Source: Thermomonas sp. HDW16
GTDB taxonomy: Bacteria > Pseudomonadota > Gammaproteobacteria > Xanthomonadales > Xanthomonadaceae
DNA length: 64,000 bases
Direction: 5' to 3'
Assembly: GCF_011302915.1 (NCBI RefSeq)
Contig: NZ_CP049872.1
Location: forward strand, 62,001 to 126,000
The stretch's first letter is position 1, and every line of letters begins with the position of its first letter. Shown piece after piece: positions 1 to 64,000 of this stretch. Below the pieces are notes generated by a model. That model did not search any database. It saw only the letters and a list, made by a program, of their open reading frames with translations, and was not told the DNA's origin. A program made the translations under genes and the position numbers.

Positions 1-1
1 A

Positions 2-445
2 CTGGACTGGCAGCCACTGCATCGCGGCGCGTGGTTGCGGATCGCGGTGCCCGGCCTGTTGTTCGTGCTTGCCATTACCGGCGCGTTGTTCTGGCGTTTC
101 GGCAACATCGGCCTGTTCGCCCTGCTGTTGGTGCCGGTGCAGCTGTGGCGCGCGCGCCGCATCGCCGCTGCCTGCGGCTATGCGGACAACGGGCGAATGG
201 TCGCCTGGCGCAACGGTTGGCTGTCGAAGAGCTGGAACTTCGCCGAGATTGGAAAGATCCAGGCAGTGCGGCTTTCGCAATCGCCACTGGACCGCCGGCT
301 GGGCATGGCCAACCTGTTGCTGGATACCGCCGGCGCCTCACCCTTCGGCGCGCCGCTGCACCTGTACCACCTGCCGATGGATGCCGCCGAGGCGATGTCA
401 GCGCGGCTGGTAACGCAACTCGCCCGCACCCGCCTGCAAAGGTAA
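2..445 (+). CDS. PH-domain membrane protein, C-terminal part
   Basis: The reading frame is already open at the left edge (DWQPLHRGAWLRI...), so the true start lies outside the window and only the last 147 codons are seen. It begins with a hydrophobic hairpin (about residues 14-40 of the visible part), then a basic linker (QLWRARRIAAACGY) and a bacterial pleckstrin-homology-like segment in which SPLDRRLGMANLLLDTAG is the recognisable signature of bPH2 proteins related to YdbT. Such proteins are inner-membrane proteins of unknown detailed role. The 3' end overlaps the convergent glycosyltransferase gene by 48 bases. Family assignment is good; function is not known. Confidence 0.75.
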   Translation: MDWQPLHRGAWLRIAVPGLLFVLAITGALFWRFGNIGLFALLLVPVQLWRARRIAAACGYADNGRMVAWRNGWLSKSWNFAEIGKIQAVRLSQSPLDRRLGMANLLLDTAGASPFGAPLHLYHLPMDAAEAMSARLVTQLARTRLQR

Positions 446-2029
446 CTGCTGCGCTGGCAACGCGCGCCAGTCGCCCGCCCGCCAGACCTGGATCCAGCGC
501 GTGCGCCAGCGCTGCTGGAACACCGGTTGCGCGCCGGGATGCCGCCAATCGTCCAGCGTGTTGACCACGATCAGCCCATCCGGATTGCGCGCCGACCATG
601 CGCGCGCATCGGCCTCGTCCATCACCACCAGCGGAGCGTGCAGGCGGCCGGCGAAATGGAACTGCAGTTGGTATTCACCGATGAAGGCGATTTGCTTGCC
701 GGCACGCTGGGCCTCGCCCAGCACGTTGGCGGTGGGGGTGAAATCGAACTGGCTCTTGATCAGCGGAGTGGCGGCCGCATGCAGCACGACGATCGCCAGC
801 AGCAGTCCACCGGCCTGCGCCGGCAACGAGCGCCAGCGCAACATGCCGATGCCAACCGCGGCCAGCACGGCGCCGGCAATCGGCAGGCTCAGCAGTAGCT
901 CGTCCGGGAACGGCTGGTCAATGCGACCGGCGAGCACGCGTGCACCCAGCATGACCGCGGCGATGGCCAACACCAGCACGCCGCCAATCACGCCCAATCG
1001 CGGCCGTGCATGCGCGGCGGCGGCCAACAGCAGCGCGAACGCGGCAAAATCCGGCAACAGGTAATACGCGTTCTTGCCGCTGATCAGGCTGAAGCACAGC
1101 ACGACGCCGACCACCCAGATCCACGCGAAACGATTGCCCGCATCGCGCCACAGCGCCGGCACCTGCTTCCACCACCAGGCCGACCACCACCACGGCGCCA
1201 TCAGCGCCAGCAGCATCGGCGCGTACCACCACCACGGCTCGGCATGGTCGAAGCTGTCCTTGAGGCGGCCGGCGGTCTGGGTCACCAACAGCGCCTTGCG
1301 GTATTCCGGATCGCCCAGCACGACCGCCGGCACCAGCCACAGCGCGAACAGGCCGATACCGCCCAGCACCGCCAGCCCGGCGCGCTTGGCAAACGCCTTG
1401 CCGTTTTCGCGCGCAACCGGATGCCACCACCGCGCAGTGAGCAGCGGTATGCCCAGGTGCAGCAGCGCCACCGGCCCCTTCGCCAACAGCCCGAAGCCGA
1501 CCGCCAGCGCGAAGCCGGGCCACCACGGTCGCCACGCCTCGCCCTCGCGCCGACATAGCGCCAGCAGGCCACCGAGCACCGCCACCGTCAGCGGCAGCTC
1601 GTACATGATCTGCAGCGCGAACAGGAAGAAATACCAGAAGCCGGCCATCGCCCATGCCGCCAGCGCCGGCATGTCCGGCCTGTGCGGATACAGCCGCCGC
1701 GCCAGCAACCCGGTCTGGGCGATGGCGATGGTGCCCAGCAAGACCATCAACACCCGCGGCCACACATCGCCCACACCGATGACCAGCCAGCCGGCATGGT
1801 TCAGCCACGGCAGCAGCGGCGTCTTGTGCGAATACGGCGCGCCATTGAACAGCGGCACCAGCCAGCTGCCGCGATCCCACATCTCCCAGGCCACCGCCAA
1901 TGAGCGCGTGGAATACAGCGGCACCGGCCCGTGCAGGAAGATCGAGAGCAGCGCGGCCACGGCCCAAGCCAGCAGCGGCGCGCGCAGGTCGCGCAAATCG
2001 TATGCGGCTGTCATCGGGCGAGTCGTCAT
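398..2029 (-). CDS. ArnT-like GT-C glycosyltransferase, 543 aa
   Basis: This is a polytopic inner-membrane protein of the ArnT/PMT-like (GT39/GT83) superfamily, which move sugars from polyprenyl-phosphate donors in the periplasm. The N-terminal loop after the first membrane helix has the family layout (WEMWDRGSWLVPLFNGAPYSHKTPLLPWL), followed by about ten more hydrophobic helices and a soluble C-terminal domain from about residue 420. The acidic Asp-Glu that normally precedes the first-loop arginine is absent: the sequence reads PLYSTR, so activity or substrate may differ from classic ArnT. An alternative start five codons in (position 2014) is possible. It is divergent from galE with a 53-base gap. 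The sugar and acceptor cannot be told from sequence. Confidence 0.8.
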   Translation of the reverse strand: MTTRPMTAAYDLRDLRAPLLAWAVAALLSIFLHGPVPLYSTRSLAVAWEMWDRGSWLVPLFNGAPYSHKTPLLPWLNHAGWLVIGVGDVWPRVLMVLLGTIAIAQTGLLARRLYPHRPDMPALAAWAMAGFWYFFLFALQIMYELPLTVAVLGGLLALCRREGEAWRPWWPGFALAVGFGLLAKGPVALLHLGIPLLTARWWHPVARENGKAFAKRAGLAVLGGIGLFALWLVPAVVLGDPEYRKALLVTQTAGRLKDSFDHAEPWWWYAPMLLALMAPWWWSAWWWKQVPALWRDAGNRFAWIWVVGVVLCFSLISGKNAYYLLPDFAAFALLLAAAAHARPRLGVIGGVLVLAIAAVMLGARVLAGRIDQPFPDELLLSLPIAGAVLAAVGIGMLRWRSLPAQAGGLLLAIVVLHAAATPLIKSQFDFTPTANVLGEAQRAGKQIAFIGEYQLQFHFAGRLHAPLVVMDEADARAWSARNPDGLIVVNTLDDWRHPGAQPVFQQRWRTRWIQVWRAGDWRALPAQQLPLQAGAGELRYQPR

Positions 2030-2082
2030 CGCGCGAAGGATACGGCAGCGCAGTGGTGCGTTGCATCGGCGACAATCGCCGC

Positions 2083-3075
2083 ATGTCCGAATCCATCCTC
2101 GTCGTCGGCGGTGCCGGGTACATCGGCTCGCACATGGTCAAGCAGTTGCGCCTGGCGGGTTTCGCCGCGACCGTCGCGGATGATCTGTCCAGCGGCCACC
2201 GCGAGGCCGCGCAGGGCGCGCCGTTGTTCGTCGGCGACATCGGCGATGCCGATTTCGTCGATCGTGTGCTGCGTGAGACGAAACCCGCAGCGGTGATGCA
2301 CTTCGCCAGCTTCATCCAGGTCGGCGAGTCCGTCGCCGACCCGGCGAAGTACTACCGCAACAATGTTGCCGCCACGCAAACACTGCTCGACGGCATGCGC
2401 GCGCACGGCGTCGACCGCTTCATCTTCTCCTCGACCGCGGCGATCTTCGGCGATCCGCAGTACGTGCCGATCGACGAGTCGCACCCGAAGGCGCCGATCA
2501 ATCCCTATGGCCGCAGCAAGTGGTTCGTCGAGCAGATGCTGGAGGATTACGACCGCGCCTACGGACTGAAGTCGATCTGCCTGCGCTACTTCAACGCCGC
2601 CGGCGCCGATCCCGACGGCGAACTCGGCGAATGTCACGAACCGGAAACGCACCTGATCCCGCTGATCCTGCAAGTCGCCTCCGGCCGCCGCGCACATATC
2701 AACGTGTTCGGCGAGGACTACGCCACGCCCGACGGCACCTGTGTGCGCGATTACATCCATGTTGCCGACCTCTGCGACGCGCACCTGCTGTCCCTGCACC
2801 GGCTGCTGGATGGCGCCGGCAGCGCGCGCTACAACCTCGGCAACGGCAATGGCTATTCGGTACGCGAGGTGATCGAAGCCGCGCGTCGGGTCACCGGCCA
2901 TCCGATCCCGACGCACGTCGGCCCGCGCCGCGAGGGCGATCCGCCGGTACTGGTCGCCGATGCAGGCGCCGCGCGCAAAACGCTGGGCTGGCAACCGCTG
3001 TACGCGGATCTCGATACCATCGTCGCGCATGCCTGGGCGTGGGAACGCCGACATGCGGACTGGGCGACGCGCTAG
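2083..3075 (+). CDS. galE: UDP-glucose 4-epimerase GalE
   Basis: Extended short-chain dehydrogenase that interconverts UDP-glucose and UDP-galactose in the cytoplasm, supplying sugar nucleotides for surface glycans. The start at 2083 (MSESILVVGGAGYIGSH) places the NAD-binding GGAGYIGSH motif at residues 9-17. The catalytic pair is Tyr142 and Lys146 (PYGRSK), with SST near 116-118. The length of 330 residues fits the family. The open frame extends far upstream but those codons are not protein-like. It sits among glycosyltransferase genes, fitting a glycan role, and its stop overlaps the convergent GT4 stop by four bases. Confidence 0.93.
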   Translation: MSESILVVGGAGYIGSHMVKQLRLAGFAATVADDLSSGHREAAQGAPLFVGDIGDADFVDRVLRETKPAAVMHFASFIQVGESVADPAKYYRNNVAATQTLLDGMRAHGVDRFIFSSTAAIFGDPQYVPIDESHPKAPINPYGRSKWFVEQMLEDYDRAYGLKSICLRYFNAAGADPDGELGECHEPETHLIPLILQVASGRRAHINVFGEDYATPDGTCVRDYIHVADLCDAHLLSLHRLLDGAGSARYNLGNGNGYSVREVIEAARRVTGHPIPTHVGPRREGDPPVLVADAGAARKTLGWQPLYADLDTIVAHAWAWERRHADWATR

Positions 3076-4178
3076 CGGGCGAGTTCGAGGAACAACGCCT
3101 CATAGCGCTGGTTCATCAATTCACGGCTGTAGTTATCCATCGCCACACGACGCGCCGGCGCGCCGAGACGCGCACCGAATTCGGGGTCGCGCAACACGCG
3201 CTCCAGCGCATCGGCCAGCGCAGCCGGGTCGGCTTCCGCCACCAACAGGCCATCGACACCATCGTCGATCACCTCGCGCACACCGGGCACCGCGCTGCCG
3301 ACCACCGCGCAACCGGCGACCATGCCCTCGATCAGCGCCAGCGGCATGCCTTCGTAGTGAGTGCTGAGTACCGCCAGCTGATGCGTCATCAACAATTCCG
3401 GCACATTGCGCACCACGCCGAGGAACTGCACCTGCTCGCCGATGCCGAGTTCGCTCGCCAGTTTCTCCAATGGTTTGCGATGCAACGCTTTGCCGCCACC
3501 AGCCAACAACACCGGCGGCACCAGCCCGCGCTCGCGCAGCAATGCGACTGCACGCAACAACGTGGCATGGTCTTTCTGCTTGGAAAAACGCGCCACCATC
3601 ACGATGCCGGGAATGCGCTGCGCGAACGGATGCGCCTCGGCCTGCGCGAACGGTTCCAGGCGCACGCCGTTCGGGATGGCGATGGTGCGATCCACGGGCA
3701 TGCCCATGTCCAGCAACACCTGCTTCACGCCATCCGAGCAACCGACGATGCGATCCGTGCGCTTCGCCAGCCAGCGAGTCTGCGCACGTCGCCACGCGGT
3801 ATAGCGCTCACGCGTGTTGTGCTCCACATGCACCAGGTGCGGCACCTTCGCCAGCAGGCCGGCATAGCGGCCCCATAGGTGCTCACTGAAACCGTGCGCC
3901 ACCAGCACGTCCGGCTGGAACTCGCGGCAAGCCTTGACCAGCGCGATGATCGTCGCCGCATGCGACCAACCCGGCACCACCCGCATCGGCACGCCTTCGC
4001 GCTGCAATTCGACGATGCGCTCCGGTGGCGTGCGGCGCTTGTGGCGCAACACCAGCAAAGGCTCGATGTCGACGCTGTCGCGCGCTGCATTGACCAGCTG
4101 TAGCGCCACCTGGGTGGCACCACCGGAGAAGCCGCCGGTGACGAAGTGCAGGACGCGCACCTTGCGGGCCACGCTCAT
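3072..4178 (-). CDS. Glycosyltransferase family 4
   Basis: GT-B fold retaining glycosyltransferase of 368 residues, cytoplasmic or membrane-associated. The N-terminal glycine-rich loop (VTGGFSGGATQVALQL) and the C-terminal nucleotide-sugar signature (HYEGMPLALIEGM, an E-x7-E-type motif, followed by PGVREVI) define family GT4. The start at 4178 gives MSVARKVRVLHF and makes an ATGA overlap with the stop of the upstream GT2 gene, so the two are translationally coupled. With the GT2 and the ArnT-like gene upstream it forms a three-gene operon on the minus strand. The acceptor glycan is unknown. Confidence 0.85.
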   Translation of the reverse strand: MSVARKVRVLHFVTGGFSGGATQVALQLVNAARDSVDIEPLLVLRHKRRTPPERIVELQREGVPMRVVPGWSHAATIIALVKACREFQPDVLVAHGFSEHLWGRYAGLLAKVPHLVHVEHNTRERYTAWRRAQTRWLAKRTDRIVGCSDGVKQVLLDMGMPVDRTIAIPNGVRLEPFAQAEAHPFAQRIPGIVMVARFSKQKDHATLLRAVALLRERGLVPPVLLAGGGKALHRKPLEKLASELGIGEQVQFLGVVRNVPELLMTHQLAVLSTHYEGMPLALIEGMVAGCAVVGSAVPGVREVIDDGVDGLLVAEADPAALADALERVLRDPEFGARLGAPARRVAMDNYSRELMNQRYEALFLELAR

Positions 4179-5160
4179 GCCAGCCGCGCCCTGCGCAAGC
4201 TGCGCTGCACGCGCCAAGCCCGCAGCCACCAACCACGCCGACGCCAGCCGCGCAGGATGGCGGCGGTGCCGTGCGGGAACAACCGCGCATGACCCTGCGC
4301 CAGGTCGCCGCGCAACGCCGCATCCTGTGCCTGCAATGTGTCAGCGTGCCGCAGCAGTGATGCGAAGTTGCGCAGGCTGAAATAGTCCAGCGCGCGGCGC
4401 GCGGCCGGCGCCTGCAGTGCGGCATCGTCGCGCAAGCCCTCGCGCAAGTCCTCCACCGCGGCCAGCCATTGGCGCACCTTGCCGGGGTGATCGTTGACAT
4501 GATGCTATCCGGATGCCGGCGATAACCAATCCACGGCCGATGCACGTGGATGAAACTGTCGGCTGCGCGAATCAGCGCCAGGGTCACCGCGATATCCTCG
4601 AAATAACGCGCCTCCGGAAACGGTGCGCGCAACCAGGTTTCCCGCCGTGCGATCTTCGACCACACATGCAGTTCACCTGCTTCCAGCAGTCCGGTGACCA
4701 GCGTGCCGCGCTCTTGCAGCACGCGATCGACGGGCCCGGCGAAGGTGCAGCGCAACGACGACGCATGCGTGCCGTTGAGGTAGCGGAAATCGCACAGCAC
4801 CAGATCGGGCTTCGATGTTTGCAACAGCTGCCGCAACTGCGCGATCGCGCCCGGCTCGACGATGTCGTCGGCATCGACGAACCAGACATGTGCGCCGCGC
4901 GCGTTCGCCAGCAACGCGTTGCGGGCCGCGGACACGCCGCGGTTCTCCTCCGCGTGCAACGCATGCAATCGCCCCGGATATGCCTGCGCCACGCGCTGGA
5001 TCGCGTCCCAGGTGCCGTCGCCGGAAGCGTCTTCCAGCACCACCACCTCGACGCCTGCATCGGCCTGCGCCAGCACCGACACCAGGCAGGCTTCGATATG
5101 CGACTCAGCCCGGTAGGCCGGCACCAGCACGCTCAACCAGGGCGCGACCGGATCATCCAT
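4175..5160 (-). pseudogene. Glycosyltransferase family 2, frameshifted
   Basis: GT-A family 2 transferase. The start at 5160 gives MDDPVAPWLSVLVPAYRAES, with the classic GT2 motifs VVVLEDASGDGTWD, RGVSAARN and the metal-binding DAD within VWFVDADDIVEPG. The frame holds to about position 4500 (RRHPDSIMS) and then becomes meaningless. The protein clearly continues one frame over as NDHPGKVRQWLAAVEDLREG and so on, ending at 4175 in an ATGA overlap with the GT4 gene. One base is missing between about 4494 and 4503. The intact overlap and good C-terminal coding quality argue that the gene is functional and the deletion a sequence error, but a real frameshift is not excluded. The 5' end overlaps the upstream ArnT-like gene by eight bases. 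Confidence 0.8.
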
Positions 5161-6805
5161 GGCAGGCCTGCGTCGCATCGGCACGCAGCAGCCACCACTG
5201 GCGGCGATTGGCATTGCCCATATCGCGCGCCTGCGCCTTGTCCACGCAGGCCGGTAGCACGCTGCCTTCGACCAGCAACCAGCGCGATGCCGGCAGCTGC
5301 CGCTGCCACGCCAGCGCGTCGGCGAACTGCAACCCTGCATCGCGCTTGAAACCGAAGTCCGCGGCCGGGCGATCCGCCATCAGCAGCTGCTGTTCGCGCC
5401 AGCCAACCAGGCCCAGTTGCGCGTCCGGGCCGATGGTCGCGCCGACTTCGCGCATCAACCCGCGCGAGGACGAACCGTCATTGAGCAGCGGCGCACCGAT
5501 CAGCGAATACAGCACCCACAACGTGGCCAGCATCGCCACCAACGCGGCCTGTACACGGCGACGACCGAACCACAGCAAGGCACCGATGCCGGTGCCGCCG
5601 GTGGCCACGAACATCGCCGCCAACCCGTGTGCCACGCCGGCATCGCGCCCATCCATGAAGCGTTGTTCGAAGCCGGGTTCGCCGAACAGCATCGCCAACC
5701 CCGCGCCGAGCAGCGCCAGCGAGAACACCGCGACAAAACCCATCAGCAGACGTTGCGCGCCGCGCTTGCGCAGGATGCCGGGCAACAGCGGCGCCAGCGC
5801 CAGGCACAGCATCGGCAGCGCCGGCAGGATGTACATGTCGCGCTTGCCGGACGGGATGCTGAAAAATACGAACACCAACAGCACCCAGGCCAGCGGCAAC
5901 AGGTAGCGCGCATCACGGCGCTGCAGGCGGCGGCGCCACGCCGGGATCGCCCAAGGCAATGCCAGCACAGTCGGCAACCACGCGGTCAACGCCACTTCGA
6001 TGAAGTACCAGGGCGGCTGGCCGTGGTGCCAGGCATTCGCATAGCGCGTCACCGTCTGTCGCAGCAGGATGTCATCGACATAGGCGCGATAATCCGCGCC
6101 GCCATTGCCGAGCGCGGCGAGCAACATCGGCACCAGCCACACCCCGCAGGCGGCAACGAAGGCCAGCGGACCGAGCCAGAACTTCGGTTCGCGCGCATGC
6201 AGGCGCACGCCCTGCCAACCACGCATTGAAGCGAACGCCGCCGGCAGCAGCAGGAACAGCGCAATCACGCCCACGCCCTTGGTGATCACCCCCAGCCCTG
6301 CCGCTGCCCAGCCCAGCGCCCACATCCGCCAGTCCGGCCCGCGCAAGACATGCCGCAACAGGCCGTAGCAGGACAACGTGATCCAGAACACCACCAGCGG
6401 ATCGATCTGCGCCTTCTTCGCCTGCCAGGTGAACTGGATGGTGAGCAGCACCGCCCAGCCGGCGTACAGGCCGATGCGCCGCGTCCACAGCCGCTCGCCC
6501 AGGTCGGTGACGCACCACAGCGTGCCCAACGCCGCCAGCAACGAGGGCAGCAGGAAGGCGATGCGCAGGTTGCCGGTCAGCCACAGGAACGCCGCCTGCA
6601 GCCACATGAACAACGGCGGCTTGTCCGAATACAGTTCGCTGCCGCGATGCGGGAACAGCCAGTCGCCGCTCTCCACCATGTGTTTCGCCACCAGCGCGAA
6701 ACGCGGCTCATCGGCCGGCCATGGATCGCGCAGGCCTAGGCCCGCGCCCAGGATCAGCAGGGCGAACAGCCAGAACAACCAAGTCTCACGGCGGGTTTGG
6801 GTCAT
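5153..6805 (-). CDS. ArnT-like lipid-linked glycosyltransferase, 550 aa
   Basis: Polytopic inner-membrane GT-C enzyme of the ArnT type, expected to transfer a sugar from undecaprenyl phosphate to a lipid or glycan acceptor on the periplasmic side. The first periplasmic loop keeps the canonical pattern: PADEPRFALVAKHM with the catalytic-type Asp-Glu, followed by SGDWLFPHRGSELYSDKPPLFMWL. About twelve hydrophobic helices follow, then a short soluble C-terminus. It is the first gene of the minus-strand operon with GT2 and GT4. It differs from the ArnT-like protein at 398-2029, which lacks the Asp-Glu. Whether aminoarabinose is the donor cannot be decided here. Confidence 0.85.
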   Translation of the reverse strand: MTQTRRETWLFWLFALLILGAGLGLRDPWPADEPRFALVAKHMVESGDWLFPHRGSELYSDKPPLFMWLQAAFLWLTGNLRIAFLLPSLLAALGTLWCVTDLGERLWTRRIGLYAGWAVLLTIQFTWQAKKAQIDPLVVFWITLSCYGLLRHVLRGPDWRMWALGWAAAGLGVITKGVGVIALFLLLPAAFASMRGWQGVRLHAREPKFWLGPLAFVAACGVWLVPMLLAALGNGGADYRAYVDDILLRQTVTRYANAWHHGQPPWYFIEVALTAWLPTVLALPWAIPAWRRRLQRRDARYLLPLAWVLLVFVFFSIPSGKRDMYILPALPMLCLALAPLLPGILRKRGAQRLLMGFVAVFSLALLGAGLAMLFGEPGFEQRFMDGRDAGVAHGLAAMFVATGGTGIGALLWFGRRRVQAALVAMLATLWVLYSLIGAPLLNDGSSSRGLMREVGATIGPDAQLGLVGWREQQLLMADRPAADFGFKRDAGLQFADALAWQRQLPASRWLLVEGSVLPACVDKAQARDMGNANRRQWWLLRADATQACHG

Positions 6806-6828
6806 GCCGCGATGATAGCGGCGCGCGG

Positions 6829-8112
6829 TTATGCCTTTCTCAGCCGTGCGTAGAAAAACCCGTCCATGCCGGCTTCGCCCGGAAAGCGCTGGCTGCCGAA
6901 GCCAGTGTCGTGGCCGAAGCTTTCATCCAGCAGTTCCAATCGCGCATCCGGCGTGCGAGCCAGGAAGGCTTCGATCTGCGCGGCGTTCTCCTCGCGCAGG
7001 ATCGAGCAGGTGGCGTACAGCAAGGTGCCGCCGGAGGCGAGCATCGGCCACGAGGCATCCAGCAATTTCGCCTGCGTATCGACCAAGGCGACAATGTCGT
7101 TTTCGCGCCGGTGCAACAACACATCCGGCTGACGGCGGACGATGCCGGTGGCACTGCACGGCGCATCGAGCAGGATCGCGTCGAACGGGGTGCCGTCCCA
7201 CCATGCCTGCGGTTGCGTCGCGTCGGCGACACGCGCATCGATGCCGAGCTTCAGCCGCGCGAACGTGTCCTGCATGCGCCGTACCCGGCGCGGGTCGATA
7301 TCCAGCGCGGTGATGCACAGGGACGGATCGCGCTCAGCCAGGTGCGCGCTCTTGCCGCCAGGTGCCGCGCAGGCATCGAGCACCCGTGCACGCGGCCTGG
7401 GCGACAGCGCATCGGCCACGCGCTGGGCCGCGCCGTCCTGTACCGACACCACGCCTTCATCGAAACCGGGCAACTGCTGCACCGGCAGCGATGCCGCCAA
7501 GCGGATCGCATCCGGCAAGTCCGGATCGACATCGACCTCGATGCCGGCTTCCTGCAGCCGCTCGAGATAGCCGTCGCGGGTGGTCGCCCGCGCATGCACG
7601 CGCAGCCACATCGGCGCTTCCTCCGCACTGGCGGCGAAGATCGCGTCGGCGTGTTGCGGCCAGTCGACGCGAATGCGTTGCGCCAGCCACGCCGGCCAGG
7701 CATCGCCGGGCATCGCCTGCGGCAGGCCATCGCGTTGCGCGCGGCGCAGCACGGCGTTGACCATCCCGGCCTGGTGCGGGCGTCGCAACGCGCGCGCGGC
7801 CTCCACCGTCGCGTCGAGCACCGCGTGCTCCGGCATGCCCAACGAGAGTTGCGCGAATCCGGCGTGCAACAACGCGCGCAGTTCGTGATCGCGCTGGCCG
7901 AGCGGCTTGGCCAGCCACAGCGACAATGCGGCATCGAAGCGCGCGCGCTGGCGCAGCGCGGCGAACACGATGGCTTCGACCAGAGCACGGTCGCGCGGGT
8001 CGGGGAGTGCAGGTAGCGCAGCGCCAAGACTGGCCTTCAGCGAACGCCCGCGATGCAGGACTTCGTCCAGCACGCGTGCAGCGGCAACGCGCGTGGCAAC
8101 ACCGGCGCTCAT
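6829..8112 (-). CDS. rsmB: 16S rRNA (cytosine-967-C5)-methyltransferase RsmB
   Basis: SAM-dependent methyltransferase that makes m5C967 in 16S rRNA. The N-terminal 140 residues are the NusB-like RNA-binding domain ([19 protein letters not shown]). The Rossmann domain begins with the SAM loop [16 protein letters not shown]. Both cysteines of the m5C mechanism are present: Cys319 in DAPCSATG and the nucleophile Cys369 in [10 protein letters not shown]. The length of 427 residues is normal. The start overlaps the stop of fmt by four bases (ATGA), the usual fmt-rsmB coupling, and def lies just upstream, giving a def-fmt-rsmB operon. Confidence 0.95.
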
Positions 8113-9026
8113 CGGACCAGGTCGCGGCGCGCGTTCAGATAATCGGCGGCGGTGATCGCCTTGCCGCCATCGCGCTGCAACACGCGGATGCGCAGCACGC
8201 CTTCGCCACAGGCGATGTCGATGCCGTCGCGGCTGGCGCGCAGCACGGTGCCCGGTGCGGCCTCATGCGCCTCGTCTAGCGCCACTGCACCGTGGATGCG
8301 CACGCGCTCGCCGGCCAGTTGCGCTTCGGCCATCGGCCACGGATTGAAGGCGCGCACCTTGTTCGCCAGCGTGGCGGCCGGCTGTGCCCAATCGAGCCTT
8401 GCTTCGGACTTCTCGATCTTGTGCGCGTAGGTCACGCCCGCGTCGGACTGCGGATGCGGCGGCAACTGGATGGTGGCGCGCAGCAGGCCCAATGCATCGG
8501 CCAGCACCTGTGCGCCAAGTTCGGACAAACGGTCGTGCAGCTGGCCGCCGGTTTCCGTCGCACCGATTCCCGTGGCCTGCGCCAGCAGCACCGGGCCGGT
8601 ATCCAGCCCCTTCTCCATCTGCATCAGGCAGACGCCGGTTTCGGTGTCGCCGGCCTCGATCGCGCGCTGGATCGGTGCCGCACCGCGCCAGCGCGGCAGC
8701 AGCGAGGCATGCACGTTCCAGCAACCGTGCACGGGGATGCCGAGCACTGACTGCGGCAGGATCAGGCCATAGGCCACCACCACCATCAGGTCTGGCTTCA
8801 GCGCGCGCAGCGCGTCCTTCGAGATGGTTGACTTGAAATTTTCAGGCTGCAGCACCGGGATGCCGCGCTGGATCGCCTCCCGCTTGACCGGCGACGGCGT
8901 GAGCCCGCGCCCGCGGCCGGCCGGGCGATCCGGCTGGGTGTAGACGGCCACCACATCCGCCTTGTTCGCGGCCGCGCGCAGGCAGGGCACGGCGAACTCC
9001 GGCGTGCCGGCGAAGACGATGCGCAT
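8109..9026 (-). CDS. fmt: Methionyl-tRNA formyltransferase
   Basis: Transfers a formyl group from 10-formyl-tetrahydrofolate to initiator Met-tRNA. The 305-residue protein starts [16 protein letters not shown], contains the formyltransferase core [18 protein letters not shown] with the catalytic Asn-His-Asp region nearby, and has a C-terminal OB-like tRNA-binding domain from about residue 205. It follows def after four bases and overlaps rsmB by four bases, so formylation and deformylation genes are co-transcribed. No anomalies were seen. Confidence 0.96.
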
Positions 9027-9030
9027 GCGG

Positions 9031-9543
9031 TCAGGCGGCGTGCTTGCGGGCTTTGGCGAGCTTCTTGCGCACCATTTCGCGCTTGAGCGGGCTCAGGTAA
9101 TCGACGAACAGCTTGCCGTCCAGGTGATCCATCTCGTGCTGGATGCAGACTGCCAGCACGCCGTCGGCCTCGAGGCTGAACGGCTGCCCGTGGCGATCCA
9201 GTGCCTGCACGGTGATCACGTCGCTGCGGGTGACATCGGCATAGATGCCGGGCACCGACAGGCAACCTTCCTGGTACACCTGTTCGCCTTGGCGGGCGGT
9301 GATCTGCGGGTTCACGAACACCAACGGCCGGCTTTTGTCCTCTGTCACGTCTATCACCATGAAACGCTGGTGCACGTCGACTTGGCTCGCGGCCAGGCCG
9401 ATGCCCGGCGCCTCGTACATGGTTTCGAACATGTCGTCGAACAATTGCTGGAACGACGGTTCGGCCAGGCGGGCGGCATCGACCTCCACCGCTTTGGTGC
9501 GCAGGCGCGGATCGGGGAATTCGAGAATCGGGAGCAGGGCCAT
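9031..9543 (-). CDS. def: Peptide deformylase
   Basis: Metalloenzyme that removes the N-formyl group from nascent proteins. All three signature motifs are present: [16 protein letters not shown] (metal-ligand Cys) and HEMDHLDG (HExxH metal site and catalytic Glu). The start at 9543 gives [18 protein letters not shown], the usual N-terminus, and 170 residues. An open frame runs 20 codons further upstream but lacks conserved sequence. It is the first gene of the def-fmt-rsmB operon and divergent from the LysM gene. Confidence 0.95.
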
Positions 9544-9633
9544 GACGAGCAATCCGCTGAACAGCATTCGGGGCAAAGGGGCCGCAATTGCCGCGGCTGC
9601 CACGATTGTACCGCGCGAAAGCTGGTTGACCGC

Positions 9634-9664
9634 TTGCCAGGGTGCGGGTTTTGTGGGCTATAGT
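9634..9664 (+). promoter_or_regulatory. Possible sigma-70 promoter of the LysM gene
   Basis: TATAGT at 9659-9664 resembles a -10 box and TTGCCA at 9634-9639 a -35 box, separated by 19 bases, longer than ideal. A better TTGACC at 9626-9631 is too far away (27 bases). The position 40 bases before the start at 9705, within the divergent def/LysM gap, is right for a promoter. This is a visual match only. Confidence 0.3.
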
Positions 9665-9704
9665 GGCCCGGCTTCAGGGGGTTTTTATCAACGGGAGCGG
9701 GGAG

Positions 9705-10904
9705 ATGGCTGCCATGCTTGAACGCTTTTCTAATTTCGTGCGCGAACGTGCGCCGCGTCCGCGCGCAATGCGCACCATGCTGGCGGCGGCACTGCTGACG
9801 GTGGCGACCTATGCTGCCGCGGTGGAACTGCGCGGCGGCCATCCCGACAGTTACGTCGTCAAGCGTGGCGACACGCTCTGGGATATCGCCGGTCGCTTCC
9901 TGCAGAAGCCATGGTTATGGCCGGAGATCTGGCAAGCCAACCCGCAGATCAAGAACCCGCACCTGATCTATCCGGGCGACGTGATCAGCCTGGCCTACCT
10001 GGATCGCGTCGGCGTGCAGGCCGGCCCGCGCACCGATGGCCCGATCAACGCCGTGCCGCTGGGCGAGATCGAGCCGTTCCTGAAGGACCTGCGCGTCGTC
10101 GACAGCATCGACGGGCTGCCCTATGTGGTTGGCCTGGAAGAAGACCGCCTGCGCAGCAGCAACGGCCAGGTCGCGTATGTGCGCGGACTGGACGGCATCG
10201 CACCCGGCCAGCGCTACCTGGTGGTGCGTGCGGAGAAGCGCTACCGCTTCGTGGATCGCTCCGGCTATTGCTGCGATCTGTTCCAGACCGAGGATCTCGA
10301 CGCGCGCGGCCAACACATGCGCGAAGCCGGCACCATGTGGAGCAACTGGGTGTTCCCGAGCAAGAACACCGAATTCATCGGCTACGAGTTGATGACCCAG
10401 TCCACCGGCACCGTCACCCGCGGCGAAGTCGCCGGCATCCAGGCCTCCACCCTGTTGCTGGACAGCGAAGGCCGCGAAGTCCGCGTCGGCGACCGCTTGA
10501 TCCCGGTCGAAGCGCAACCCTACGACCTGCAGTTCTTCCCGCATGCGCCCAAGCAACAGCAGGAATACGGCCGGCTGCAGGTGATGTCGGTCGCTGACCG
10601 ATTCACCACCGGCGGTCCACACGATGTCATCGCGATCTCCGGCGGCAGCGCGCAGGGCATCGACAACGGCACCGTGTTCTCGGTCTGGCGCCGTGGCAAT
10701 TCGGTGACGGACAAGGTCAAGGACGGGCTGGATCGCGACGAGGACGTGACCCTGTTCGAGCAAAAGGTGCGCCTGCCGGATGAATTCGCCGGCCATGCCA
10801 TGGTGTTCCGCACGTTCGACAAGGTCAGCTATGCCCTGGTCATGGACAGCGTGAAGCCGACCCGCGTTGGCTACGAGTTGAAGCACCCCGACGCACCGTA
10901 CTGA
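9705..10904 (+). CDS. LysM peptidoglycan-binding protein
   Basis: Exported or membrane-anchored 399-residue protein. It has one hydrophobic N-terminal segment (AMRTMLAAALLTVATYAAAVEL, about residues 21-43) and a LysM domain at about 48-100 (YVVKRGDTLWDIAGRFL...IYPGDVISL) that binds peptidoglycan. A 300-residue conserved region of unknown function follows. The start at 9705 is supported by a Shine-Dalgarno-like GGAG about ten bases before the ATG. The gene sits directly upstream of dprA and opposite def, an arrangement typical of Xanthomonadaceae. Its exact role is not established. Confidence 0.88.
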   Translation: MAAMLERFSNFVRERAPRPRAMRTMLAAALLTVATYAAAVELRGGHPDSYVVKRGDTLWDIAGRFLQKPWLWPEIWQANPQIKNPHLIYPGDVISLAYLDRVGVQAGPRTDGPINAVPLGEIEPFLKDLRVVDSIDGLPYVVGLEEDRLRSSNGQVAYVRGLDGIAPGQRYLVVRAEKRYRFVDRSGYCCDLFQTEDLDARGQHMREAGTMWSNWVFPSKNTEFIGYELMTQSTGTVTRGEVAGIQASTLLLDSEGREVRVGDRLIPVEAQPYDLQFFPHAPKQQQEYGRLQVMSVADRFTTGGPHDVIAISGGSAQGIDNGTVFSVWRRGNSVTDKVKDGLDRDEDVTLFEQKVRLPDEFAGHAMVFRTFDKVSYALVMDSVKPTRVGYELKHPDAPY

Positions 10905-10931
10905 TCGCGGCGTTTTCCGACGCCATACCGC

Positions 10932-10953
10932 GACGGCGCCCGATGGCGCCGTC
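10932..10953. terminator. Hairpin between the LysM gene and dprA
   Basis: A perfect 9-bp stem (GACGGCGCC / GGCGCCGTC) closes a CGAT tetraloop, 28 bases after the LysM stop. Only a short TTT follows, so it is a weak terminator or attenuator candidate before dprA. Confidence 0.45.
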
Positions 10954-10978
10954 GTCGTTTGCGGCCGATGCTGGGCGA

Positions 10979-12119
10979 ATGTCGAGATCGACCGAACAGC
11001 AAGACGAACAACGGGCCCTGTTGCGTCTGCTTGCCAGCGGGGCGGCAGCGGGCGCGCTGCGGCGGTTGCTGGACAGCCACGGCAACGCCTGCGCCGCATT
11101 CACGGCCGGTGTGCGCGACTGGGCCAGCCATGGACTGGATGCGGATGCCTGCAACGCAATCCGCAAGCCGGATGCGGCGACGATGGCGCGCGGCGAGCGC
11201 TGGCTGGACGATGCGAACCGGCAATTGATCGGCTGGGGCGATCCGGACTATCCGCCACTGCTGCGTCGCATTTCCAGCCCACCGCCAATGCTGTTCGTGG
11301 CCGGTGATGCCGGCTTACTGTGGCGGCCAACGGTTGCGGTCGTCGGCAGCCGCGTCGCGACCGCGGTGGGCCGGGCCAACGCGGCGACCTTCGCGGCCGC
11401 GCTGGCCGGGGCCAGCCTGTGCGTGGCCAGTGGGCTGGCGGCAGGCATCGATGCCGCCGCACATACCGCCACGCTGGAGGCCAATGGCGCCACCGTCGCC
11501 GTGCTGGGCACCGGGCCGGACATCGCCTACCCGCCGCGGCATCGCCCACTGCTGGATCGCGTCGCCGTTGAGGGGCCGTGGTCAGCGAGCACCTGCCCGG
11601 CACCCAGCCGCTGCGCCAGCACTTCCCCAGTCGCAACCGCATCCTGGCCGGCCTCAGCCTGGGCACGCTGGTGATCGAGGCCGCAGAGCGCTCCGGCGCG
11701 TTGATCACCGCCCGGTTGGCGGCCGATGCCGGGCGCGAAGTCTTCGCCCTGCCCGGTTCGATCCACAACCCGATGGCCCGCGGCTGCCATCGGCTGATCC
11801 GTGAGGGTGCCACCCTGGTCGAATCCGCGGAAGAGGTGCTCACGATCCTCGGGCCGTTGGCGGCTGACTTGGCTCGAGCCTTGCGCGGAGCGTTGGGCGA
11901 CCCCATCCATCCCCTCAAACCATCACTCAAGCCTTTCTTCCGCCAGATCCCGACTACAACCGCTTGTGGCAGGCGCTCGGTCACGACCCAACCAGTATGG
12001 ATGACCTGGTCGAGCGCAGTGGATTGACGACCGCCGCCCTGTCCTCCATGCTGCTGGCGCTGGAGTTGGAAGGGCGGGTCGCGGCGGAACATGGCCGCTA
12101 CTGCCGGATCGGGGTCTGA
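10979..12119 (+). pseudogene. dprA: DNA processing protein DprA, two frameshifts
   Basis: DprA loads RecA onto incoming single-stranded DNA during natural transformation. Coding starts at 10979 (MSRSTEQQDEQRALL). The Rossmann-like core follows: VAVVGSRVATAVG, ASGLAAGIDAAAH, and, after a shift, QHFPSRNRILAGLS and REVFALPGSIHNPMARG. The C-terminal winged-helix (SMDDLVERSGLTTAAL) ends at 12119. Three different frames are needed. The first shift is at the G4 run 11572-11575, where one more G restores GAVVSEHLPG; the second lies in the linker between about 11890 and 11942. Both equal a one-base deletion. All conserved blocks are preserved, so sequence error is at least as likely as real loss of competence. 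Confidence 0.88.
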
Positions 12120-12170
12120 GACGACGGTTTTTTTCTTCCACACGCGCCGTTGCGGCGCAGGCCGAGGGCC

Positions 12171-12662
12171 ATGAAAGAAAGCATCCTGGACGTCCTGCTG
12201 TACCTGTTCGAACATTACTTCACCAACGACGCCGCCAACGTCGACGGCGATGACCTGACTGCCCAGAACGGCCTGCTGATGGGCGAGCTGACCGAGGCCG
12301 GCTTCTCCACCGCCGAAATCCGTCGCGCCTTCGACTGGCTGGACGCCCTCGCCCGGCAACGCCCGGCACCCGGCCAGCCGCGCAGCAATGGCCCCACCCG
12401 GGTCTTCCATGGCGCCGAGCTGGACAAGCTGGACACCGAATCGCGCGGATTCCTGCTGTTCCTGGAGCAGCACGGGATCCTGGATGCCGACCAGCGCGAG
12501 CTGGTGCTGGACCGGGCGATGGCGCTGGACCAGGAAGAGCTGGAGCTGGACGACCTGAAATGGGTCGTGCTGATGGTGCTGTTCAACCAACCGGGCAGCG
12601 AAGCCGCCTACGCCTGGATGGAAACCCAGATGTTCCTGGACGAGCCGGAACCCGTGCACTGA
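12171..12662 (+). CDS. smg: Smg family protein (DUF494)
   Basis: Small cytoplasmic protein of 163 residues starting [17 protein letters not shown], the strongly conserved Smg N-terminus, with [18 protein letters not shown] near the C-terminus. Smg is acidic and of unknown biochemical role, and is typically encoded between dprA and topA, exactly as here. The open frame runs seven codons further upstream, but the conserved start is at 12171. Confidence 0.92.
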
Positions 12663-12663
12663 G

Positions 12664-12682
12664 CCCGCTTTTGCGGGGCTGC
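12664..12682 (+). terminator. Weak hairpin after smg
   Basis: AGCCCGC and GCGGGGCT flank a short T-rich loop immediately after the smg stop. The stem is imperfect and there is no T tract after it. It is a possible transcription end or mRNA-stabilising hairpin. Confidence 0.35.
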
Positions 12683-12707
12683 AGCCGCCGATTCAGGATC
12701 GCCGCGC

Positions 12708-12784
12708 TTGACACGGCCCCACCCCCCGTGATTCCACTGTAATAAGGAACAAGCTGAACGCCCGGGGCATCCGCTCCGGGCGTT
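12708..12784 (+). promoter_or_regulatory. topA upstream region: -35-like box and hairpin
   Basis: The 178-base gap before topA holds a perfect TTGACA at 12708-12713 with no good -10 at 17 bases (ATTCCA), and a TGTAAT at 12738-12743 that is too far. A 9-bp hairpin follows (AACGCCCGG at 12757-12765, CCGGGCGTT at 12776-12784) without a T run. It may mark the topA promoter and leader structure. Visual evidence only. Confidence 0.35.
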
Positions 12785-12840
12785 GGCTTCTGCGGCGCAC
12801 TTGCACGCCGCCTTCACCGCCCCACCGGAAGCTGCGCCAC

Positions 12841-15399
12841 ATGGCCAAGAACCTGCTCGTCGTCGAATCGCCCGCCAAGGCCAAGACGATCAACAAATAC
12901 CTCGGCAAGGACTTCACCGTCCTCGCCAGCTACGGGCACGTGCGCGACCTGGTGCCGAAGGAGGGCGCGGTCGATCCGGCGCACCACTTCGCGATGCGCT
13001 ACGAGACCATCGAGAAAAACGAGAAGCACGTCGAAGCGATCGCCAAGGCGGCCAAGTCCGCCGAAGGCATCTATCTGGCGACCGACCCGGACCGCGAGGG
13101 CGAGGCGATCAGCTGGCACATCGAGCAGATCCTGCGCGAGCGCAAGCTGCTGGACGACAAGCGGGTCGAACGAGTGGTGTTTACCGAGATCACCCCGCGC
13201 GCGATCAAGGAAGCGATGACCAAGCCGCGCGGCATCGCCATGGATCTGGTGGATGCGCAGCAGGCGCGCCGCGCACTGGACTACCTGGTCGGCTTCAACC
13301 TATCGCCGGTGCTGTGGCGCAAGGTGCAGCGCGGCCTGTCCGCCGGCCGCGTGCAGTCGCCGGCGCTGCGCATGATCGTGGAGCGCGAGGAAGAGATCGA
13401 GGCCTTCATCGCCCGCGAATACTGGACGGTGGAAGCCGAGGTCGCGCATCCCTCGCAGGCGTTCACCGCCAAGCTGAGCAAGCTGGACGGCAAGAAGGTC
13501 GAGCAATTCACCATCACCAATGGCGAGGATGCCGAAACCGCGCGCACGCGCATCCAGCAGGCGGCCGGTGGCTCACTGCATGTCACCGATGTCGGCGCCA
13601 AGGAGCGCAAGCGTCGCCCCGCAGCACCGTTCACCACCTCCACCCTGCAGCAGGAAGCCGCGCGCAAGCTGGGCTTCACCACCCGCAAGACCATGCAGGT
13701 CGCACAGAAGTTGTACGAAGGCGTGGCGATCGGCGAAGAAGGCACGGTCGGCCTGATCAGCTACATGCGTACCGACTCGGTGAACCTGTCGGCCGAAGCG
13801 CTGACCGAGATCCGCGACGTGATCGCTCGCGATTACGGCACCGCCTCGCTGCCGGACAAGCCGAACACCTACCAGACCAAGTCGAAGAACGCGCAGGAAG
13901 CGCACGAAGCCGTGCGCCCGACTTCCGCCCTGCGTACTCCTGCTCAAGTGGCGAAGTTCCTCAGCGACGACGAACGCAAGCTCTACGACCTGGTGTGGAA
14001 GCGCGCGGTCGCCAGCCAAATGATCCCGGCCACCCTCAACACCGTGACCGTGGAACTTGCCGCCGGCAGCGAACACAGCTTCCGCGCCAGCGGCACCACC
14101 GTGGTGGTCTCCGGCTTCCTGGCCGTGTACGAGGAAGGCAAGGACAACAAGTCGGCGGAAGACGAAGATGAAGGCCGCAAGCTGCCGTTGATGAAGCCCG
14201 GCGACAAGATCCCGCTGGACCGCATCCACGCCGACCAGCACTTCACCCAACCGCCGCCGCGCTTCACCGAAGCGGCCTTGGTCAAGGCGCTGGAGGAGTA
14301 CGGCATCGGCCGTCCGTCCACCTACGCCTCGATCATCCAGACCCTGCTGTTCCGCAAGTACGTGGAAATGGAAGGCCGTAGCTTCCGCCCCACCGACGTG
14401 GGCCGCGCGGTCAGCAACTTCCTTAGCTCGCACTTCACCCGCTACGTGGATTACGACTTCACCGCCAAGCTCGAGGACGAGCTCGACGCCGTGAGCCGCG
14501 GCGAGGAAGAATGGATCCCGTTGATGGAGAAATTCTGGGGCCCGTTCAAAGAACTGGTCGACGAAAAATCCGAAAGCGTGGATCGCAGCGAGGCCACCGG
14601 CGCGCGCGAACTCGGTACCGACCCGAAGTCCGGCAAGCCGGTCAGCGTGCGTCTGGGCCGCTACGGACCGTATGCTCAGATCGGCGACAAGGACACCGAT
14701 GAAAAGCTGGAATTCGCCTCGCTGCGGCCCGGCCAGTCGATGCACACGATCACCCTGGAACAGGCGATCGAGCTGTTCAAACTGCCGCGCAAGTTGGGCC
14801 AGCACAAGGACGAGGAAGTCAGCGTCGGCATTGGCCGCTTCGGCCCGTTCGCCAAGCGCGGCAGTGTTTATGCCTCGCTGAAGAAGGAAGACGATCCGTA
14901 CACCATCGACCTCGAGCGCGCGGTGTTCCTGATCGAGGAAAAGGAAGAGATCGCGCGCAACCGCATCATCAAGGAATGGGCGGATAGCGATATCCAGGTG
15001 CTGAACGGCCGCTTCGGCCCATACATCAGCGATGGCAAGCTCAACGGCAAGATTCCGAAGGATCGCGAACCTGCTTCGCTGACGCTGGAGGAAGTGCAGC
15101 AGCTGCTGGCCGAAACCGGCAAGCCGGCGCGCAAGGGCTTTGGCGCGAAGAAGGCCGCTGCAAAGAAAGCCGTGGCCAAGAAGGCGCCTGCCGAAAAGAA
15201 GCCGGCGAAGAAAGCGGCCAAGAAAACCGCAACCAAGAAAGTCGCGAAGAAGGCGGTGAAAAAAGCCGCGACGAAGAAAACCGCGCGTCCGCTTTCAGCC
15301 GACATCGAACAAGCCAAATCCATGCTGACCCCGGCCAAGGTCGAGATCGGCAAGAAGCGCATCATCAAGAAACCGACGCGCGACGACGCACCATTCTGA
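12841..15399 (+). CDS. topA: DNA topoisomerase I
   Basis: Type IA topoisomerase that relaxes negative supercoils. The Toprim domain opens the protein (VVESPAKAKTINKYLG; acidic cluster TDPDREGE at residues 81-88), and the active-site tyrosine is Tyr308 in YMRTDSV. After the core there are three basic C-terminal repeats with GRYGPYA, GRFGPFA and GRFGPYI signatures, rather than the cysteine zinc fingers of the E. coli enzyme. A lysine/alanine-rich tail follows at about residues 765-820 (KKAAAKKAVAKK and similar), like the tails of other high-GC bacterial TopA that help non-specific DNA binding. It has 852 residues. Confidence 0.97.
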   Translation: MAKNLLVVESPAKAKTINKYLGKDFTVLASYGHVRDLVPKEGAVDPAHHFAMRYETIEKNEKHVEAIAKAAKSAEGIYLATDPDREGEAISWHIEQILRERKLLDDKRVERVVFTEITPRAIKEAMTKPRGIAMDLVDAQQARRALDYLVGFNLSPVLWRKVQRGLSAGRVQSPALRMIVEREEEIEAFIAREYWTVEAEVAHPSQAFTAKLSKLDGKKVEQFTITNGEDAETARTRIQQAAGGSLHVTDVGAKERKRRPAAPFTTSTLQQEAARKLGFTTRKTMQVAQKLYEGVAIGEEGTVGLISYMRTDSVNLSAEALTEIRDVIARDYGTASLPDKPNTYQTKSKNAQEAHEAVRPTSALRTPAQVAKFLSDDERKLYDLVWKRAVASQMIPATLNTVTVELAAGSEHSFRASGTTVVVSGFLAVYEEGKDNKSAEDEDEGRKLPLMKPGDKIPLDRIHADQHFTQPPPRFTEAALVKALEEYGIGRPSTYASIIQTLLFRKYVEMEGRSFRPTDVGRAVSNFLSSHFTRYVDYDFTAKLEDELDAVSRGEEEWIPLMEKFWGPFKELVDEKSESVDRSEATGARELGTDPKSGKPVSVRLGRYGPYAQIGDKDTDEKLEFASLRPGQSMHTITLEQAIELFKLPRKLGQHKDEEVSVGIGRFGPFAKRGSVYASLKKEDDPYTIDLERAVFLIEEKEEIARNRIIKEWADSDIQVLNGRFGPYISDGKLNGKIPKDREPASLTLEEVQQLLAETGKPARKGFGAKKAAAKKAVAKKAPAEKKPAKKAAKKTATKKVAKKAVKKAATKKTARPLSADIEQAKSMLTPAKVEIGKKRIIKKPTRDDAPF

Positions 15400-15427
15400 T
15401 CGACGCGCACAGCCACGAGAACCCGCG

Positions 15428-15850
15428 ATGAACACCCTCGACAAAGTGCTTTACACCGCCCGCGTCCACACCACCGGCGGCGGCCGCGATGGCGGCCGTT
15501 CCAGCAGCGACGACGGCCATCTTGACGTCACCCACACCCCGCCCGGCCATGGCAACGGCACCAATCCGGAACAATTGTTCGCCGCCGGCTATTCGGCCTG
15601 CTTCATCGGCGCGATGAAGGCGGTGGCGGCGCGGCAGAGACTGACGCTGCCGGCGGACCTGTCGGTGGATGCCGAAGTCGACCTGGGCCCGACCGGCCAG
15701 GCCTACGGCGTCGCCGTGCGCATGACCATCCACCTGCCCGGCATGGACGCAGCTGCGGCCCGCGAGCTGGTCGATGCCGCGCATCAGGTCTGCCCGTATT
15801 CCAACGCCACCCGCGGCAATATCTCGGTCGACCTTCGCATCGCCGAATGA
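15428..15850 (+). CDS. ohr: Organic hydroperoxide resistance protein (Ohr/OsmC)
   Basis: Thiol peroxidase of 140 residues that reduces organic and lipid hydroperoxides. The two redox cysteines are Cys58 (GYSACFIGA) and Cys122 (VCPYSNATRGN). The conserved Arg near 20 and Glu48 that shape the Ohr active site are also present, favouring Ohr over OsmC. It starts 28 bases after topA and overlaps tsaC by four bases (ATGA). No OhrR regulator gene is adjacent. Confidence 0.92.
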   Translation: MNTLDKVLYTARVHTTGGGRDGGRSSSDDGHLDVTHTPPGHGNGTNPEQLFAAGYSACFIGAMKAVAARQRLTLPADLSVDAEVDLGPTGQAYGVAVRMTIHLPGMDAAAARELVDAAHQVCPYSNATRGNISVDLRIAE

Positions 15851-16410
15851 GTACGCGCAGCACGACCGCCGAAGCGGTGGCCGCGCTGCGCGCCGGCGGC
15901 GTGATCGCCTATCCGACCGAAGCCGTGTGGGGCCTGGGCTGCGATCCGCGTGATGAAGCCGCCACCCTGCGTCTGCTCACGCTGAAAATACGTGAAGTCG
16001 ACAAGGGCCTGATCCTGATCGCCGCCGATGAAGCGCAACTCACGCCATTCATCGACATGGCTGCGCTCGACCAGGCCCAACGCGAAACGGTGCGCGCCAG
16101 CTGGCCCGGCCCGCATACCTGGATCGTGCCGGCATCGCCCGCTGCGCCGCGCTGGGTCACCGGCGCACATGTGGGTATCGCGGTGCGGGTCAGCGCGCAT
16201 CCGGCCGTCATCGAACTGTGCAATGCCTTCGGCGGGGCGCTGGTGTCGACCAGCGCCAATCGCGCTGGTGAACCGGCAGCGCATGCCATCGACCAGCTCG
16301 ATCCGGACATTATCGAAGGCGTGGACGGCGTACTCGCGGGCGAAACCGGCGGATTGGTGCGCCCCACCGACATTCGCGATGCACGCAGCGGCGCAGCCCT
16401 GCGCCTCTGA
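15847..16410 (+). CDS. tsaC: Threonylcarbamoyl-AMP synthase (TsaC/Sua5/YrdC)
   Basis: Makes threonylcarbamoyl-AMP from threonine, bicarbonate and ATP for the t6A37 modification of ANN-decoding tRNAs. At 187 residues it is the short YrdC/TsaC form without the Sua5 C-terminal domain. Recognisable elements are AYPTEAVWGLGCDP, the nucleotide-binding KIREVDKGLILIAAD and STSANRAGEPA. It is translationally coupled to ohr through an ATGA overlap. Confidence 0.92.
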   Translation: MSTRSTTAEAVAALRAGGVIAYPTEAVWGLGCDPRDEAATLRLLTLKIREVDKGLILIAADEAQLTPFIDMAALDQAQRETVRASWPGPHTWIVPASPAAPRWVTGAHVGIAVRVSAHPAVIELCNAFGGALVSTSANRAGEPAAHAIDQLDPDIIEGVDGVLAGETGGLVRPTDIRDARSGAALRL

Positions 16411-16454
16411 ACTGCACCATTTGCGATTCAGCCGCGTGCGCGCAAGATGCACGC

Positions 16455-17123
16455 ATGAAGCGGATCCTCGCCATCGTCCTGTTGTTGTTCGCGGCCCCTG
16501 CCGTGCGCGCACAAACCAGCGGTGAAGTGCGCATCTATCGCTGCACCGATGCCGCAGGCACGCAGGCCCTGCGCGACACGCCCTGCCCCAAGGGCCAGTC
16601 GCAACAGACCCGAGATATGTTGCGTCCCAAAGACGCCCCCAAGACCACGCGCCCAGCCGCCGCTCCGACACCATCGTCCGCATCGCAGCCGACGCCGACG
16701 CAGGTCGTCTACCTTGCGCCGCCGCAGCCGATGTACGAATGCATCACCCATGAGGGCAAGCGCTACACCAGCGACAACAGCGAGGGCAATCTGCGCTGGG
16801 TGCCGCTGTGGACGCTGGGTTATCCGGCAGTACGACCAGGAACCTCGCTCGGCAGCAATATCGGTGGCCCGCCACCGCGACCGGATCGGCCGATGCATCC
16901 GCCCATGCGCGACATCAACTGGCCGGTGGCGACCGGTGGCGGCACCTGGATCCGCGACGACTGCGCCATGCTGCCGCCAAGCGAAACCTGCGCGCGCCTG
17001 CGTGATCGTCGCAGTGAGATCCGCACCCGCTTCTTCAACGCAATGCCCTCCGAGCGCGACGTGCTGCGGGTGGAAGAGCGTGGCATCAACGCACGCCTCG
17101 ACAACGACTGTGGTGGCCACTGA
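16455..17123 (+). CDS. Exported DUF4124 protein (first of a pair)
   Basis: A 222-residue secreted or periplasmic protein with a clear signal peptide (MKRILAIVLLLFAAPAVRAQ, cleavage after AQ likely). It has a DUF4124-type N-terminal motif (IYRCTDAAGTQALRDTPCPKG) in which a cysteine pair probably forms a disulphide. A proline-rich linker and a C-terminal cysteine-containing region follow. The function of the family is unknown. A related gene follows after one base, suggesting tandem duplication and co-transcription. Confidence 0.8.
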   Translation: MKRILAIVLLLFAAPAVRAQTSGEVRIYRCTDAAGTQALRDTPCPKGQSQQTRDMLRPKDAPKTTRPAAAPTPSSASQPTPTQVVYLAPPQPMYECITHEGKRYTSDNSEGNLRWVPLWTLGYPAVRPGTSLGSNIGGPPPRPDRPMHPPMRDINWPVATGGGTWIRDDCAMLPPSETCARLRDRRSEIRTRFFNAMPSERDVLRVEERGINARLDNDCGGH

Positions 17124-17124
17124 C

Positions 17125-17787
17125 ATGCGCAAGACGATCGTTATCGCAACCGGAATCGCCTTGTTGCTGGCGCTGGCACCACGCGCAGCCCCGGCGCAGG
17201 AAACCGTGTTCTACAAATGCACGAACGCCAAGGGCGAAGTGTCGATGCAGAACGGCACGCCCTGCGCACCTGGCATGAAGCAGGAAATCAAACGCATCGG
17301 ATCGGTGCGTACGGTGCCGGTGCCGGCGGCCAAGCCGAAGGCGGAAGCGGCGCCGCCCGCTCCGGTCTATGGCGAATTCCAGCTGGTCAGCGGCCCGAAC
17401 ATGAAGCGCAAGCCGTCGCCCGAAGCCTCCGGCTTGCCACCACCGCCACCGCTGTATCAATGCACCACCTGGGAAGGCGACGACTACCTCGGCGAAACCG
17501 CAACGCCGGAGCCACGCTGTGCACCGCTGGAGATCACCGGCATCGATGGCAGTGCCGGCCTCGGTGCCGGAAGCGCCTGCGAAATGAAGGAAGACAAATG
17601 CACTGCCATTCCCGCCGAAGGCCTGTGCGAAGCATGGCTGAGGCGACTGGACGATGCCGATTTCAAGTTGAAGTACGCCGGCAACAACAACCGGAATGAA
17701 CGGCAAGCGGCGTTCGACGCGATTGACGCGAAAGTGAAAGCGAGCAACTGCTCGCCAGTGGCACCAACACCGGCTCAGAAGCCGTAA
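17125..17787 (+). CDS. Exported DUF4124 protein (second of a pair)
   Basis: A 220-residue protein with signal peptide ([26 protein letters not shown]) and the same architecture as its upstream neighbour. It has the DUF4124 motif [22 protein letters not shown], a proline-rich middle, the shared [12 protein letters not shown] element and C-terminal cysteines. It starts one base after the stop of the first gene. Its 3' end overlaps the convergent SDR gene by 13 bases. Function unknown. Confidence 0.82.
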
Positions 17788-18554
17788 CGCAGGAACCCAC
17801 CGTCCACCGCGATGCATTCACCGGTGATGTAGCTGGATGCCGGCAGGCACAGGAACGCCACCGCTGCGGCCACTTCCTCCGGCTCGCCGATGCGGCCCAG
17901 CGGCGTGCGCAGCAGCACTTCATCCAGGTAATCGGGATCGGACAGCTTCGTTGATGTCCGCCGGGTGCGGATGTACCAGGGCGCCACGCTGTTGACGCGC
18001 ACGCCGTCCTCCGCCCATTCCACCGCCAGGTTGCGGGTCATCTGGTGCAGCGCCGCCTTGCTCATGCCGTAGGGCGCGCCGCTGCGCACATGGGTGATGC
18101 CGGACACACTACCCACGTTCACGATGGCGGACGCCGCGTGCTTGGTCAGCAACGGATATACGCCGCGGCACAACTCGAAGGCCGAGAACAGGTTGGTCTC
18201 GAAGATCTCGCGCCACTGGTCTTCGCCGTAGTCCAGCGCGGGGCGGGTGACGTTGCCGCCAGCGTTGTTGACCAGGATGTGCAGGCCGCCGTGGTCGGCG
18301 GCCCAATCGAGGACTTCGTTGCGCTGTTCCTCGTCGGTGACGTCGGCGGCAAGCGCCAGCACGGCGTCCTCGGGACCGGGGAATTCGTCTTCGAGGTCGG
18401 TACGCATCCGTTCCAGCAATTCGCCATCGCGCGCCACCATCAGCACCTGTGCGCCCAGGCCCAGCAATTCGCGGCAGATCGCAAGGCCAATGCCGGCGCT
18501 GGCACCGGTCACCAGCGCGCGTTGTCCGTCCAGTCTCCAGCGGAGCGATGTCAT
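17775..18554 (-). CDS. SDR family oxidoreductase
   Basis: Classical short-chain dehydrogenase/reductase of 259 residues. Features are the NAD(P) motif [13 protein letters not shown], and the catalytic triad Ser-Tyr-Lys (VNVGSVSG and YGMSKAAL). The sequence resembles tropinone-reductase-like or 3-oxoacyl-ACP-reductase-like SDRs ([14 protein letters not shown]). The substrate cannot be inferred from neighbours. It is a single gene, divergent from the small lipoprotein gene. Confidence 0.85.
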
Positions 18555-18616
18555 GCGCGGCCTCGAAGGGTGAGCTCAGGCGTAGGATAGGCCGCGAACC
18601 ACTCCGAGGCCACGCC

Positions 18617-18859
18617 ATGCATCGCAACGCCCGCATCGCCGCCGCATCGCTCGCCATCGGCTTGCTTGCCGCGTGTTCGCCGCCGAAGCCACCGGAAGAG
18701 GAACGCCGCCCCGAGCCGCAGGCGCAGGCCGCCGCGCAACCGCAGTCGGCCATCGTGCAAACCGCCGAGGCCTACAAGGACCGCGCGCGCAGCGCCGAAT
18801 CGCAGCAACTGGAAGCGGCAGACCAGCAGCGCGCGCAGATCGACGCGGCCACGCAATGA
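18617..18859 (+). CDS. Small putative lipoprotein
   Basis: An 80-residue protein with a lipoprotein signal peptide ending in the lipobox LLAAC (lipidated Cys about residue 20). A proline/glutamate/alanine/glutamine-rich, low-complexity and probably coiled or disordered mature part follows. The start at 18617 follows the 62-base divergent gap from the SDR gene. There is no recognisable domain. It ends seven bases before the convergent pectin-cluster gene. Confidence 0.65.
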   Translation: MHRNARIAAASLAIGLLAACSPPKPPEEERRPEPQAQAAAQPQSAIVQTAEAYKDRARSAESQQLEAADQQRAQIDAATQ

Positions 18860-18866
18860 ACCTTGG

Positions 18867-20033
18867 TCAGTCCGCGGTCTTCGGATAGGCGAGCAGGATC
18901 ACCAGGTCGTCCTCGCCGGCCTGCTGCAACGCATGGGAGCTGCCGGGACGGGTGAGCATCGCATCGCCGGGGCCGACATCGCGAATCGTCCCGTCGACGA
19001 TATAGCGGCCCTTGCCGCTGACCACGTAATAGATCTCGTCCTTGTCGTGCTGGTGCAAGCCGATGCCGGCACCCTTGTGCAACACGCGCTTGCGAAAGAA
19101 GAACGACAGGCCGGACGCATCGGCGAACAGCGGGTAGGCGGTGGTGGTGCCGGCACCGCCGTGCGGACCGGGTTGCTGGCGCGCCAGGCCGGCCACGTTC
19201 ACCACCAGCGACGGATGCGCTTGCGTGCGGCGATCTTCGAGCGCGGTGTCGCGCGCTCCGCAGTCGGTATCGCGCACGACCTGTTTCGCCAATGGCGGAT
19301 CCAGCGCTTTCCAGCCAGCCACCACCAGGCAGGCGACCAGTACCGCGCCGCGTTCCTGCAGGTGGGTATCGTCGGCCTGTTGCTGTTCCGGCACGTGCAT
19401 GAAGAACGGCTTTGAGGCCTCGTCGCCCAGCGCGCGCAACCAGGCCATCGAGGCCGCGTTGAGATCGATCAGGCCGACGCCTTCGCGCTGCGCCAGCGTA
19501 CGCACCGCCGAGGCATATTCGCCATGTGTGTCCAGCAACTGGTCGATCTTGCTGCCGCGCTCGAACTTGCGCCGCGCCAATGGCGTGATGAGGATCGGCG
19601 TCGCGCCCTTCGCCCGCGCCAGCGCCACGTAACGCATCAACCATTGCGGGAAGGCCTCCGCGGGTTCGTTGTAACGCGTCGGGTCTTCGGCCTTTTCGTC
19701 GTTGTGGCCGAACTGGATCAACAGCACATCGCCGCGCGACAGCGATTTTTCCACCGGCGCCAGCCAGCCTTCTTCGATGAAACTGCGCGAACTGCGGCCG
19801 GACTGCGCATGGTTGCGCACCTGCCACGCTGCGGGATCGAGGAAGGACTGCAGCTGCATGCCCCAGCCCTGCCGCGGTGCGCGTTCGGCGCCGTATTCGC
19901 TGGCGGTGGAATCGCCGACGATGAACACATGTCTTGCAGCCGCTTGCCGCGGCTCTGCAGCAACGACCTGCAGCGCCGCGCCCAACAGCGCGGCGCACCA
20001 CAGCCAGCGGTTAGCGCGCCAGCCAGCCACCAT
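18867..20033 (-). CDS. Rhamnogalacturonan acetylesterase fused to a C-terminal cupin
   Basis: An exported protein of 388 residues. The signal peptide lies in residues 1-27 (WLWCAALLGAALQVVAAEP). An SGNH hydrolase of the CE12 rhamnogalacturonan acetylesterase type follows: catalytic Ser in FIVGDSTASEYG, the HND block in QFGHNDEK, and Asp-His in DDTHLQERGA. It removes acetyl groups from pectin side regions. From about residue 280 a second, cupin-like domain follows (LHQHDKDEIYYVVSGKGRY...TRPGSSHAL), with the metal-binding His/Glu pattern. Both halves are in one uninterrupted frame. The start at 20033 lies inside the end of kduD (23-base overlap), so it is the last gene of the minus-strand pectin operon. 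Confidence 0.85.
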   Translation of the reverse strand: MVAGWRANRWLWCAALLGAALQVVAAEPRQAAARHVFIVGDSTASEYGAERAPRQGWGMQLQSFLDPAAWQVRNHAQSGRSSRSFIEEGWLAPVEKSLSRGDVLLIQFGHNDEKAEDPTRYNEPAEAFPQWLMRYVALARAKGATPILITPLARRKFERGSKIDQLLDTHGEYASAVRTLAQREGVGLIDLNAASMAWLRALGDEASKPFFMHVPEQQQADDTHLQERGAVLVACLVVAGWKALDPPLAKQVVRDTDCGARDTALEDRRTQAHPSLVVNVAGLARQQPGPHGGAGTTTAYPLFADASGLSFFFRKRVLHKGAGIGLHQHDKDEIYYVVSGKGRYIVDGTIRDVGPGDAMLTRPGSSHALQQAGEDDLVILLAYPKTAD

Positions 20034-20766
20034 CGACCGGGATGATCGCGCCGTTGACGTAGTCCGACGCACTGCTGGCCAGGAACACGGCGGTGCCGCC
20101 CAGGTCGGCCGGCACGCCCCAGCGGCCCGCCGGGATGCGGTCGAGGATCGCCTTGTTGCGGTCTTCGTCGGCGCGCAGCTGGGCGGTGTTGTCGGTGGCC
20201 ATGTAGCCCGGCGCGATGGCGTTGATGTTGACGCCCTTGTTGCCCCACTCGTTGGCCAGCAGGCGGGTGATGCCGGCGATGCCGGACTTCGACGCGGTGT
20301 ACGAGGGCACGCGGATGCCGCCCTGGAAGCTCAGCATCGAGGCGATGTTGATGATCTTGCCGCGGCCCTGCGCGATGAAATGGCGGCCTGCCGCCTGCGC
20401 CATGAAGAACGCGGACTTGATGTTGACGTTCATCACCTCGTCCCAGTCCTGCTCGCTGAAATCGACCGCGTCGGCGCGACGGATCAGGCCGGCGTTGTTG
20501 ACCAGGATGTCGAGCCCGCCGAGCCCGCCGAGCGTTTCCTGCACGATGCGGTCGATCGGCTCCAGCGAGGACAGGTTGGCCTGGATGGCGACGAAGCGCC
20601 GGCCCAACGCCGTCACCATCGCCTCGGTCTCGGTGGGCGGCGCGATGCCGGCCGCGGCGATGTCGGCGCCGGCTTCGGCCAACGCCAGCGCGATGCCCTG
20701 TCCCAGGCCGGTGTTCGCGCCGGTGACCAGTGCCACCTTGCCTTGCAGGCTGAACGGATTCGTCAT
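20011..20766 (-). CDS. kduD: 2-dehydro-3-deoxy-D-gluconate 5-dehydrogenase KduD
   Basis: SDR enzyme that reduces 2,5-diketo-3-deoxygluconate to 2-keto-3-deoxygluconate with NAD(P)H, the step after KduI in pectin breakdown. It has 251 residues with TGANTGLG, NNAGLI, the catalytic ASMLSF...YTASKSG (Ser-Tyr-Lys), and the KduD-typical stretch INAIAPGYMATDNTAQLRAD. It follows kduI after 22 bases and overlaps the acetylesterase gene. Confidence 0.93.
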   Translation of the reverse strand: MTNPFSLQGKVALVTGANTGLGQGIALALAEAGADIAAAGIAPPTETEAMVTALGRRFVAIQANLSSLEPIDRIVQETLGGLGGLDILVNNAGLIRRADAVDFSEQDWDEVMNVNIKSAFFMAQAAGRHFIAQGRGKIINIASMLSFQGGIRVPSYTASKSGIAGITRLLANEWGNKGVNINAIAPGYMATDNTAQLRADEDRNKAILDRIPAGRWGVPADLGGTAVFLASSASDYVNGAIIPVDGGWLAR

Positions 20767-20788
20767 CGTGTGATCCTCGTGGTCGCGC

Positions 20789-21637
20789 TTACTTGAGCTG
20801 GCAGATGTCGAGTACGTGCATGTCGGTGTAGTCCAGGTTTTCGCCGCCCATCGCCCAGATGAAGGCGTAGTTGCTGGTGCCGGCGCCCATGTGGATCGAC
20901 CACGGCGGCGACACCACCGCCTCGTCGTTTTTGACCACGATGTGGCGCTGCGATTCCGGCTGGCCCATGAAGTGGTAGACGCGGTCGTTCTCGGGCAGGT
21001 CGAAGTAGAAATAGACCTCGCTGCGGCGGTCGTGCAGGTGCGGCGGCATGGTGTTCCACACGCTGCCGGTCTTCAGCACGGTCAGGCCCAGCAACAGCTG
21101 CGAGGACTGGCAGGTGGCCGGCACGATGAACTGGTAGATGGTGCGTTCGTTGCTGGTCTCCAGCGCGCCGCGCTCCAGCGCCACCGCGTCCTTGATCGAC
21201 AATTGCTTGGTCGTGAAACGCGCATGCGCCGGGGTCGAGGCGAGGTAGAACTTCGCCGGGTTGGCCGCATCGTCGGAGGCGAACACGACATCCACGCTGC
21301 CCATCGCCACGTACAGGCCATCCTTCGGGCCCAGCGCGAAGGTGGTGCCGTCCACGGTGACCGTGCCCGCACCTGCGCCGACATTGATCACGCCCAGCTC
21401 GCGGCGTTCGAGGAACGGATGCCCGGCGGCCGAGGCCGGCTCGGTCTGTTTCGGCAACGCGACCGTCTGCGATACCGGGGCCGCGCCGCCGATCACGAAG
21501 CGCTCGTTGTGCGAATAGTTGAGCTGCACGCTGTCGGCCACGAACAGGTCGCCGACCAGGTAGCGGTCGCGCAGTTGGTCGTTGCTGGCGCCGGCCATCA
21601 TGTCCGGATGGGTGGCGTGGTAGGTCTTGCAGAACAT
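20789..21637 (-). CDS. kduI: 5-dehydro-4-deoxy-D-glucuronate isomerase KduI
   Basis: Cytoplasmic cupin-fold isomerase of 282 residues that converts 5-keto-4-deoxyuronate, released from unsaturated galacturonate, to 2,5-diketo-3-deoxygluconate. The metal site [15 protein letters not shown] (His-x-His...Glu) is intact, and the N-terminus [13 protein letters not shown] is typical. It is first of the kduI-kduD-acetylesterase transcription unit, with a promoter and LacI-type operator about 60 bases upstream. Confidence 0.95.
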
Positions 21638-21672
21638 GGACGCTCCGTCGCTGCGATCGTGGATTCAGGTGC

Positions 21673-21702
21673 AGTCTAGCGGCATTTGGTAACCGGTGTC
21701 AT
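21673..21702 (-). promoter_or_regulatory. kduI promoter with pectin-regulon operator
   Basis: On the minus strand a -35-like ATGACA (21697-21702) and a -10-like TAGACT (21673-21678) are 18 bases apart. The spacer is filled by the LacI-type motif TGGTAACCGGTGTCA (plus strand 21687-21701), centred on the palindrome ACCGGT. The same motif recurs at the other promoters of the cluster, so repression by the adjacent LacI protein is likely (inference). A second imperfect repeat, ACGC-N3-GCGT, lies just upstream (21704-21714). Confidence 0.6.
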
Positions 21703-21735
21703 TACGCGGTGCGTCAAATCTTCGCCATGGGCCGC

Positions 21736-22791
21736 TCAGGCTGGCGGCTGGGTGGAATCGCGGATGATCAGATGCGGGCGGATGCTGGCCGCAGCCAGCG
21801 CATTGGCGCCTTCCGGCTGCAGCAGCATGGCGGCGGCGATGCGCCCGGTATCGCGGGTATTGCGCCGCACCGAGGTCAACGCAGGCCATAGCCGCGAGGC
21901 CAGCGGGCTGTCGTCGAAACCGACGATCGACAGCTCGCGCGGGATGCTGATCCCGGCGCGCATGGCGACCTTGTACACGCCCGCGGCCATCTCGTCGTTG
22001 CCGGTGAAGATCGCGCTGGGCCGCTTCTTGCCGGCCAGCAATTGCTCCGCCGCGGCCACGCCGGATTCGAAGGTGTAGCCGGCTTCGACGATGCGCGACT
22101 TCGGCAGTTCGATGCCACGCCGCCGCAACACTTCCAGGAAGCCGTCGGTGCGCTCGATCGCCGAGCGATACGCGCTTGGGCCGGTGATCAGGGCGATATC
22201 GGTATGGCCGAGCGAGAGCAGGTATTCGGCGACTTCGGCGGCACCGTTGCGGTCGTGGGTGACCACCATCCGCGACGGATCGTCCATCGCCACCGAGGCG
22301 ATGCGCGCGTAGCGGCAGCCGATATCGGCCAGCATTTCCGCCAGCGCATCGTCTTCCGATGCGCGCGGCACCAGCATCACCCCGTGCAGCTTCTGCTGCT
22401 GCGCGAAGCGGCGCACGCCATCGATGTAACCGGGGCTGCGGCTGTCGCAGGGATGCACGACCAGCTCGAAGCCGGAATCGCGCAGTGCGTCGAGTGCGCC
22501 GTATTGCATGTTGACGATGTACTGCGCGGTCGGGTTGTCGTAGACCATGCCGATCAGGAACGACCGCCGGAACGCCAGTGCGCGTGCCATCGGATCCGGC
22601 GAATAGCCCACTTCGCGCATCACCGCTTCCACCCGCTCGCGGGTATCCGGCTTCACCAGCGGCGACTTGTTGATGATCCGCGACACGGTCTTCTTGGACA
22701 CGCCGGACAGCCGCGCGATGTCGTTGATCGTCGACGCGCGGGTCGCCGGCTTGGCGGTGGAAGAGGTTTCGGGCGGTTTGCGTGCGGGCAT
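21736..22791 (-). CDS. LacI family regulator of the pectin cluster (KdgR-like)
   Basis: A 351-residue repressor. The N-terminal LacI helix-turn-helix (STINDIARLSGVSKKTVSRI, then VKPDTRERVEAV and the hinge MARALAF) is followed by a periplasmic-binding-protein-like effector domain (FLIGMVYDNPTAQYIV...SIVGFDDSPLA). The start at 22791 adds a short polar leader. It lies inside the pectin gene set on the same strand, between the PL10 lyase and kduI, and shared ACCGGTGTCA sites surround the cluster. A regulator responding to a pectin breakdown intermediate is therefore likely. The effector is unknown. Confidence 0.88.
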   Translation of the reverse strand: MPARKPPETSSTAKPATRASTINDIARLSGVSKKTVSRIINKSPLVKPDTRERVEAVMREVGYSPDPMARALAFRRSFLIGMVYDNPTAQYIVNMQYGALDALRDSGFELVVHPCDSRSPGYIDGVRRFAQQQKLHGVMLVPRASEDDALAEMLADIGCRYARIASVAMDDPSRMVVTHDRNGAAEVAEYLLSLGHTDIALITGPSAYRSAIERTDGFLEVLRRRGIELPKSRIVEAGYTFESGVAAAEQLLAGKKRPSAIFTGNDEMAAGVYKVAMRAGISIPRELSIVGFDDSPLASRLWPALTSVRRNTRDTGRIAAAMLLQPEGANALAAASIRPHLIIRDSTQPPA

Positions 22792-22818
22792 GTGCTTGGG
22801 TCGGGTCGCGTGCAGGGA

Positions 22819-22832
22819 GGATACCGGTGCCA
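22819..22832. promoter_or_regulatory. Weak operator-like site before the LacI gene
   Basis: GATACCGGTGCCA lies in the 52-base gap between the PL10 lyase and the regulator. It matches the ACCGGTGTCA core with one change. Possible autoregulation or partial readthrough control. Low confidence. Confidence 0.3.
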
Positions 22833-22843
22833 GCCGCCGGCCG

Positions 22844-23986
22844 TTACTCCGCTGCGACCGGCAGCTGCCGCGCGCGCCAGGCCGGATAGTCGCGATCGAG
22901 CAATGCCCGTGGCCAATCGCCATACCAGGCATAGCCGGTGCGGCGTTCGCGGCTGACATCCTGATAACGCGCCAGTCGGCGCCCATCGCGATCCGCCAGC
23001 ACCACGCTGTTGTCGCCGAGATCGTGGAAGCGTGCCCACAGACCATGCGCCGAGGCATCCGCGACCAGTCGTCGATCCTTGCTGCTCTCGTGATAGCGGA
23101 ATTGTTCCGCCGGCGCATCGAAGGTCTCCAGTCGCCAGCCGTGCAACTCCACGCGCTGCAGCCACTGCGCCGCGCCATCGACGGCGGCGCGCACTTGCGG
23201 TGAAGGCGACGGGATCGACATCAGGTAACGCACCACACCCACGGTTTCCTGCGTGGCGATCGCCGGCAATTCGAACTTGCGTCCCGGCGCGGGCTGCAGC
23301 GTGGTTTCGTCGTATTGCCCGGCCCAGCCTGCCAGGCCGTCGCCCTGCCGCACCTGCAAACGCAGCACGCAGGCATCGCCGTGCTGGATCGCCTGTTGCA
23401 CGCGCGCCAGCAGCGCGCCGTCGACGAAGGCATAGCGACGTCGATCGTCGACCACCTTGCGCAAGGTACCGAGCACGCCAGCGGTCACATCGTCAGCGAA
23501 GGTGATGCGTGGGTGGTAGGACTGCGATGCCGGCACGGTATGCGGCCAGCCGCCACAGGACGCGATCTGGTGCGCAAGGGTGAATTCGAGTCCGCGCAGG
23601 CTGCCATCGCGATAGCGCACATCACCGGTGAGTGCGTACGCGGTGGCAAGGTAGTCGAGCTGGGTGTAGATATTGCGGTTGTCGAAGCTGCCACCGGATT
23701 TCTGCGCTTCCTGCGCATAGCGTGTGCGCGTTTCGTCGTCGAGGATCCGCGCCGGGTCCTCGTTCTCCTTCCAGCCGCCGTCGCGGCGCTGGTACAGCAG
23801 GATGGTGTCGGCGATCTTCGCCACCGCATCCGGCGCATGCCGCGGATATTTGTCGCCATGCACGTTGCGCCAATGATGGATGGCATCGTCGAAGCCGCCC
23901 AACGCCGGCGCCTCCTGCGGCGCAACAGCAGCACAAGCCGTCCCCGCACACGCCATCAGCACACACAGCAATGGCGCGCGCAACAT
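22844..23986 (-). CDS. Pectate lyase, PL10 family
   Basis: Exported polysaccharide lyase that cleaves polygalacturonate by beta-elimination. It has 380 residues, a signal peptide (MLRAPLLCVLMACAGTACAA), then the (alpha/alpha) toroid-type PL10 sequence: QRRDGGWKENEDPAR, SFDNRNIYTQLDYLATAY, CGGWPHTVPASQSYHPRITFAD and GYAWYGDWPRALL. The start at 23986 shares one base with the stop of dctM. It lies in a minus-strand run with the TRAP genes upstream and the LacI gene 52 bases downstream. The product feeds the TRAP transporter. Confidence 0.88.
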   Translation of the reverse strand: MLRAPLLCVLMACAGTACAAVAPQEAPALGGFDDAIHHWRNVHGDKYPRHAPDAVAKIADTILLYQRRDGGWKENEDPARILDDETRTRYAQEAQKSGGSFDNRNIYTQLDYLATAYALTGDVRYRDGSLRGLEFTLAHQIASCGGWPHTVPASQSYHPRITFADDVTAGVLGTLRKVVDDRRRYAFVDGALLARVQQAIQHGDACVLRLQVRQGDGLAGWAGQYDETTLQPAPGRKFELPAIATQETVGVVRYLMSIPSPSPQVRAAVDGAAQWLQRVELHGWRLETFDAPAEQFRYHESSKDRRLVADASAHGLWARFHDLGDNSVVLADRDGRRLARYQDVSRERRTGYAWYGDWPRALLDRDYPAWRARQLPVAAE

Positions 23987-25269
23987 CACGACTTCAATAC
24001 CGCCGGCAGCCACAACGAAAGCCCGGGGAACAGCGCCACCACCAGCAGCACCAGCAGGCCGGCCAGCCAGAACGGCCAGATCGTGCGCATGCTCTGGCCG
24101 ATGCTGATCTTGCCGATCGCGGTGCCGATGAACAGCACCGAGCCCACCGGCGGGGTGACCAGGCCGATGCCGCCGGTCAGCACCAGCACCAGGCCGAAAT
24201 GCACCGGATCGATGCCATAGGCCTTGGCTACCGGCAGGAAAATCGGCGTGCAGATCAGGATCATCGGCGCCAGATCCATGAACGTGCCCAGCACCAGCAA
24301 TGCCAGCACGATCAGCAACAAGGCCGCGTGCTTGCTTTCGGCGAACGATTGCAGCGCTTCCACCGCCGCGGTCGGCACCTGCAGGTAAGCCAGCAGCCAA
24401 CCGAACACCGCCGCCGCCGCGATCACGAACAGGATCGCGCCCGCACTGCGTGCGGCATGGGTGATCGCGGCGAGGAATCCGCGGATACCGAGTTGCCGAT
24501 ACAGCAGGCCGGTGACCAGCAGCGCGTACACCACCGCGATCGCCGCGCTTTCCACTGCAGTGAAGATGCCGGCACGGATGCCGAAGAAGATCAGCGCGAC
24601 CAGGCCCAGGCCGGGCAAGGCCGACAGCAGGCGCAGCATCACCGCGCGCCTGCCGGGGAACGGCTCCACGCCGTAACCGCGATGCCGCGCCACCGCATAA
24701 CCGGTGATCATCAGCACCACCGTCATCAGCAAGGCGGGGACGATGCCGGCGGCGAACAGATCGGCGATCGACAAGCCACCGCCCGCCGCCGCCGAATACA
24801 GGATCAGGTTGTGCGAAGGCGGCACCAGCAACGCCACCAGTGCGGCGGTGATGCTGACGTTGACCGCATAGTCGCGGTCGTAGCCGCGCTTGATCATCTG
24901 CGGAATCATCGTGCCGCCAACCGCCGACACGTCCGCGATCGCCGAGCCCGACACGCCGCCGAAGAACAGCGACGAGAGGATGCTGACCTGCCCCAGGCCA
25001 CCGCGCAGGCGGCCGACCAGTGACGATGCCAGCGCGATCAGGCGTTCGGAGATGCCTCCACGCAGCATCAGCTCGCCGGCGAAGATGAACAACGGAATCG
25101 CGATCAGGCTGGCGGATCCGGAGCCGGCCGAGATCTGCTGCACCAGCACGATCGTCGGCACATCCAGGTAGATCAGCGTCGCCAGCGAAGCGGCCGCCAG
25201 CGCGAAGGCGACCGGCACGCCGATCACCAGCAACAGGCCGAACACGATGAAGAGCAGGGCGATCGCCAT
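23986..25269 (-). CDS. dctM: TRAP transporter large permease DctM
   Basis: Twelve-helix inner-membrane subunit of a tripartite ATP-independent periplasmic transporter, 427 residues from the start at 25269 (MAIALLFIVFGLLLVIGVP). Typical DctM patterns are GGVSGSAIADVSAVG, LVPPSHNLILYSAAAGG, and TPPVGSVLFIGTAIGK. The family uses an ion gradient to import acids. The context says unsaturated oligogalacturonate or another pectin product. It starts one base after the dctQ stop. Confidence 0.92.
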   Translation of the reverse strand: MAIALLFIVFGLLLVIGVPVAFALAAASLATLIYLDVPTIVLVQQISAGSGSASLIAIPLFIFAGELMLRGGISERLIALASSLVGRLRGGLGQVSILSSLFFGGVSGSAIADVSAVGGTMIPQMIKRGYDRDYAVNVSITAALVALLVPPSHNLILYSAAAGGGLSIADLFAAGIVPALLMTVVLMITGYAVARHRGYGVEPFPGRRAVMLRLLSALPGLGLVALIFFGIRAGIFTAVESAAIAVVYALLVTGLLYRQLGIRGFLAAITHAARSAGAILFVIAAAAVFGWLLAYLQVPTAAVEALQSFAESKHAALLLIVLALLVLGTFMDLAPMILICTPIFLPVAKAYGIDPVHFGLVLVLTGGIGLVTPPVGSVLFIGTAIGKISIGQSMRTIWPFWLAGLLVLLVVALFPGLSLWLPAVLKS

Positions 25270-25270
25270 C

Positions 25271-25792
25271 TCAGTCGCCCTCCGCCACGGCCGGCGCGAC
25301 ACTCGCGCCTGTGTCGCCCGCGCGCAACTGCGCCAGCGCGAACAGCAGCATCAGCCCGCCGCCAATCGCGATCGGCAGGTAATCGATGCTTTCCGGCAGC
25401 GCCGCGCCCGCAGTCGGGATGTGCAGCCCATCGAGGAACAACACGCCGCCCCACCAGGCCATCATCGCCCCGATCACTGCCACCACCAGGGCCTGCAACA
25501 CGTTCAAGGCCTGCCGTGCACTGGGTTGCAGGGCATCGGCCAACAGCGAGAAGCTGAAATGCCGGCGCGCATGCACGCCGGCGGCGGCGCCCAGGCTCAT
25601 CGACGTGCTCAGCAACAGCACGGTGACCGGCTCGGTCCAGCTGGGTGAATCGTTCAGCACGTAGCGTGCGATCACCTGCCAGCCCTGCACCAGCACCAAC
25701 CCGAACAGGGCACAGGCAGCGATGGCGATGGACAGGCCGGCCAACCGATCGATCAAGCCTTGTGGTGCGGCGGGAGTAGTGGTTTCCGGCAT
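25271..25792 (-). CDS. dctQ: TRAP transporter small permease DctQ
   Basis: Four-helix small membrane subunit of the TRAP system (173 residues), with the family pattern VIARYVLNDSPSWTEPVTVLLL and HARRHFSFSLLADAL. The ATG at 25792 is preferred because GAGG stands five bases before it; a TTG five codons upstream is possible. Its start overlaps the end of the dctP coding region only if the upstream codon is used. Confidence 0.87.
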   Translation of the reverse strand: MPETTTPAAPQGLIDRLAGLSIAIAACALFGLVLVQGWQVIARYVLNDSPSWTEPVTVLLLSTSMSLGAAAGVHARRHFSFSLLADALQPSARQALNVLQALVVAVIGAMMAWWGGVLFLDGLHIPTAGAALPESIDYLPIAIGGGLMLLFALAQLRAGDTGASVAPAVAEGD

Positions 25793-25799
25793 GGAGGCC

Positions 25800-26783
25800 T
25801 CAGGCAAGCGCGCGGATGCGCCGGGTCAGGTCGTCGATCGCCGGGTTGCGGCGGTACGCGTCGAGCAACGGTTGCGCGGCACGCTGGAATGCGGGGATGT
25901 CGCAGTCGTTGAAGCGCACGCCGGACTCGATGACCGTGCGTCGCGACACCGCCTCGGACTCCGCCCATTTCGCCCGCATCACCTGCACCGATTCGCGCGC
26001 GAGTTCCAGCATCAGGCTGCGGTCGCGCGGCGCCAGCGCATCGAAACTGCGCTGCGACATCAGCAACACGTCCGGCGCATACGAATGCTCGCTCTGCGAC
26101 CAGTAGCGCGCGGCTTCGAAATGGCGGCTGGACTGGAAACTGCGGATATTGTTTTCCGCACCTTCGATCATGTGCGTCTCCATCCCGGAGAACACCTCGC
26201 CCAGCGCCAGCGGCGTCGGGTTGGCGCCGAACAGGCGCAGCATGCGGATGAAGATGTCGGAAACCGGCACGCGGATCTTCAATCCGTGCAGGTCGCGCGG
26301 TTCGACGATCGGATGTTTCGTGTTGTAGAAGCAGCGCGGGCCGCTGTCGTAGATCGCAAGCCCGACCAGGCTGCGCGCTTCGAAGCCCTTCAGCACGGCC
26401 GCGCCGACCTCGCCGTCCAATGCGCGGCGCTGGTGTTCGACCGACTCGAACACGTAAGGCAGGCACAACGCCTGGGTCAGCGGGAACGCATTGTTGAGCG
26501 CACCGGAATACACGCGGGTGATGTCGATGGCGCCGAACCGCGCCATGTCGATCGCTTCGGATTCGCGCCCGAGCTGGCCGGAGTGGTACTGGCGGATGCG
26601 GATGCGCCCACCGGTGCGGTTCTCGAGCTGTTCGCCGATCCAGCGCACCGCCGCCACCGTGGGGTAGTCCTTCACGTGCACGTCGGTCGCGGTGAGCACG
26701 CCATCGCGGCTCATGCCGAATGCCGGGAGCGCGGCACCGCAGGCCGCGCCGAGGCTGCCGGCGAGGAATGCGCGGCGCTTCAT
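25800..26783 (-). CDS. dctP: TRAP transporter substrate-binding protein DctP
   Basis: Periplasmic solute-binding subunit, 327 residues. The N-terminus MKRRAFLAGSLGAACGAALPAFG resembles a Tat-type or general signal (RR then hydrophobic core). The DctP fold is shown by GQLGRESEAIDMARFGAIDI, LRLFGANPTPLALGEVFSGM and THMIEGAENN. The TRAP ligand arginine region (LKIRVPVSDIF) is present, expected for binding a carboxylate such as an unsaturated galacturonate. The stop of the next upstream gene overlaps its start by four bases. Confidence 0.92.
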   Translation of the reverse strand: MKRRAFLAGSLGAACGAALPAFGMSRDGVLTATDVHVKDYPTVAAVRWIGEQLENRTGGRIRIRQYHSGQLGRESEAIDMARFGAIDITRVYSGALNNAFPLTQALCLPYVFESVEHQRRALDGEVGAAVLKGFEARSLVGLAIYDSGPRCFYNTKHPIVEPRDLHGLKIRVPVSDIFIRMLRLFGANPTPLALGEVFSGMETHMIEGAENNIRSFQSSRHFEAARYWSQSEHSYAPDVLLMSQRSFDALAPRDRSLMLELARESVQVMRAKWAESEAVSRRTVIESGVRFNDCDIPAFQRAAQPLLDAYRRNPAIDDLTRRIRALA

Positions 26784-27598
26784 GCCTGCCCCCCTTGCCC
26801 GGCAGGCGCAGCCGGCACCGCACGACCAACGATCTCGCCGTAGGCGCCGAAGCTGACCCGCCCTTCCTGCCCGGCACGGATATCGTGGATCCCGGTGGCA
26901 TTGCCGGTGGCGATCAGGTCGCCCGCCTTGAGCGGACGACCGCGCCGCGCCGAGCGCGACAAGGCGAAGGCATACGCCGCCAGCAGGCCGCCCGGCAGCG
27001 TGGTGGCACCGCCGCTGCCGACGCGTTCGCCGTCGATCCAGGTCTCCGCGCGCAATTCGCTTTCCGCGATCTGCTGCCAGTCTGGGATCTCCCCGCCGAT
27101 CACCAATCCGTTGTTGTTTCCGAAATCGGAGACCACCACGCGCGGCCCCAGCATATTGATGGTGGCAAGCGGGCTGCTGGCGATCTCCACGCCGACGAAC
27201 AGGCGCGCCGGCAGCGCCGCAGCGTCCTGCGCCGTCCAGTGCAGTTTGTGCCCCGGCGCATCCGCGTCCAGGCGCAGCACGTACTCGGCTTCGATCGCAC
27301 CGAAGCCTCCGGCGAACACCGGGAACCGGACCGCCTCGCCCGCCGCATGCACTTGGCCGGCATAGATCGGGCCGAGCAGGCGTTCGTCGCCGGAGTCGTC
27401 GCGACGTTCGGGTGCGATGTATCCCACCTTCCAGCCCACCACCCGGTCCGGCCAGCGGGCAATGGCGAGATCCTGCACGGCATAGGCCGCAACCAGATCG
27501 CGCGGCACGCTGCCCGGGAAGTCGGGCAACGACCGTCCCTGCAGGCGCGCCTGCACGAAGGCCTCGGCAATGGCCGCCGCCTCGTCCTGCCGTTCCAT
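26780..27598 (-). CDS. FAH-family 2-keto-4-pentenoate hydratase-like protein
   Basis: Cytoplasmic enzyme of the fumarylacetoacetate hydrolase / MhpD-type hydratase superfamily, 272 residues from the ATG at 27598. A start nine codons earlier at 27625 (MRLVNETLT) is possible. Recognisable parts are VGWKVGYIAP, the metal-ligand region FGAIEAEYVLRLDADAP, VEIASSP and ISGELRA-like ESELRAETWIDGERVG, then LKAGDLIATGNATGIHDI. It is first of the minus-strand unit with dctP. Its place in pectin catabolism is not textbook; an acyclic 2-keto acid substrate is inferred. Confidence 0.8.
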   Translation of the reverse strand: MERQDEAAAIAEAFVQARLQGRSLPDFPGSVPRDLVAAYAVQDLAIARWPDRVVGWKVGYIAPERRDDSGDERLLGPIYAGQVHAAGEAVRFPVFAGGFGAIEAEYVLRLDADAPGHKLHWTAQDAAALPARLFVGVEIASSPLATINMLGPRVVVSDFGNNNGLVIGGEIPDWQQIAESELRAETWIDGERVGSGGATTLPGGLLAAYAFALSRSARRGRPLKAGDLIATGNATGIHDIRAGQEGRVSFGAYGEIVGRAVPAAPAGQGGQA

Positions 27599-27670
27599 CG
27601 TCAGTGTCTCGTTGACCAATCGCATCCCCTCGGCCGATGTTGCGGTGCAGATGGCCTGTTCTTGTTGGTC

Positions 27671-27715
27671 GGTATAAGGTAAACCGGTGTCATTGACAAT
27701 ACGCACTGCGTCAAA
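27671..27715 (-). promoter_or_regulatory. Divergent promoter and operator, hydratase-TRAP unit / PL1 lyase
   Basis: For the minus strand, -35 TTGTCA (27694-27699) and -10 TATACC (27671-27676) are separated by exactly 17 bases. The LacI-type motif GGTAAACCGGTGTCATT (27678-27694) fills the spacer. For the plus strand, a perfect TTGACA (27693-27698) faces the PL1 gene, but its -10 is poor. The inverted repeat ACGCACTGCGT lies at 27701-27711, as in the kduI promoter. One bound repressor would block both directions (inference). Confidence 0.65.
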
Positions 27716-27764
27716 CCGATGGATTTCCACCATCGGCGCCGCATCCGCCACCATGGAGTCCACC

Positions 27765-29105
27765 ATGCCTGTCGCCCCACGCCTCCGATCCGTGTTCCGC
27801 ATTACCCTGCTGAGCGGCCTGCTGGCTGCCGCACCACTCACCGCGCAGCAGGCGCCGCCGCCACCGTTGGCCTTCCCGGGCGCAATGGGCTGGGCCGCGC
27901 ACACGCCGGGCGGGCGCGGCGGCAAGATCGTCCGGGTCACCACCCTGGCCGCCGAAGGACCGGGCTCGCTGCGCGAGGCCGTGGATACGAAAGGGCCGCG
28001 CATCGTGGTGTTCGAAGTGGGCGGAGTGATCGACCTCGGGGCCAAGGCGCTGAAGATTCGCGAACCGTTCCTGACCATCGCTGGACAAACCGCGCCGCAG
28101 CCGGGCATCACCCTGATCCGCGGCGGCATCGACCTCAGCGCGCACGACGCGGTGATCCAGCACATCCGGGTGCGCGCGGGCGAGGCCGGGCTGGCGAAGA
28201 TGAGCGGTACCGACTTCGATTCGATCAGCACCGTCGGCGCCTATAACGTGATCGTCGACCACTGTTCGCTGACCTGGTCCACCGACGAGAACCTGTCCGC
28301 CTCCGGCACCCGCTTCAAGGGCGACACGCCGGAGCAATGGCGCGAAGGCACCTCGCACCGCATCACCTTCAGCAACAACATCCTGGCCGAAGGCCTGGGC
28401 TACGCCACCCACGCCAAGGGCGAGCATTCGAAGGGTTCGCTGATCCACGACAACGCGCGCGACATCCTGATCATCGGCAACCTGTATTCGCAGAACCGCG
28501 AACGCAACCCGATGTTCAAGGGCGGCACCCAGGGCTGGGTGGTGAACAACCTGATCTACAACCCGGGCCAGCGCGCGGTGCACTACAACCTGATCGCCGC
28601 GGAATGGCTGGGCCATCCCTACCAGGACGGACGGCTGGTGCTGGTCGGCAATTCGATGCGCGGCGGCCCGAACACGCCGGAGCGCACGCCGTTCTTCCAG
28701 TTCGGCGGCTCGGGCTGGCTGGACCTGTACATGGAAGACAACCTGGCGGTGGATCGTTACGGCGAACCCTTGCCGCAGACCGGCCGCTACAGCAGCAACG
28801 ACGTCGGCTGGCGCATGCTCAAGTCGCGGCCGCCGCTGCCGTTCGGGGTCACGCCGATGCCGGCGAAGGACGTGCAGGACAGCGTGATCGCCAATGCCGG
28901 CGCACGCCCGTGGGACCGCGACGATATCGACCGGCGGATCCTCGAGAACGCCATCGAAGGACGCGGCAAGCACATCGACAGCGAACAGGAAGTCGGCGGC
29001 TATCCCAAACACGCGGAAACCCGGCAGGCCTTCGTGCCGGCGGACTGGAACCTGGACACGATGGAACCGCTGAAGCCGTTGCCGCGCCGCGAACCGCTGC
29101 GCTGA
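27765..29105 (+). CDS. Pectate lyase, PL1 family
   Basis: Secreted right-handed beta-helix lyase of 446 residues that cleaves polygalacturonan. The signal peptide is in the first about 30 residues (FRITLLSGLLAAAPLTAQQ). PL1 motifs are the N-terminal GAMGWAAHTPGGRGGKI, LREAVDTKGPRIVVFEVGG, and the calcium/active-site region VDHCSLTWSTDENLS with NNILAEGLGYATHAKGEHSK. The start at 27765 is supported by GGAG six bases upstream; 27753 is an alternative. The stop overlaps the esterase start by one base (TGATG), so the pair is co-translated. Confidence 0.9.
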   Translation: MPVAPRLRSVFRITLLSGLLAAAPLTAQQAPPPPLAFPGAMGWAAHTPGGRGGKIVRVTTLAAEGPGSLREAVDTKGPRIVVFEVGGVIDLGAKALKIREPFLTIAGQTAPQPGITLIRGGIDLSAHDAVIQHIRVRAGEAGLAKMSGTDFDSISTVGAYNVIVDHCSLTWSTDENLSASGTRFKGDTPEQWREGTSHRITFSNNILAEGLGYATHAKGEHSKGSLIHDNARDILIIGNLYSQNRERNPMFKGGTQGWVVNNLIYNPGQRAVHYNLIAAEWLGHPYQDGRLVLVGNSMRGGPNTPERTPFFQFGGSGWLDLYMEDNLAVDRYGEPLPQTGRYSSNDVGWRMLKSRPPLPFGVTPMPAKDVQDSVIANAGARPWDRDDIDRRILENAIEGRGKHIDSEQEVGGYPKHAETRQAFVPADWNLDTMEPLKPLPRREPLR

Positions 29106-30688
29106 TGCCGATGGATCGCGAACGCCGGCGCCTGCTGCAGGCATCGTTCGCACTCGGACTGGCGGCATCGACGCCAGCCTTCGCAACACCGCGCATCGAA
29201 CACAGCACTGCACGCACCCGCAGCGGCCGCATCCTCGGCCTGCGCGACGGCGACCTGCATGTCTTCCGCGGCATCCCGTATGGTGCGGACACCGCGGCAT
29301 ACCGCTTCCAGCCGCCGCGACGCGAAGCGCCCTGGCGCGGCACGCGCACAGCGCTGGCGTTCGGTAACAGCGCACCGCAGTCCGGCAACGACGGCCCAGG
29401 CAGCGAAGACTGCCTGTTCCTCAACGTGACCACGCCCGGCCTGCGCGACGGCGGGCGACGACCGATCCTGGTCTACATCCATGGCGGCGGCTACAACAAC
29501 GGCAGCGGCAGCGATCCGTTGTACGACGGTCGCCGCCTGTGCGCGGCCGGAGACGTAGTGGTGGTCACCGTCAACCATCGACTCAACGCGTTCGGCTATC
29601 TCCATCTCGGCGAGTTCGACGAACGCTTCGCCAGCTCCGGCAATGCCGGCCAGCTCGATCTGGTCGCGGCATTGCAATGGGTGCGCGATCACGCCGCGGA
29701 ATTCGGCGGCGACGCCGGCAATGTGACCGTGTTCGGCCAATCCGGTGGTGGTGCCAAGATCGCCACCCTGATGGCGATGCCAGCGGCACGCGGCCTGTTC
29801 CATCGCGCATGGACGATGAGCGGGCAACAGGTCACCGCCGCCGGCCCGCGCGCCGCCGCGCAACGCGCACGGCTGTACATGGATGCGCTCGGCGCACGCG
29901 ATGTCGATGCGCTGTCGCACCTGCCAATGGCATCTCTGGTCGCGGCATTGCGCACGCGCGATCCTTCGCGCGTCGAGGACAGCTCGCTCTACTTCGGTCC
30001 GGTAATGGACGGCAACGCCTTGCCGCGGCATCCGTTCTGGCCGGATGCGCCACCGCAGTCGGCGGTAATCCCGATGGTGATCGGCAATACCCGCGACGAG
30101 ACCCGCGCGTTCCTGGGCAACGATCCGGCCAACTTCAGCCTCGGCTGGGGCGAACTGCCGGAGAAGTTGCGCAAGCAGCAGTACGTCGACATCGATCCGC
30201 ACGAGGTCATCGCCGAATACCGGCAGCTGTATCCGCACTACACGCCATCGGAAGTGTTCTTCGCCGCCACCACCGCCGGGCGCTCATGGCGCGGCGCGGT
30301 GGAGGAACTGGAGGCACGTGCGGCGCAAGGCGGGAACACCTGGGCCTACCAACTCGATTGGTATCCCGATACCGACCAAGGCCGGCGCACGCGCGCCTTC
30401 CACACGCTGGATATCCCGCTGGTGTTCGACAACATCGCGCAACCGGGTTCGCGCACCGGCACCTCGGACGAAGCACGCAACGTGGCAGCGGCAATGCGCG
30501 ATGTGCTGCTCGCCTTCGCCCGCAGCGGCGATCCACGCACGGGCGCGACTGCATCGTGGTCGCCATATTCGCTGCCGCGTCGCGAGACGATGGTGTTCGG
30601 CGCCACGCCGACGATGCAGGACGATCCACGCGGCGGAGAGCGCCGCCTGTATCGGCGTGCACCCTTCGTCCAGCGCGGCACGTTCTAA
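29105..30688 (+). CDS. Carboxylesterase type B, pectin cluster
   Basis: Secreted alpha/beta-hydrolase of 527 residues. The signal peptide (about residues 1-25) is followed by the type-B signatures EDCLFLNV and the nucleophile elbow VFGQSGGGAK, with the oxyanion motif YIHGGGYNNG. The C-terminal acid and histidine regions fall near GNTRDETRAF and FHTLDIPLVFD. Because it is translationally coupled to a pectate lyase, removal of methyl or acetyl esters from pectin is likely, but the substrate is inferred. A second start two codons in (29111) is possible. Confidence 0.85.
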   Translation: MPMDRERRRLLQASFALGLAASTPAFATPRIEHSTARTRSGRILGLRDGDLHVFRGIPYGADTAAYRFQPPRREAPWRGTRTALAFGNSAPQSGNDGPGSEDCLFLNVTTPGLRDGGRRPILVYIHGGGYNNGSGSDPLYDGRRLCAAGDVVVVTVNHRLNAFGYLHLGEFDERFASSGNAGQLDLVAALQWVRDHAAEFGGDAGNVTVFGQSGGGAKIATLMAMPAARGLFHRAWTMSGQQVTAAGPRAAAQRARLYMDALGARDVDALSHLPMASLVAALRTRDPSRVEDSSLYFGPVMDGNALPRHPFWPDAPPQSAVIPMVIGNTRDETRAFLGNDPANFSLGWGELPEKLRKQQYVDIDPHEVIAEYRQLYPHYTPSEVFFAATTAGRSWRGAVEELEARAAQGGNTWAYQLDWYPDTDQGRRTRAFHTLDIPLVFDNIAQPGSRTGTSDEARNVAAAMRDVLLAFARSGDPRTGATASWSPYSLPRRETMVFGATPTMQDDPRGGERRLYRRAPFVQRGTF

Positions 30689-30713
30689 GCCCAGATACGC
30701 GACATACACGACC

Positions 30714-30756
30714 AAAAAAAAACCGCGTGCACGGGGCCGTCCTCCCGTGCACGCGG
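30714..30756 (-). terminator. Rho-independent terminator of the TonB receptor gene
   Basis: A 13-bp perfect stem (CCGCGTGCACGGG at 30723-30735, CCCGTGCACGCGG at 30744-30756) is followed on the minus strand by nine T residues (A9 at 30714-30722). It lies 12 bases after the receptor stop. A strong intrinsic terminator that may also serve the converging esterase gene. Confidence 0.9.
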
Positions 30757-30768
30757 CCTTGCCAAGCG

Positions 30769-33678
30769 TCAGAACTTGTAACGGAACCCTGCGTAGAACT
30801 GCCGGCCGGTGTGGTGGTAGACGGACGGACGGTCGCCCACCGAATCCACGAACTGGTCGTTGAACTCGTCGGTCAGGTTGATCCCTTCCACGGTGAACGA
30901 CAGGTTGTCGCTGAAGTTGTAGCTGGTCGAGAAATCGATGTTGAAGGTATTGCGCTTGCCTTCGACATCGTTGCCGTTCTGCCCGGGCACGCGCTGCAGG
31001 TAATCGTCGCGGTAGGAACCGGACACGCGCGCGCTGAACTTGCCGTCGTCGTAGTACAGGGTCGCGTTGTACGCGTCCGGCGACAGGTTGACCAGATTGT
31101 CGATCACATAGGTATTGCTGGTCGGCGAGATCGCATAGGAGATCTCGGATTCGACGTGCGTGTAGTTGATGAGCGTGCCGAAGTTGCTCCAGAAGCCAGG
31201 CAGGAAGCGGAATGCCTGCTGATAGTTGATCTCGAAACCCTTCAGCGGGCCGCCCGGGGTGTTGACCGCGGAAGTGATCTCGAACGGGGTGTCGTTCGGC
31301 ATGCCCGTGGGCAGCAGGCTGTCCGGCAACCCGGTGGTGTTGAACGGACGCGTCTCGCGCAGGTTCTGGATGTAGGTGCCGATGTCCTTGTAGAAGTACG
31401 CCGCGCTCAACAGCGAGTCCTCGGCGAAATACCACTCGGCGCTGAGGTCGTAGGTCTTGGCGCGGAACGGCTCCAGCAGCGGGTTGCCGGTAGTGATCGT
31501 GCGCAGGGTGGTATTCACCGTGCCGCCGGGCGACAGGTTGGCCAGCTGCGGACGCGCCATCACCTTGGCCGCACCGAAGCGGAATATCAGTTCGTCGGTG
31601 AAATTCCAGGCCAGATTCAACGACGGCAGCCAATCCTTGTAGCTGTTGTCCACCGTGACCTCGGTACCGCCGGCCGTGGCCAGGTAACCGGTCGCTTTGA
31701 TGTCGGTCTTGGCGTAACGCACGCCGACGTTGCCGCGCAACGGCCTGTCCATCAGGTCGACGTCGAAGTCCATCTGCACGAACGCGCCGGTGTCTTCCTC
31801 GATCACCGCGCGGTTGTTGCCGCGCGCGTTGCCGTTGGTGATGCTGGCCAGGCTGAAATCGCCGCCGGCCACGCCGGTATTGCAGTTGCAATAGATGTTG
31901 AACAGCTGCGCGAGCTTGTCCAGGTCCGGGATCAGCCAGCCTGACGGTACGTTACCGCTCATGCCGCTGCCGAAGCCGCTCAGGACCTTGCTGATGTCGG
32001 CAAGCGTCGTGCCCGCCGGCAGCGCCGGCACCACGGTCTCGCTGGGGCGGCGGAACTCGAAGGTCGAGTTGTCGTATTTCTTCCAGCTGCCACCCGCCTT
32101 CAGCGTGACGCTTGGATTGGCGATGAACTCGAAGTTGGCCTGGAAGGTTTCGAAGATGTTGGTGGTGCCCAGCGGGCGGATGCGGATTTCCGAACCGGTC
32201 GAATTGGCCGGCGGCGAACTCACCCACTGCCATGCGGCCGGGTTGTTGACGTCGAACGGATAGGTGATCAGCGGCTCGCGATCGTTGTTGCGGAAGTCCC
32301 AGCTGTAGCCATCGACGTTCTGGATGTCGAAGGTGACCGTGGTCTGGGTCGGGTTCTCGAAATCGGATTTCGAGCGGCCACCGATCAGGCGCATCGAGAA
32401 CCTGTCGTTGAACTCGTGCTCGAGGTCGGCGGTGAACTGGGTGAACTTGGTGGACAGATCGTCGAAACGCGATTCCGAACGCACGTCGACGTTGTTGAAC
32501 ACGCCATACACCATGTTGCCGCGGCCATCGACTTCGGCGGCCACCACTTCGGTCTGCGGCTTGCCGCCCTGCGCGGCGGTACGGCTGAACGAAATGGATT
32601 CCAGGAAATCTTCCCGGCGGGTGGCATCGAAGCGCGAATACATGCCGTCCAGCGACAGCGTGGTGTCGTCGCTGATCTTGAATTGCAGCGAACCGGTCAC
32701 GCCCAGGCGTTCCTGTTCATGGGTCAGGCGGCCGTAGCGCGGCAGGCGCGGATGGAACACGCCGGCGCCCATCGCGGTGTTGTACGCAGCGACATTCGAT
32801 GCCGTATTCGCCGGGCGCGGGATGCCGGTGCCGCAGTTGGCCGCACTGGAACCGGCGCCGCTGGCCGGGTTGGCCGGCGTCACGCCCAGCGGGCTGCAGA
32901 AGCCGCCGGAATTGATGCCGGGCTCCCAGCGCACCGCGCTGAAGCCTTCCTCCAGCAGGTCGCGCTTGCTGTAGGACACCGACAGCAACGCGCCGATCTT
33001 GCCATCCGCGAAGATGTTGCTGATCAGCGCCGAGCCGCGCGGATCCCAGGATTCGGACAAGTCGTTGTAGCCCATCTGCCCGGTCACGGTGGCGGTGAAG
33101 CCGTCGTAGTCGAACGGGCGGGCGCTGCGCAGGTCGACGGTGGCGCCGAGCGAGCCTTCCTCGATCGACGCCGACTGGGTCTTGCGCACGGTGAGGTTGC
33201 TGAAGAGTTCCGACGCGAACACGTTGAAGTCGAAACCGCGACCGCGGTTGGCGCCGCCCGAGCTGTCGGTGCCGCCGGTGGTCGACAATGCCTCCATGCC
33301 GTTGATGCGCACGCGGGTGAAGTCGGGGCCCAGGCCGCGCACGGTGATCGAGCGGCCTTCGCCGGCATCGCGGTCGATCGACACGCCGGGGATGCGCTGC
33401 AGCGATTCGGCAAGGTTCAGGTCCGGGAACTTGCCGATGTCCTCGGCCACGATCGAATCGATCTGCTCGGTGCTGTCGCGCTTCTCGTCCAGCGCCTTGG
33501 CCAAGCTCTGGCGGAAAGTACCGACCACGGTCACCGTGTCCAGGTCCTTCGCTTCTTCGGCGGGCGGCTTCGTCGTCTGTTGCTCCTGCGCGGCCACGGG
33601 CGTGACATACAGGGCGAGGGCGATCGATGCCGCAAGTATGGAAACCGGTGTCTTTTTGTTCGTGCTCAACTGGCGCAT
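30769..33678 (-). CDS. TonB-dependent receptor, pectin cluster
   Basis: Outer-membrane active transporter of 969 residues, of the long Xanthomonas/Caulobacter type. The signal peptide (about 1-30, ending VTPVAAQ) is followed by a TonB-box-like DTVTVVG. The plug begins DEKRDSTEQIDSIVAEDIGKFPD..LAESLQRIPGVSIDR with RVRINGMEA. A 22-strand barrel ends in GFRYKF with terminal Phe. The start at 33678 has GGAGG upstream. Its place between pectate lyase and kdgK suggests uptake of pectin oligomers (inference). It is a single gene with its own terminator. Confidence 0.93.
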   Translation of the reverse strand: MRQLSTNKKTPVSILAASIALALYVTPVAAQEQQTTKPPAEEAKDLDTVTVVGTFRQSLAKALDEKRDSTEQIDSIVAEDIGKFPDLNLAESLQRIPGVSIDRDAGEGRSITVRGLGPDFTRVRINGMEALSTTGGTDSSGGANRGRGFDFNVFASELFSNLTVRKTQSASIEEGSLGATVDLRSARPFDYDGFTATVTGQMGYNDLSESWDPRGSALISNIFADGKIGALLSVSYSKRDLLEEGFSAVRWEPGINSGGFCSPLGVTPANPASGAGSSAANCGTGIPRPANTASNVAAYNTAMGAGVFHPRLPRYGRLTHEQERLGVTGSLQFKISDDTTLSLDGMYSRFDATRREDFLESISFSRTAAQGGKPQTEVVAAEVDGRGNMVYGVFNNVDVRSESRFDDLSTKFTQFTADLEHEFNDRFSMRLIGGRSKSDFENPTQTTVTFDIQNVDGYSWDFRNNDREPLITYPFDVNNPAAWQWVSSPPANSTGSEIRIRPLGTTNIFETFQANFEFIANPSVTLKAGGSWKKYDNSTFEFRRPSETVVPALPAGTTLADISKVLSGFGSGMSGNVPSGWLIPDLDKLAQLFNIYCNCNTGVAGGDFSLASITNGNARGNNRAVIEEDTGAFVQMDFDVDLMDRPLRGNVGVRYAKTDIKATGYLATAGGTEVTVDNSYKDWLPSLNLAWNFTDELIFRFGAAKVMARPQLANLSPGGTVNTTLRTITTGNPLLEPFRAKTYDLSAEWYFAEDSLLSAAYFYKDIGTYIQNLRETRPFNTTGLPDSLLPTGMPNDTPFEITSAVNTPGGPLKGFEINYQQAFRFLPGFWSNFGTLINYTHVESEISYAISPTSNTYVIDNLVNLSPDAYNATLYYDDGKFSARVSGSYRDDYLQRVPGQNGNDVEGKRNTFNIDFSTSYNFSDNLSFTVEGINLTDEFNDQFVDSVGDRPSVYHHTGRQFYAGFRYKF
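33639..33652. promoter_or_regulatory. Operator-like site at the start of the TonB receptor gene
   Basis: TGGAAACCGGTGTC matches the kduI operator TGGTAACCGGTGTC in 13 of 14 positions. It lies inside the coding region, about codons 9-14, an unusual place, so it could be a downstream operator or chance. The match is visual. Confidence 0.5.
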
Positions 33679-33760
33679 CTGAATCCCCCTCCGGATGATG
33701 CATTGAATTTCATGCGTGCCTTGACGTGGCGCCCGCACTTCCCTAGGTTCGTCAGCGGAA

Positions 33761-33777
33761 AATGACACCGCTGGTCA
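33761..33777. promoter_or_regulatory. Operator-like inverted repeat between TonB receptor and kdgK
   Basis: AATGACACCGCTGGTCA shares AATGACACCG with the other pectin-cluster sites and forms TGAC-N7-GTCA. It lies in the divergent gap, about 90 bases from each start, where it could control both genes. Confidence 0.5.
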
Positions 33778-33859
33778 AAACCGTAGCACTAGCCGGGCGA
33801 CAAGGCATGCTGCAGTGCACGATGGCGGTACCGTGGCGGAAACCGGAGGGGTACGGGCA

Positions 33860-34882
33860 ATGACGGATCGAGTGCTGTGTTTCGGTGAAATCCTGCTGCG
33901 GCTGGCCGCGCCGGGGCGCGAGCTACTGTTGCAGACGCCACGCCTGGACGTGCACGTGGGCGGCGCCGAGGCCAATGTCGCGGTCTCGCTGGCGGCGTTC
34001 GGCCATGCCAGCGCGATGGCCGGCGTGCTGCCTGCCAATCCGCTGGGATACGCCGCGCGCGACGCCCTGCGCCGACATGGCGTGGACACCACCGCACTGC
34101 GTTTCGACGAAGGCCGCATGGGCCTGTATTTCTACACCACCGGCGCCGGCCACCGTCCCAGCGAAGTGCTGTACGACCGCGCCGGCTCCGCATTCGCGCT
34201 CGCCGCAGCTGACACCTACGACTGGCCCGCCCTGCTCGCGGATACGCGCCTGCTGCACCTCTCCGGGATCACCCCCGCGCTCGGCCCCGCGACCGCACAG
34301 GCCGCGCTGGAGGCCGCGCGCGCGGCACGCGCGGCTGGTGTGCTGGTCTCGTTCGACGGCAACTATCGGGCCAAGCTGTGGGCCGCGTGGGATGGCGATC
34401 CGCGTACCCGCCTGCACGCGCTGCTGCTGGAAACCGACCTCGCCTTCGCCGATCACCGCGACATCGAACTGGTGCTGGGCATCGATGGCGACGCGTCACT
34501 GTCCGCGCGCGACCGTTTCACTGCCGCCGCTGGCGCTGCGTTCGCGGCGTTCCCGCGCCTGCAACGCATCGCCACCACCACCCGCGCGCAGGCCAGCGTC
34601 GACCACCACCGCCTGGGCGCGATGCTGGCCACCCGCGATGGCGCGTTGCACGTACGCGACGGCATCGAGCTTGGCGGGATCGTCGACCGCATCGGCGCTG
34701 GCGATGCCTTCGCCGCCGGCGTGCTGCATGGCCTGCTGGCGGGCATGGACGATGCGGACAGCCTGGCCTTCGGACAGGCCGCAGCCTGCCTCAAGCATTA
34801 CCTGCCGGGCGACGCCAGCCTGGCCAGCGCGGCCGATGTGATGGCCCTGCTCAACGGCGAACGCCTCGACGTCCGCCGCTGA
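33860..34882 (+). CDS. kdgK: 2-keto-3-deoxygluconate kinase KdgK (PfkB family)
   Basis: Ribokinase-like kinase of 340 residues that phosphorylates 2-keto-3-deoxygluconate to KDPG. The N-terminal CFGEILLRLAAPGRE and substrate loop VGGAEANVAVSLAAFG are typical of KdgK. The C-terminal PfkB signature DRIGAGDAFAAG has the catalytic base Asp282. The start at 33860 is preferred over 33815 because it matches the family start. It completes the KduI-KduD-KdgK route; no KDPG aldolase gene is in the window. Confidence 0.9.
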   Translation: MTDRVLCFGEILLRLAAPGRELLLQTPRLDVHVGGAEANVAVSLAAFGHASAMAGVLPANPLGYAARDALRRHGVDTTALRFDEGRMGLYFYTTGAGHRPSEVLYDRAGSAFALAAADTYDWPALLADTRLLHLSGITPALGPATAQAALEAARAARAAGVLVSFDGNYRAKLWAAWDGDPRTRLHALLLETDLAFADHRDIELVLGIDGDASLSARDRFTAAAGAAFAAFPRLQRIATTTRAQASVDHHRLGAMLATRDGALHVRDGIELGGIVDRIGAGDAFAAGVLHGLLAGMDDADSLAFGQAAACLKHYLPGDASLASAADVMALLNGERLDVRR

Positions 34883-34891
34883 GGATCGTGC

Positions 34892-36790
34892 TTACTGCGC
34901 ACTGCAGAAGCAGTGCGCCAGCGGGGTCACGCGGACGTTGCCGCGGTTCTCCAACGCGTTCTGCACGAAGCGCAGCGGCGCGTCGGATTGACTGGCGACA
35001 TGCTCCAGCAACAGCGCCTCGCCGATGCCGGAGGCGCGCAGCAGGCCAAGCCCGGCACGGCTGCTGACCAGGCCGCCGAACCATTGCGCGAACGGCTTGG
35101 CGGTTTCCTCCAGGTAGCGGGTCTGCCAGGTGTCGGGCTTGCCCAGCTTGGCGCGCGCAGCGGCATCCGCCACTGCGGCATCCACGCCGCCGAAGGCATC
35201 GACCAGCCCGCGCTGCTTGGCCTGCTCGCCGCTCCACACGCGGCCGCGCGCGACTTCATCGATCTGTTCCACGCTGCGTCCACGCGCCTGCGCGACCTTG
35301 CCGGTGAAATCGCGGTAACCCTTGTCGATCACCGACTGCACGATGGTGCCCACGCCCGGATCCAGCGCGCGTGTGATGTCGAACGCACCCGCGTACTTCG
35401 TGGTGCCCACGCCATCGGTATGCACGCCGATCTTGTCCAGCGCGCGGTTGGCGGTGGGGAACAGGCCGAAGATGCCGATCGAACCGGTAATGGTCGAGGG
35501 ATCCGCGTAGATGCGGTCGGCGTTCATGCTGATCCAGTAACCGCCGGAGGCGGCCACGTCGCCCATCGACACCACCACCGGCTTGCCGACCTTCTTCAGC
35601 GCAGCGACTTCGCGGCGGATCTGCTCGGAGGCGAACACTTCGCCGCCCGGCGAGTTCACCCGCAGCACCAGCGCCTTGACGTTGTCGTCGTCGCGCGCCG
35701 CGCGCAGCAGCGCCGAGGTGGATTCACCGCCCACCTTACCCGGCGGCGATTCGCCACCGGCGATCTCGCCTTCGGCCACCACCACCGCCACCTGCGGACG
35801 CATGTCGGCCGGCGACAACGCACCATCAAGGTGTTGTACGTACGTCTCCAACGCGACTTGCCGGAAGCCGCCCTCGGCGGTGTCGTCGGCGGTGCCGCCT
35901 TCGAGCAACAGGTCTTCGACCTCCTCGCGGGTCTTCAAGCCATCGACCAGCTTCTGCTTCAACGCGAGTTGCGCAAGATCGCCATTCGCTCCGGCGACCT
36001 GGTCGGCCATCGCGTCGATGTTCGCGGCAAGTACGGCCGGCTGCAGCCCGCGCGCCTTGCCGATGTCGGCCAGCATGCGCTGCCACACATCGTTCATCCA
36101 GAACAGGTCGGCTTCCTTCGATTCCGGCGATGCGGCGTCGAGGATGTAGGGCTCGGCGGCGGACTTGTACTCGCCCACCTTGAACAGGTGCATGTCCACG
36201 CCCAGCTTGTCCTGCAGGCCTTGGCGGTAGTACTGGCGGTAGCCGGCCAGGCCTTCCAGCATCACCCCGCCCTGCGACATCGGGTCGAGGTAGATCTTGT
36301 TCGCCTGCGCAGCGAGCAGGTACTGGCCTTGCGTGTAGTTGTCGCCATAAGCAATGACCTGCTTGCCGGCGGCCTTGACCTTGCCGATGGCGGCGGCGAC
36401 ATCGCGCAGCGAAGCAAAACCGCTCGGCTGGAATTCATCCAGTTGCAGCACCACGCGGTCGATGCGCTTGTCCGTGCTCGCCGCATCCAGCGCGCGCAGC
36501 AGGTCGCGCAGGCGCACTTCGCGGCAATCGTTGCTGTTGGTGGCGGCGGCGAACTTGCGGCTCAGCGGGTCGCAGCGGAACTGCTCGACCAGCTGGCCTT
36601 CCGGCGCGATCACCAGAGTCGACTTGTCGGCCAGCGGCGCCAGCTTGCCGCCGCCGAACATCGCCGCCAGCAGCAGGAACACCACCAGCAGGAACAGCAG
36701 GTTGAAGACCAGCCGACGGCTGAAATTGACGGCATCCCACAGGCCGATGAAAACGCGGGCGATGGGGCCGCGGCTGCGCGGTTGGTTCAT
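34892..36790 (-). CDS. sppA: Signal peptide peptidase SppA, 67K type
   Basis: Inner-membrane Ser-Lys protease that degrades cleaved signal peptides. It has 632 residues with one N-terminal membrane helix (LVFNLLFLLVVFLLLAAMF) and two SppA repeats, the double-length form of E. coli. The catalytic serine is about Ser415 in GDVAASGGYW. The Lys-bearing N-terminal repeat reads VIAYGDNYTQGQYLLAAQANKIYL. The family motif STITGSIGIFG is intact. It is convergent with kdgK, nine bases apart. Confidence 0.95.
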   Translation of the reverse strand: MNQPRSRGPIARVFIGLWDAVNFSRRLVFNLLFLLVVFLLLAAMFGGGKLAPLADKSTLVIAPEGQLVEQFRCDPLSRKFAAATNSNDCREVRLRDLLRALDAASTDKRIDRVVLQLDEFQPSGFASLRDVAAAIGKVKAAGKQVIAYGDNYTQGQYLLAAQANKIYLDPMSQGGVMLEGLAGYRQYYRQGLQDKLGVDMHLFKVGEYKSAAEPYILDAASPESKEADLFWMNDVWQRMLADIGKARGLQPAVLAANIDAMADQVAGANGDLAQLALKQKLVDGLKTREEVEDLLLEGGTADDTAEGGFRQVALETYVQHLDGALSPADMRPQVAVVVAEGEIAGGESPPGKVGGESTSALLRAARDDDNVKALVLRVNSPGGEVFASEQIRREVAALKKVGKPVVVSMGDVAASGGYWISMNADRIYADPSTITGSIGIFGLFPTANRALDKIGVHTDGVGTTKYAGAFDITRALDPGVGTIVQSVIDKGYRDFTGKVAQARGRSVEQIDEVARGRVWSGEQAKQRGLVDAFGGVDAAVADAAARAKLGKPDTWQTRYLEETAKPFAQWFGGLVSSRAGLGLLRASGIGEALLLEHVASQSDAPLRFVQNALENRGNVRVTPLAHCFCSAQ

Positions 36791-36868
36791 TGCGTGCTCC
36801 GGAAAAAACGAGTGCTGCGTGTAGGCGACATGCTACCGAGACGGCGTGAAAGGCTCATGCGGCATCGG

Positions 36869-38260
36869 TCACGGTGACCGATGGCCGGCCTCGATCGAGG
36901 CTTCCTGCACGATGGGGACGCGGCGGCTGCTGCGCAAGAAGCGCCGGCACAACAGGAACGCCGCCACCGACAGTCCGGCGGTCAGGCCCAGCCACATGCC
37001 CTTCGGCCCCCAGCCCAGCGCCAGGCCCAGGCCGGCGCCGACCGGCATGCCGATCCCCCAATAGGCCAGCGCGGCCAGCCACATCGGCACGCGGGTGTCG
37101 TTCAGGCCGCGCAGGGCGCCGGCGGACAGCACCTGCACGCCGTCCGGAAACTGGAACAGCGCGGCATACAGCAGCAGCGAGGCGGCCAGCGCGCCTACCA
37201 TGGCATCGCTCGTGTACAGGCCGACGATGACATGGTTGCCGGACAGCATGATCAGCGCGGACACCGCCTGCGTGCCCAATACCAGCGCCAGCCCCGCGAA
37301 ATAGGCGCGGCGGATGCCGTCGCGGTCGCCGCGGCCCAGCGCATGGCCCACGCGCACGGTGGTGGCCTCGGCCACGCCGAACGGGATCATGAAGCACAGC
37401 GTGGCCACGTTGATCGCGATCTGGTGCGCGGCCACCGGCACTTCGCCCAAGCGCCCGATCAACAGGGTGGTGACGATGAACAGGCCGCCTTCCATGGTGA
37501 TGGTGACGCCGATCGGCAGGCCACGGCCCAGCAGGCCACGGATCACCGGCCACTGCGGCCGTTCGCAGCGCGCGTACAGGCGCAGGTCGGCGAAGCGCGG
37601 CGACAGCCGCAGGTACAGCGCGAACGCGAGCAGCTGCACCCAGAACATCGCCGCCGACGCCCAGCCGAGGCCGGCCGCGCCCATCGCCGGCAGCCCGAAC
37701 AGACCGTTGGTCAGCACGTAACCGACCGGTGCCAGGAAGAACAGGCCGCCGAAGCCGATCAGCATGGTCGGCAACGACCAATGCAGGCCATCACTGAGAT
37801 AGCGCATGCACAGGTACAGGGTGAATGCCGGGATGCCCCAGCGGATCGCGTGCAGGAACTCGATGGCACCGGGGATGATCGCCGCGGAAATCCCCATCGG
37901 CCCCAGCAGCCACGGCAACACCGTCATCAGCACGAACAGCAGCGCGCCCAATCCAAGCCCCAGCCACAGCGACTGCCGCCACAGCGGGCCGATCTCGCCG
38001 CGCCGCTGCGCGCCATCCAGCTGCGAGACCGACGGCGGCAGCGCCATCAAGGTACCCATCGGCAACATCATCGGCAGCCAAAACAGCGCCGTGCCCACCG
38101 CCACCGCCGCCAGCGTGGTGGTGCCGTGTTGGCCGGCCAACACGGTGTCCACGAAACCGACCAGGCCATGCGACAGGTGACCGGCCGCCAACGGCGCGGC
38201 CAGGCGCGCACTGGTGCGCACCTCGTCGCGAAACCGGATCGGCGTGGTCGTGTCTGTCAT
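36869..38260 (-). CDS. MATE family efflux transporter (NorM-like)
   Basis: Twelve-helix inner-membrane cation/drug antiporter, 463 residues, with the usual N-terminal pattern (RLAAPLAAGHLSHGLVGFVDTVLAGQHG) and GVAEATTVRVGHALGRGD at the start of the second half. MATE proteins export cationic compounds using a sodium or proton gradient. The substrate is unknown. It stands alone, 78 bases upstream of the sppA start, on the same strand. Confidence 0.9.
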   Translation of the reverse strand: MTDTTTPIRFRDEVRTSARLAAPLAAGHLSHGLVGFVDTVLAGQHGTTTLAAVAVGTALFWLPMMLPMGTLMALPPSVSQLDGAQRRGEIGPLWRQSLWLGLGLGALLFVLMTVLPWLLGPMGISAAIIPGAIEFLHAIRWGIPAFTLYLCMRYLSDGLHWSLPTMLIGFGGLFFLAPVGYVLTNGLFGLPAMGAAGLGWASAAMFWVQLLAFALYLRLSPRFADLRLYARCERPQWPVIRGLLGRGLPIGVTITMEGGLFIVTTLLIGRLGEVPVAAHQIAINVATLCFMIPFGVAEATTVRVGHALGRGDRDGIRRAYFAGLALVLGTQAVSALIMLSGNHVIVGLYTSDAMVGALAASLLLYAALFQFPDGVQVLSAGALRGLNDTRVPMWLAALAYWGIGMPVGAGLGLALGWGPKGMWLGLTAGLSVAAFLLCRRFLRSSRRVPIVQEASIEAGHRSP

Positions 38261-38326
38261 GGCGGTTTCCGTGCGCTGCGGTGGCGCAATCGCGCAAGGG
38301 CTGCCATCTTAACGGCGACAGGGTGA

Positions 38327-39502
38327 ATGCCGATGACCGAACAAACCACCAATACCGAAGCCACACCGACCGCCGCCGCCGGCGACTGCCGCAACTGCGG
38401 CACGCCCTTGCTGGGCGCGCACTGCTACGCCTGCGGACAGCCGGTGAAAGGCTTGGTGCGGCCGCTGGGCAACCTGTTCGGCGACCTGCTGGACAGCGTG
38501 TTCAACATCGACACCCGCATCCTGCGCACGCTGCCGCCGCTGTTCGCCAAGCCCGGCTTCCTCAGCACCGAATATTTCGCCGGGCGCCAGGTGCGCTACG
38601 TGACCCCGGTGCGGCTGTTCTTCTTCCTCGCCATCGTGACGTTCTTCCTCGCCCAGCTGAGCTTCCAAATCGGCCCGGACGCGATCGACGTGGACGGCAA
38701 GGGCAGCAACGGCAACATCCGCGACGCGAGCACCGTGGCCGAGGTCGAGAAACGCCGCGATGTGGCGCTGGCCGGGCTCGCAGATGCAAAGAAGGGCATG
38801 GCGGGCACGCCTGCCGCCAGCGGCATCCCTGGCATCGAAGCCGGCGAGCAGAAAGTGCGCGAGGAAGCCAACGCGCGGATCAAGCAACTGCAGGAGGCGC
38901 AGGCCAAGGGCGAGCCGGTGCCGGAAGCCGACGAGAACAAGCTCAACCTCAGCATCAATGGCAAACGCTGGGATGCCAAGAAGAACCCGGTCGACACCTG
39001 GCTGCCTTCTTTCGCCAACCGCTGGCTCAACGACCAGATCGTACGCGGCAACCGCAACATCGAACGGCTGAAGCAAGATCCGTCCGCGTTCAAGGACGCG
39101 GTGCTCAGCGCGGTGCCCACCACCTTGTTCGTGCTGGTGCCGATCTTCGCGCTGATGCTGAAGCTGGCCTACCTGCTCAAGCGGCGGCTGTACATGGAGC
39201 ACGTGGTGGTGGCCCTGCACAGCCATGCCTTCCTGTGCCTGGACCTGTTGCTGGTGTTGCTGGTGCGGATGCTGCAGGAGTGGCTGGCCCCGAACGGCGG
39301 CGCGCTCGCCACCCTGTTCGGCTGGATCGAAGGCCTGCTGATCGCCTGGATGCCGATCTACCTGCTGCTCATGCAGAAGCGCGTCTATGCGCAGGGCTGG
39401 CCGATGACGCTGCTGAAGTACTGCGTGCTGGGCTTCTGCTACACGATCCTGCTCAGCTTCGCGATCGCGGCGAGCATGGCGATCGGACTGGTGGCGATGT
39501 GA
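38327..39502 (+). CDS. DUF3667 membrane protein with N-terminal zinc ribbon
   Basis: A 391-residue inner-membrane protein. A short cytoplasmic zinc-ribbon-like element (CRNCGTPLLGAHCYACGQ, two CxxC pairs at about 23-40) leads into the DUF3667 signature (LFGDLLDSVFNIDTRILRTL...YFAGRQVRYVTPVRLFFFLA). A charged, coiled central loop (about 110-250) and four or more C-terminal hydrophobic helices follow. The family function is unknown. The next gene overlaps its stop by four bases. Confidence 0.82.
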   Translation: MPMTEQTTNTEATPTAAAGDCRNCGTPLLGAHCYACGQPVKGLVRPLGNLFGDLLDSVFNIDTRILRTLPPLFAKPGFLSTEYFAGRQVRYVTPVRLFFFLAIVTFFLAQLSFQIGPDAIDVDGKGSNGNIRDASTVAEVEKRRDVALAGLADAKKGMAGTPAASGIPGIEAGEQKVREEANARIKQLQEAQAKGEPVPEADENKLNLSINGKRWDAKKNPVDTWLPSFANRWLNDQIVRGNRNIERLKQDPSAFKDAVLSAVPTTLFVLVPIFALMLKLAYLLKRRLYMEHVVVALHSHAFLCLDLLLVLLVRMLQEWLAPNGGALATLFGWIEGLLIAWMPIYLLLMQKRVYAQGWPMTLLKYCVLGFCYTILLSFAIAASMAIGLVAM

Positions 39503-39828
39503 GCGCGGCGCAGGCCGGCGATGTCGTCTACGAGGTGAACCTCGATGTCGAGGCCGCCATCGAAGCCGACTACCGCGCCTGGTTGCGCGGACATATCGAC
39601 GACATCCTCGCCCTGCCCGGCTTCCTCGATGCGCGCGTGTTCGACGTGATCGACCCGCCGCCCGCTCCCGGCCGCATCGCGCTGTGCGTGCAGTACCGCA
39701 TGCATGACGAAGCTGCACTGCAGGACTACTTCGACCAACACGCACCGCGATTGCGCGGCGATGGCATCGCTCGCTTCGGCGGCAGGTTCAACGCAAGCCG
39801 GCGCGTGCTGCGCGCAGTAGCGGCCTGA
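39499..39828 (+). CDS. DUF4286 family protein
   Basis: A 109-residue cytoplasmic protein related to the ABM/DUF4286 ferredoxin-like fold, beginning at a GTG (39499) whose GTGA overlaps the stop of the DUF3667 gene. It reads VVYEVNLDVEAAIEADYRAWLRGHIDD, with LPGFLDARVFDV and YFDQHAPRLRGDGIARFG later, matching the family. Probably translationally coupled to its neighbour; function unknown. Confidence 0.82.
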   Translation: MSAAQAGDVVYEVNLDVEAAIEADYRAWLRGHIDDILALPGFLDARVFDVIDPPPAPGRIALCVQYRMHDEAALQDYFDQHAPRLRGDGIARFGGRFNASRRVLRAVAA

Positions 39829-39837
39829 TAAACGAAC

Positions 39838-39863
39838 GGGGGCGATGCCGAAGCATCGCCCCC
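39838..39863. terminator. Hairpin between convergent genes
   Basis: A perfect 11-bp stem (GGGGGCGATGC / GCATCGCCCCC) closes a stable CGAA tetraloop, just after the DUF4286 stop and before the stop of the autotransporter gene on the other strand. There is no long T tract. Probably a bidirectional transcription end. Confidence 0.6.
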
Positions 39864-39903
39864 TCCCGCAACGACGGCGGGCGCCCCCGCAGCAAGGCTT
39901 GCC

Positions 39904-42900
39904 TTACAGGTCGAAGCCGAAGCCCGCGCCGGCGCTGGATTCACCGCTGCCGAAGCTGGCGCCCAGCGAGAACGAACCGCGATCACCCAGGCGCTTGCCG
40001 TAACCGATCGACACCGCCCCCTCGCCGCCCTGTGCACCCACGCCGATGGCGATGCGGCCCTTGCTGCTGTTGCCGTTGGCCGCGTTCACCGACATCTGGG
40101 TCATCGCAGCGCCCATCGCACCGATCCGGTCGATGCGCTGGTCGGTCTTGGCGAAGCGCACATCCACTTCCCGCTGGTACTGGGTGAAGTTGTCGTTCCA
40201 GGCCGCGAACTTGCTGTCCGTGTACGCATTCGCCGCGCTCAGCGTGGCGGTGCTGCGGGTGTCCGTATACGCCTTCGAGCTGCTCAGGGTGGCCGCATCG
40301 CCCGCGGCCATGTCGGTGCGCACCGCCGCTTCGCGGGTGTCGGTATAGCCATTGGCCGACGCCAGCGTGGCCGCATCACCGGCATCGGCGTGCGTATTGG
40401 CGGCGGCCAGCGTGGCCGCATCACCGGCATCGGCGTGCGTATTGGCGGCGGCCAGCGTGTCGGCATCGCCGTCCTGCAGCTGCCCCAGGTTCACGGCATC
40501 GGTGGCGGCGGTGCCGTCGGCCAGGTTATGCACTTGCGTGCCATCCGCACCCTGCAGGGTCACGCTGGACTGGCTGGGATCGTCGTACTGCACCCCATTG
40601 CCGCCGGTATCCATCCAGCTGCCGATCGCTGCCAGCGCGTCGCCCACGTTGTTGTAGGTGATGCCCAGGATGGTGTAGCTGGGCGGCGCGAACACGCCGC
40701 CGGCATAACTCGCGCCACCGCCAAAAGCGGACGCCAGCGGGAACAGTTGCCCCACATTGACCGCATCGGTATCGGCGGTACCCGCCGCAAGATGGATGAT
40801 CTGGCCCTGCGTGGTCGCGCTGCCCACCGACACCGCATAGTCGCGGTCGGCGACCGCTTGATAACCGATCGCGGTGCTGCCGAAGTTCAACGCCTGAGAT
40901 CCGTAACCGAACACGCTGCTTCTCATGCCGCTGGCGGTGTTCGCCACCCCGAATGCAGTGCTGCTCTCACCACTGGCGGTGTTGGCGAGGCCGAACGCGT
41001 TGCTGCCACCACCGGCAGCCGTGTTCCGGGTGCCGAACGCGCTGCTGTTAGCATTGCTTGCGACGTTTTGGAAGCCGAACGCGCTGCTTAGGCTGCCGCT
41101 GGCGGTATTAATGTAGCCAAACGCGCTACTGTAGTTACCGTTGGTGACACTCCCTACACCAAACGCACTGCTCATCAGCCCGCTGGCTTGGGTCACCCGG
41201 TCAATGCCCGCATCGAACACGCCATCGCCGTCCTCGTCGTACCAGGTGCCCACCGCGATGCTGTTTGCCCCGTTGGTGGTGCCGGCAGCACTGTTGCCGG
41301 CCACGCTGCCCACGCCGATGGCCACGCTGTTGTTGTCGTAGGCGGTGCTGCCCACGCCCACCGCAACGGCGTCGTCGCCGGTCGCCCCGTCGTTGTTGTA
41401 GTTGCCGGCGGCGCTATTGGTGTTATTGACGCTGAAGAAATGCACGGCTGTGCCACCACTGACGCCGGCGATGGCGTCAGTCAACTGCCCAAAGTTCACC
41501 GCATCGGTGGCGTTGATGCCCGCCGCCACATGAACCAGGCGGGCGTTGCGGTCGCTGCCGTAGGCATTGCCGTTTATATCCAGATCGACCGCCGCGTGGC
41601 CGAACGAGACCACGCCGGCTTCGTCGGCCACCGCCTCGTAGCCGATGGCGGTGCTGCCCTCCTTCAATCCCCGGCTGCCGTAACCGATCGCGACGCCTTT
41701 ATTCACCGTCACTGCAGCGTGAGTGCCGATCGCAACGCTGAAATTGCCCGAGACCGAGCTATGACTGCCGAATGCGTTGCTGTAATGCCCGTAGACATTG
41801 TTAAAAGTACCTACCGCGTTGCTCCTTTCACCTTGAACAACGTTTTGGGTGCCAACTGCGTTGCTGTAGTTGATGACTTCGACGGTGTGGCCGACTAGAT
41901 TCCATGTGCCAAACGCGTTGTTGAAATTGCCGATGACGGTGTTGCCGGAGCCAACCGCACTGTTCAACACGCCGTCAACGTAGTTCAAGGCGCCGAGCGC
42001 GGTGCTTGAGTCGCCAATGACGGAACTCCCCACGCCGAACGCACTGTTGCTATCTCCGTTGACCTGGGTCAGCGTGCCGTTGAGATCCTTGGTGCCTGGC
42101 AAGGTCGAGTAATACCAGGTACCCACCGCGACGCTGTTGTTGTCGTTGGCGATGGCATTGGTACCCACGGCCAGACTGCTGTCGCCGCCGGCGGTGCTGC
42201 GCACGCCCACCGCAGTGGCATCCGTGCCGGTCGCCCCGTCGTTGTTGTAGTTGCCTGCGGTGCTGTCGGTGGAATTCACGCTGAAGAAATGCAGCGGGGC
42301 GCCGCCACCACTGACGCCGGCGATGGCCGCATCCAGCTGGCCCTTGTTGACCGCATCGGTGGCTGACGTACCCGCCGCAAGATGGATGATCTGGCGCTGC
42401 GTGGTCGCGCTGCCCACCGACACCGCATAGTCGCGGTCGGCGATCGCCTGGTAACCGATCGCGGTGCTGCCAATGTTCAGCGCCTGCGAGCCGTAACCGA
42501 ACGCGCTGCTCCATTGGCCGCTGGCCGTGTTCAGACTGCCGAAGGCACTGCTGCCGATGCCGCTGGCGGTATTGAAGAAGCCGAACGCGCTGCTCTTGTT
42601 GCCGCCGGCGGTATTGGAGAAGCCGAACGCACTGCTGAAGAGCCCGCTGGCGTCACTGCCCACGCCGAACGCGCTGCTGTGCGTCCCGGAGGCCTGGGTC
42701 AGCCAATCGGTGCCCGCATCGAACACGCCATCGCCGTCCTGGTCGTACCAGGTGCCCACCGCGATGCTGTTGCTGCCGCTGGCGGTGGCGGGATCGCCGT
42801 CGCCCGCCACGCTGCCCACGCCCAGCGCCACGCTGGTGTTGTCCGTGGCGATGCTGCCGTTGCCCACGGCCACGCTGCTGGTACCCAGCGCAACACCGAC

Positions 42901-43941
42901 TTCGTCGTTACCCGGCGAGCCGTCGCCATTCTTGTCCCACCAGCCACTCAGCACCGTGCTGTACGCGCCGCTGGCGTAGCCGCCAAAGCCGAACGCGCTG
43001 CTGCCGAAGCCACTGGCGATGCTCTGATTGCCGAAGACGCTGCTGTAGCTGCCGCTGGCCGTGTTGAGGAAACCGAACGCGCTGCTCCGCTCTGCGCTGG
43101 CGGTGTTGCCCACGCCGGATGCACTGCTGTAGCTGCCGGACGCGCTGTTCACCTGGTCGGTGCCGGCATCGAACACGCCATCGCCGTCCTGGTCGTACCA
43201 GGTGCCCACCGCGGTGCTGTTGCGGCCGATGGAGCCGGGATTGCCGTCGCCGGCCACGCTGCCCACGCCCACCGCCACGCTGAAGACGTCGGACGCCTGG
43301 GTACCGGCCCCCACGGAGACGCTGCTGGGGCCACTGGCGCTGCTGGTTTCGCCGGCGTCGACGGTCCCGTCGTTGTTCTTGTTCCACCAGCCGCTGAGCA
43401 CCATGCTGCCCTGGCCACTGGCGCTGCCGCGAAAGCCGAATGCGCTGCTGGCGCTGCCGCTGGCGATGTTCGTGTAGCCGAATGCACTGCCGTACAAGCC
43501 ATTCGCGGTGTTCATGTAGCCGAACGCACTGCTGGCAACGCCGCCCGCAGTATTGGTGTTGCCGAACGCGCTGCTGTACGCGGCACTGGCGGCGTTGAGC
43601 AGGCCGAACGCGTTGCTGCTGCCGCCGCCAGCGGTATTGCCCACGCCGAACGCGCTGCCGAAATTGCCGTTGACGGTGTTCAAGACATCTCCGGCATCGA
43701 ACACCCCATTGCTATTGGCGTCGTACCAGGTGCCGAACGCCGCGCTGTTGGCACCCAGGGCGCGATTGCCGTCGCCGCAGGCTACGGCTTCCGCGCCGGC
43801 GGCACTGTTGGGCTGGCTGGGTGTCGCCGGCGTGGTGGTGCAGACCACCCCGGCCAGCGCCGGCGTGGTCAGCAACGACAAACCGCCGCTGACAGCCAGC
43901 GACAGCACGGAACGGCGGACATTGCGGCGAGACATGCGCAT
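39904..43941 (-). CDS. YadA-type trimeric autotransporter adhesin
   Basis: Surface adhesin of 1345 residues, trimeric by family. The signal peptide follows the start at 43941 (RNVRRSVLSLAVSGGLSLLTTPALA; GGGGAA-like ribosome site upstream). A long head of 14-residue beta-roll repeats follows (SSAFGxxNTASGxx). Four neck-like motifs have the form HLAAGTxATDAVNxGQL. A short coiled-coil stalk has 15-residue repeats (TLAAANTHADAGDAA). The C-terminal YadA membrane anchor ends GSFSLGASFGSG..AGAGFGFDL. Unusually, the head is interrupted by at least six W-[YW]-D-x-[DN]-x-[DN]-G segments that look like calcium-binding DxDxDG loops. It lies next to a two-component system. Confidence 0.92.
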   Translation of the reverse strand: MRMSRRNVRRSVLSLAVSGGLSLLTTPALAGVVCTTTPATPSQPNSAAGAEAVACGDGNRALGANSAAFGTWYDANSNGVFDAGDVLNTVNGNFGSAFGVGNTAGGGSSNAFGLLNAASAAYSSAFGNTNTAGGVASSAFGYMNTANGLYGSAFGYTNIASGSASSAFGFRGSASGQGSMVLSGWWNKNNDGTVDAGETSSASGPSSVSVGAGTQASDVFSVAVGVGSVAGDGNPGSIGRNSTAVGTWYDQDGDGVFDAGTDQVNSASGSYSSASGVGNTASAERSSAFGFLNTASGSYSSVFGNQSIASGFGSSAFGFGGYASGAYSTVLSGWWDKNGDGSPGNDEVGVALGTSSVAVGNGSIATDNTSVALGVGSVAGDGDPATASGSNSIAVGTWYDQDGDGVFDAGTDWLTQASGTHSSAFGVGSDASGLFSSAFGFSNTAGGNKSSAFGFFNTASGIGSSAFGSLNTASGQWSSAFGYGSQALNIGSTAIGYQAIADRDYAVSVGSATTQRQIIHLAAGTSATDAVNKGQLDAAIAGVSGGGAPLHFFSVNSTDSTAGNYNNDGATGTDATAVGVRSTAGGDSSLAVGTNAIANDNNSVAVGTWYYSTLPGTKDLNGTLTQVNGDSNSAFGVGSSVIGDSSTALGALNYVDGVLNSAVGSGNTVIGNFNNAFGTWNLVGHTVEVINYSNAVGTQNVVQGERSNAVGTFNNVYGHYSNAFGSHSSVSGNFSVAIGTHAAVTVNKGVAIGYGSRGLKEGSTAIGYEAVADEAGVVSFGHAAVDLDINGNAYGSDRNARLVHVAAGINATDAVNFGQLTDAIAGVSGGTAVHFFSVNNTNSAAGNYNNDGATGDDAVAVGVGSTAYDNNSVAIGVGSVAGNSAAGTTNGANSIAVGTWYDEDGDGVFDAGIDRVTQASGLMSSAFGVGSVTNGNYSSAFGYINTASGSLSSAFGFQNVASNANSSAFGTRNTAAGGGSNAFGLANTASGESSTAFGVANTASGMRSSVFGYGSQALNFGSTAIGYQAVADRDYAVSVGSATTQGQIIHLAAGTADTDAVNVGQLFPLASAFGGGASYAGGVFAPPSYTILGITYNNVGDALAAIGSWMDTGGNGVQYDDPSQSSVTLQGADGTQVHNLADGTAATDAVNLGQLQDGDADTLAAANTHADAGDAATLAAANTHADAGDAATLASANGYTDTREAAVRTDMAAGDAATLSSSKAYTDTRSTATLSAANAYTDSKFAAWNDNFTQYQREVDVRFAKTDQRIDRIGAMGAAMTQMSVNAANGNSSKGRIAIGVGAQGGEGAVSIGYGKRLGDRGSFSLGASFGSGESSAGAGFGFDL
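40361..40458 (-). repeat. Two perfect 45-bp tandem repeats in the adhesin stalk
   Basis: The units 40361-40405 and 40406-40450 are identical, and the next nine bases start a third copy. The unit is in frame and encodes one 15-residue coiled-coil step, so copy-number change would lengthen or shorten the stalk without breaking the frame. Confidence 0.85.
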
Positions 43942-44083
43942 GGCGATTTCCCCGAAGGAACCGCCAGTCACCATGCCGCCCGGCACAGCCGTCGCCGACG
44001 GTCGTGCCGCCTAAAGTATGCACATGGGCGCGGCTTGAACATCCACGAAATCAGGTAGGCCGGAGGGCGAATCGCCCGCGCAC

Positions 44084-45907
44084 TCACCCAGCCAGCGGCA
44101 TCTCCAACCGCAGCTCCATGCCCGGCGCCCTGTCTCGCACCTGCAAATCGCCGCCCAGCCGCATCGCGCGCAACCGCATCGACGCGAACCCCGCACCGCC
44201 GCCTTCCATGCGCAGCATGCTGCTCGCCGGCAAGCCCACGCCATCGTCGCGCACGCTGATTTCGAGCCGTTCTCCCGCGCGCGCGATGCGCACGTCCACC
44301 CGTTGCGCGCGGCTGTGCTTGAACACATTGGTCAGCGCTTCCTGCAACAGTCGCAGCAGGTCGAGGCTGCGCGCAGGTTCCAGGTGCAGACCGTCGATGC
44401 CTTCCACCTGCCAGTAGGCGTCGATGTCCGCCGCTTCCAGCAAACGGCTGGCGCGATGCCGCAGCGGCGCGATCAATGCGGCCAGGTCCGCCTGTTCCTG
44501 CGCGGTAGTATCGATCACCAGGCGCAGGTCGTCGCGCATATCCTTCAGCATCGACACCAGGCTTGCCTCCGATGAAGTTTCCGGCGCCTGTTCGAGTCGC
44601 GCGATGGCGCCGACCAGAGTGCCGCCAAAACCATCGTGGAGGTCGCGCACCAGTTGCAGGCGCTCGCCGGCGCGGGTGTGCGCGAGTTCCAGCGCGTGTT
44701 GCTGGTTCATCGTCTGCGCAAGCTGCGAGGTCGCCGAATGCACTTCGCGGGTCAGTTCGGCGTTGAAGCCTTCGACACGCTTCATGGTGTTGGCAAAGCG
44801 ATAGGCCAGTACGAAGGCCGTGCCGAGGACGGTCAATGGGGACAACAGCGCGCCGAGGTAAGTCGATGCCTTCATCCAGCACAGATAAATGGCAAGGTCG
44901 TGGAAGGACACCACCAGCGGGACGCTGACGCAGGCCGCCAGCACCAGGTAATCGATGCGACGCTTGCGCAAGGCATAGCCGATGAAGGCGAGGTTGGCGA
45001 CATACACGAAGGCGACCGCCGGGATCAGATAGGTATTGCGCTGCGTCCCCATCCAGTCGGGAATGATCGGAACCAGCACCAGCGCCAGCAAGGCAATCAC
45101 CAGCAACGCGCGCTCGATGCGCGGCCAGCGGCGATTGCAGTAGCGCAGCAGGAAGATCGCATGCGTCACCACCATCGCCACGAAGGTGGCCGAGATGAAG
45201 GCCTGCCACATGTTGGTGGTCGGGAATGGCCAGATATTCTCGACGATGTAGTTACTGCCATACAGGCTGCCGAAAAAGCCGCTGAGCGCGTACCAGCCAT
45301 AGGTGGTGTCCTGCTGGCGCACCAGCCAGAACAACCCGAACAGCGAAGCGACGACGATGCCGATGGTGAAATAGAGGATCTGCAAATCGCGGCGAATGAA
45401 GACGGCTTCGCTGAAGCTGTCCTGCAGCGCCTTGGCATCCCCGACCGACACCGTACCGAGGCCCGGTACGTATTCGCCGAGTCCCGACACCCGCACCAGC
45501 AGCTCGTTCTCGCCCTGTTTCAACAGTGGCGCCTGCACCACGTAATGGCGCGGCACGTGCCATTTGCGCGACAACGGCTCCACCAGCGATGCATCGCGAT
45601 CAATCACGCTACCGTTGAGCCGCACCTCGGCTGCCATGCCGGTGTAATCGAGCAGCAGGCCGGTGGGCACTTGCGCGTCGGCCTGATTCCATCGCACGCG
45701 ATACCAGACCACGCCATCGTGATCCGGCCAGCGCTCGCCCCAATCGTCCTGCAAGGTCACCGACACCCAGCCGTCGATCGGCGGCGTCTGCGCGTTCCAG
45801 TCCGAACGCGCGGCCTCCGCTTTCGCGATGGTGATCGGTGCGGCTTGCGCCTGCGCGATACCAGCGCAACACCACAGCAGCAGGGCGAGCACCGCGCGCA
45901 GGATCAT
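44084..45907 (-). CDS. NarL-type sensor histidine kinase with 7TM DISM-like sensor
   Basis: Membrane histidine kinase of 607 residues. The signal peptide is followed by a periplasmic beta-sandwich-like domain (about 25-170, DDWGERWPDHDGVVWYRV) and seven hydrophobic helices (about 190-390), the 7TMR-DISM arrangement. A HisKA_3 domain has His424 in LVRDLHDGFGGTLVGA. A HATPase domain follows with ALTNVFKHS, VRDDGVGL and GGGAGFASMRLRA. It overlaps the response regulator gene by four bases (ATGA). The signal is unknown. Confidence 0.88.
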   Translation of the reverse strand: MILRAVLALLLWCCAGIAQAQAAPITIAKAEAARSDWNAQTPPIDGWVSVTLQDDWGERWPDHDGVVWYRVRWNQADAQVPTGLLLDYTGMAAEVRLNGSVIDRDASLVEPLSRKWHVPRHYVVQAPLLKQGENELLVRVSGLGEYVPGLGTVSVGDAKALQDSFSEAVFIRRDLQILYFTIGIVVASLFGLFWLVRQQDTTYGWYALSGFFGSLYGSNYIVENIWPFPTTNMWQAFISATFVAMVVTHAIFLLRYCNRRWPRIERALLVIALLALVLVPIIPDWMGTQRNTYLIPAVAFVYVANLAFIGYALRKRRIDYLVLAACVSVPLVVSFHDLAIYLCWMKASTYLGALLSPLTVLGTAFVLAYRFANTMKRVEGFNAELTREVHSATSQLAQTMNQQHALELAHTRAGERLQLVRDLHDGFGGTLVGAIARLEQAPETSSEASLVSMLKDMRDDLRLVIDTTAQEQADLAALIAPLRHRASRLLEAADIDAYWQVEGIDGLHLEPARSLDLLRLLQEALTNVFKHSRAQRVDVRIARAGERLEISVRDDGVGLPASSMLRMEGGGAGFASMRLRAMRLGGDLQVRDRAPGMELRLEMPLAG

Positions 45908-46566
45908 TGCAGCAGGCCGCGTTCGCGTGCGGCATGCACGGCCTCGGTACGCGAGCGCACCGCCAGCTTGCGGTAGATGTTGCGGGTATGGGTTTCGATG
46001 GTCAGCCGCGACAGGCCGGTGGCCTCGGCGATCTCGCGGTTGCTCAGGCCGCGTTCGACGCTGCCAAGGATCTCGTATTCGCGTTCGGACAGCCGCGGTG
46101 CATCGGACATCAAGAGTGGTGCGGCCTTCGGCACCAGCTGCAGGATGCGCCGCGCGATGACCGGATCGATCGGCGCGCCGCCGCGCTGCAGGCTGCGCAG
46201 ATGCATCGCCAGTTCGATGTCCTCGGCGTTCTTCAGCAGGTAGCCGATCGCGCCATTGCGCAGCGCGGACAGGATGGTGCCTTCCTCGGCCCACGACGAC
46301 AGCACCACTGCCGGCAGCTGCGGCGCATGCTCGCGCAGCCAGGCGATGAAGTCGACACCGTTGCCGTCCGGCAGTTGCACATCGACCAGGACCAGGGTGT
46401 AGTCGCCGCGGGCGGCATGCTCGCGCGCGGTCGCCACATCGCCGGCGACATCGATGCGGATGTCGTCGCCGCCGACTTCGCGCAGCAGGCGCTGCGAGCG
46501 CGCCTGCATCGCAGCGTCGTCTTCCACTACCAGCACTGATGTCAGCGCGATTTCGCCCGCTTGCAT
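45904..46566 (-). CDS. NarL/LuxR family response regulator
   Basis: A 220-residue two-component regulator. The receiver domain has acidic residues in VVEDD and phospho-acceptor Asp62 (LVLVDVQLPDG). The LuxR-type helix-turn-helix is at about 155-215 (LSEREYEILGSVERGLSNREIAEATGLSRLTIETHTRNIYRKL). It is first in the operon with the histidine kinase. Target genes are not known. The adhesin gene is immediately downstream on the same strand and is a plausible target (inference). Confidence 0.92.
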   Translation of the reverse strand: MQAGEIALTSVLVVEDDAAMQARSQRLLREVGGDDIRIDVAGDVATAREHAARGDYTLVLVDVQLPDGNGVDFIAWLREHAPQLPAVVLSSWAEEGTILSALRNGAIGYLLKNAEDIELAMHLRSLQRGGAPIDPVIARRILQLVPKAAPLLMSDAPRLSEREYEILGSVERGLSNREIAEATGLSRLTIETHTRNIYRKLAVRSRTEAVHAARERGLLQ

Positions 46567-46657
46567 CCCGTAGCGATTCCTTTCAGCCGGCGGCCGATCC
46601 CTTCATCATCATACGTTTACTGGCCGACGTATTGCCCATCGAGTCACGCACTGCCGG

Positions 46658-48034
46658 CTATTGAAGCTGTGCCTGCAACCACGCCCCACGCTGCGTGGCC
46701 GGTTGTGCCAACAGTTCCGCACGCAAGGCCGCGCGCTCCTCCGGCGGCGTGCTCTGCGCAAGCCGCGCACAGGCATCGATGTCTTCCGGCGCCGCGTCGC
46801 GCAGGAAGCGCAACAGGCGTTCGCGTTCCGCGGCATCGACGTAACCGAACAGCGCCGCGATGCGCGGCCAGTCGCGGCCCAAGCGCGGGCCCAGCCGCCA
46901 ACCGGCGCGCGCATCGGAGGTTTGCGCGGCGAAACGTTCGCGCAGGAGCCGTTGTTCCTCGCCCGAAAGCTGGCGGACGCGTTGGCCGATGCCGCGCAGC
47001 TGCACGCGCTCGCCCGCCTCCAACGCCTGCCATGCCTGCCAGTGCCCGCGTTGCACGCCGCGCATGCGCGGCGACAAGGCCTCCCACTGCCGCACGCGCT
47101 GCGCGATGGCGGCCGCTTCATCGGCGGCATCGCGCACGCGCGGTTGCTCGCTGGCGCTGGCGATCGGCAATGGCACGGCATCCGCCGCCGCGGGATCGGA
47201 TGCATTCGCCAGCCATGCCAGCAGGGCGAGCCGCTCGGCGTACCAGGCTTCCTGCGGCGCGGCCAGTTGCGCGCGGTCAGGGTGCAGGGCGATGTCGCCG
47301 GCATCGAAACGCGCCTTCGGCGCCGCCGCGGCCGGCAACGCCTCGCGCTTGATGCTGGCGAACCACTTCGAAATCGTTTCGCGTCCCGCCGGGTGGATGA
47401 AGAAGGCCGCGGAAAACGCCAGCACGCAGGCCAGCACGCCCAGCCACAGCCAGCGCGAGTCCTGCGATGGCAACGGTTCCGCCTTCGCTTTCGGCAACCG
47501 CCGGTCGCCGCGTGCGGATTCCGCCACCGGCCTTGCCAGCGGCGCCGGCGCAGGTGCGCGCTCGAGTTCGCGCTGTGCCGCCGCACGCCAGGCGCGCCAG
47601 ACATCGACATCCGGCTGGCCCAGTTCGTTGCGCGGCAGGCTGTCGCGGATCATCGCCTGGTAGGCCGGCACCGCCAATCCCAGCGATGCCGCGGCGGCCT
47701 CGTCGTCCAAGCCCGCGACCAGATGCAGCAGCACGCCCGCGCGTTGTGCGGGCGGCAGCCTGGCAACGCCGGGCAGCAGCGCAGACGCGTCCGGCATCGA
47801 CGCCTGGCGCAGCGAGGGCGTGGCCAACAGCAATCGCCAGTATTGCTGCGGCCATTGCGCCAGCGGCCACTGTCCGGCTTCCGCGGCGAACACCCGCGCG
47901 ACGGCGGCCAGCGCATGCTCGCCACGCCCAGGGTCGCCTGCCTGCACGGTGGCGAATAGCCGCGCACGCTTGTCCAGGCCGCGCAGGAACGCGGCAACGG
48001 CAGCCGGCGAGGGCGGGGCAGGGCTGGGGGTCAT
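46658..48034 (-). CDS. Sigma-like N-terminus fused to DUF3106 region
   Basis: A 458-residue single-pass membrane protein. Residues 1-150 are alanine-rich, with a region-4-like segment (LPPAQRAGVLLHLVAGLDDEAAAASLGLAVPAYQAMIRDSL) reminiscent of an ECF-sigma helix-turn-helix but without a clear region 2. One membrane helix lies at about 197-217 (WLWLGVLACVLAFSAAFFIHP). The C-terminal half has DUF3106-like features (RQWEALSPRMRGVQRGHWQAWQAL, RQLSGEEQRLLRERF). The start at 48034 is preferred. Whether the first domain binds RNA polymerase is unknown. Confidence 0.65.
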   Translation of the reverse strand: MTPSPAPPSPAAVAAFLRGLDKRARLFATVQAGDPGRGEHALAAVARVFAAEAGQWPLAQWPQQYWRLLLATPSLRQASMPDASALLPGVARLPPAQRAGVLLHLVAGLDDEAAAASLGLAVPAYQAMIRDSLPRNELGQPDVDVWRAWRAAAQRELERAPAPAPLARPVAESARGDRRLPKAKAEPLPSQDSRWLWLGVLACVLAFSAAFFIHPAGRETISKWFASIKREALPAAAAPKARFDAGDIALHPDRAQLAAPQEAWYAERLALLAWLANASDPAAADAVPLPIASASEQPRVRDAADEAAAIAQRVRQWEALSPRMRGVQRGHWQAWQALEAGERVQLRGIGQRVRQLSGEEQRLLRERFAAQTSDARAGWRLGPRLGRDWPRIAALFGYVDAAERERLLRFLRDAAPEDIDACARLAQSTPPEERAALRAELLAQPATQRGAWLQAQLQ

Positions 48035-48501
48035 TGCAGGCAGGGTTTCACACCGCAATCTTAGCCGCGCCAGCCGTTGGTGACCGACGAAACGAATGCT
48101 TGACAGCCCGCGTGCATGCGGCTCCGCCAGCGGTGATGCGGTCTGTGGGTAAAACGGTTGTGCACAGGCGTCATAAAAGCTTCACTGCCCAGTGTTCCAC
48201 GGTTTTTCGGGCAGGCATGACAATTGCGTTTCACGCACAAGTGCTTGTTTTGAAAGGATTTGGATGCAATGGCTGTTTTTTCGCCAATCCCGGCGCGACG
48301 CTTGTTGTACGGCCCTTGCGCACGCTGGCCCAAGCAGGATGCACAGACTTATCCACAGATGATGTGGATAAAGACATTTTCTTAATGATGTCGGGCAGTT
48401 ACGCGCCTTTCATCAGTAAAGCCTGAGTTGTGCCGCGCAAACCGGCCCACAACCCCATTCGCCACCGCCGCAGTCTGGCCAGCCTGCCCTAGACTGGCGG
48501 C
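48035..48501. other. Intergenic region with DnaA-box cluster, 467 bases
   Basis: No convincing gene is present, and the middle is visibly richer in A and T than its surroundings. Two perfect DnaA boxes face each other, TTATCCACA (48349-48357) and TGTGGATAA (48363-48371), five bases apart. Further box-like sequences are TGTGGGTAA (48144-48152) and TTGTGCACA (48158-48166), each one mismatch from the broad consensus. The region lies between the divergent DUF3106 gene and priA. It could be a DnaA-controlled promoter or a DnaA-titration site; a replication origin is not claimed. Confidence 0.6.
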
Positions 48502-50694
48502 ATGCAGGCCACCCGTCCGGTACTGCACGTGGCCCTGCCCGTGCCGTTGCCACGTCCTTTCGACTACTTCCCGCCACCCGGCATCGATCCCGCATCGGTG
48601 GCGGTCGGCCAGCGCATCCTGGTGCCGTTCGGCGCGCGCGAGCTGTGCGGCATCGTCACCGGCCATGGCGTGGCCGAGGCCGGCATCGAACCCAAATCCG
48701 TACTCGCCCTGCCCGATCCTGCGCCGCTGCTGCAGGGCGAACTGTTCGCTTCGCTGCAGTGGCTGTCCGGCTACCTGCATGCGCCGCTGGGCGAGGTGTT
48801 GGCCACCGCACTGCCCGCCGCCTTGCGGCGCGGCGAGCCGCTGCCGGACACCACCCAATACGGATGGCGATTGAGCGAGGCCGGCCGCACCGCATTGCCA
48901 TCGATGCGCGCAGGCAAACCGAAAGCGCTGGCGACGCTGTTCGAATCAGTTCGCGACGAGGAATGGCTGGATGACGAAGTCCCCGGCTGGCGTTCGGCCT
49001 TGCGCGGCTTGCGCGAACGCGGGCTGGTTGAGCGCATCGAAATGGGGACGGAGGGAATTAAGCCGCACTTAATTCCCTCCGTCCCCGTTTCCCTCAACTC
49101 CGAACAGCAGACCGCCGCCGAGACCATCCGCGCGGCAGATGGCTTCGCCGCGTTCCTGCTGGACGGCGTCACCGGCAGCGGCAAGACCGAGGTGTATCTG
49201 GACGCGATCACCGACTGCCTCGCGCGCGGCAAGCAGGCGCTGGTGCTGGTACCGGAGATCGGCCTCACCCCGCAGGCACTGGCGCGGTTCCGCGCGCGCC
49301 TCGGCGTGCCGATTCATGCGTTGCATTCCGGCCTCAACGACAACGAGCGCGCGCGCAGCTGGATGGCGGCAGCGCGCGGGCAGGCGCGGGTGATCGTGGG
49401 CACGCGCTCGGCGGTATTCGTGCCGCTGCCCGATGCCGGGCTGATCGTGGTCGACGAGGAACACGACGGCAGCTACAAGCAGTTCGACGGCATCCGCTAC
49501 CAGGCGCGCGATTTCGCCATCGTCCGCGCGCGCGCGCTGGGCGTGCCGATCGTGCTGGGCAGTGCCACGCCCTCGCTGGAATCGCTGCACAACGCGCAGT
49601 CCGGCCGCTACAACCATCTGCGCTTGCGCCATCGCGCCGGCAATGCGAAGCCGCCCGCCGTGCGCGTGGTCGATGTGCGCAAGCAGCCGTTGCAGGCCGG
49701 CTTGTCGAATACGGCACTGGATGCGATTCGCGCCGCTTTGCAAGCCGGTGGACAAGTGCTGGTGTTCAAGAATCGCCGCGGCTATGCGCCGGTACTGCTC
49801 TGTCACGACTGCGGCTGGAGCGCGCATTGCACGCGCTGTGGCACTCCGGACAAACCCAGCGCAATGACCGTGCATGCAGGTGGCCACCGCCTGCAATGCC
49901 ATCACTGCGGGCATCGCCGCGCGGTGCCGCTGGCCTGCCCGGATTGCGCCAGCCTGGGCCTGCAGCCGCAGGGTGCGGGTACCGAACGCATCGAGGAAGT
50001 GCTGAAGGAGCGCTTTCCCGACACGCCGGTACTGCGCATCGACCGCGGCAGTTCGCAACGCCGCGACGCCATCGAACACCACTTCGCCGAACTCGGCAGC
50101 CAGCCCGGAGTTTTGGTTGGCACGCAGATGCTGGCCAAGGGTCACGATCTACCGAACCTGACGCTGGTCGTCGTGGTCGGCGTCGACGAAGGCCTGTTCT
50201 CCGCCGACTTCCGCAGCGGCGAAAAGCTCGCCCAGCTGCTGATCCAGGTCGCCGGCCGCGCCGGCCGCGCCGACAAGCCGGGCACGGTGTTGGTGCAGAC
50301 GCATCACCCCGAACATCCGCTGCTGCTTACGCTGATCGGTGGCGGTTACCACGCGTTTGCCGATGGCGAAATCGCGCTGCGCGAAGCCGCTGCGTTTCCG
50401 CCGTTCGCGCATCTCGCCCTGCTGCGTGCGGAAGCGAAGCATGCCGATCCGCCGATGCAGTTCCTGCAGCGCGCGAAGGAACTATTGGGCGATGCCGGCA
50501 TCGAAATCGCCGGCCCCTTGCCCGCGCCGATGCCGCGCCGCGCCGGCTATCTACGCGCGCAGCTGATCCTGGCCTCGAACGAACGCCGCCGCCTGCATGC
50601 CGCGCTGGATGTAGTGATGCCGCAACTGCAAGCACTGCCCGAGGCACGCAAACTGCGCTGGTCGCTGGATGTCGATCCGGCGGAACTCTACTGA
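48502..50694 (+). CDS. priA: Primosomal replication protein N' (PriA helicase)
   Basis: Replication-restart helicase, 730 residues. The order is the N-terminal DNA-binding domain ([16 protein letters not shown]), a winged-helix-like segment, Walker [10 protein letters not shown] (about 222-230), DEEH (about 315), zinc ligands CHDCG...CTRC, CHHCG and CPDC, helicase motifs ([26 protein letters not shown]) and the C-terminal domain. A palindromic repeat is inserted in frame at about codons 180-197, in the linker before the helicase core, encoding [24 protein letters not shown] residues. The frame stays open. Start at 48502. Confidence 0.95.
49039..49091 (+). repeat. REP-like palindromic element inside priA
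   Basis: A perfect 19-bp inverted repeat (GGGGACGGAGGGAATTAAG at 49044-49062, CTTAATTCCCTCCGTCCCC at 49068-49086) encloses a CCGCA loop. Flanking GAAAT and GTTTC extend it to 24 bp with one G-U pair. Such GGGGACGGAGGG...TTAA palindromes are known as dispersed repeats near IS200-like REP-associated transposases. Insertion is in frame, between DNA-binding and helicase domains. Confidence 0.8.
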
Positions 50695-50728
50695 ACGACA
50701 ATCGCCGCAAGACAAGACGACGACACCG

Positions 50729-51670
50729 ATGAGCAACCAACTCGAACAACTGCGCCAACTCTCCACCGTGGTCGCCGACACCGGCGACATCGACGCCATC
50801 GCCCGCTTCCGGCCGATGGATGCCACCACCAATCCTTCGTTGTTGCTCAAGGCCGCCGCGCTGCCGGCGTATGCGCCCTTGCTGGATGCCGCCATCGCGC
50901 AGGCCGCAGGCGATGACCGCGTGGGCGATGCCTGCGATCGCCTGGCGGTCGCCATCGGCGGCGAAATCCTCAAGCTGATCCCCGGCCGCGTCTCCACCGA
51001 AGTCGATGCGCGCTTGAGCTTCGACACCGAAGCCACCATCGCCAAGGCGCACCGGCTGGTACAGCTGTATGCGGATGCCGGCATCGGCACCGACCGCCTG
51101 CTGATCAAGATCGCATCGACGTGGGAAGGCATCCGCGCCGCCGAACGGCTGGAGCGCGACGGCATCCACTGCAACCTGACCTTGCTGTTCTCGTTCGCGC
51201 AAGCCGCCGCCTGCGCCGAAGCCGGCGTCTTCCTGATCTCGCCCTTCGTCGGCCGCATCCTCGATTGGCATCTTGCGCATGGCATGCAACCACCGACCGC
51301 GCCGCAGGACGATCCCGGCGTGCAGTCGGTCGCGCGCATCTGGCAGCACTACAAGCGCCACGGCTACGCCACCGTGGTGATGGGCGCGAGCTTCCGCAAT
51401 ACCGGCGAAGTGCTGGCGCTTGCCGGTTGCGACCGACTGACGATTTCACCGGAACTGCTGGCCGCGCTGGAACAGTCCGATGCCACGGTCGCACGCGCAT
51501 TGGTCGATACCGGCGAACGCGCCGCGCCGCCAACGTCGCTAGATGAAGCGAGCTTCCGCTGGCAGCACAACGAAGACGCGATGGCGACCGAAAAACTCGC
51601 CGAAGGCATCCGCAAATTCGCCGCCGACCAGCGCACGCTGGAAGCGCTGGTGGCAAAACGGATGGGTTGA
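50729..51670 (+). CDS. tal: Transaldolase
   Basis: Pentose-phosphate pathway enzyme that moves a dihydroxyacetone unit between sedoheptulose 7-phosphate and glyceraldehyde 3-phosphate. It has 313 residues. The Schiff-base lysine is Lys127 ([13 protein letters not shown]), and DATTNPSLL and [10 protein letters not shown] are intact. The start at 50729 is chosen by comparison with the family. It follows priA after 34 bases and precedes the NADH dehydrogenase gene by three bases. Confidence 0.95.
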
Positions 51671-51673
51671 GCG

Positions 51674-52938
51674 ATGGCGATGCCGCATGTGGTGATCATC
51701 GGTGGCGGTTTCGCCGGGTTGTGGGCCACGCGCGCACTGGCATCGGCGAAGGTGCGGATCACCCTGGTCGATCGCGGCAACCACCATCTGTTCCAGCCGC
51801 TGCTGTATCAGGTCGCCACCGCCGGCCTGTCCGCGCCCGACATCGCCGCGCCGCTGCGGCAATCCTGCGCAAGCAGGACAACGTCGAAGTGCGGATGGCG
51901 ACGGTGACCGGCATCGCTGCGAACGCGAAACGAATCACGCTAGACGATGGCAGCACGCTCGATTTCGACTATCTCCTGCTCGCCAGCGGCGCCACCCATG
52001 CCTACTTCGGCAACGATGCGTGGGCCGAACACGCACCCGGCCTGAAGACGCTGGATGACGCGCTGGATCTACGACGCAAGCTCCTGCTCGCCTTCGAACG
52101 CGCCGAAGCCGCCAGCGATCCTGCAGAACGCGAGGCATGGCTGCACTTCGCCATCGTCGGCGGCGGCCCGACCGGCGTTGAACTCGCCGGCACCCTGGCC
52201 GAAATCGCGCGGCACACACTGAAGGATGAATTCCGCAACATCGATCCATCGAAAGCGCGCGTACGCCTGATCGAAGCCGGCCCGCGCGTGCTGGCCGCCT
52301 TCCCCGAAGACCTCTCGGCCAAGGCGAAACAGCAGCTGAAAAAACTTGGTGTCGAAGTTTCGCTCGGCATGCCGGTGAAAGAGATCAACGCAGACGGCTA
52401 CATGCTGGGCGATACCTTCGTTCCCGCGAAGACCGTGGTCTGGGCCGCAGGCGTGGCGGCATCACCCTTGGGCGCGCTGCTGGGCGTGCCGCTGGATCGC
52501 GCCGGCCGCGTACGGGTGGAAACCGACCTCAGCATTCCGGGCCATCCTGACATTTTCGTTGCCGGCGACCTGGCCGCGCTGATGCAAGCCGACGGCAAGC
52601 CCGTGCCCGGCGTTGCACCGGCCGCCAAGCAGATGGGCCGCGTGGTCGCACACAACATCCGCGCGCGATTGGCAGGCAAACCAACGGAACAGTTCGCATA
52701 CAAGGACTACGGCAACCTGGCCACCATCGGCCGCATGGCCGCAGTGGTCGATCTTGGGCGATTGAAGTTCTCCGGCATGCTGGCCTGGTGGTTCTGGCTG
52801 GTGATGCACGTGTTCTTCCTGATCGGCTTCCGCAACCGGCTGGTGGTGCTGCTCAACTGGACGTGGGCGTATTGGAGCTACCAGCGCGCGGCGCGGATCA
52901 TCCTGGGCAAGGCGGGGCGCAACGGCCACGGCGGATAA
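51674..52938 (+). pseudogene. ndh: Type II NADH dehydrogenase, one frameshift
   Basis: Peripheral membrane flavoprotein that oxidises NADH and passes electrons to quinone without pumping protons. The N-terminus MAMPHVVIIGGGFAGLWATR binds FAD; NHHLFQPLLYQVATAGLS is typical. After position about 51858 the conserved sequence continues one frame over (ILRKQDNVEVRMATVTGI) with the second nucleotide fold FAIVGGGPTGVELAGTL, GHPDIFVAGDLA and a C-terminal amphipathic membrane segment. One extra G at 51857-51860 would restore APLRAILRKQ. All domains are intact, so a sequence error is likely. Confidence 0.88.
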
Positions 52939-52958
52939 GGCAGGGATTTCCGGCCGGC

Positions 52959-53006
52959 TTGACGATATAGGTCAATTGTCCTAATTTTACTAGGACGATT
53001 GACCTA
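52959..53006 (+). promoter_or_regulatory. nemA promoter with paired TetR-type operators
   Basis: A good sigma-70 promoter, TTGACG (52959-52964), 17 bases, TAATTT (52982-52987), is overlaid by two near-palindromic 16-mers, TAGGTCAATTGTCCTA (52968-52983) and TAGGACGATTGACCTA (52991-53006). These are also inverted copies of each other, 7 bases apart and differing in one position. Position and symmetry fit repression by the downstream TetR-family protein. Confidence 0.8.
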
Positions 53007-53028
53007 ATAATTGCCGGAGCCGCCGACG

Positions 53029-54120
53029 ATGACCGCATTGTTCTCCCCGCTTTCACTGGGCGATCTGACCCTGTCCAACCGCATCGTGATGGCGCCGATG
53101 ACCCGCAACCGCGCCGACGAGCATGGCGTGCCCACTCCGATGATGGCGACGCACTACGGGCAGCGCGGCGACGCCGGCCTGATCGTCTCCGAGTCCTCGC
53201 CGGTCTCCGCGCAGGGCGTGGGGTATCCGCACACGCCCGGCCTGTTCGATGCCGCGCAGGCGTCGGCATGGCGTGCCGTGACCGATGCCGTACATGCGCG
53301 TGGCGGACGCACCTTCGCCCAGCTGCAGCATTGCGGACGGATTTCGCATCCCAGCCTGCAACGCGATGGCGCCCTCCCGGTCGCACCATCGCCGATCCGG
53401 CCGCGCGGACAAGCGGTTACCGCCAGCGGCATGCAGGACTTCGTAACGCCATGTGCGCTGCGCGTCGAGGAAATTCCCGGCGTCATCGACCAGTTCAAGC
53501 AGGCTGCGCGCCACGCACAAGCGGCAGGTTTCGACGGCGTCGAGATCCATGGCGCCAACGGTTACCTGATCGACCAGTTCCTGCGCGACGGCAGCAACCA
53601 GCGCATCGATGCCTACGGCGGCACGCCCGCGCGTCGGCTGACGCTGCTGATGGAGATCATCGAAGCCGTGGCCGAGGTATGGCCGCGCCAACGCATCGGC
53701 GTGCGGCTCAGCCCGGAGAACCGCTTCAACGACATGTCGGACAGCGATCCCGCCACCCATTTCGCGTTCCATGTCGGCGAACTGAGCCGCGCAGGGCTGG
53801 CCTACCTGCACGTGCTGGAAGGCGACATGTCGAACGACGCCAACGCACTGGATTACCGCGCGCTTCGCCGTTGCTTCGATGGCGCCTACATCGCCAACAA
53901 CGGCTACGACCGAACGCGGGCGCAGCAAGCCCTGCGCAATGGCGATGCCGACCTGGTGGCCTTCGGCACCGCCTTCCTGGCCAACCCGGACCTGGTCACG
54001 CGGCTGCGCCACGGCTGGCCGTTGAACGCAGCCGACCCGAGCACTTTCTACGGCGGCGATGAGCGCGGTTACATCGACTACCCTGCCTACGACATGTCCG
54101 CCGAAACCGCCTCCCCATGA
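53029..54120 (+). CDS. NADH:flavin oxidoreductase / ene-reductase (NemA-like)
   Basis: FMN-containing old-yellow-enzyme family reductase of 363 residues, acting on activated alkenes, quinones and nitro compounds. Motifs are IVMAPMTRNRAD, FAQLQHCGRISHP, VEIHGANGYLIDQFLRDGSN (substrate-binding His/Asn pair) and NGYDRTRAQQAL near the phosphate site. The start at 53029 follows the promoter/operator by about 40 bases. Its last four bases (ATGA) start the TetR gene, so enzyme and regulator are co-translated, as in nemRA-type loci but in the order nemA-nemR. Confidence 0.9.
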   Translation: MTALFSPLSLGDLTLSNRIVMAPMTRNRADEHGVPTPMMATHYGQRGDAGLIVSESSPVSAQGVGYPHTPGLFDAAQASAWRAVTDAVHARGGRTFAQLQHCGRISHPSLQRDGALPVAPSPIRPRGQAVTASGMQDFVTPCALRVEEIPGVIDQFKQAARHAQAAGFDGVEIHGANGYLIDQFLRDGSNQRIDAYGGTPARRLTLLMEIIEAVAEVWPRQRIGVRLSPENRFNDMSDSDPATHFAFHVGELSRAGLAYLHVLEGDMSNDANALDYRALRRCFDGAYIANNGYDRTRAQQALRNGDADLVAFGTAFLANPDLVTRLRHGWPLNAADPSTFYGGDERGYIDYPAYDMSAETASP

Positions 54121-54740
54121 GCAAGGCCACCACCACCGCCAGCACCCGCGAACGCATCGTCCAGGCCGCCGACGACCTGTTCTATCGGCGCGGGTTCGAG
54201 AAGACCTCGTTCGCCGACATCGCGGCGGATGTCGCACTCGCGCGCGGCAATTTCTACTACCACTTCAAGAGCAAGGACGAGATCCTGGGCGCGGTGATCG
54301 CGCTGCGCGCTGCGCGCACCCAGGCGATGCTCGACGGCTGGACGCGCGGCGCAAACACGCCCGTCGATCGGCTGCGCTGCTTCGCCGACATGCTGATCCG
54401 CAACCGTAAGGACATCCAGCGCTACGGCTGCCCGGTCGGCACCCTGTGCGCCGAGTTGGCCAAGCTGGAACACGCCGCCAGCGGCGATGCGGGCATGATC
54501 TTCGGCCAGTTCCGCGGCTGGCTACGCATGCAGCTCGAGGCACTGGGCCGCAAGGACGATGCCGACATGCTTGCGATGCACCTGTTGTCGCGCAGCCAAG
54601 GCATCGCCGCACTGGCCAACGCCTTCCACGACGAAGCCTTCATCCGCCGCGAAGTCGCGCTGATCGATGCGTGGTTGCAGTCGTTGCAACCGATGCCCGA
54701 AAAGCATCCGGCGCGACGCACCAAAAACAACGCTCGATAG
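54117..54740 (+). CDS. TetR family regulator (NemR-like)
   Basis: A 207-residue repressor. The N-terminal TetR helix-turn-helix spans about 12-55 (ERIVQAADDLFYRRGFEKTSFADIAADVALARGNFYYHF). Cys88, Cys105 and Cys111 (RYGCPVGTLCAEL) line up in placing with the redox cysteines of E. coli NemR, whose Cys106 senses electrophiles and hypochlorite. It is translationally coupled to the ene-reductase gene and probably binds the paired operators upstream of it, giving electrophile-induced expression (inference). Confidence 0.88.
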   Translation: MSKATTTASTRERIVQAADDLFYRRGFEKTSFADIAADVALARGNFYYHFKSKDEILGAVIALRAARTQAMLDGWTRGANTPVDRLRCFADMLIRNRKDIQRYGCPVGTLCAELAKLEHAASGDAGMIFGQFRGWLRMQLEALGRKDDADMLAMHLLSRSQGIAALANAFHDEAFIRREVALIDAWLQSLQPMPEKHPARRTKNNAR

Positions 54741-54751
54741 GGGACGACGCC

Positions 54752-55066
54752 ATGCACATCATCTTCCTCCGCTTCGGCTCGAACCGTGCGCAGGCCAGCG
54801 AACATGCCGCCGCGCATCTGCAATGGATCCAGCAAGGCATCAGCAGCGGCGTGTTCCTGCTCGCAGGATCGTTGGATCAGGCGCAGGGCGGCGTGGTACT
54901 GGCAACCGGCATCGACCGCGCAGAGATCGAACGCGTTGTGGCCGAAGATCCGTTCGTAGCCCACGGCATCGTCGATGCGGAAATCCGCTCGATCACGCCC
55001 GCGCGCATGGCGGAAGGCATGGCCGCGCTGTTGCGTGATGTCGACGAATCAGCTGCGGCTGGCTAG
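54752..55066 (+). CDS. YciI family protein
   Basis: A 104-residue cytoplasmic protein of the YCII ferredoxin-like fold, starting MHIIFLRFGSNRAQASEHAAAHLQWIQ. It ends ...VDESAAAG. It follows the NemR-like gene after 11 bases and is probably in the same operon. The conserved HLQWI and DPFVAHGIVDAEI blocks fit the family. The family is linked to small-molecule turnover; the substrate is unknown. Confidence 0.82.
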   Translation: MHIIFLRFGSNRAQASEHAAAHLQWIQQGISSGVFLLAGSLDQAQGGVVLATGIDRAEIERVVAEDPFVAHGIVDAEIRSITPARMAEGMAALLRDVDESAAAG

Positions 55067-55803
55067 CTTTTTCGCTTGTCCCGCACCTTCACCACCTGTC
55101 CTTGACGCTTGGTCTCGAACAGGCCAACCGCCTCGATCAAACTCACCAGCTTGGCGTAGCCGTAGTTGCGCGGATCGAACGAAGCCTGGTTGCGCACCTG
55201 CTTGCCCACGGCGGCGAGATTCACCCAGCCGTCTTCATCGTCGTCGTCCGCTTCGGACTCGATCGCGCTGCGCAGCATGTTCACAAGCCGCGTATCGCCG
55301 CGCAGTTTCTTGCCGTCCACCGGCTGCACCGCCGGCTGTTCCGTCGTGCTGGCGTCGCGTGCGGCGGCACCGAGCGCTTCCAGGTAGATGAACTGCGAAC
55401 AGGCGGCGACGAAGGGCTCCGGCGTTTTCGCTTCGCCGAAACCGTACACGCGCAGGCCCGCACTGCGGATGCGCATCACCAGCGGGGTGAAGTCGGCATC
55501 GCTGGAGACCAGTGCGAACGCCTGCATCCGCCCGGAAGCCAGCAGGTCCATGGCGTCGATCACCATCGCGATATCGGAGGCGTTCTTGCCCTTGCTGTAG
55601 TCGTACAGCTGCACCGGCTGGATGGCGTAGGGATGCAGCGCCTTTTCCCAGCCCTTGAGGCCGGCCTTGGTCCAGTTGCCATAGGCGCGGCGCACGTGCG
55701 CCGCTCCATGGCGGGCGACCTCCGCGAGGATCGCTTCGATCTTCGCGGCAGGTGCGTTATCGGCATCGATCAGCAGGGCGATGCTGTTGTCTGCGTCGGC
55801 CAT
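55063..55803 (-). CDS. NYN domain protein with C-terminal OST-HTH/LOTUS domain
   Basis: A 246-residue protein with an N-terminal NYN (PIN-like) RNase domain. The acidic residues are seen in ALLIDADNAP, SDIAMVIDAMD and VSSDADFTPLV, the putative metal-dependent nuclease site. The C-terminal about 70 residues (GDTRLVNMLRSAIE...GWVNLAAVGKQVRN..NYGYAKLVSLIEAVGLFE) are OST-HTH/LOTUS-like, an RNA-binding fold. The start at 55803 is chosen because ALLIDADN follows a short leader. It is convergent with the YciI gene (4-base overlap). Function unproven. Confidence 0.87.
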   Translation of the reverse strand: MADADNSIALLIDADNAPAAKIEAILAEVARHGAAHVRRAYGNWTKAGLKGWEKALHPYAIQPVQLYDYSKGKNASDIAMVIDAMDLLASGRMQAFALVSSDADFTPLVMRIRSAGLRVYGFGEAKTPEPFVAACSQFIYLEALGAAARDASTTEQPAVQPVDGKKLRGDTRLVNMLRSAIESEADDDDEDGWVNLAAVGKQVRNQASFDPRNYGYAKLVSLIEAVGLFETKRQGQVVKVRDKRKS

Positions 55804-55868
55804 GGCACGCTCCGGTGGTGGTCGATGCAGCATAGCCGATGCCCATGACCGGTCATCGTTGGTGATGG

Positions 55869-56336
55869 CTAGGCACGCTCGATACGACAGGCATAGCAGC
55901 CACGACGTGCGTTGTGTGCGTGCAGGAACGCGACCTTCGGGTCGGCGAAGAAACGTTCGATCAACGATTCGAGTTCAGCACCTTCGGCAACCTCGGCATC
56001 GCGCATCCAGCCTTCGGTGTCGTAGGCGCGCACCGACAGCAGGCGGCTGTGTTGTTGTTCGGGGATCGCGTTGCGCAGCTCGCCCGTTGCCGTCGCCGAT
56101 TCGCGGACGAAGATCGGGCCATCGCCGCGATACGGCGAATCGGCATCGAGATGACGCCAGTTGAGCAGCAGCAAGGTTTCGCCGGGTTCGGCATCTTCCA
56201 GCGTGATCCGGCAGGGGTAGCCGGGCTTGGCATCTGCCGTCATGCGCGTGATGCCACGCGCACGCAATTCGGTTTCGTCCAACCCGAACAACGACTGGAA
56301 CGGTGCAAGCGGCAAGCCGCTGACGATGTAATCCAT
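55869..56336 (-). CDS. DUF1203 family protein
   Basis: A 155-residue cytoplasmic protein of unknown function. The hallmark N-terminus MDYIVSGLPLAPFQSLFGLD and the motifs PGYPCRITLEDAEPGE, RHLDADSPYRGDGPIFVRE and LHAHNARRGCYACRIERA match DUF1203. The start at 56336 is the only Met consistent with this. It is a single gene with no obvious partner. Confidence 0.85.
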   Translation of the reverse strand: MDYIVSGLPLAPFQSLFGLDETELRARGITRMTADAKPGYPCRITLEDAEPGETLLLLNWRHLDADSPYRGDGPIFVRESATATGELRNAIPEQQHSRLLSVRAYDTEGWMRDAEVAEGAELESLIERFFADPKVAFLHAHNARRGCYACRIERA

Positions 56337-56466
56337 GGGTCGCTCCTTGAATGAAGCGACAGCATCGCAAGCCTGGCAAGGCGGCGAACTCCGTTTCTTG
56401 CGCCGCGCATGACAAGTATGCACGCGGCTGCGATCCTGCACGCCATCCACGCCGGAACATCCCATC

Positions 56467-57099
56467 GTGTCCTTCGCCCTGCAGCTGTTCGACCTGATCG
56501 GCATCTTCGTGTTCGCGCTCAGCGGCGGCGTGCTGGCGGTGCGCTATCGGCTGGATCTGTTCGGCGTGCTGGTGCTGGCCTGCGTCACTGCCGTGACCGG
56601 CGGCATCGTGCGCGACGTACTGATCGGCGCGATCCCGCCTGCTTCGCTGGCCGATTGGCGCTACCTGGCCACCGCGATCCTGGCCGGCCTGGTGACCTTC
56701 TGCTGGAGTGGCGTGATCGAGCGACTGCGCAACCCGGTGCTGATGTTCGATGCCGCCGGCCTGTCGCTGTATGCGGTGCTCGGCACCGGCAAGGCGTTGG
56801 CGTTCGGCCTGTCGCCGTTCGCTGCCACCCTGCTCGGGATCATCACCGGCATCGGCGGCGGTATCGCCCGCGACCTGCTGGTGGCGCGCACGCCGGTGGT
56901 GCTGCAGCAGACCGAGCTTTATGCGGTGGCGGCGATGGTCGGCGGTGGCATCGTGGCGATCGCGCATGCGCTCGGCTGGCCGCAGGTGCCGGCGATGGTG
57001 GTCGGCGCGCTGCTCTGCTTCGTCTTGCGCTTCGGGGCGATCCGCCGCGGCTGGCGGTTGCCGGTGGCACGCGCACCGGACGATCCCGACAAACCCTGA
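56467..57099 (+). CDS. Trimeric intracellular cation (TRIC) channel family protein
   Basis: A 210-residue inner-membrane protein with seven hydrophobic helices in two inverted halves. Both halves have the TRIC/UPF0126 motif (TGGIVRDVLIG and GGGIARDLLVA). Bacterial members are homotrimeric potassium-conducting channels, also known as YadS/YicG-like. The start is the GTG at 56467 (read MSFALQLFDLIGIF). A strong terminator follows 16 bases after the stop. Confidence 0.9.
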   Translation: MSFALQLFDLIGIFVFALSGGVLAVRYRLDLFGVLVLACVTAVTGGIVRDVLIGAIPPASLADWRYLATAILAGLVTFCWSGVIERLRNPVLMFDAAGLSLYAVLGTGKALAFGLSPFAATLLGIITGIGGGIARDLLVARTPVVLQQTELYAVAAMVGGGIVAIAHALGWPQVPAMVVGALLCFVLRFGAIRRGWRLPVARAPDDPDKP

Positions 57100-57114
57100 T
57101 CTCCGAAACGCGAA

Positions 57115-57141
57115 CGGCCCGGATCGCTCCGGGCCGTTTTT
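57115..57141 (+). terminator. Intrinsic terminator after the TRIC gene
   Basis: An 8-bp stem, CGGCCCGG (57115-57122) and CCGGGCCG (57129-57136), with a six-base loop is followed by five T residues (57137-57141). It separates the TRIC gene from convergent rpoH. Confidence 0.9.
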
Positions 57142-57163
57142 GATTGCTTCGATTCGCCGCGGC

Positions 57164-58030
57164 TTACGCCGCGAACAACGCCTTCATCTTCTTCAGCGCA
57201 TTCGCCTCGACCTGGCGAATGCGTTCGGCGGAGACGCCGTATTCGTCGGCCAGTTCCTGCAGGGTCACCTTGCTGTCGGCATCCAGCCAGCGGCGCTTGA
57301 TGATGTCGCGCGAACGCTCATCGAGCTTGGCCATGCCTTCGCGCAGCAGCTCCAGCTGGTTGTCTTCGCTGTCGGCGGATTCGTAGGCTTCGGCCGGGTC
57401 CACGTCATTGTTTGCGACGAGGTAGTTGGCCGGTGCCGGCGGGGCGTGGTCGTCGTCGGCATCATCCGGCGCATCGAAACCGATGTCGCGACCGGACAGG
57501 CGCGATTCCATTTCCAGCACTTCGCGTTCGCTGACGTTGAGGTCCTTCGCCACCGCACTGACTTCGGCCGCACTCAACCAACCCAGGCGCTTCTTGCTCT
57601 TGCGCAGGTTGAAAAACAGCTTGCGCTGCGCCTTGGTGGTGGCGACTTTCACGATGCGCCAGTTCTTGATGATGTATTCGTGCATCTCCGCACGAATCCA
57701 GTGCACCGCAAAGCTGACCAGGCGCACGCCGACCGTGGGGTCGAAGCGCTTCACCGCCTTCATCAGGCCGATATTGCCTTCCTGCACCAGGTCGCCCAGC
57801 TGCAGGCCGTAGCCGCTGTAACCGCGGGCGACGTGGATGACGAAACGCAGGTGCGACAGGATCAGTTCCTGCGCCGCGGCGATGTCGTTGTCTTCGCGCA
57901 GGCGACGCGCGAGGCGCTGCTCGTCCTCGACGGACAGCACCGGGATCTGGTGCACGGCACCGATGTACGCCTCCATCGAACCGAGCGTGCTCGGGATCGG
58001 CAGGTTGTTGGCGACCAATGCTTGGGACAT
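57164..58030 (-). CDS. rpoH: RNA polymerase sigma-32 factor
   Basis: Heat-shock sigma factor, 288 residues. Region 2 ([43 protein letters not shown]), the RpoH box ([17 protein letters not shown]) and region 4 ([28 protein letters not shown]) are all present. The ATG at 58030 is chosen because GAGGT stands six bases before it; two upstream in-frame ATGs (58045, 58069) lack such a site. Upstream lie a CIRCE-like repeat and a sigma-E-like promoter. Confidence 0.95.
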
Positions 58031-58055
58031 CGAGACCTCTTTCATGTGGGTGATT

Positions 58056-58082
58056 TTAGCAGTCGCCATATCTGACTGCTAA
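58056..58082. promoter_or_regulatory. CIRCE-like HrcA operator upstream of rpoH
   Basis: A perfect 9-9-9 inverted repeat, TTAGCAGTC-N9-GACTGCTAA. It differs from the CIRCE consensus (TTAGCACTC-N9-GAGTGCTAA) only by one symmetrical exchange in each arm. It lies 26 bases before the rpoH start, in the 5' leader or promoter. Confidence 0.75.
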
Positions 58083-58097
58083 CCCTGCCAAAAGTTC
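58071..58097 (-). promoter_or_regulatory. Possible sigma-E type promoter of rpoH
   Basis: On the minus strand GAACTT (58092-58097), 15 bases, GTCAGA (58071-58076) resembles the RpoE consensus GAACTT-N15/16-GTCnnA. E. coli rpoH also has a sigma-E promoter, so the analogy is reasonable but untested. The -10 half overlaps the CIRCE-like repeat. Confidence 0.4.
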
Positions 58098-58184
58098 ATT
58101 AGTGTTCCGTTTATGGAACGATGGGCCGCACCAGCCCCCTCGCGCCACAGGAACGTCATGGGGACTATCAGGCGGGGGACAAGG

Positions 58185-58211
58185 CCCGGGCCGGCATGAC
58201 GCCGACCCGGG
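58185..58211 (-). terminator. Hairpin downstream of the adhesin gene
   Basis: An 11-bp stem (GCCGACCCGGG / CCCGGGCCGGC, one G-U pair) with a five-base loop stands 7 bases after the adhesin stop. There is no clear T tract on the minus strand. A weak terminator candidate. Confidence 0.5.
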
Positions 58212-58217
58212 AATCTG

Positions 58218-61200
58218 TCAGGGCTGGGGACGGGCCGAACCGGCCGTCAACATCCCCGTCTGATCACCCGGCTGCAGCATTGTCTGGCTCGGGCTCAGGC
58301 GCGGCAGCTGTCCGTAGGACAGGCGGATGCCGAAGGTATTGGCGAACAGGTCGCGGGCCTGCTCACGGCGGTATTCGAAAGCCAGGTTCCAGCCGTTGCC
58401 GAAGGCCATGTCGATGCCCGCACCGAAGCTCGCCACATCGTCGTTGTAGCTGCGCAGGCCCAGCAGATAGTCGCCGCTGCGCGGCAGCACCACGTAGTTG
58501 ATGCCCGCATCGGCGTTGTTCTGCAGCGACTGCCGCCATTCCAGCATCCAGTAAGGCCGGATCATCGCCGTGTCGGTGCTGAAGGCGTAACGCCCCTCCA
58601 CGCCTAGCGCCGCCGTGCTGCTGTCCACGTCCTGTTTGGCGTACTGCAAGTCGTAGATGCCCAACCCGGCCTCGCGGTAGGCGTCCAGCGTGGTGCGGCT
58701 GCTGTCCAGGCGGCCATAGCCGGTGTAGGCACCGTTCCCGGCGCGGTGCTCGTAACCCAGCGTCAGCGATCCGAACAGCTGGTCGCCATCGCGCTTGGCG
58801 GTCGCCGTGGCATTGGCCACCGCACTCCAGCGGACGATGTCGAAGTCCAGCCGCCCCCAGCCCAGGATGCCGTCCACGAACCACGCGTCCGCGCGCCACA
58901 GCCCGTACAGGGCCAGCGAGCGCTGGCGTGCATCCAGCGAGGAACGGCCATCGTCGAGGTCGCTGTCGTTCCAGCCGAAGCCGCCGGCCGCACCCAGCAC
59001 CGCGTTGTCGCCGATCAGGCGATCCACGCCGAAGGTCACGCCGTCACTGTGGAAGTCGAAGCCCTCGCGGGTGCTGCGTGCATCGCGCTCGCCCACCACC
59101 ACCGACCCGGCGCTCCAGAAGCCCCAGCCCTGCGGCATCGTCGGGGTCATCCCGGCCTGCCCGGCATTGAGCGTCAGGCCCAGTTGGCCCAGGCTGCCGC
59201 CCACCCGCAGCGCCACCGTGTTGGACGAGGCATTGCCGCCGCTGCGCAGCTGCTGCAGGCGGCCACGGATGTTGTCCTGCTGCACCTGTGCGAAGCGCAC
59301 GCTGGCATCCACCTGCGCCTGCAGGCCGCCGGCCACCGAGGGATCCTTCGTCGGGTCCGGGCGGTCGCTCACGGTCAGGGTGATGCTGATCGAGGCGGCT
59401 TGGTAATTGGTGGTGGCCGCCTGCGTCGCGGTGAGCGTGGTGCTGCCTGCACCCACCAGCGTCACGGTGGTACCGCTGACCGTGGCCACCTGCGCGTTGC
59501 TGCTGGCGAAGGTGAAAGTGCCCGGGCTGGTGCTGGCCGGGGCGGGCAGGTCGAACGCAGCCTCACCGTAGACCTTGCTGATGTCCGTGGTCCATCCCAG
59601 CACGGGTGCCGCCTTGCCGATCATCACCGTAAGCGTCGCTTGCGGTGCGGCGCTGTAACTGGTGTTGCCGGCCTGGTCGGCGGTGATGGTGCAGGTACCG
59701 GCCGACAGCATCGTGACCGTGCTGCCGGCGACCGAGCACACGCCCGATGTCGTCGTAGCAAACACTACCGGATTGCCCGAGGCACCGCCCGTGGCCGCGA
59801 CACTGAACGTACCACCCGGCGCATAGGTCGGCGTGGCGGGAGTGGCCGCAAAGCCGGCGATCGCCTGCGTGGCCTGGCTGATGGTGATGGTCTGCGTCAC
59901 CTGCGTGGCGGCGGTGTAGTTCGCATCGCCGGCCTGGTCGGCGGCGATGGTGCAAGTGCCGGCGGACAGCATCGTCACCGTGCTGCCGCTGATCGAACAG
60001 ACGGTCCCGGTCAGCGAGGAATAACTGACCGCGAGACCGCTGCTGGCGGTCGCCAGCGGGTTGAGGGCAAACGTCCCGTTCGGTGCGTAGGTCTGGTTCG
60101 TCTGCGCACCGAAGGTGATGGTCTGCGTCGCTTGGCCGATCACCGCATTCAGCATCTCCTGCGTGGCGGCGGTGTAGTTCGCATCGCCGGCCTGGTCCGC
60201 CGTCAACGAACAAGTGCCGGCCGACAGCATCGTGACTGTGCTGCCACTGACCGTACAGATGCTCGGTGAGGTGGAAGCAAACGTCACCGGGTTGCCCGAA
60301 GCACCGCCCGTGGCGCTGACGCTGAACGTGCCATTCGGTGCATAGGTTGGTGCGGCAGGATTGGCCGCAAAGCCGGTGATCGTCTGCGTGGCCTGACTGA
60401 TGGCGATGGTCTGGCTCACCGGGGTTGCGGCGGTGTAGTTCGCATCGCCAGCTTGGTCGGCGGCAATGGTGCAGGTGCCGGCGGACAGCATCGTCACCGT
60501 GGTGTTGCTAATCGTGCACACGCCGGTCGTTTGCGAGGTGTAGCTGATCGCCAAGCCGCTGCTGGCGGTGGCGACCGGGTTCAAGGCGAAGGTGCCGTTC
60601 GGCGCGAAGGCCTGGTTCGCTTGCACGTCGAAGGTGATGGTCTGCGACTGCTGCCCCACCAGCACGCCCGTCGTCCCCGCGACATTGTTCAGGGTCAGGT
60701 CGGCATCGTTACCCACGGCATCCTGCACGCTGCCGCCGTTGGCCGAAAGCGCGCCCAGGGCGATGCCGTCGTTGTCGCTATCGCCCGCGACCACGGTGTA
60801 GCGGAACACCAGCGCGTTGCTGCCGGAGCCGGACAGGTAAGCCGCCTGCACGGTGGTGGTGCCGATCACCACCGCCAGCTGCGGGGTACCGGTGACCGTG
60901 ACCGCTTCATTGAAGGTCACCGTGAAGTCCAGCGTCTCACCGCTCAGATAGCGCCCAGCGGCAGGCACGGCCACGGACGTCACCGCCGGCGGCGGTATGT
61001 AGGTGTACTGGCTTGCTGCACTGGTGCCGCCCGGCGTGGTCACGATGACATCCACGGTGCCGCTGCCTGCTGGTGCGGTGGCGGTGATCTGGGTATCAGT
61101 GTCGACCGTAAAAGAGCTGGCTACGGTTGTGCCGAAGTTCACCGCCGTGGCGCCGGTGAGACGGGTGCCGGTAATAGTGACCGTTGTCCCGCCTGCGGCC

Positions 61201-61905
61201 GGGCCGCTGGCGGGCGACAAGCCTGTAACTGTGGGAACTGGGGGTACGTAACTCGCGCAGATCTCTGCTTCACCATCGCCAGACTGCATGCCAGCCTGGT
61301 TGTAGATGACGTTCGTCAGGCCGCCGGTATAGGAGGCGCCGCCACCGCCACCGCCACCGCCACCGCCAGCGTTATTACCGCCGCCGCCGCCGGTGGCCGC
61401 ACTGGCTCCATAGCCACCGCCACCGCCACCGCCGCCGCCGCCGCTGCTACTACTACCGCCGACGCCGCCGGGCTGGAAGGCGCCTGCGGGGAAACCGCTG
61501 GATGTGCCCCCGCCGCTGCCGCCGCTGCCCCGCCGCCGCTGCCGCCGCTGCGGCCGTCACCGCCGCCACCCTCGCCGCCGATGCCGGAGCCGTCGCCGCC
61601 GTAGCCGCCGCCGCCGCCCGCGACAGCAATCACAAAATTACCAGTAACTTTCGTCAGGCTGGTACCGCCGCCGCCGCTGTAGCCGCCCCCGTAGCGGTTG
61701 CCGCCGCCGCCGCCGCCGCGGCCGCCGCCGCTGCCGTCGCTACCGCCAATCACAACCTGGAAGGTGTCGCCCGCGCTCACGCTCAGCGTCCCCGCCACTA
61801 GACCGCCGTAGCCGCCACCTATGTCGCCGCCCAGCCGCAGGCCAACACCACCAATGCCATGCGCAGCCACGGGCGCCGCCCGGCCTTTTGATTCTTCCCC
61901 AACAT
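58218..61905 (-). CDS. Glycine-rich, Ig-repeat autotransporter adhesin, two frameshifts
   Basis: The 1023 codons from 61289 down are continuous; the N-terminal part needs two shifts. The start at 61905 (MLGKNQKAGRRPWLRMALVVLACG, AGGGGA upstream) is a signal peptide that meets a stop near 61818. The protein resumes one frame over with the glycine-rich GGYGGLVAGTLSVSAGD, then shifts again near 61530 to GGVGGSSSS and on. Each shift equals a missing base. About 1229 residues result: signal, glycine-rich region to about 210, IPT/TIG domain (about 221-302), a second beta-sandwich (305-430), four about 87-residue Ig-like repeats and one divergent repeat, then a C-terminal autotransporter-type barrel (about 880-1200). 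Surface-exposed adhesin is inferred. Confidence 0.8.
59590..60640 (-). repeat. Tandem about 260-bp repeats coding Ig-like domains
   Basis: The phrase encoding SAGTCTIAADQAGDANYTAAT recurs near 59651, 59913, 60171 and 60432, spacing 258-262 bases, i.e. about 87 codons. The copies are similar but not identical, so they encode four related Ig-like modules rather than a recent amplification. Confidence 0.8.
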
Positions 61906-62003
61906 GTGCAGTCCCCTGTGGTCGACATGAACTGTGACCGAGGCCTCGTTTTACCCCGCGGCCTCCCGGCCTGCAAGCGGCGGGCCGCACCTGCGGGCAG
62001 CGT

Positions 62004-62693
62004 TCAGCCGATGCCGGATGGCAGTACCCAGTCGATCGGCGTCTGCCCGGTACGAGCCAGGAATTGGTTGGCGGCGGAGAAATGCCCGCACCCCAAGAAG
62101 CCGCGATGGGCGGACAGCGGCGAGGGATGCGGGGCCTTCAGCACCCGATGCCGGCGGGCGTCGATCACCTTGCCCTTGGCCTGCGCGTAGCTGCCCCAGA
62201 GCAGGAAGACCAGGTTCTCGCGCTCGCGGTTGAGCACGTCCACCACGTGGTCGGTGAAGCCTTCCCAGCCCTTGCCCTGGTGCGAGCCGGGCTGGCCGGC
62301 TTCCACCGTCAGCACGCTGTTGAGCAGCAGCACGCCCTGCCTAGCCCACGGCAGCAGGCAGCCGTGATCGGGGCGGACGAAGCCTGTATCGCTGGCCAGT
62401 TCCTTGTAGATGTTGTGCAGCGACGGCGGCACATCGACCCCGGGCAACACCGAAAAGCACAGCCCGTGCGCCTGTCCGGGGCCGTGGTACGGATCCTGGC
62501 CGAGGATCACGACTTTCACCGCATCGAACGGGGTGGCGTCGAAGGCGGCGAAGATGTCCGGGCCGGCGGGATAGATGGTGGCGCCGGCCGCCTTGCGCTG
62601 ACGCAGGAAGGCCGAGAGCTGCTGCATGTCCTCGCGCGCGAACCAGTCGCCGATGCGGGCTTTCCAACTGGGTTCGAGGCGGATGTCAGCCAT
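62004..62693 (-). CDS. ung: Uracil-DNA glycosylase
   Basis: Base-excision repair enzyme of 229 residues. The water-activating loop GQDPYHG (Asp67), the uracil-recognition [10 protein letters not shown] and the minor-groove loop [10 protein letters not shown] are intact. The C-terminus reads [10 protein letters not shown]. The start at 62693 ([18 protein letters not shown]) fits the family. It lies 98 bases from the adhesin start, and the response regulator gene is upstream on the same strand. Confidence 0.96.
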
Positions 62694-62735
62694 GTGTCGC
62701 GCGAACCGAGCGTCCGGGCTTCATCGCGCTCTTCC

Positions 62736-63581
62736 TCACTGCGTTCCAGGCTCCGGCAGCTTCGCCAACCGCAGCTGGAACAGCGCCTTGGTCACCAGCA
62801 GGCGTTCCTCGATGGGCTTGAGCACCAGGTCATTGGCGCCTTCGCGCAACAGTGCGGCCTGGTTGTCGCGGTTGTCCTCGCCAGTCATCACCAACACTGG
62901 CAGGCGGCGCTTGCCGTAGCGGAACACGCCGCGGATCTGGTTGAGCAGTTCGCGGCCACTGAGTGCGCCTTTCAGGTACACGTCGGTCAGCACCAAATCG
63001 GCGCCGACATCGCCATCGCTGCGGCCGATGTACTTGTGCAGGTGCTCCAGCGCGTCTTCGGCGCTGATCACGTGCAACACCTGCATGTTCTGCCGTTCCA
63101 GCATGCGCTTGGTCGCCACCGCCACCACCCGGCTGTCCTCGACGTAGAGGATGCGTGCGCCTTCGATCGGCGCCGGCTGCACGTAGCCGCGGATGAAGGC
63201 GGCCAAGGCGCCGTGGCCGAGCGACTTGTCGAAATAGTCGGTGATGTCTTCGGTGAAGGCGCGGGTCTCAAGCGCTTCCTGCGCATTGCCGGAGACCACG
63301 ATGATCGGCACGTAGGCTTGGCCCGCGGCTTCGCGCACCATTCGCGCCAAGGCCAGGCCATCGCCATCGGGCAGCACCAGTGCGGTGGTGACGAGGTCGA
63401 CCGCGCCTGCGGCCAGCGCCGTGCGCGCATCGTCCAGGCCGCTACAGGCGATGACATCGGCATTGGGCAATTCGCGCAGCAGGGTGTCGCCGATCAGCTT
63501 GCGCACCAGTTTGCTGCCATCGACCACCATCACCCGCGGCGCATCGCTGACCACGTGGCGAAGATCCTGCTTCACCGCCAT
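62736..63581 (-). CDS. Double-receiver response regulator
   Basis: A 281-residue protein made of two receiver domains and no DNA-binding output. The first (about 15-125) looks inactive: VMVVDGS lacks the second acidic residue and the phospho-Asp position is Ala67 (VTTALVLPDG), although Lys119 is kept. The second (about 143-275) has VED at 147-149, Asp200 (LVLTDVYLKG) and a lysine in LVLKP. It is probably a phosphotransfer or protein-interaction regulator; the partner kinase is not in the window. ftsX starts upstream, one base away. Confidence 0.85.
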   Translation of the reverse strand: MAVKQDLRHVVSDAPRVMVVDGSKLVRKLIGDTLLRELPNADVIACSGLDDARTALAAGAVDLVTTALVLPDGDGLALARMVREAAGQAYVPIIVVSGNAQEALETRAFTEDITDYFDKSLGHGALAAFIRGYVQPAPIEGARILYVEDSRVVAVATKRMLERQNMQVLHVISAEDALEHLHKYIGRSDGDVGADLVLTDVYLKGALSGRELLNQIRGVFRYGKRRLPVLVMTGEDNRDNQAALLREGANDLVLKPIEERLLVTKALFQLRLAKLPEPGTQ

Positions 63582-63582
63582 A

Positions 63583-64000
63583 TCAGCGCCCTACCGGCCG
63601 GGTCTGGCGCAGGTAATGGCCGGTCACCAGGCCCGCACCCAACCAGCCCAACAGGCCGGCGGCGACCAGCACGCAGGCCGCCGGAAGCGGATCCAGCCCA
63701 TGCAAGGTGAAACCGCTGCCGTATTCCGCGGCAAGATCGGCCAGCGGTTGGCGCAATGCCATCCATGCGGCGGTCAATACGGCGAGCGCCAATGCACCTG
63801 CGCCAAGGCCGTACCACACGCCGAGATACAGGAACGGCCGACGCACGAAGCCGTCGCTGGCACCGAGCAATTGCAGCACGCCGATTTCCTCGCGCCGCGA
63901 CTGGATGTCCAGTCGCACGGTATTCCCGACCACCAACAGGGCACCGAGGCCCAGCAGCATGGCCAGCACCAGCACCGCGCGGCCGCCGAAGCGCAGCCAT
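63583..64000 (-). CDS. ftsX: Cell division protein FtsX, 3' part
   Basis: The frame is open to the right edge, so only about the last 139 codons are seen. The sequence WLRFGGRAVLVLAMLLGLGALLVVGNTVRLDIQSRREEIGVLQLLGASDGFVRRPFLYLG is the conserved C-terminal half of FtsX, the membrane partner of FtsE that activates peptidoglycan hydrolases at the division site. Three more hydrophobic helices end at 63583. ftsE is expected further right. Confidence 0.9.
   Translation of the reverse strand, partial: WLRFGGRAVLVLAMLLGLGALLVVGNTVRLDIQSRREEIGVLQLLGASDGFVRRPFLYLGVWYGLGAGALALAVLTAAWMALRQPLADLAAEYGSGFTLHGLDPLPAACVLVAAGLLGWLGAGLVTGHYLRQTRPVGR

Follow-up and report, generated by a model that had tools for sequence, protein, structure and literature searches.

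The inverted repeat that lies in front of rpoH, the gene for the heat-shock sigma factor sigma-32, in this 64-kb window (the whole stretch of DNA that was analysed) raises the question of whether the repressor HrcA acts directly on the gene at the head of the heat-shock response. In the classic HrcA/CIRCE regulon, operators of the form TTAGCACTC-N9-GAGTGCTAA control groESL and hrcA-grpE-dnaKJ, and natural CIRCE sites differ from this consensus by a few letters. The repeat, TTAGCAGTC-GCCATATCT-GACTGCTAA, is perfect, with two 9-bp inverted arms separated by a 9-bp gap. Its arms match CIRCE in 16 of 18 letters, and both deviations are symmetric, a C-to-G change at arm position 7 and the matching change at its partner. 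The sequence-only reading of exact CIRCE geometry with one compensated change in each arm is therefore borne out. The repeat ends 25 bp upstream of the rpoH start codon used here, with its far edge 52 bp upstream. Three perfect 9-N9-9 inverted repeats occur in the window, of which this one alone is near CIRCE (2 mismatches), and it is also the only place in the window with four or fewer mismatches to the canonical sequence, the next best having five.

The same genome encodes the repressor. The hrcA gene (Table 1), whose absence would have counted against the sequence-only reading, is present, and its neighbourhood reads recN (on the opposite strand), hrcA, grpE and dnaK, the last recognised by eye. 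The complete 2.8-Mb genome, of which the window is bases 62001-126000, was scanned with a relaxed operator pattern, TTAGCASTC-N9-GASTGCTAA, which accepts C or G at position 7, and up to three mismatches were allowed. Two matches were obtained, one at rpoH with no mismatches and one upstream of groES with three; none was found at hrcA-grpE-dnaK. The groES site, TTGGCACTT-N9-GACTGCTAG, lies 49 bp upstream of groES and 0.46 kb upstream of the groEL match. It is the weaker of the two and carries the altered half GACTGCTA that is also found at rpoH. The altered base expected at groES is thus present in the second arm, whereas position 7 of the first arm has the canonical C. A control scan of the same genome with the reversed pattern also gave two matches at three mismatches or fewer, which places three-mismatch matches alone at chance level; the groES match therefore draws its meaning from its location and from the relatives.

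Table 1. Features of the rpoH upstream region and the hrcA gene of the host genome.
Feature	Coordinates	Strand	Remarks
rpoH, heat-shock sigma factor sigma-32	57164..58030	-	TIGR02392 403.7 bits, cut-off 323.1
rpoH start codon as used here	58028-58030	-	Shine-Dalgarno-like AGAGG at 58036-58040
In-frame ATG upstream of the rpoH start used here	58043-58045	-	
HrcA operator (CIRCE variant), predicted	58056..58082	-	rpoH-strand reading TTAGCAGTC-AGATATGGC-GACTGCTAA
-35 element, sigma-E type, GAACTT	58092..58097	-	16 bp before TC of the -10
-10 element, sigma-E type, TCAGA	58071..58075	-	end of operator first arm and three loop bases
Extended -10, sigma-70 type, TGCTAAAAT	58053..58061	-	operator second arm and three bases
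hrcA	G000:C1:1699264-1699920		TIGR00331 308 bits

The window holds a further palindrome of a different kind. An inverted repeat with 19-bp arms, GGGGACGGAGGGAATTAAG-ccgca-CTTAATTCCCTCCGTCCCC, is found at 49044-49086 inside priA (48502-50694; NCBIfam NF004067, 974 bits), which is open throughout. The arm has one further copy in the genome at up to three mismatches, with 3 mismatches, and the repeat is possibly a mobile palindrome that sits in a coding gene.

Conservation of the rpoH site was surveyed in a set of 149 family genomes taken from a larger group. RpoH was found at E ≤1e-90 in 146 of these, and 145 upstream regions were read, the truncated gene of one genome (G142) being dropped. The repeat is indeed present in relatives: an operator with spacing 9 and at most three mismatches to the relaxed pattern precedes rpoH in 130 of the 145 genomes. 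The letters at arm position 7 and its partner are G/C in 75 of these sites, the canonical C/G in 23, C/C in 22, G/T in 9 and G/G in one. One might suppose that the site is a CIRCE in decay, which HrcA has ceased to bind on account of the altered letter, given that the host site is two symmetric letters off consensus and its groES site three mismatches off the relaxed pattern. However, the changed form, G/C, is the commonest in the family, is symmetric and has been kept across many genera, and half-decayed forms are those of the HrcA-less genomes described below. We consider decay of this kind very improbable.

Departures from the pattern also occur where the repressor is present. The rpoH site falls outside two mismatches in 18 of 137 HrcA-bearing genomes; seven of these have three mismatches and 11 have more, and among the 11 at least two (G072 and G103) carry a similar repeat with a shorter spacer. 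In genus g40 all five sampled genomes (G039, G075, G102, G127 and G146) possess HrcA and have lost the CIRCE-like site before rpoH. These HrcA-bearing genomes show that rpoH can drop out of the regulon without loss of HrcA. The relaxed pattern is matched once in each g40 genome. A separate variant, whose first arm has lost its outer TTA (CCAGCAGTC or CCGGCAGTC) and whose second arm is perfect, was seen in G006, G058, G085, G111, G134, G001, G017 and others, and also in Xanthomonas pisi (L002).

Natural losses of hrcA allow the site to be compared in the presence and absence of its predicted reader. HrcA was found in 141 of the 149 genomes. Of the eight without it, three (G089, G135 and G143) gave no grpE match either, so that the hrcA-grpE region is probably missing from their assemblies; these genomes, whose rpoH sites have no mismatches, were set aside from the comparison. 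The remaining five are G003, G055 and G133 (genus g4), G029 (g30) and G130 (g47). In G003, G055, G133 and G029, recN (identified by family scan) lies directly against grpE and hrcA is gone from between them (L299, L296, L295 and L297); in G130 an open reading frame with no NCBIfam match is found upstream of grpE. Counted by genus, hrcA thus appears to have been lost repeatedly in the family, in at least three separate events.

The rpoH site is retained within two mismatches in 119 of 137 HrcA-bearing genomes, compared with none of the five that lack HrcA (Fisher 7.5e-5, uncorrected for kinship), and within three mismatches in 126 of 137 versus one of five (Fisher 3.9e-4, likewise uncorrected). 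This comparison of genomes, which spans three genera, indicates indirectly that the site is lost where HrcA is lost. The broken sites have 3 mismatches in G133, 4 in G130 and 5 in each of G003 and G055, and that of G029, with its arms 10 bp apart, has three and was scored 4.5. The sampled HrcA-bearing congeners (G083, G109; G046, G079, G106; G071, G098, G124, G145) keep the rpoH site at 0-1 mismatches. The groES site is found at three mismatches or fewer in all 27 HrcA-bearing genomes read, and has 3, 6, 6, 6 and 7 mismatches in the five HrcA-less ones; that with 3 is in G130, where the site is no worse than in the host despite the loss of hrcA.

The repeat coincides with two promoter-like elements. 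Sigma-E promoters have a GGAACTT-type -35 and a TCnnA-type -10 at a spacing of about 16; transcription from them starts about 6-7 bp after the -10 and is lost without RpoE. The sequence GAACTT-N16-TCAGA before rpoH fits this description, with its -10 within the operator, and RpoE is encoded in the genome (TIGR02939, 323.4 bits, cut-off 236.15). A GAACTT-type -35 (at least five of six letters, spaced 15-17 from the TC of the first arm) accompanies 103 of the 130 rpoH sites in the family and none of 31 groES sites, against a background rate of 0.009. The loop A that completes TCnnA is present in 101 of the 103 rpoH sites with this -35, in 9 of the 27 without it and in none of the 31 groES sites. 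The two features thus go together across the 130 genomes and, since the loop A is not demanded by the CIRCE consensus, it provides an independent argument that a sigma-E promoter runs through the operator. On the other side of the loop, the second arm and the following three bases read TGCTAAnAT, the final T being present in all 130 rpoH sites and in 27 of 31 groES sites. Each of the five HrcA-less genomes still has this element in a slightly changed form, as TGGTAAAAT, TGCTAGAAT, TGCTAAGAT or TGCTAAAAT, which is as expected of an extended -10.

Whether the sigma-E -10 requires G at position 7 was also considered. At spacings of 13-19 a -35 accompanies 75 of 85 sites with G in the first arm and 29 of 45 with C; the trend is present, but a good -35 is often found with C7 sites too, and a requirement was rejected.

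In 67 of 128 family genomes counted (two with odd-length stretches were skipped) the first in-frame ATG of rpoH after the operator is found 36-38 bases from the operator start, close to the transcription start expected of the extended -10, and the rpoH mRNA could be leaderless; in the window the ATG concerned is that at 58043-58045. An in-frame ATG overlaps the -10 (offset 28) in 40 of the 128.

Conservation of the repeat could in principle reflect these promoter elements only, a sigma-E -10 and an extended -10 in mirror positions, or a different regulator that reads the palindrome. Parts of both arms do survive in HrcA-less genomes as pieces of the promoters, for example TGGTAAAAT in G003 and G055, and GTC in G029 and G133. 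However, two stretches belong to neither promoter element. Of these, the TTAGCA of the first arm is changed in all five HrcA-less genomes and kept at 88-100% in the 130 sites, and the GA of the second arm, kept at 89-99%, is changed in four of the five. The altered half-site is moreover common to rpoH and groES. Dyella and all 22 Betaproteobacteria loci read also have CIRCE upstream of rpoH, in its canonical form or one close to it. An explanation by promoter elements or another regulator is improbable in the light of these observations.

An inverted repeat may also act in RNA. With transcription beginning further upstream, the perfect 9-bp repeat, which lies 25 bp from the start codon used here, could fold into a stem, and a hairpin or thermometer of this kind in the rpoH leader could mask the ribosome-binding site. 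However, C stands opposite C at stem position 7 in 22 of the 130 family sites, which are otherwise conserved, and it is mainly on this ground that an RNA element was rejected. Both proposed promoters would, besides, start transcription inside or after the repeat; a related element precedes groES; the repeat decays where hrcA is lost; and no Rfam family matched positions 57000-58500 at up to E = 1. We therefore hold a role in RNA to be highly unlikely.

The reading best supported by these comparisons is that the repeat is an HrcA operator placed over the start region of the rpoH promoters, so that rpoH and groESL would be repressed jointly. Judged from sequence comparison, we put the probability of this at roughly 85%. 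The sequence-only reading held that CIRCE at this gene would make HrcA a direct brake on the sigma-32 regulon. As an operator, the site is supported by its conservation in the family, the presence of hrcA, the altered half-site shared with groES and the decay of the site in three genera with hrcA-less members; the implication that its placement is exceptional did not stand, as described below. Counting against an HrcA operator are the host groES site, at three mismatches from even the relaxed pattern, the groES site of G130, no worse although hrcA is gone, the 18 HrcA-bearing genomes whose rpoH site falls outside two mismatches, and the small number of genera, three, that underlie the loss comparison.

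The letter at position 7 varies together with the repressor itself. Few operator systems of bacteria are as conserved as HrcA-CIRCE. HrcA N-termini were read in 111 of the 141 HrcA-bearing genomes, those with C at position 7 being taken first. Where the recognition helix is of the Met type (RNxM), position 7 is C in 33 of 33 genomes; where it is of the Leu type (RNxL), it is G in 57 of 68. Among the genomes read, the symmetric C-to-G change was seen only with an HrcA whose recognition helix is altered from Met to Leu. Exceptions to the rule are the 11 Leu-type genomes that keep C at position 7, and 11 of the 33 Met-type genomes have C in the second arm; G001 and G047 have G at position 7 together with Arg. 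At groES, position 7 or its partner is altered in 14 of 21 Leu-type genomes read (8 C/C, 5 G/C and 1 G/G), seven being canonical C/G, and the single Met-type genome read there has the canonical letters. Among 18 second sites listed for Met-type genomes, read by eye, 17 have canonical second-arm letters and one (G128) is degenerate.

On a tree of HrcA N-termini, built from a short alignment with about half of its forks open and two long branches meeting, the M/L change occurs once, changes of the first-arm base 7 times, of the second-arm base 7 times and of Gln 5 times. The counts of M/L against C/G were rejected as proof of co-evolution, the M/L change being a single event with no independent replication; co-evolution of HrcA and operator is suggested by it and not proven. 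Two HrcA-operator types nevertheless do exist within the family. A search of solved-structure sequences with the first 115 residues of the host HrcA returned only Thermotoga HrcA (1stz) at up to E = 0.01, in which Gln occurs together with Met. Tentatively, and with more doubt than confidence, we suggest that HrcA-CIRCE specificity has changed within the family (Lysobacteraceae, going by the relatives that carry names): the change from RNxM to RNxL, mostly GSRTL to GSQTL, would go with the symmetric C-to-G7 at rpoH and with altered groES arms in most such genomes read. It may have been favoured because G7 improves the first arm as a sigma-E -10 (GTCnnA), one stretch then serving as both promoter and repressor site.

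CIRCE before rpoH is widespread beyond the family. An outside sample of the 80 best-ranked rpoH loci, which is unbalanced and was scored on rpoH upstream DNA irrespective of hrcA, gave 78 readable loci, two having too little upstream DNA. The site is present within two mismatches at 41 of the 78. With four named Lysobacterales loci and one unplaced close relative removed, it is found at 38 of 73 loci not placed in the host order, including all 22 from Betaproteobacteria; no operator within two mismatches was seen before rpoH at the 12 Enterobacterales and 6 Vibrionales loci. The G/C form among the 41 sites is confined to two Lysobacterales loci (L004 and L005), and a Dyella genome (L006) has canonical CIRCE at the same place. 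A CIRCE was also predicted before rpoH of Geobacter sulfurreducens in 2004, with the operator at -51 (Rodionov et al. 2004, PMC545781, Table 8). That position resembles the far edge of the present site, 52 bp before the start codon, whereas the Geobacter site has canonical letters, and the part of that report available to us states no sigma-E overlap (PMC545781). Together with the 38 of 73 loci, the Geobacter prediction removes the impression that placement at rpoH is exceptional.

For the host's family itself, no description of CIRCE at rpoH was found in the literature searched; an earlier one is possible, most likely in Permina and Gelfand 2003, which deals with Beta- and Gammaproteobacteria. 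The portions available of PMC3224663, PMC11764788, PMC6085468, PMC3135505, PMC1978210, PMC10490939 and PMC10696704 contain no mention of CIRCE at rpoH. What is new, as far as we have checked, is the symmetric change of letters, its association with HrcA type, the overlap with sigma-E and the test by natural loss.

Compared with known systems, the site shares with classic HrcA/CIRCE the 9-9-9 geometry, 16 of 18 arm letters, an HrcA in the genome, a groES site and overlap with a promoter, but differs in the C-to-G at arm position 7 and in having its sites, at up to three mismatches, at rpoH and groES with none at hrcA-grpE-dnaK. The P3 promoter of Escherichia coli rpoH is a sigma-E promoter, and a promoter of the same GAACTT-N16-TCnGA type precedes rpoH here; in contrast, the HrcA model has no match in the E. 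coli control genome, and the 12 Enterobacterales loci lack an operator within two mismatches.

An HrcA dimer bound to the two 9-bp arms would cover the sigma-E-type -10 (first arm and loop) as well as the extended sigma-70-type -10 (second arm), and from this overlap HrcA would be expected to block rpoH initiation directly, keeping its transcription low. In other bacteria HrcA loses activity when misfolded protein occupies GroEL. Heat or unfolded protein would then draw GroEL away from HrcA and free both rpoH and groESL, envelope stress would add sigma-E, and the resulting increase in sigma-32 and GroEL would re-arm HrcA. In Xylella under nitrogen starvation hrcA is up four-fold at 2 h and rpoH follows with a two-fold rise at 8 and 12 h, with chaperone genes down, a time course that, as far as the available part of that report goes, is not plainly a fit to simple repression of rpoH (PMC3224663).

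The natural losses of hrcA in three genera offer a ready test bed for this arrangement, and the re-lettered operator a way to find the HrcA residues that read CIRCE. In this family the sigma-32 gene appears to be under HrcA and a sigma-E promoter at one spot, so that the heat-shock cascade would combine signals of cytoplasmic and envelope stress at its top, in addition to control through the stability or translation of sigma-32.
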